DNA of 12,426 bases, taken from contig JBFMHD010000070.1 in the NCBI GenBank assembly GCA_040752395.1, positions 1 to 12,426 on the forward strand. The letters run 5' to 3'. Under the pieces are notes generated by a model. The model was not told where the DNA came from. It searched no databases and saw only the letters and a program-made list of their open reading frames with translations. Origin of the DNA: JBFMHD01 sp040752395 [NCBI: Candidatus Hydrogenedentota bacterium]. GTDB lineage: Bacteria > JBFMHD01. The position numbers were made by a program, and so were the translations under genes. Shown one piece after another: positions 1 to 12,426 of the stretch (position 1 is its first letter; every line of letters starts with the position of its first letter).

Positions 1-93
1 CAGGATCAAAAAAATATGTATGATTTTTCAATCGACCAGATAGATTATTATGTTAATAAAGCCAGAGAATTGGGACTTGTCTGGACCACCTGA
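1..93 (+). CDS. C-terminal end of an unidentified protein (partial)
   Basis: Frame 1 is open from the window edge to a TGA at 91-93. It encodes 30 residues ending in KARELGLVWTT. The start lies outside the window. The stop is 10 bp before the preferred start of the cupin gene and both are on the same strand, so this is probably the preceding gene of the same operon. The visible tail is too short to assign a family. An internal ATG at 16 could be mistaken for a start, but the frame stays open to the edge and there is no ribosome binding site before it. Confidence 0.55.
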   Translation, partial: QDQKNMYDFSIDQIDYYVNKARELGLVWTT

Positions 94-103
94 ACCGAAA
101 ATT

Positions 104-538
104 ATGATAACAGATGTTATAATCCATCCGCTTAAAGTCATAGCTGATTCAAGGGGACGAGTAATGCATATGCTTCGTGCAGACTCGTCATTGTTTAAGC
201 AATTCGGCGAAATATATTTTTCAGTGGTATACCCTGGAGTTATAAAAGGATGGAAAAAACATTTTTTTATGACACAGCATTTTGCCGTGCCGGTAGGAAA
301 TATTAAGCTTGTTATTTATGATGACAGAGATGATTCTAAATCAAAAGGAAAGAGTCAGGAGATTTTTATAGGTGAAAATAATTATATGATTGTAAGGATT
401 CCGCCAATGCTCTGGTATTCGTTTGGCTCAACAGATGATAGATTTGCTTTGATAGCAAATTGTACCGACATTGTTCACGACCCGAAAGAATATATAACCA
501 AAGATATTTCTAATAATGATATACCTTATAAATGGTGA
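104..538 (+). CDS. RmlC-like cupin, dTDP-4-dehydrorhamnose 3,5-epimerase-related sugar epimerase/isomerase
   Basis: This 144-residue protein reads like the small dTDP-4-dehydrorhamnose 3,5-epimerase-related cupins of sugar-nucleotide loci. Features seen are a D-S-R-G motif at 15-18 followed by VMHMLR, a P-G-V-I-K-G-W strand near 44-50, FAVPVG and KLVIYDDR strands, an IPP turn, and a terminal IPYKW. True RmlC enzymes use a His in an RG-x-H motif as catalytic base. Here the corresponding position is Lys51, with His53 two residues on, so simple 3,5-epimerisation is not assured and a related isomerase role on a keto-sugar nucleotide is possible. I chose ATG 104 over ATG 50 because the family homology begins at MITDVIIHPLK and because 50 would overlap the upstream gene by 44 bases. 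Neither start has a clear Shine-Dalgarno. It is expected to be cytoplasmic and to work with the aminotransferase and SDR downstream. Confidence 0.8.
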   Translation: MITDVIIHPLKVIADSRGRVMHMLRADSSLFKQFGEIYFSVVYPGVIKGWKKHFFMTQHFAVPVGNIKLVIYDDRDDSKSKGKSQEIFIGENNYMIVRIPPMLWYSFGSTDDRFALIANCTDIVHDPKEYITKDISNNDIPYKW

Positions 539-542
539 GAAC

Positions 543-586
543 CCCAACGCGGCACCCTCGACATTACCACGGACTGTTGGGTGCTG
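543..586. other. Two mutually exclusive inverted repeats in the spacer
   Basis: CCCAAC (543-548) can pair with GTTGGG (576-581). CGGCACCC (550-557) can pair with GGGTGCTG (579-586) with one G-U. The two right arms overlap at GGG 579-581, so only one stem can form at a time. The spacer is GC-richer than its surroundings. There is no U-tract, so it is not a standard intrinsic terminator. It could be an RNA switch or processing site between the cupin and SGNH genes, or just chance. Confidence 0.25.
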
Positions 587-611
587 ATTTATAGCCTGTG
601 ATATCTGAAAT

Positions 612-1835
612 ATGATGAGAAATATAAAAACAGCCTCAGTGTTTATTATTGTTGGAATGTATGCATTGTTAATACTGCTGCCCTTTATCTGGCTCGAAAT
701 GACACTCGCAGCAGCAGCGTCTGCGTTGCTCGGTATAGTACTCTATACCGCACTGATAGAACTTATTTTCCGCATGATCTACCGTTGGAAACACAAGTGT
801 GACTACATAATGATTTCCAAACTACCTTTTAATGAAATCTACCACGAGCCACATCCATACTTACCATTTGTTTACAAATCGCATGCTATGACCCAGAAAG
901 AAATGGACTCCACATACTCGCTTCATCGTGGAGAGGGATACCGATTCGGCTGTTACACCACAAATAATTACCGGCATTTAAATGGACCCAATGGTAGTCG
1001 CAACATCGTTATGCCTAAACCACAAGGAATGATCAGAATCAATTGTCTCGGAGACTGTATTACTGGTAATTATATCCAATACAAGGGCGTGGAGTACAGT
1101 TATCCGCTGGAACTTGAAAAGATTGTCAAAGCCCGATATCCTGACAATAATATTGAGATTAATAATTTCGGACTTGGATGTTACAGTAGCGCTGAGGTAT
1201 TGATAGAGTTCATTCTGAGCATTATTGATACTCAACCGGATATCGTGATTCTCTATAATGGGTATAATGATTTACCAATATCACTGACGCCTAATTTTCG
1301 AAGCGACTATTCCCATGCGCGGAAGAATCTTGGTGAAGATTATTATCGGTACAAAATTGCTTCATGGTTACCGGCGTTGCCCCTGGCTTTTTATAATTAT
1401 TTCGTCAACTTTTACCTCAGTCAGAATATTCGGTTTACACTATTCGGGGCGATTCAGCGGGGGTTGCCAGATTTTGACAGCGAATTCCGCGGATTAGAGA
1501 CTTACCGAAGAAATACTGAACACCTCATTAATATCTGTAAGTGCAACGGTATCCACATCATCTTGTCAACATACTGCTATAATCTGTATGAGAACGTGAA
1601 GAAAAGCAAAGTGCATCTAAAATATCTTGAAGGGACATTAAAACAGAATGAGATAGTGAGGAAACTGGCGGCAAAACATCAATGTTCCCTGGTTGATAAT
1701 TATGCACTGGTTCCTGGGCTCGAAGAAAATTATATGGACAGTATTCATTTTTCACCGCGAGGAATGAGGCTGGTCGCAGAAAATATCTCAAAAGAAGTTA
1801 TTAATTTGATAGAGAACATAAAAAATAGAAAATGA
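612..1835 (+). CDS. Membrane-anchored SGNH/GDSL-hydrolase-like protein with Cys at the nucleophile position
   Basis: The 407-residue protein has two hydrophobic segments (about 8-28 and 31-53), a linker, then an SGNH-hydrolase domain from about 140 to 400. Block I reads CLGDCITGN with Cys149 where the canonical GDS motif has Ser. Block II glycine is in NFGLG (187-189). Block III is YNGYND with Asn219. Block V is D376-S-I-H379. Oxyanion and Asp-His elements are therefore retained while the nucleophile is Ser to Cys (codon TGT at 1056-1058). SGNH proteins in polysaccharide loci usually add or remove O-acyl groups, so a role at the membrane in glycan O-acylation is inferred. Start ATG 612 (or ATG 615) has no obvious Shine-Dalgarno. 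Its stop is 3 bp before the deacetylase gene, implying co-expression. It could instead be a thiol-dependent acyltransferase or a non-catalytic binder. Confidence 0.75.
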   Translation: MMRNIKTASVFIIVGMYALLILLPFIWLEMTLAAAASALLGIVLYTALIELIFRMIYRWKHKCDYIMISKLPFNEIYHEPHPYLPFVYKSHAMTQKEMDSTYSLHRGEGYRFGCYTTNNYRHLNGPNGSRNIVMPKPQGMIRINCLGDCITGNYIQYKGVEYSYPLELEKIVKARYPDNNIEINNFGLGCYSSAEVLIEFILSIIDTQPDIVILYNGYNDLPISLTPNFRSDYSHARKNLGEDYYRYKIASWLPALPLAFYNYFVNFYLSQNIRFTLFGAIQRGLPDFDSEFRGLETYRRNTEHLINICKCNGIHIILSTYCYNLYENVKKSKVHLKYLEGTLKQNEIVRKLAAKHQCSLVDNYALVPGLEENYMDSIHFSPRGMRLVAENISKEVINLIENIKNRK

Positions 1836-1838
1836 TTT

Positions 1839-2834
1839 ATGAATAGTAATTTTAACAAACTTCAGTTATTTTTCACTGTTGATGGTGATTGGATTGACTA
1901 CACTTATGAAAAACTCATATCAAAAGAAAAATTTGCTCAATATCTGACTGAAGAGATTGCGTTTGCCAGACAATTCCTTCAAGGGAAGTTCATTCATTTG
2001 ATTCACGTTTCTCCGTTAGCACAGCTTTTTTTCTTAGATGAGAGATTCATCCCATATTATCATACCATAGAGAACAATGGTGGGAACATCGGTATCCATT
2101 CTCATATGGATAGGCCACTGAAAGAATATAATTTATTTCATAAGTATCAGGGTCTTATCAAGGAAGCTGTTACGCGTTTGAGGGCATCAGGTTTACGGCC
2201 CATAGCTCATCGAGGTGGCTTTTTTAGTTATGAAAATAATATGACTCGTTTTCTTGAAGACATAGGCATCCGTCTGGAACTCTCCAATTTTGTTAACCGA
2301 GCCTTCTCTTATGGAACTATCAAAGTTTGTGATTGGAGTAATTCAAAAAACTATGCTTATCGGCTTGACTATAATAATTATTTAGAAGAAGGCAAAAGCA
2401 GTGTCTGGGAGATACCTATTGGTTATGGTAATGACTCTCATCTTTATATGGAAAATCTCTCAGTTGACGATGTTATTCCACTATTACACTCGTTGAAGTC
2501 GAATCTGGCTGAACATAATTATTTTAATATCGCTGCTGTTATCACGCATTCATATTATTTCCCTTCGCTATTATATTCAAAAGAATTCAAGCCGATAGAT
2601 AATAATCTCTTTCGAAATAAATATTTATATAAACTATTTATGATAATTCAGCGGATAAACAGAATCTTTCCATTTATCAATCGAATTTTATCTCTAAAGA
2701 AGTATTCCTGGACAGCGATATATTATCGCCGTATGTTCAGACAAATAATTAAATCTCTTATTTTAGAAGCTGAATTCATTAATGGAGATGAAGCACTCTC
2801 ATATCTTGATACTCACCATTCTTTAAAAAATTAA
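1839..2834 (+). CDS. NodB-like polysaccharide deacetylase (CE4-type fold)
   Basis: The 331-residue protein carries a variant NodB homology set. Motif 1 is FFTVDGDW with Asp15 and Asp17, as in the SxDxE/DW branch. Motif 2 is GIHSHMD with His87, His89 and Asp91, where many members have H-x-H-x-H or HSxxH. Motif 3 is AHRGGFFS with His124 and Arg125, followed by LEDIGIRLELS, the usual strand after RxPxFS. Motif 4 is WEIPIGYG near 190-197 and motif 5 is ITHSYYF with His237. Family members remove N- or O-acetyl groups from sugars using a divalent metal. There is no signal peptide, so it may act on lipid-linked intermediates in the cytoplasm. The C-terminus (about 255-331) is basic and aromatic and could lie on the membrane. 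It starts 3 bp after the SGNH stop with only weak ribosome binding signal. Confidence 0.78.
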   Translation: MNSNFNKLQLFFTVDGDWIDYTYEKLISKEKFAQYLTEEIAFARQFLQGKFIHLIHVSPLAQLFFLDERFIPYYHTIENNGGNIGIHSHMDRPLKEYNLFHKYQGLIKEAVTRLRASGLRPIAHRGGFFSYENNMTRFLEDIGIRLELSNFVNRAFSYGTIKVCDWSNSKNYAYRLDYNNYLEEGKSSVWEIPIGYGNDSHLYMENLSVDDVIPLLHSLKSNLAEHNYFNIAAVITHSYYFPSLLYSKEFKPIDNNLFRNKYLYKLFMIIQRINRIFPFINRILSLKKYSWTAIYYRRMFRQIIKSLILEAEFINGDEALSYLDTHHSLKN

Positions 2835-2881
2835 ATGAGGGGTCGATTCTTACTTTTTTCAGAGGCGAAGAACCTAATAAT

Positions 2882-4249
2882 ATGTTATTACGTGTATGTC
2901 GTATAATTGATATTTTAGTAGCTGGATTGATAGGCACTCTAATTTTTATAAGTTTTATAATCTTTTTACCAGTATTTAGATTCATCAGATTTTTAACTTA
3001 TGATACTCGAACAAGAAAACCGAGGATGTTTACAACCTTTAATATGTCCTATGCGGGTTTTGTTGAACGCGGGATGGAGTGGCGTGTTCTTGACCAGGAC
3101 CTTGATAGCTTTTTTGAAAGGGCAATCGTTTTTCTTATTATTGCAGATGTTCAAAATACTATAATCGCTAAAGATGGAGGGCTAATAATTATCGACAATA
3201 AGCATCTGTTCAAAGACGTTGTATGGCTAAAAGAAAATTTTAGATTTTTATATATTTTATTAAGTTTTATTTATGAAACAATGCTGATAAGTTTATTGGT
3301 CTGGAAGCATTCAATTGATTTTAGTCGGGTGCGGGGACCGTTTTATGAAGGATTATTAGGGCTTGCTCAAAAATGTCTTAATGGTATACCATATATCATT
3401 TCAGTCCATGCTGATTGGGACAGGATGTATAAAGAAACCGGTCAAGGAGTATTATGCAGGTATAAATTCATAGATGAAATAGTCGAGAGGATTAATTTAT
3501 TTTTTGCTGATTCTGTCATCTCTTTTTTTCCTGCGCAAGAAAGCTACCTTTTAAGACACCGGGCACGAAAAAATAGGATCAGGCTATCTTATGTCCCAAC
3601 ACGTTTTTATGAATTATTTTCCAAGATTGATAAGTCCCCACAACAACTCAAAGAGGAATTACATCTCCCGCTTGATAAAAGAATTCTAATGTATGCAGGC
3701 CGTTTCAGTGTTGAAAAATATGTTGATGATTTGATAAGAGTATTATACGAGATACGAAAAAGTATAATAGATAGTGTACTGGTGTTGATAGGTCGTGGAC
3801 CTGCAGAATTTGAGTTACAGAGGCTATGCACAGACCTTGGGTTCTCAGAGCAGGATGTAATCTTTATTCCTTATCAGAACCATAGTAATCTTGCAAAATA
3901 TTACCTCTGCGCTGATGTACATTTAGCGCCAGATGGCGGAAGCAGTATGAGAGAGGCCTTGTTTTCAGGAAAGCCAGTGGTTGGTTATAATATCTGGACA
4001 GTCACAGAATTTATTGAAGATGGTAAAAATGGGTTGATAGTAGAATTCCGCAATATCCAGAAATTAGCTGAAGCTGTCATTTCACTTCTTAATAATCCGG
4101 AATTATCACACTCTATTGCTGAAAACGCAGTAAAAGATGCTTATTCTTTATATTCCGCACCAAAAGTATATGCTCATCGGAAAAAGATATATGGAGAATT
4201 ATTAAAGAATCGATACCCGAATCTTGAAATTAGCTATGAAGAATCTTAA
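2882..4249 (+). CDS. GT4-family glycosyltransferase with N-terminal membrane anchor
   Basis: This 455-residue protein begins with a strongly hydrophobic segment (about 11-32) followed by basic residues, so the catalytic domains are probably held on the inner face of the membrane. The C-terminal half is GT-B, GT4-like: LMYAGRFSVEKYVDDLI near 275-291, VLVLIGRGP, the LAKYYLCADVHLAPDGG region, REALFSGKPVVGYN (Glu358) and EFIEDGKNGLIVEF. The N-terminal Rossmann half includes YIISVHADWDRM, a plausible acceptor-site loop. The usual E-x7-E pair is imperfect: Glu358 is present, but the residue eight before it is Pro350, next to Asp351. It probably transfers a sugar from a nucleotide donor to a lipid-linked glycan; donor and acceptor are not predictable. 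ATG 2882 is the only sensible start in frame, and AGAGG at 2861-2865 is rather distant. It overlaps the next gene by 14 bases. Confidence 0.83.
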   Translation: MLLRVCRIIDILVAGLIGTLIFISFIIFLPVFRFIRFLTYDTRTRKPRMFTTFNMSYAGFVERGMEWRVLDQDLDSFFERAIVFLIIADVQNTIIAKDGGLIIIDNKHLFKDVVWLKENFRFLYILLSFIYETMLISLLVWKHSIDFSRVRGPFYEGLLGLAQKCLNGIPYIISVHADWDRMYKETGQGVLCRYKFIDEIVERINLFFADSVISFFPAQESYLLRHRARKNRIRLSYVPTRFYELFSKIDKSPQQLKEELHLPLDKRILMYAGRFSVEKYVDDLIRVLYEIRKSIIDSVLVLIGRGPAEFELQRLCTDLGFSEQDVIFIPYQNHSNLAKYYLCADVHLAPDGGSSMREALFSGKPVVGYNIWTVTEFIEDGKNGLIVEFRNIQKLAEAVISLLNNPELSHSIAENAVKDAYSLYSAPKVYAHRKKIYGELLKNRYPNLEISYEES

Positions 4250-5096
4250 AATTGACTACAAAAAGGAAGATAATAATTTTATTATATCAGCGTATTTGGA
4301 TAATATTGTTAAAGGTGAGATGAGTGTGAAGGAGCTTCCCTGGGATACTGGATTGTTAGGGTTTAAGTGCATACGGATAACAGGTATATATTTTAAAGAG
4401 AATAATTTTGATTATGAGATTGCAAAGCAGATGGTCAGTTATCTTCTTGCAAGCGATATTATTGGATTCAATTTAATAATGTTCAGGTTTCCAAGTATTC
4501 AAATGAAGCTCGGGCAAAACCTTGAATCGCTTGGTTTCTATCAGGTTGAAAACCTGCTTACTTTTAAATTTACTCTGTCTGAACCAATTAGGCCAGCATT
4601 TGACGCTCTATCTGGTGTAACGATTTGTTTGTTAAACAGAGAGGATGAAAAAGAAATAAATTCTGTCTGTGAGATCGCAGCAAATGAATTTAAATACAGC
4701 CGATATCATATGGATCCACATATTCCATTTGATAAAGCAGCTAATCTAAAAGCTCAGTGGACTCGGAACTCCTGTCTTGGTAGAGCTACTGCTGTTTTTG
4801 TTGCTCGATATAATTCTAATATAGTCGGTTTTATATTGTGTAATATTTTGACAAAGTGTGATTCACTTATTAGTGTAATAGACCTTATAGGAGTCGATTC
4901 AAGGTTTGCGAATCAAGGGATAGGAAAAGCTCTGGTCGGTTATCTTCTTACATTCAGTAAGGAGAAAGGAGCCAGGTACTGTCTTGCTGGTACTCAGAGT
5001 CATAATCTTGGTTCGATACGAATGTATCTTAAAAGTGGGTTTATGCTTGATGCCTCTGAACTTACTTTTCATTACTATAAGGATAATAACCAATGA
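4236..5096 (+). CDS. GNAT N-acetyltransferase, WecD/RffC-like (amino-sugar nucleotide acetyltransferase)
   Basis: The 286-residue protein has a C-terminal GNAT domain. IDLIGVDSRFANQGIGKAL (acetyl-CoA loop QGIGKA near 227-232) is followed by an N-x-x-S-x-x-x-Y-x-x-x-GF signature that ends in LTFHYY. The N-terminal segment carries LPWDTGLLGFKCIRI (about 34-48), resembling the WDS-x-FFG entry motif of WecD, which acetylates dTDP-4-amino-4,6-dideoxygalactose. The adjacent aminotransferase supports an amino-sugar nucleotide substrate, though the exact amino position and sugar are unknown. It is longer than WecD (about 224 residues), as are several two-lobed relatives. I chose ATG 4236 over an in-frame TTG at 4224. 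Its stop overlaps the aminotransferase start in an ATGA, suggesting translational coupling. Confidence 0.8.
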   Translation: MKNLKIDYKKEDNNFIISAYLDNIVKGEMSVKELPWDTGLLGFKCIRITGIYFKENNFDYEIAKQMVSYLLASDIIGFNLIMFRFPSIQMKLGQNLESLGFYQVENLLTFKFTLSEPIRPAFDALSGVTICLLNREDEKEINSVCEIAANEFKYSRYHMDPHIPFDKAANLKAQWTRNSCLGRATAVFVARYNSNIVGFILCNILTKCDSLISVIDLIGVDSRFANQGIGKALVGYLLTFSKEKGARYCLAGTQSHNLGSIRMYLKSGFMLDASELTFHYYKDNNQ

Positions 5097-6235
5097 AACA
5101 ATTTAAGATTAATTTCAATGCGATACAACTTAAGCAAGCTGATATCAAGCGAGTTATCGAGGTTTTAGAAAGCGGTTGGCTTGCTCATGGTAAATATTCT
5201 AAAGCACTGGAGCAGGAGATATGTAAGTTGACCGGTTCTAAATACTGCGTTCTTGTTTCAAGCTGTACTGCAGCATTACATCTGTCTATGATTGCATGTT
5301 GTGTAGGTCGAGGCGATGAAGTTATTGTGCCGGTGCAGACCCATGTTGCTACAGCACATGCTGTTGAATATACTGGTGCTAAACCGGTTTTTGTTGATGT
5401 GGAACTTGACACTGGAAATATTGATGTCAGATGTCTAAAAAAAGCTATAAGCCCAAAAACCAAAGGAATTATAGTAGTACATTTAGCCGGGCAATCAGCT
5501 CGAATGAAAGAGATTATGGATATCGCCAAGAGGAGAGGTGTTTTTGTGGTTGAAGATTGTGCTCATGCTCCTGGCACGTTATATCGTGGTCAACATGTCG
5601 GCACATTTGGCATCACAGGATGTTTTTCGTTTTATCCCACAAAACATATAACCACAGGTGAGGGGGGCGCTGTTATAACTAATGACGTGAAAATATATAA
5701 TAAAATTAATCATTATAAAGCATTTGGTATTGATACGCCGCCTGAGTTGCGGAAGAGACCCGGCGTCTATGATGTTTGCGGCCTCGGTTATAATTACCGT
5801 ATGACAGATTTTCAGGCTGCTATGGGTTATAGCCAGATAATAAGGTTTAAGACAGAGAATCTAAAATTAAGACAGAAAATTGCAAAAAATTATATTAGAC
5901 TTCTTTCTCCGTTGCGAAACAAAATCAGTTTCCCAGATTTCAACAAAGAATGCTCATATTTCTTTTTCCCGATTTATATTAAAAATGATATTCGGGATCT
6001 GGTTATTATGGATCTCAAGGAAGCACAGGTCGGGGTCAGTATACATTATGCTACAATTGTGCCGATGATGTCATATTACAAAAATAAATATAATCTGAGC
6101 GAAGATTTATTTCCAAATGGCAGTTATATCGCCCGACATCAGATTACCTTGCCTGCTCAACCATCTCTGACGTTAGCTGAACAGAAATATATTGCTGCAG
6201 TTTTAAAGGCAAGTTTAAGGAGAAGATCACAATGA
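5093..6235 (+). CDS. DegT/DnrJ/EryC1/StrS-family PLP-dependent sugar aminotransferase
   Basis: The 380-residue protein is full length for the family. Seen are LVSSCTAALHLSM (PLP phosphate-binding turn near 59-71), VEDCAHAPG with Asp155 and His158, and FSFYPTKHITTGEGG with the Schiff-base Lys184. GYNYRMTDFQAAMG follows, then an HYATIVP segment in the C-terminal domain. These enzymes convert keto-sugar nucleotides into amino sugars using glutamate or another amino donor. The order acetyltransferase then aminotransferase parallels WecD/WecE, so a 4-amino (or 3-amino) dideoxy sugar that is then N-acetylated is the likely product. Regiochemistry cannot be read from sequence alone. Start ATG 5093 forms an ATGA overlap with the preceding stop, with AAGG at 5079-5082 upstream. 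It in turn overlaps the SDR gene by ATGA at 6232. Confidence 0.92.
   Translation: MKQFKINFNAIQLKQADIKRVIEVLESGWLAHGKYSKALEQEICKLTGSKYCVLVSSCTAALHLSMIACCVGRGDEVIVPVQTHVATAHAVEYTGAKPVFVDVELDTGNIDVRCLKKAISPKTKGIIVVHLAGQSARMKEIMDIAKRRGVFVVEDCAHAPGTLYRGQHVGTFGITGCFSFYPTKHITTGEGGAVITNDVKIYNKINHYKAFGIDTPPELRKRPGVYDVCGLGYNYRMTDFQAAMGYSQIIRFKTENLKLRQKIAKNYIRLLSPLRNKISFPDFNKECSYFFFPIYIKNDIRDLVIMDLKEAQVGVSIHYATIVPMMSYYKNKYNLSEDLFPNGSYIARHQITLPAQPSLTLAEQKYIAAVLKASLRRRSQ
6217..6222 (+). promoter_or_regulatory. Strong ribosome binding site for the SDR gene
   Basis: AAGGAG sits 9 bases before ATG 6232, inside the end of the aminotransferase gene. It is the clearest Shine-Dalgarno in the upstream operon and fixes the SDR start at the ATGA overlap. 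Confidence 0.7.
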
Positions 6236-7218
6236 GTAATAACGTTTTTGTTAATGGAGGGATGGGATTTATTGGCCACCATATATGCATAGAACTCAAA
6301 AAAAATGGTTATTTCCCAATAGCGATAGACCATATGAATCAGTTTGAATTCAGAAGTGATAAAGAGCTGTATCAGAGTTTTATCAATGAGCGATATGAAC
6401 TTTTGAAGTCCCATTCAATCAAGGTTGTCATATTGGATACAGGTGATCAGGACCATTATATAAAACTTCTTAAAGAGTATCAGCCAGTGATTATTTATCA
6501 TATGAGTGCGATTGCGAGCGCTAAGATTTGCCAGACCAATCCCCATCTTGCTATAACTGAAAATCTAATGAAAGTAGAACAGGTGCTTAATTATATCTTA
6601 CAATCAAAAATAAAAACTAAATTCGTTTTCGCTTCGTCTTCTGTGGCTTATGGTGATTTCGAAACAGACTCGGTTAATGAGGAAACAATGCTTAATCCTA
6701 GAACCGTCTATGGATTTACCAAAAAAACTGCAGAAGAACTGATACGGATGTATAAGGCTTTATATGGGTTAACTTATACTATACTTAGACCATCAGCATT
6801 ATATGGTCCCCGGTGTATCAATCTGCGGGTAAGTCAGATTATTATTGAACGTGCCATAAGGGGTGAAACCATAATTATCAATGGTGATGGTATGGAGCGT
6901 CTTGATTTTAGTTTTGTTGATGATACTGTTCAGGGTTTTATCAAAGCAGGTATAAAACCTGAGGGTAATAATCAGGTATTCAATATCACCTATGGCGAAT
7001 CACGCCCTGTGAATCTATTAATTGATATTGTTAGAGAATATTTTCCAGATTTAAAAATTGAGTACCGTGAACGCGATAAAATAATGCCCAAACGAGGAAC
7101 ACTTGACATTAGTAAAGCCCGAAAGATTCTTGGTTATTTACCAGAGTATCCTGTTGAAAGAGGATATCCACTATACATTGAATGGTATTTGAAACGCGAG
7201 AAAAACAAGAGGGGGTAG
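6232..7218 (+). CDS. NAD-dependent extended SDR (nucleotide-sugar epimerase/reductase)
   Basis: This 328-residue Rossmann protein has the NAD-binding motif NGGMGFIG (Gly9, Gly12, Gly15), a Y-H-M-S-A strand with the usual downstream Asn (TENLM), and ASSSVAYGD with the catalytic Ser around 135-137. The active-site pair is Tyr160-x3-Lys164 (YGFTK), followed by LRPSALYGPR and FSFVDDTVQGF. Nucleotide-sugar 4,6-dehydratases carry an Asp-Glu pair after the catalytic Ser (SSDEVYG). That pair is absent here, so a 4-epimerase or 4-ketoreductase role is more likely than dehydration. No nucleotide-sugar 4,6-dehydratase is visible in the window, so the keto intermediate must be made elsewhere. The stop falls 5 bp before the inferred TTG start of the GT2 gene. 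Confidence 0.87.
   Translation: MSNNVFVNGGMGFIGHHICIELKKNGYFPIAIDHMNQFEFRSDKELYQSFINERYELLKSHSIKVVILDTGDQDHYIKLLKEYQPVIIYHMSAIASAKICQTNPHLAITENLMKVEQVLNYILQSKIKTKFVFASSSVAYGDFETDSVNEETMLNPRTVYGFTKKTAEELIRMYKALYGLTYTILRPSALYGPRCINLRVSQIIIERAIRGETIIINGDGMERLDFSFVDDTVQGFIKAGIKPEGNNQVFNITYGESRPVNLLIDIVREYFPDLKIEYRERDKIMPKRGTLDISKARKILGYLPEYPVERGYPLYIEWYLKREKNKRG
7209..7215 (+). promoter_or_regulatory. Shine-Dalgarno that selects a TTG start for the GT2 gene
   Basis: GAGGGGG lies 8 bases before TTG 7224 and spans the last SDR codons. The alternative ATG 7182 has no such site and would overlap the SDR gene by 37 bases. The residues it would add (MVFETREKQEGVAN) do not look like GT2 sequence. The TTG start gives the usual short lead into PLVSVVMNCYNAE. 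Confidence 0.7.
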
Positions 7219-7223
7219 CTAAT

Positions 7224-8063
7224 TTGGACCACTTAACCGAACCATTAGTAAGTGTTGTAATGAATTGTTATAATGCAGAAAAATATCTAAAAAAAGCTAT
7301 GGATAGCGTATTTAAACAGACCTATAAAAACTGGGAGATAATTTTTTTTGATAATGCATCGACTGACAACAGTGCTGAGATCGCAAGAAGTTACGGAGAA
7401 AAAGTAAAGTATTATAGAAGCGATAAAACTTATCCCCTTGGTGATGCCCGCAACCTTGCACTCGAAAAAGTTAACGGTGAATACATAGCTTTTCTTGATT
7501 GCGACGATGTCTGGAACCCTGAGAAATTAGAAAGACAAACCATAGAATTTGAAAAAGATAAGGATTTGGGTTTTGTTTTCTCGGATGCGTATTACACTGA
7601 TGAAACTGACAATGTAGGCGATAGGATTCTGAAATATGTTGATACCTCGAAAATTAAGGGTCCGTTTGATATTCTAAAGAGAGGGGTTCTGATAGTCTGG
7701 TCAATGATAATGATAAGAAAAAAAATATTAGATAGAGTAGGTCTTTTTAATCCAGAACTTATGTTTTGTGAAGACGATGATATGATTTTTAAATTAGCAT
7801 TTGAAGGCCCGTTTAAATTAATAAACGAGCCGCTTGGCTGCTGGAGATATCATTCTACTAATTTGACAAGCAATATAAATTTTAAAATGAAAAAGAAAGA
7901 AAAAGTAATCGTTCTGAGAAACATTTTAGAAACTAAAAAATTGTCGATTTTAGAGAAAATTGAATTAAGACTGTTTATATATAAAACAATTATGACATTC
8001 GAGATGGTATGCAAAATATTTGATAAAATCCGAGAATACATCTTTAGGTGGGTAAAAAGTTAA
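7224..8063 (+). CDS. GT2-family glycosyltransferase
   Basis: With the TTG start the protein has 279 residues. It is a GT-A glycosyltransferase: LVSVVMNCYNAEKYL at 8-22, IIFFDNASTDNSAEIA (the D-x-S-x-D loop), GDARNLAL, and the metal/nucleotide-binding FLDCDDVW (Asp92-x-Asp94). EDDDM follows at 183-187 and supplies the likely catalytic acidic residue, with the LGCWRYHSTNLTS motif after it. The C-terminal 60 residues are basic and hydrophobic (KMKKKEK, then amphipathic stretches) and probably associate with the membrane. It would transfer one sugar to a growing lipid-linked glycan. The stop codon lies inside a short AAAAGTTAAAAGT repeat. An ATG 7182 start is possible but less likely on ribosome-binding grounds. 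Confidence 0.88.
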   Translation: MDHLTEPLVSVVMNCYNAEKYLKKAMDSVFKQTYKNWEIIFFDNASTDNSAEIARSYGEKVKYYRSDKTYPLGDARNLALEKVNGEYIAFLDCDDVWNPEKLERQTIEFEKDKDLGFVFSDAYYTDETDNVGDRILKYVDTSKIKGPFDILKRGVLIVWSMIMIRKKILDRVGLFNPELMFCEDDDMIFKLAFEGPFKLINEPLGCWRYHSTNLTSNINFKMKKKEKVIVLRNILETKKLSILEKIELRLFIYKTIMTFEMVCKIFDKIREYIFRWVKS

Positions 8064-8067
8064 AAGT
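8055..8067. repeat. 13-bp dispersed repeat, inverted copy near the right edge
   Basis: AAAAGTTAAAAGT here is an exact reverse complement of 12359-12371. It covers the last codons and TAA stop of the GT2 gene. It is low-complexity, so chance is possible, but the right-hand copy sits in a longer array of the same kind. Confidence 0.35.
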
Positions 8068-8116
8068 GAGAAGTATCAGAAAACACCAACACCAGACGCC
8101 CAATTAAAAAATTATC

Positions 8117-8145
8117 TTGTCAAAACTTTCCGGTAGCTGTATACT
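8117..8145 (+). promoter_or_regulatory. Sigma70-type promoter upstream of the antitoxin-like gene
   Basis: TTGTCA (8117-8122) and TATACT (8140-8145) are separated by exactly 17 bp; each hexamer matches consensus at five of six positions. Transcription would start near 8152, giving a leader of about 138 bases before ATG 8290. It lies in the first real gap after the upstream operon (8064-8289) and could drive the small gene, the HAD phosphatase and the GT4 that follow. No terminator hairpin is evident between 8063 and the promoter. Confidence 0.6.
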
Positions 8146-8276
8146 TTGCTGTGAATTAAGCATTAGGGTAACTTCCGCATAGTATTATTAAATTTTATTA
8201 ATATTAGATGGAGGTCCTTTATCTTTTCAATATTTTTTCAATTTAAAAAGTGCTTAACTATAGATACATTTAATAT

Positions 8277-8282
8277 AGAGGT
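8277..8282 (+). promoter_or_regulatory. Ribosome binding site choosing ATG 8290
   Basis: AGAGGT is 7 bases before ATG 8290 but only 1 base before the in-frame ATG 8284, so translation most likely begins at 8290. Confidence 0.65.
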
Positions 8283-8289
8283 AATGGAA

Positions 8290-8499
8290 ATGGCAACAAC
8301 AAGAAATGTATTAACTATCCCTAAAAAAATTACAAGAGGCGAAGAATTGGTTATTCTAACAAGAGAGGAATACGAAAATACGATTGCACAAAATAAAGAA
8401 ATTTTAAAAGTGTTAAAAATAATTGCTGAGGGTGAAGAAACTTATCGTAAAGGAGAAACTATTTCTGCATCTTCTTTAGAAGAATCTCTGGTTAATTGA
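8290..8499 (+). CDS. Small antitoxin-like protein, apparently without a partner toxin
   Basis: The 69-residue product starts MATTRNVLTIPKKITRGEEL, then VILTREEYENT, a predicted helix with acidic and basic residues (NKEILKVLKIIAEGEETYRKGE), and ends SASSLEESL. This arrangement resembles small type II antitoxins: a short beta N-terminus with PKKI-x-RGEELV and REEYE, and a C-terminal tail that wraps the toxin. I recognise the style rather than a specific family; a PHD/YefM- or AbrB-like assignment is unproven. Such genes are normally followed within a few bases by a RelE/ParE- or PIN-type toxin gene. Here the next 198 bases hold no toxin-length frame, so it appears to be an orphan or the survivor of a broken module. 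It has its own promoter at 8117. Confidence 0.6.
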   Translation: MATTRNVLTIPKKITRGEELVILTREEYENTIAQNKEILKVLKIIAEGEETYRKGETISASSLEESLVN

Positions 8500-8543
8500 G
8501 CAGTCGGGGAAAAAACTCTCCGGTCCCTTATATAAATAGTAGT

Positions 8544-8564
8544 AGGGGCAAATTTATCCGCCCT
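8544..8564. repeat. Eroded GGGGC-type palindrome
   Basis: AGGGGC (8544-8549) and GCCCT (8560-8564) flank an AT-rich centre, giving an imperfect palindrome. It resembles short intergenic palindromes found in many bacterial genomes. It lies in the 8500-8697 spacer, where no toxin gene is found. Confidence 0.3.
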
Positions 8565-8590
8565 GAGAACAGGTGGAAGCAAGCCCAAAT

Positions 8591-8632
8591 ACCAATTGCC
8601 AGAAAACAATGGCTGTCTAATAAACAATTGGT
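8591..8632. repeat. Inverted repeat in the spacer before the HAD gene
   Basis: ACCAATTG (8591-8598) is exactly reverse-complemented by CAATTGGT (8625-8632). A nested GCCA (8598-8601) / TGGC (8610-8613) lies between them. It could be an operator or the relic of a small mobile element. There is no T-tract, so it is not a canonical terminator. Confidence 0.35.
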
Positions 8633-8697
8633 GTGGTGGCAAGAAGCAAGATAACGGAAAACGATATATGACGGACTGTGCGGTCGGACGCGATACT

Positions 8698-9330
8698 ATG
8701 TCTGATTTTTTTTTGAAATATCCGGTTATCGTTCTTGATTTTGATGGCGTGATTATCGACAGCGCAAAAATAAAAACTGATGCATTCGCAGAACTATTTA
8801 ATAATAACAAAGAGTTGATTGAGTTCCATAAAAAAAATACTGGCATCTCAAGATTTGTGAAGTTTAGATATTATTATGAAAATATATTAAAAGAACCTGT
8901 TTCTGATGAAAAACTTGATGAACTTAACAAAAAGTTCAATAAAATAGTAATGGATAAAATTAAGGATACTGGATTGATAAGTGGAATAAAGGAGTTTTTA
9001 GAACGATATTGGCTTGATAAAAAACTTTATATATGTTCCGGAGCACCGATAAACGAGGTAATGGAGATTGTTAAAAGTAAAGATATAATAAAATATTTTA
9101 AAGGTATCTATGGTCAACCAGGAGAAAAAAATGACATCCTTAATGAAATCGCAGATATAGAAAAAGTCAAAAAAGACAGGATATTATTTATCGGGGATGG
9201 TCTATCAGATTATGAGGCTGCTAAAAAGACAGGAATAGATTTCATAGCATTTATACATAATGAAAATAAAGATTATTTTGAAAAACTGGATGTCTGTAAA
9301 ATATATGAAAGTTTTTTATCAGTATTGTGA
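8698..9330 (+). CDS. HAD-superfamily phosphatase
   Basis: From ATG 8698 the protein has 210 residues and shows all four HAD motifs. Motif I is VLDFDGVIIDS with Asp14 and Asp16. Motif II is YICSGAP with Ser114. Motif III is Lys144 in GEKND. Motif IV is FIGDGLSDYEAAKKTG with Asp167 and Asp171. The cap between motifs I and II includes HKKNTGISRF, a style common in HAD enzymes of surface-sugar loci. A sugar phosphate or phosphoglycolate-like substrate is plausible, but specificity is not readable. The frame is open upstream to a TTG at 8596 and an ATG at 8668. The residues before 8698 do not look like HAD sequence and lie over the spacer repeats, so I reject those starts. No strong ribosome binding site precedes 8698. 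Confidence 0.85.
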   Translation: MSDFFLKYPVIVLDFDGVIIDSAKIKTDAFAELFNNNKELIEFHKKNTGISRFVKFRYYYENILKEPVSDEKLDELNKKFNKIVMDKIKDTGLISGIKEFLERYWLDKKLYICSGAPINEVMEIVKSKDIIKYFKGIYGQPGEKNDILNEIADIEKVKKDRILFIGDGLSDYEAAKKTGIDFIAFIHNENKDYFEKLDVCKIYESFLSVL

Positions 9331-9345
9331 TATAGAAGCGAGCAT

Positions 9346-10542
9346 ATGGTCTCTGGTAAAGATATTATTTGTATCTCACCCTTGAGATATGAAGAACATT
9401 TAACAGGTAAACAACAGATAATGAACCTATTATCAAAAAATAATAGGATATTTTTCTGTCAACGAGAGACAGGGCTTGAACATATTATTAAACATCCACA
9501 ATACTTTCTTGACGTAATAAAATATTTTACAAACTCTATATATACTAAAAATAATATTACTTTTGTTGAATCGCCTCTTCTTTTACCAGGCAGGTATTAC
9601 TCTGAAACTATAAATAAATATAACCAGCTGATTATTGCGAGACGCTTGTTGAGATTATATAATAAATATAATATTAAAGACCCGATACTCTGGACATTTG
9701 TGCCACATTCAGCAGAATTGATTATTCGATTACCTCACTCTTTAGCTATATATCATTGTTCTGAATATTATGATGTTCTATCAGAGGGTAGAAAAAAAGT
9801 TGTTCTGACAAAACTTGAATCTGAGTTGTGTGAAAAGGTCGATATTATATTTGCTGTTACAAATGGTATCTATGAAAAGGTTAAAAATATAGCACCTGAT
9901 AAAAGTTATCTCTGCTATAATGGTGTCGATACCGCACTCTTTAATAAAACCTTGAATATAAACGAGAGAGAAATCCCACAGGATATCGCATCCATCAAAA
10001 AACCAAGACTGGGACATATCGGGATGTTTAACGGAAAGGTGGATATTGATTTGATAATAAAAATTGCAAAGGAAAATCCAACCTGGAATCTTATTTTTGT
10101 TGGTAAGATATTTTATTCGGATATTGATAAAATAAAATTTATGAAGTTAGTAAGATTAAATAATGTCCATTTTCTTGGGAACCGTAACCCAAAAGTTTTG
10201 CCATACTATATAAAACCAATGGACTGCTGCTTGATTCTGGGGAAGCGAAATAAATGGACAGAAATCACAAGACCATTAAAGTTTTATGAATATCTTGCAT
10301 CAGGTAAACCCATCGTATCTATAGGGTTTCCTGAGTTGAATGAATTTTCTGATTGGATATTTATTTCAGAGAACTATGAGGGATATATCGATAACATAAG
10401 GAAGATACTCTCAGGGATGGTAAAAAAAACCTCTGAAGAACAAGCAAAATTTGCAGAAAGATTTTCTTGGGAGAGAGTAGTTGATAGAATATCAGTGATT
10501 ATTGAAGAAAAATTGAGTGTCAGAATGTTAAAAGAGACGTAG
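9346..10542 (+). CDS. GT4-family glycosyltransferase, TuaH-like
   Basis: The 398-residue GT-B protein opens with IICISPLRYEEHLTGKQQIM, the pattern of TuaH-type glycosyltransferases, in which the glycine loop is replaced by a W/Y-x-x-x-x-x-x-QQ lead. It continues with LAIYHCSEYYDVL, DIIFAVTNGIYEKV and CYNGVDTALF, then the C-terminal domain: LGHIGMFNGKVDIDLI (Gly223 on), NLIFVGKI, NVHFLGNRNPKVLPYYI, and RPLKFYEYLASGKPIVS (309-324, Glu315) at the nucleotide-binding site. No membrane segment is evident. It probably adds a sugar to a cell-surface glycan; neither donor nor acceptor can be assigned. It follows the HAD gene by 15 bases and is likely co-transcribed from the promoter at 8117. Confidence 0.85.
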   Translation: MVSGKDIICISPLRYEEHLTGKQQIMNLLSKNNRIFFCQRETGLEHIIKHPQYFLDVIKYFTNSIYTKNNITFVESPLLLPGRYYSETINKYNQLIIARRLLRLYNKYNIKDPILWTFVPHSAELIIRLPHSLAIYHCSEYYDVLSEGRKKVVLTKLESELCEKVDIIFAVTNGIYEKVKNIAPDKSYLCYNGVDTALFNKTLNINEREIPQDIASIKKPRLGHIGMFNGKVDIDLIIKIAKENPTWNLIFVGKIFYSDIDKIKFMKLVRLNNVHFLGNRNPKVLPYYIKPMDCCLILGKRNKWTEITRPLKFYEYLASGKPIVSIGFPELNEFSDWIFISENYEGYIDNIRKILSGMVKKTSEEQAKFAERFSWERVVDRISVIIEEKLSVRMLKET

Positions 10543-10552
10543 TTATATACTG

Positions 10553-10582
10553 CCCCTTGAAACGTGAGACACTTTAAAGGGG
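10553..10582. repeat. CCCCTT/AAGGGG inverted repeat, possibly a mobile-element end
   Basis: CCCCTT (10553-10558) pairs with AAGGGG (10577-10582) around an 18-base loop that contains GAAACGTGAGACACTTT. The text is reminiscent of terminal inverted repeats of some insertion sequences, but no transposase is nearby. There is no following T-tract, so a terminator role for the GT4 gene is weak. It touches the left boundary of the pyruvate kinase relic. Confidence 0.3.
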
Positions 10583-10820
10583 GAGGAAAAAGCTCTTTGA
10601 AAAAGCTGCAGTTAAAAATAAAAAGTTGATCCTTGCAACACAATTTCTGAAAAATATGAGAGAGTACAAAACTCCGCTTATTGCAGAAGTTAATGATATT
10701 TATAATGTGATTAAAGCCGGCGGATGGGGGAGACAGTTGTCTGAAGAAACAGCGATAGGTAAATACCCAAAGGAAGCTGTAAGAATTATTAATAAAATAA
10801 GCAATACCTGTCGTATTTGA
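10578..10820 (+). pseudogene. Pyruvate kinase remnant (internal fragment of the catalytic barrel)
   Basis: An open frame from 10578 to the TGA at 10818-10820 encodes about 80 residues. They align by eye with the active-site side of pyruvate kinase. LILATQFLKNM matches the family's VIVATQMLESM; TPLIAEVNDIYNVIKAG matches TRAEVSDVANAVLDG; and LSEETAIGKYPKEAVRIINKI matches the LSGETA-x-GKYP-x-EAV signature. The upstream residues KKLFEKAAVKNKK fit the preceding helix. A full enzyme has about 470 residues. Both ends are missing here, the DAVML stretch reads WGRQL, and the Gly of LSGETA is Glu. The only in-frame start is TTG 10626, without a ribosome binding site; the AGGGGGAGG at 10578-10586 leads to no in-frame start. 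It is best read as a gene relic. A short expressed paralogue is possible but unlikely. Confidence 0.72.
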
Positions 10821-10824
10821 TTTA

Positions 10825-12180
10825 TTACTTTCTTTTTAAGCCGTAGCCGAGTTTCTGGACCTCTTTACGTATCCTTTCCTCATCATCTTTAGTAATACCC
10901 AACTTTAATGCGCCGAGGTCTTTACTATACTCTTCTTTTTTATTTTTTAAGATATAAATATCAGGTGGGTATTTTTCTAAATGCTCTTTTTTGAATAAAT
11001 TAGTATGAACCTTGCCATCAAATAAACCAGGCACCACAATCCCCCTCATATAAAGAAATGTAGGTAATATATCCTCAACATTTATTCCTCCGCTACCACA
11101 AGCAGGATTAAATTCATCCCCTCTTAGCGAAATAAAACCATTAAATGAAATAGCAAAACCATTATCATTAATAATAGATGCAGGTTCATAGTCATTGAAT
11201 ATCTTTAATGTGTTATCATTTGATATAAGAATAATATCAGGTGCGTTTTTGAAGTATTTTCCAATGAATAAACTCTCTTTTGGTAATACGCTAATATCTG
11301 GGGGCAGTTCTTTTTTTAATTCTTCAATGATATTATCTCTTAACTCATTAAAAGCTATACCTTTATTTACTATACCAAATGGTTCTCTTTCTCTTAAGTT
11401 TATAGAAATAGTGCCTTCATTTAAGGAATAGGCTTTTGTTTTTTCCCAAACAAAGTGTTTAAATATTTTTTGCAGATAAGAGGTACTGCCTATACCAATA
11501 GCATTTTTGATCGTATTTATCATTTTTTGCGAATGAGAGGATTCTTTATATTTGAAGGATATAAAGTCTTTTTTTGTTAACCACTCTATAAGATTGAAAC
11601 TTGAACTATATTTTTTAAGGGTATATAGAGATGAAAAAATTATTGTGGCGTCTTTAGAAAAACTAATAATTTTGTTAAAAAGATCTTCAATCCAGGAGTC
11701 GACCCTAGCATTTCCCTGAAAATACAGATAAGAAAAGTCAACTATTATCTCGCAGAATTCACAGCCGACTGATTCTAACAGGCTTATCTCTTTATCAATA
11801 AAAGATTTAAAGGTTTCGATGTTATAACATCTAAATTTTTTTATAGAGCCTCTCCTTATAGTAAATATTTTTTCTTCGTCGTAATCGTAAAATATTGAAA
11901 TCGAGTGTAATGATACATTATTTTCAAGAAGATAAATGTACAAACCTTTATGTTCGAGGTTTATAAAAAACGGGATGAGATTAGCGGTTTTATTATCGAT
12001 AAAATATTTTCCGAAGACATTGTGATTTTGGGGCAGTAACCCTGTTCTGTAAGTTTCTCTTAGAGCCCAGAGATTAGGGTATTGGAAAGAGGTTTTATAA
12101 GTGATTGTAAATAAGTTTGAAAATTTATTCAAAACTATATTGTCTGGTAAGCCGTTGAACTGAATATGAATATATCGCAT
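10825..12180 (-). CDS. Alkaline-phosphatase-superfamily phosphohydrolase-like protein with altered catalytic motifs
   Basis: The 451-residue protein resembles predicted AP-superfamily phosphohydrolases/phosphomutases in overall order. The N-terminal strand is MRYIHIQFNG. The nucleophile region is QYPNLWALRETYRTGLLPQNHNVFG (33-57). Then come the SFNLIEWLTKKDFISFK equivalent of N-x-WL, EKTKAYSLNEGTISINLREREPFGIV (246-271), GKYFKNAPDIIL (307-318) and VEDILPTFLYMRGIVVPGLFDGKV (368-391). The catalytic residues look lost. The first metal Asp is Asn9. The Thr/Ser nucleophile position falls on Gln33-Tyr34. The DHG motif is Ser184-Leu185-Tyr186. The late metal His aligns with Ile344. It is therefore probably a non-catalytic paralogue. 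AAAAGGG (12189-12195) lies 8 bases before its ATG. It is convergent with the + strand genes, 4 bp from the pyruvate kinase relic's stop. Confidence 0.65.
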   Translation of the reverse strand: MRYIHIQFNGLPDNIVLNKFSNLFTITYKTSFQYPNLWALRETYRTGLLPQNHNVFGKYFIDNKTANLIPFFINLEHKGLYIYLLENNVSLHSISIFYDYDEEKIFTIRRGSIKKFRCYNIETFKSFIDKEISLLESVGCEFCEIIVDFSYLYFQGNARVDSWIEDLFNKIISFSKDATIIFSSLYTLKKYSSSFNLIEWLTKKDFISFKYKESSHSQKMINTIKNAIGIGSTSYLQKIFKHFVWEKTKAYSLNEGTISINLREREPFGIVNKGIAFNELRDNIIEELKKELPPDISVLPKESLFIGKYFKNAPDIILISNDNTLKIFNDYEPASIINDNGFAISFNGFISLRGDEFNPACGSGGINVEDILPTFLYMRGIVVPGLFDGKVHTNLFKKEHLEKYPPDIYILKNKKEEYSKDLGALKLGITKDDEERIRKEVQKLGYGLKRK

Positions 12181-12207
12181 CTGGTATACCCTTTTCCCCT
12201 TTACATA

Positions 12208-12236
12208 TTGACATATATAAAAATGTCAATTACTAT
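12208..12236 (+). promoter_or_regulatory. Candidate promoter directed to the right, overlapping an inverted repeat
   Basis: TTGACA (12208-12213) and TACTAT (12231-12236) are 17 bp apart, a good sigma70 match reading out of the window. The perfect inverted repeat TTGACAT (12208-12214) / ATGTCAA (12223-12229) puts a second TTGACA on the minus strand (12224-12229). That one would face the phosphohydrolase-like gene, although the best minus-strand -10 at about 12201-12207 is poor. The repeat might also be an operator. Confidence 0.4.
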
Positions 12237-12265
12237 TTTTCAAGTCTCTGAAAAACCCTGTTCGT

Positions 12266-12300
12266 AAGGCACAAAGGCACAGAGGCACAGAGGCACAAAG
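12266..12300. repeat. Tandem octamer array (A/G)AGGCACA, four and a partial copies
   Basis: Units are AAGGCACA, AAGGCACA, GAGGCACA, GAGGCACA, followed by AAG. The array lies in a 246-base stretch (12181-12426) with no coding frame that I can support. Confidence 0.8.
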
Positions 12301-12326
12301 ATTGAAAGATTAAAAAATTGAAAGAT
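12301..12326. repeat. Direct repeat ATTGAAAGAT
   Basis: ATTGAAAGAT occurs at 12301-12310 and 12317-12326, separated by TAAAAA. It directly follows the octamer array and forms part of a repeat-rich intergenic zone. Confidence 0.65.
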
Positions 12327-12358
12327 ACGGCAAGGAAGTGTATATTTTTGCTTTCTTT

Positions 12359-12390
12359 ACTTTTAACTTTTGACTTTTTACTTTTAACTT
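12359..12390. repeat. ACTTTT(A/G)ACTTTT simple repeat
   Basis: Successive ACTTTT-type units, varying by an A, G or T between them, fill this stretch. The first 13 bases are an exact reverse complement of 8055-8067. From 12397 a GGAGTTAGAAGTTAGGAGTT array follows to the edge. Confidence 0.6.
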
Positions 12391-12426
12391 GTCATAGGAG
12401 TTAGAAGTTAGGAGTTCGTAATAATA

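What the first reader, a model, noticed from the sequence alone, without database searches (positions are those of the whole stretch)
10825..12180. Alkaline-phosphatase-superfamily scaffold that appears to have lost all catalytic residues
The C-terminal two thirds keep the family's structural signatures (INLREREPFGIV, KNAPDIIL, DILPTFLYMRG, PGLFDGKV). Every active-site position I can align is changed: Asn9 for the first metal Asp, Gln33-Tyr34 at the nucleophile, Ser-Leu-Tyr for Asp-His-Gly at 184-186, and Ile344 for a metal His. The frame is intact over 451 codons, so this looks like selected loss of catalysis, giving a binding, scaffold or regulatory protein. It sits convergent to a polysaccharide locus.
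Basis: partly seen in the sequence, partly recalled or inferred. Interest (0 to 1): 0.6.

Follow-up and report, generated by a model that had tools for sequence, protein, structure and literature searches.

The report
Phosphatase-fold protein with dismantled active site
An unidentified microbe carries an intact gene for a relative of metal-dependent phosphodiesterases that has lost its metal-binding residues but kept much of the rest, so it has probably stopped being an enzyme and become a binding or helper protein beside sugar-coat genes.

Summary
Window 10825-12180 (-) is an intact 451-codon gene with normal codon usage. It is a diverged PF01663-type member of the alkaline phosphatase (AP) superfamily: below Pfam's cut-off alone, but BLASTP 7e-29 (single comparison) to a Candidatus Brocadia relative and 2e-36 to a profile of six intact relatives; an alignment-based AlphaFold model matches NPP-family structures at Z 19.8. 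No metal ligand is kept: Asp->Asn9, Asp and His of the DxxxH loop deleted or replaced, Asp-His->Leu185-Tyr186, last His->Ile344 or Ala343. The nucleophile position cannot be aligned consistently. Of 164 related frames, 135 keep all seven residues; only the window has none. Its catalytic half has decayed far more than its C-terminal half (8 of 22 against 12 of 13 conserved non-catalytic columns kept; most lopsided of 147 sequences), without a stop. This fits a maintained pseudoenzyme. No orthologue with the same losses was found in 1258 genome searches (overlapping sets, capped lists), so selection and function stay inferred; a binding or regulatory role in surface-glycan assembly is my best guess.

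The parts
10825..12180 (-). AP-superfamily (PF01663-type) pseudoenzyme gene, 451 aa
   Evidence: ORF; homology; codon usage; model
12154..12156 (-). codon of Asn9, in place of the first metal Asp
   Evidence: alignments
12070..12093 (-). residues 30-37: region of the lost or unalignable Thr/Ser nucleophile
   Evidence: alignments disagree: Thr30, gap, Tyr34 and Leu37
11695..11724 (-). residues 153-162: region where the DxxxH metal-ligand loop of relatives is deleted or replaced
   Evidence: gaps; Ser/Ser; neither ligand kept in any alignment
11623..11628 (-). codons of Leu185-Tyr186, in place of Asp-His of the DHG motif
11149..11154 (-). codons of residues 343-344 (Ala-Ile), in place of the last metal His
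10843..11454 (-). residues 243-446: conserved C-terminal half (up to 39% identical to relatives over about 200 residues)
11368..11403 (-). INLREREPFGIV motif (residues 260-271)
   Evidence: N261, R265, G269 and V271 kept
11227..11250 (-). KNAPDIIL motif (residues 311-318)
   Evidence: D315 kept
11008..11073 (-). DILPTFLYMRGIVVPGLFDGKV (residues 370-391)
   Evidence: D370, P373, G389 kept
50..10542 (+). surface-polysaccharide gene cluster convergent to the gene (cupin epimerase-like, SGNH hydrolase, glycosyltransferases, GNAT, DegT-type aminotransferase, NAD epimerase, HAD phosphatase)

Best explanation
The gene encodes a pseudoenzyme: a protein descended from PF01663-type phosphodiesterases, many of which lie in surface-glycan gene clusters, in which the two-metal active site has been dismantled while the C-terminal half and the core order of motifs were kept. 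Shown: homology, absence of every metal ligand, uneven conservation, open frame. Inferred: it no longer does metal-dependent phosphoryl transfer, it is still made and useful, and it works by binding, as a partner of an active paralogue or as a sensor or carrier of a glycan intermediate. The partner version is my first choice because relatives often occur as two or three paralogues side by side.
For: Homology; model pLDDT 75.5, pTM 0.76; 593 of 1000 chains at Z>=2, the 50 listed all NPP-family at Z 19.1-19.8. Ligands: of 164 distinct frames 135 have all seven canonical residues; only the window has none (12 others are gapped or cut, 2 have two changes each, 14 are of a ligand-variant group). 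Twenty full-length frames of about 440-470 aa, one of them L115 already, also have all seven. Catalytic columns kept 0 of 5, other N-half 8 of 22, C-half 12 of 13 at the 90% level; on a second alignment 0 of 4, 9 of 22, 17 of 19. Largest mean N/C identity gap of 147 sequences, 15.4% against 26.7%. Codon usage 0.114 in frame, -0.19 to -0.61 in the other five; neighbours 0.037 to 0.151. Neutral simulation: 0.15% of 2000 runs stop-free after 0.3 substitutions per site in the N half. Paralogues side by side: three each in L013 and L014.
Against: No orthologue with the same losses was found, so there is no direct test of selection on this form. The AlphaFold model used an alignment of intact relatives; without it the prediction failed (pLDDT 34.2), so the fold claim rests mainly on sequence homology. 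The HMM match of residues 44-108 scores -0.7 bits: the N-terminal 130 residues are recognisable only by order of motifs, and the loop and nucleophile placements change with the alignment. The short length is no sign of loss: frames of about 450 aa with all seven residues exist. Between 1% and 5% of ordinary pairs have N/C gaps as large as the window's mean (1st percentile -12.7, 5th -9.4 points). No active paralogue is seen in the window and the host genome is not held. The end branch is extremely long (3.65), which a decaying gene would also give.
Confidence: 0.6

Rival explanations
1. A gene in early decay: a former phosphodiesterase duplicate under no selection that has not yet gained a stop.
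For: Longest branch of 147; no orthologue found; next to debris, a pyruvate-kinase remnant at 10596-10781 (+).
Against: 451 codons without a stop at 30% G+C (chance 1.7e-17 for a random frame); the N half has about 15% identity to its relatives yet no stop; codon usage like the neighbours'; C-half conserved columns kept 12 of 13.
Confidence: 0.15
2. Still an enzyme with remodelled chemistry: the fold binds a phosphorylated glycan or lipid and uses other residues, with one metal or none.
For: A separate clade of the family (13 rows, SH-aLRT 99) has changed catalytic residues that are partly conserved (T->H, D->H, DHG->GDG or GDA), so active-site remodelling occurs in this family; the non-metal residues N261, R265, G269 and D315, invariant in alignment A7, are kept.
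Against: The window protein does not group with that clade and lacks even the two His residues that clade keeps.
Confidence: 0.15
3. Active enzyme whose ligands are simply misaligned.
For: The nucleophile region and the DxxxH loop align differently in different alignments, and Thr30/Ser31 lie near.
Against: The DHG and last-His positions are flanked by well-aligned conserved columns and read Leu-Tyr and Ile or Ala; no alignment places a metal ligand in any of the six positions.
Confidence: 0.04
4. A different fold with chance motif resemblance.
For: Pfam score below the curated cut-off (18.5 against 23); single-sequence structure prediction failed.
Against: BLASTP 7e-29 over 357 columns, profile 2e-36, structural Z 19.8 (from an alignment-based model).
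Confidence: 0.01

Closest known systems
PF01663 'alkaline phosphatase family' proteins (e.g. L013:6957-8630 Candidatus Brocadia; L014:6972-8630 BMS3Abin06; haloarchaeal plasmid proteins)
   Same: C-terminal half and order of motifs; many lie in glycan clusters
   Different: Most have all seven catalytic residues (135 of 164 frames); most are about 500-580 aa, though a group of about 450 aa with an intact site exists
Ligand-variant clade of the same family (L007, L008, L027, L029, L035, L044, L060, L071, L072, L078)
   Same: Same family; changed catalytic residues; several are also strongly diverged in the catalytic half
   Different: They keep the His of the DxxxH loop and the last His; the window lacks both and does not group with them
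NPP/autotaxin and phosphonoacetate hydrolase structures (ENPP5 5vem, autotaxin 4zg6, PhnA 3szy)
   Same: Fold: Z 19.8 at 3.6 A over 295-304 residues for 5vem and 4zg6; 3szy found by the profile of alignment A1
   Different: Metal-dependent enzymes with a Thr nucleophile (recalled)
PorX effector domain (PMC11320123; passages read)
   Same: AP-superfamily domain used in a regulatory protein, with dimerisation mattering
   Different: PorX keeps a zinc site and has reported phosphodiesterase activity

Membership tests
AP superfamily, PF01663 phosphodiesterase family | Common ancestry / fold | tested here: met
AP superfamily, PF01663 phosphodiesterase family | Pfam curated score reached by the protein on its own | tested here: not met
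   18.5 bits against 23
AP superfamily, PF01663 phosphodiesterase family | Six metal ligands (Asp, Asp/His loop, Asp-His, His); set as described for PorX in PMC11320123 | tested here: not met
   none kept
AP superfamily, PF01663 phosphodiesterase family | Thr/Ser nucleophile | tested here: inconclusive
   Thr30, gap, Tyr34 or Leu37 by alignment
AP superfamily, PF01663 phosphodiesterase family | Phosphoryl-transfer activity | not testable with these tools
   needs purified protein
Pseudoenzyme | Descent from an enzyme family with loss of required catalytic residues | tested here: met
Pseudoenzyme | Maintained by selection | tested here: inconclusive
   open frame, codon usage, C-half conservation; no orthologue for dN/dS
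Pseudoenzyme | Non-catalytic function shown | not testable with these tools
   needs experiment
Ligand-variant clade (this report) | Groups with the clade and keeps loop His and last His | tested here: not met
   (placement of the window's long branch is unsure)

The most novel reading that the evidence does not exclude
The protein is one of a so far undescribed class of AP-superfamily pseudoenzymes that serve surface-glycan clusters: duplicates of the cluster's phosphodiesterases that shed the metal site and now act as non-catalytic subunits or glycan-intermediate sensors for their active sister proteins.
Probability: 0.25. Interest if true: 0.6.

Novelty: new variant of a known kind. Interest (0 to 1): 0.4.

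Why it matters
Pseudoenzymes are well described for kinases and for phosphatases of other folds (recalled), but my searches (listings only, in an open-licence library) showed no paper on a stand-alone bacterial one in the AP superfamily. If maintained, it gives a case where both metal sites were removed while the rest stayed, and it points at the unexplained function of this PF01663 family in bacterial and archaeal glycan clusters, including a clade with partly conserved, altered ligands.

Tried and rejected
Close orthologues: single-protein scans of genome contigs and viral contigs found none; alignment scans of viral contigs found none; the alignment scan of genome contigs found 195 relatives, of which the best 80 were kept, the best by E-value being L013 (35% over the C-terminal part). 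Whole-genome searches with the protein (2+62+395+392+47+7+8+345 = 1258 genomes, sets overlapping, three of them sampled from larger groups, cut-offs 0.01 to 1e-15, and at most four candidates per genome scored) gave no near orthologue. (cut-off 1e-5) also listed weaker matches in frames of about 440-470 aa, the window protein's size; I fetched 19 of these beside L115, and one cut frame, and found all seven residues in 20 of 20 full-length ones and the five aligned residues in the cut one. So they are not the missing orthologues, and shortness alone does not mean loss. Phage records: no match. NCBIfam: none for this protein; PHROGs: nothing below E 0.19.

Host: not identified. A neighbouring gene (1839-2831) gave no match at 1e-20 in 61 genomes of the Brocadia order; that answer has no positive control, and the Brocadia similarity does not place the host.

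Ligands elsewhere in the chain: not supported by any alignment made. Different fold: rejected. Single-sequence AlphaFold as an independent check failed and says nothing either way. Tree placement of the window: too long a branch to place; not relied on.

Caveats on counts: one search left out frames with 20 or more unknown residues, which dropped at least one family member (L029:5360-6973, ligand string DHHHGDH). The tree left out rows over 650 aa; one search used rows of 400-720 aa. Promoter and terminator scans near the gene were at chance level.

Full report
What is there. The minus-strand ORF 10825-12180 is a complete 451-codon gene. Its codon usage fits a model made from ten neighbouring genes only in the annotated frame (0.114 per codon; other five frames -0.19 to -0.61; neighbours 0.037 to 0.151). 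The window has 34% G+C and the gene 30%. The neighbouring genes, all on the plus strand, form a surface-polysaccharide cluster ending at 10542, convergent to this gene.

Family. Alone, the protein reaches PF01663 only below the curated cut-off (18.5 against 23 bits). Relatives settle it: haloarchaeal plasmid proteins annotated 'alkaline phosphatase family' (tblastn down to 6e-7), then a Candidatus Brocadia protein (L013:6957-8630; BLASTP 7e-29 for the single comparison, 28% over 357 columns) and a BMS3Abin06 protein (L014:6972-8630; 8e-23). A profile of six intact relatives from L013 and L014 finds the window protein at 2e-36 among 1280 ORFs. The stretches matched are 146-217 (12.5 bits) and 229-446 (110.9 bits); residues 44-108 align but score -0.7 bits. 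An AlphaFold model made with 31 relatives has pLDDT 75.5 and pTM 0.76 and matches ENPP5 and autotaxin at Z 19.8, 3.6 A over 295-304 residues (Foldseek). Without the alignment the prediction fails (pLDDT 34.2), so sequence homology is the main evidence for the fold.

Active site. The seven catalytic residues of relatives (ligand set as described for PorX, PMC11320123, passages read) were tabulated over 164 distinct family frames: 113 DTDHDHH and 22 DSDHDHH, that is 135 with all seven; 12 are gapped or cut; 2 have two changes each; 14 belong to a ligand-variant group; only the window has none. In the window the first Asp is Asn9, Asp-His is Leu185-Tyr186 and the last His is Ile344 or Ala343. The Asp and His of the DxxxH loop are gapped in two alignments and Ser/Ser in a third; neither is kept anywhere. 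The nucleophile cannot be placed: Thr30, gap, Tyr34 or Leu37. The model has strand 24-29 and helix 37-46; in relatives the nucleophile sits at the helix start (recalled), which would put its place near residues 34-37. Compared with the 557-aa Brocadia protein the window also lacks stretches around residues 101-128, but frames of about 450 aa with all seven residues exist in the Brocadia order (20 of 20 full-length frames examined), so the short length is not by itself part of the loss.

Uneven divergence. Over 146 pairings the window shares 15.4% of N-half and 26.7% of C-half positions with relatives; this mean gap of 11.4 points is the largest of 147 sequences, and the next five are all of the ligand-variant clade. 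7085 other pairs in the same range of C-half identity have a mean gap of 2.7 points (s.d. 4.0, 1st percentile 12.7, 5th percentile 9.4), so single ordinary pairs can be as lopsided; it is the mean over a row that stands out. At columns conserved in at least 90% of relatives the window keeps 0 of 5 catalytic, 8 of 22 other N-half and 12 of 13 C-half residues; on the second alignment 0 of 4, 9 of 22 and 17 of 19. A gene free to decay would be expected to lose both halves alike. Neutral substitution of the N half leaves 0.15% of 2000 runs free of stops at 0.3 substitutions per site. These results favour a protein kept for something other than catalysis. They do not replace orthologues, which I did not find.

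How it may work. Many relatives sit in glycan clusters: glycosyltransferases, flippases or polysaccharide enzymes are annotated beside the gene in L005, L006, L008, L009 and L010, sugar-modifying genes near it in L001 and L003; L002, L004, L007, L011 and L029 show little or none of this. In L013 three paralogues lie with a beta-propeller protein, a GT9-type protein, a PIG-L deacetylase and a GNAT, and L014 looks alike by eye. No N-terminal signal or membrane segment is evident by eye, so a cytoplasmic protein is likely. I therefore infer a non-catalytic partner of active paralogues, or a binder of a phosphorylated glycan intermediate. The window contains no active paralogue and the host genome is not held, so the partner is hypothetical. 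Against: the long branch (3.65) and the nearby pyruvate-kinase remnant would also suit decay.

Comparison with what is known. By descent it belongs to the PF01663-type branch of the AP superfamily; as an enzyme it fails the defining metal-ligand test. It works, if the reading is right, like other pseudoenzymes. Literature searches (listings only) showed no AP-superfamily pseudoenzyme of this kind; the library lacks most subscription papers. PorX shows an AP-superfamily domain in a regulatory protein, though with zinc and activity.

Verdict. Observation confirmed; interpretation partly supported; a new variant of a known kind, interest 0.4.

Noticed in passing
window 10596-10781 (+): Remnant of a pyruvate kinase barrel domain (PF00224, 38.5 bits), without start or N-terminal part, between the last glycosyltransferase gene and the pseudoenzyme gene.
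   Followed up: partly
L007, L008, L027, L029, L035, L044, L060, L071, L072, L078: A clade of PF01663 proteins (13 rows in the tree, SH-aLRT 99) with changed catalytic residues: Thr to His, Pro or Gln in most, Asp to His in the DxxxH loop, and GD, AD, LH, LQ, SV or GH in place of DH (L060 keeps DH). The S-G-D motif recurs in rows of L029, L044, L071, L072 and L078, so it may be a remodelled rather than dead site.
   Followed up: partly
L029, L044, L071, L072, L078: In these five loci two ligand-variant PF01663 genes lie near each other; in L072 they are followed by asparagine synthase and a polysaccharide flippase, and in the Planktothrix plasmid L007 the single gene is also close to asnB. L029's neighbours are amino-acid metabolism genes instead.
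   Followed up: partly
L013, L014: A similar cluster of three intact PF01663 paralogues, a PQQ-like beta-propeller protein, a GT9-type protein and a GNAT in Candidatus Brocadia (Pfam) and, by eye, BMS3Abin06; function unknown.
   Followed up: no
L115, L146-L164: A group of about 440-470 aa PF01663 frames in the Brocadia order, 20 of 20 examined with all seven catalytic residues (DSDHDHH).
   Followed up: partly
window 12266-12390: Three short tandem repeats (8-, 8- and 7-base units) upstream of the pseudoenzyme gene.
   Followed up: no
window 1839-2834 (+): 331-aa protein in the polysaccharide cluster without a Pfam match above its cut-off or an NCBIfam match and without a match at 1e-20 in 61 genomes of the Brocadia order; by eye it resembles a polysaccharide deacetylase.
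   Followed up: no
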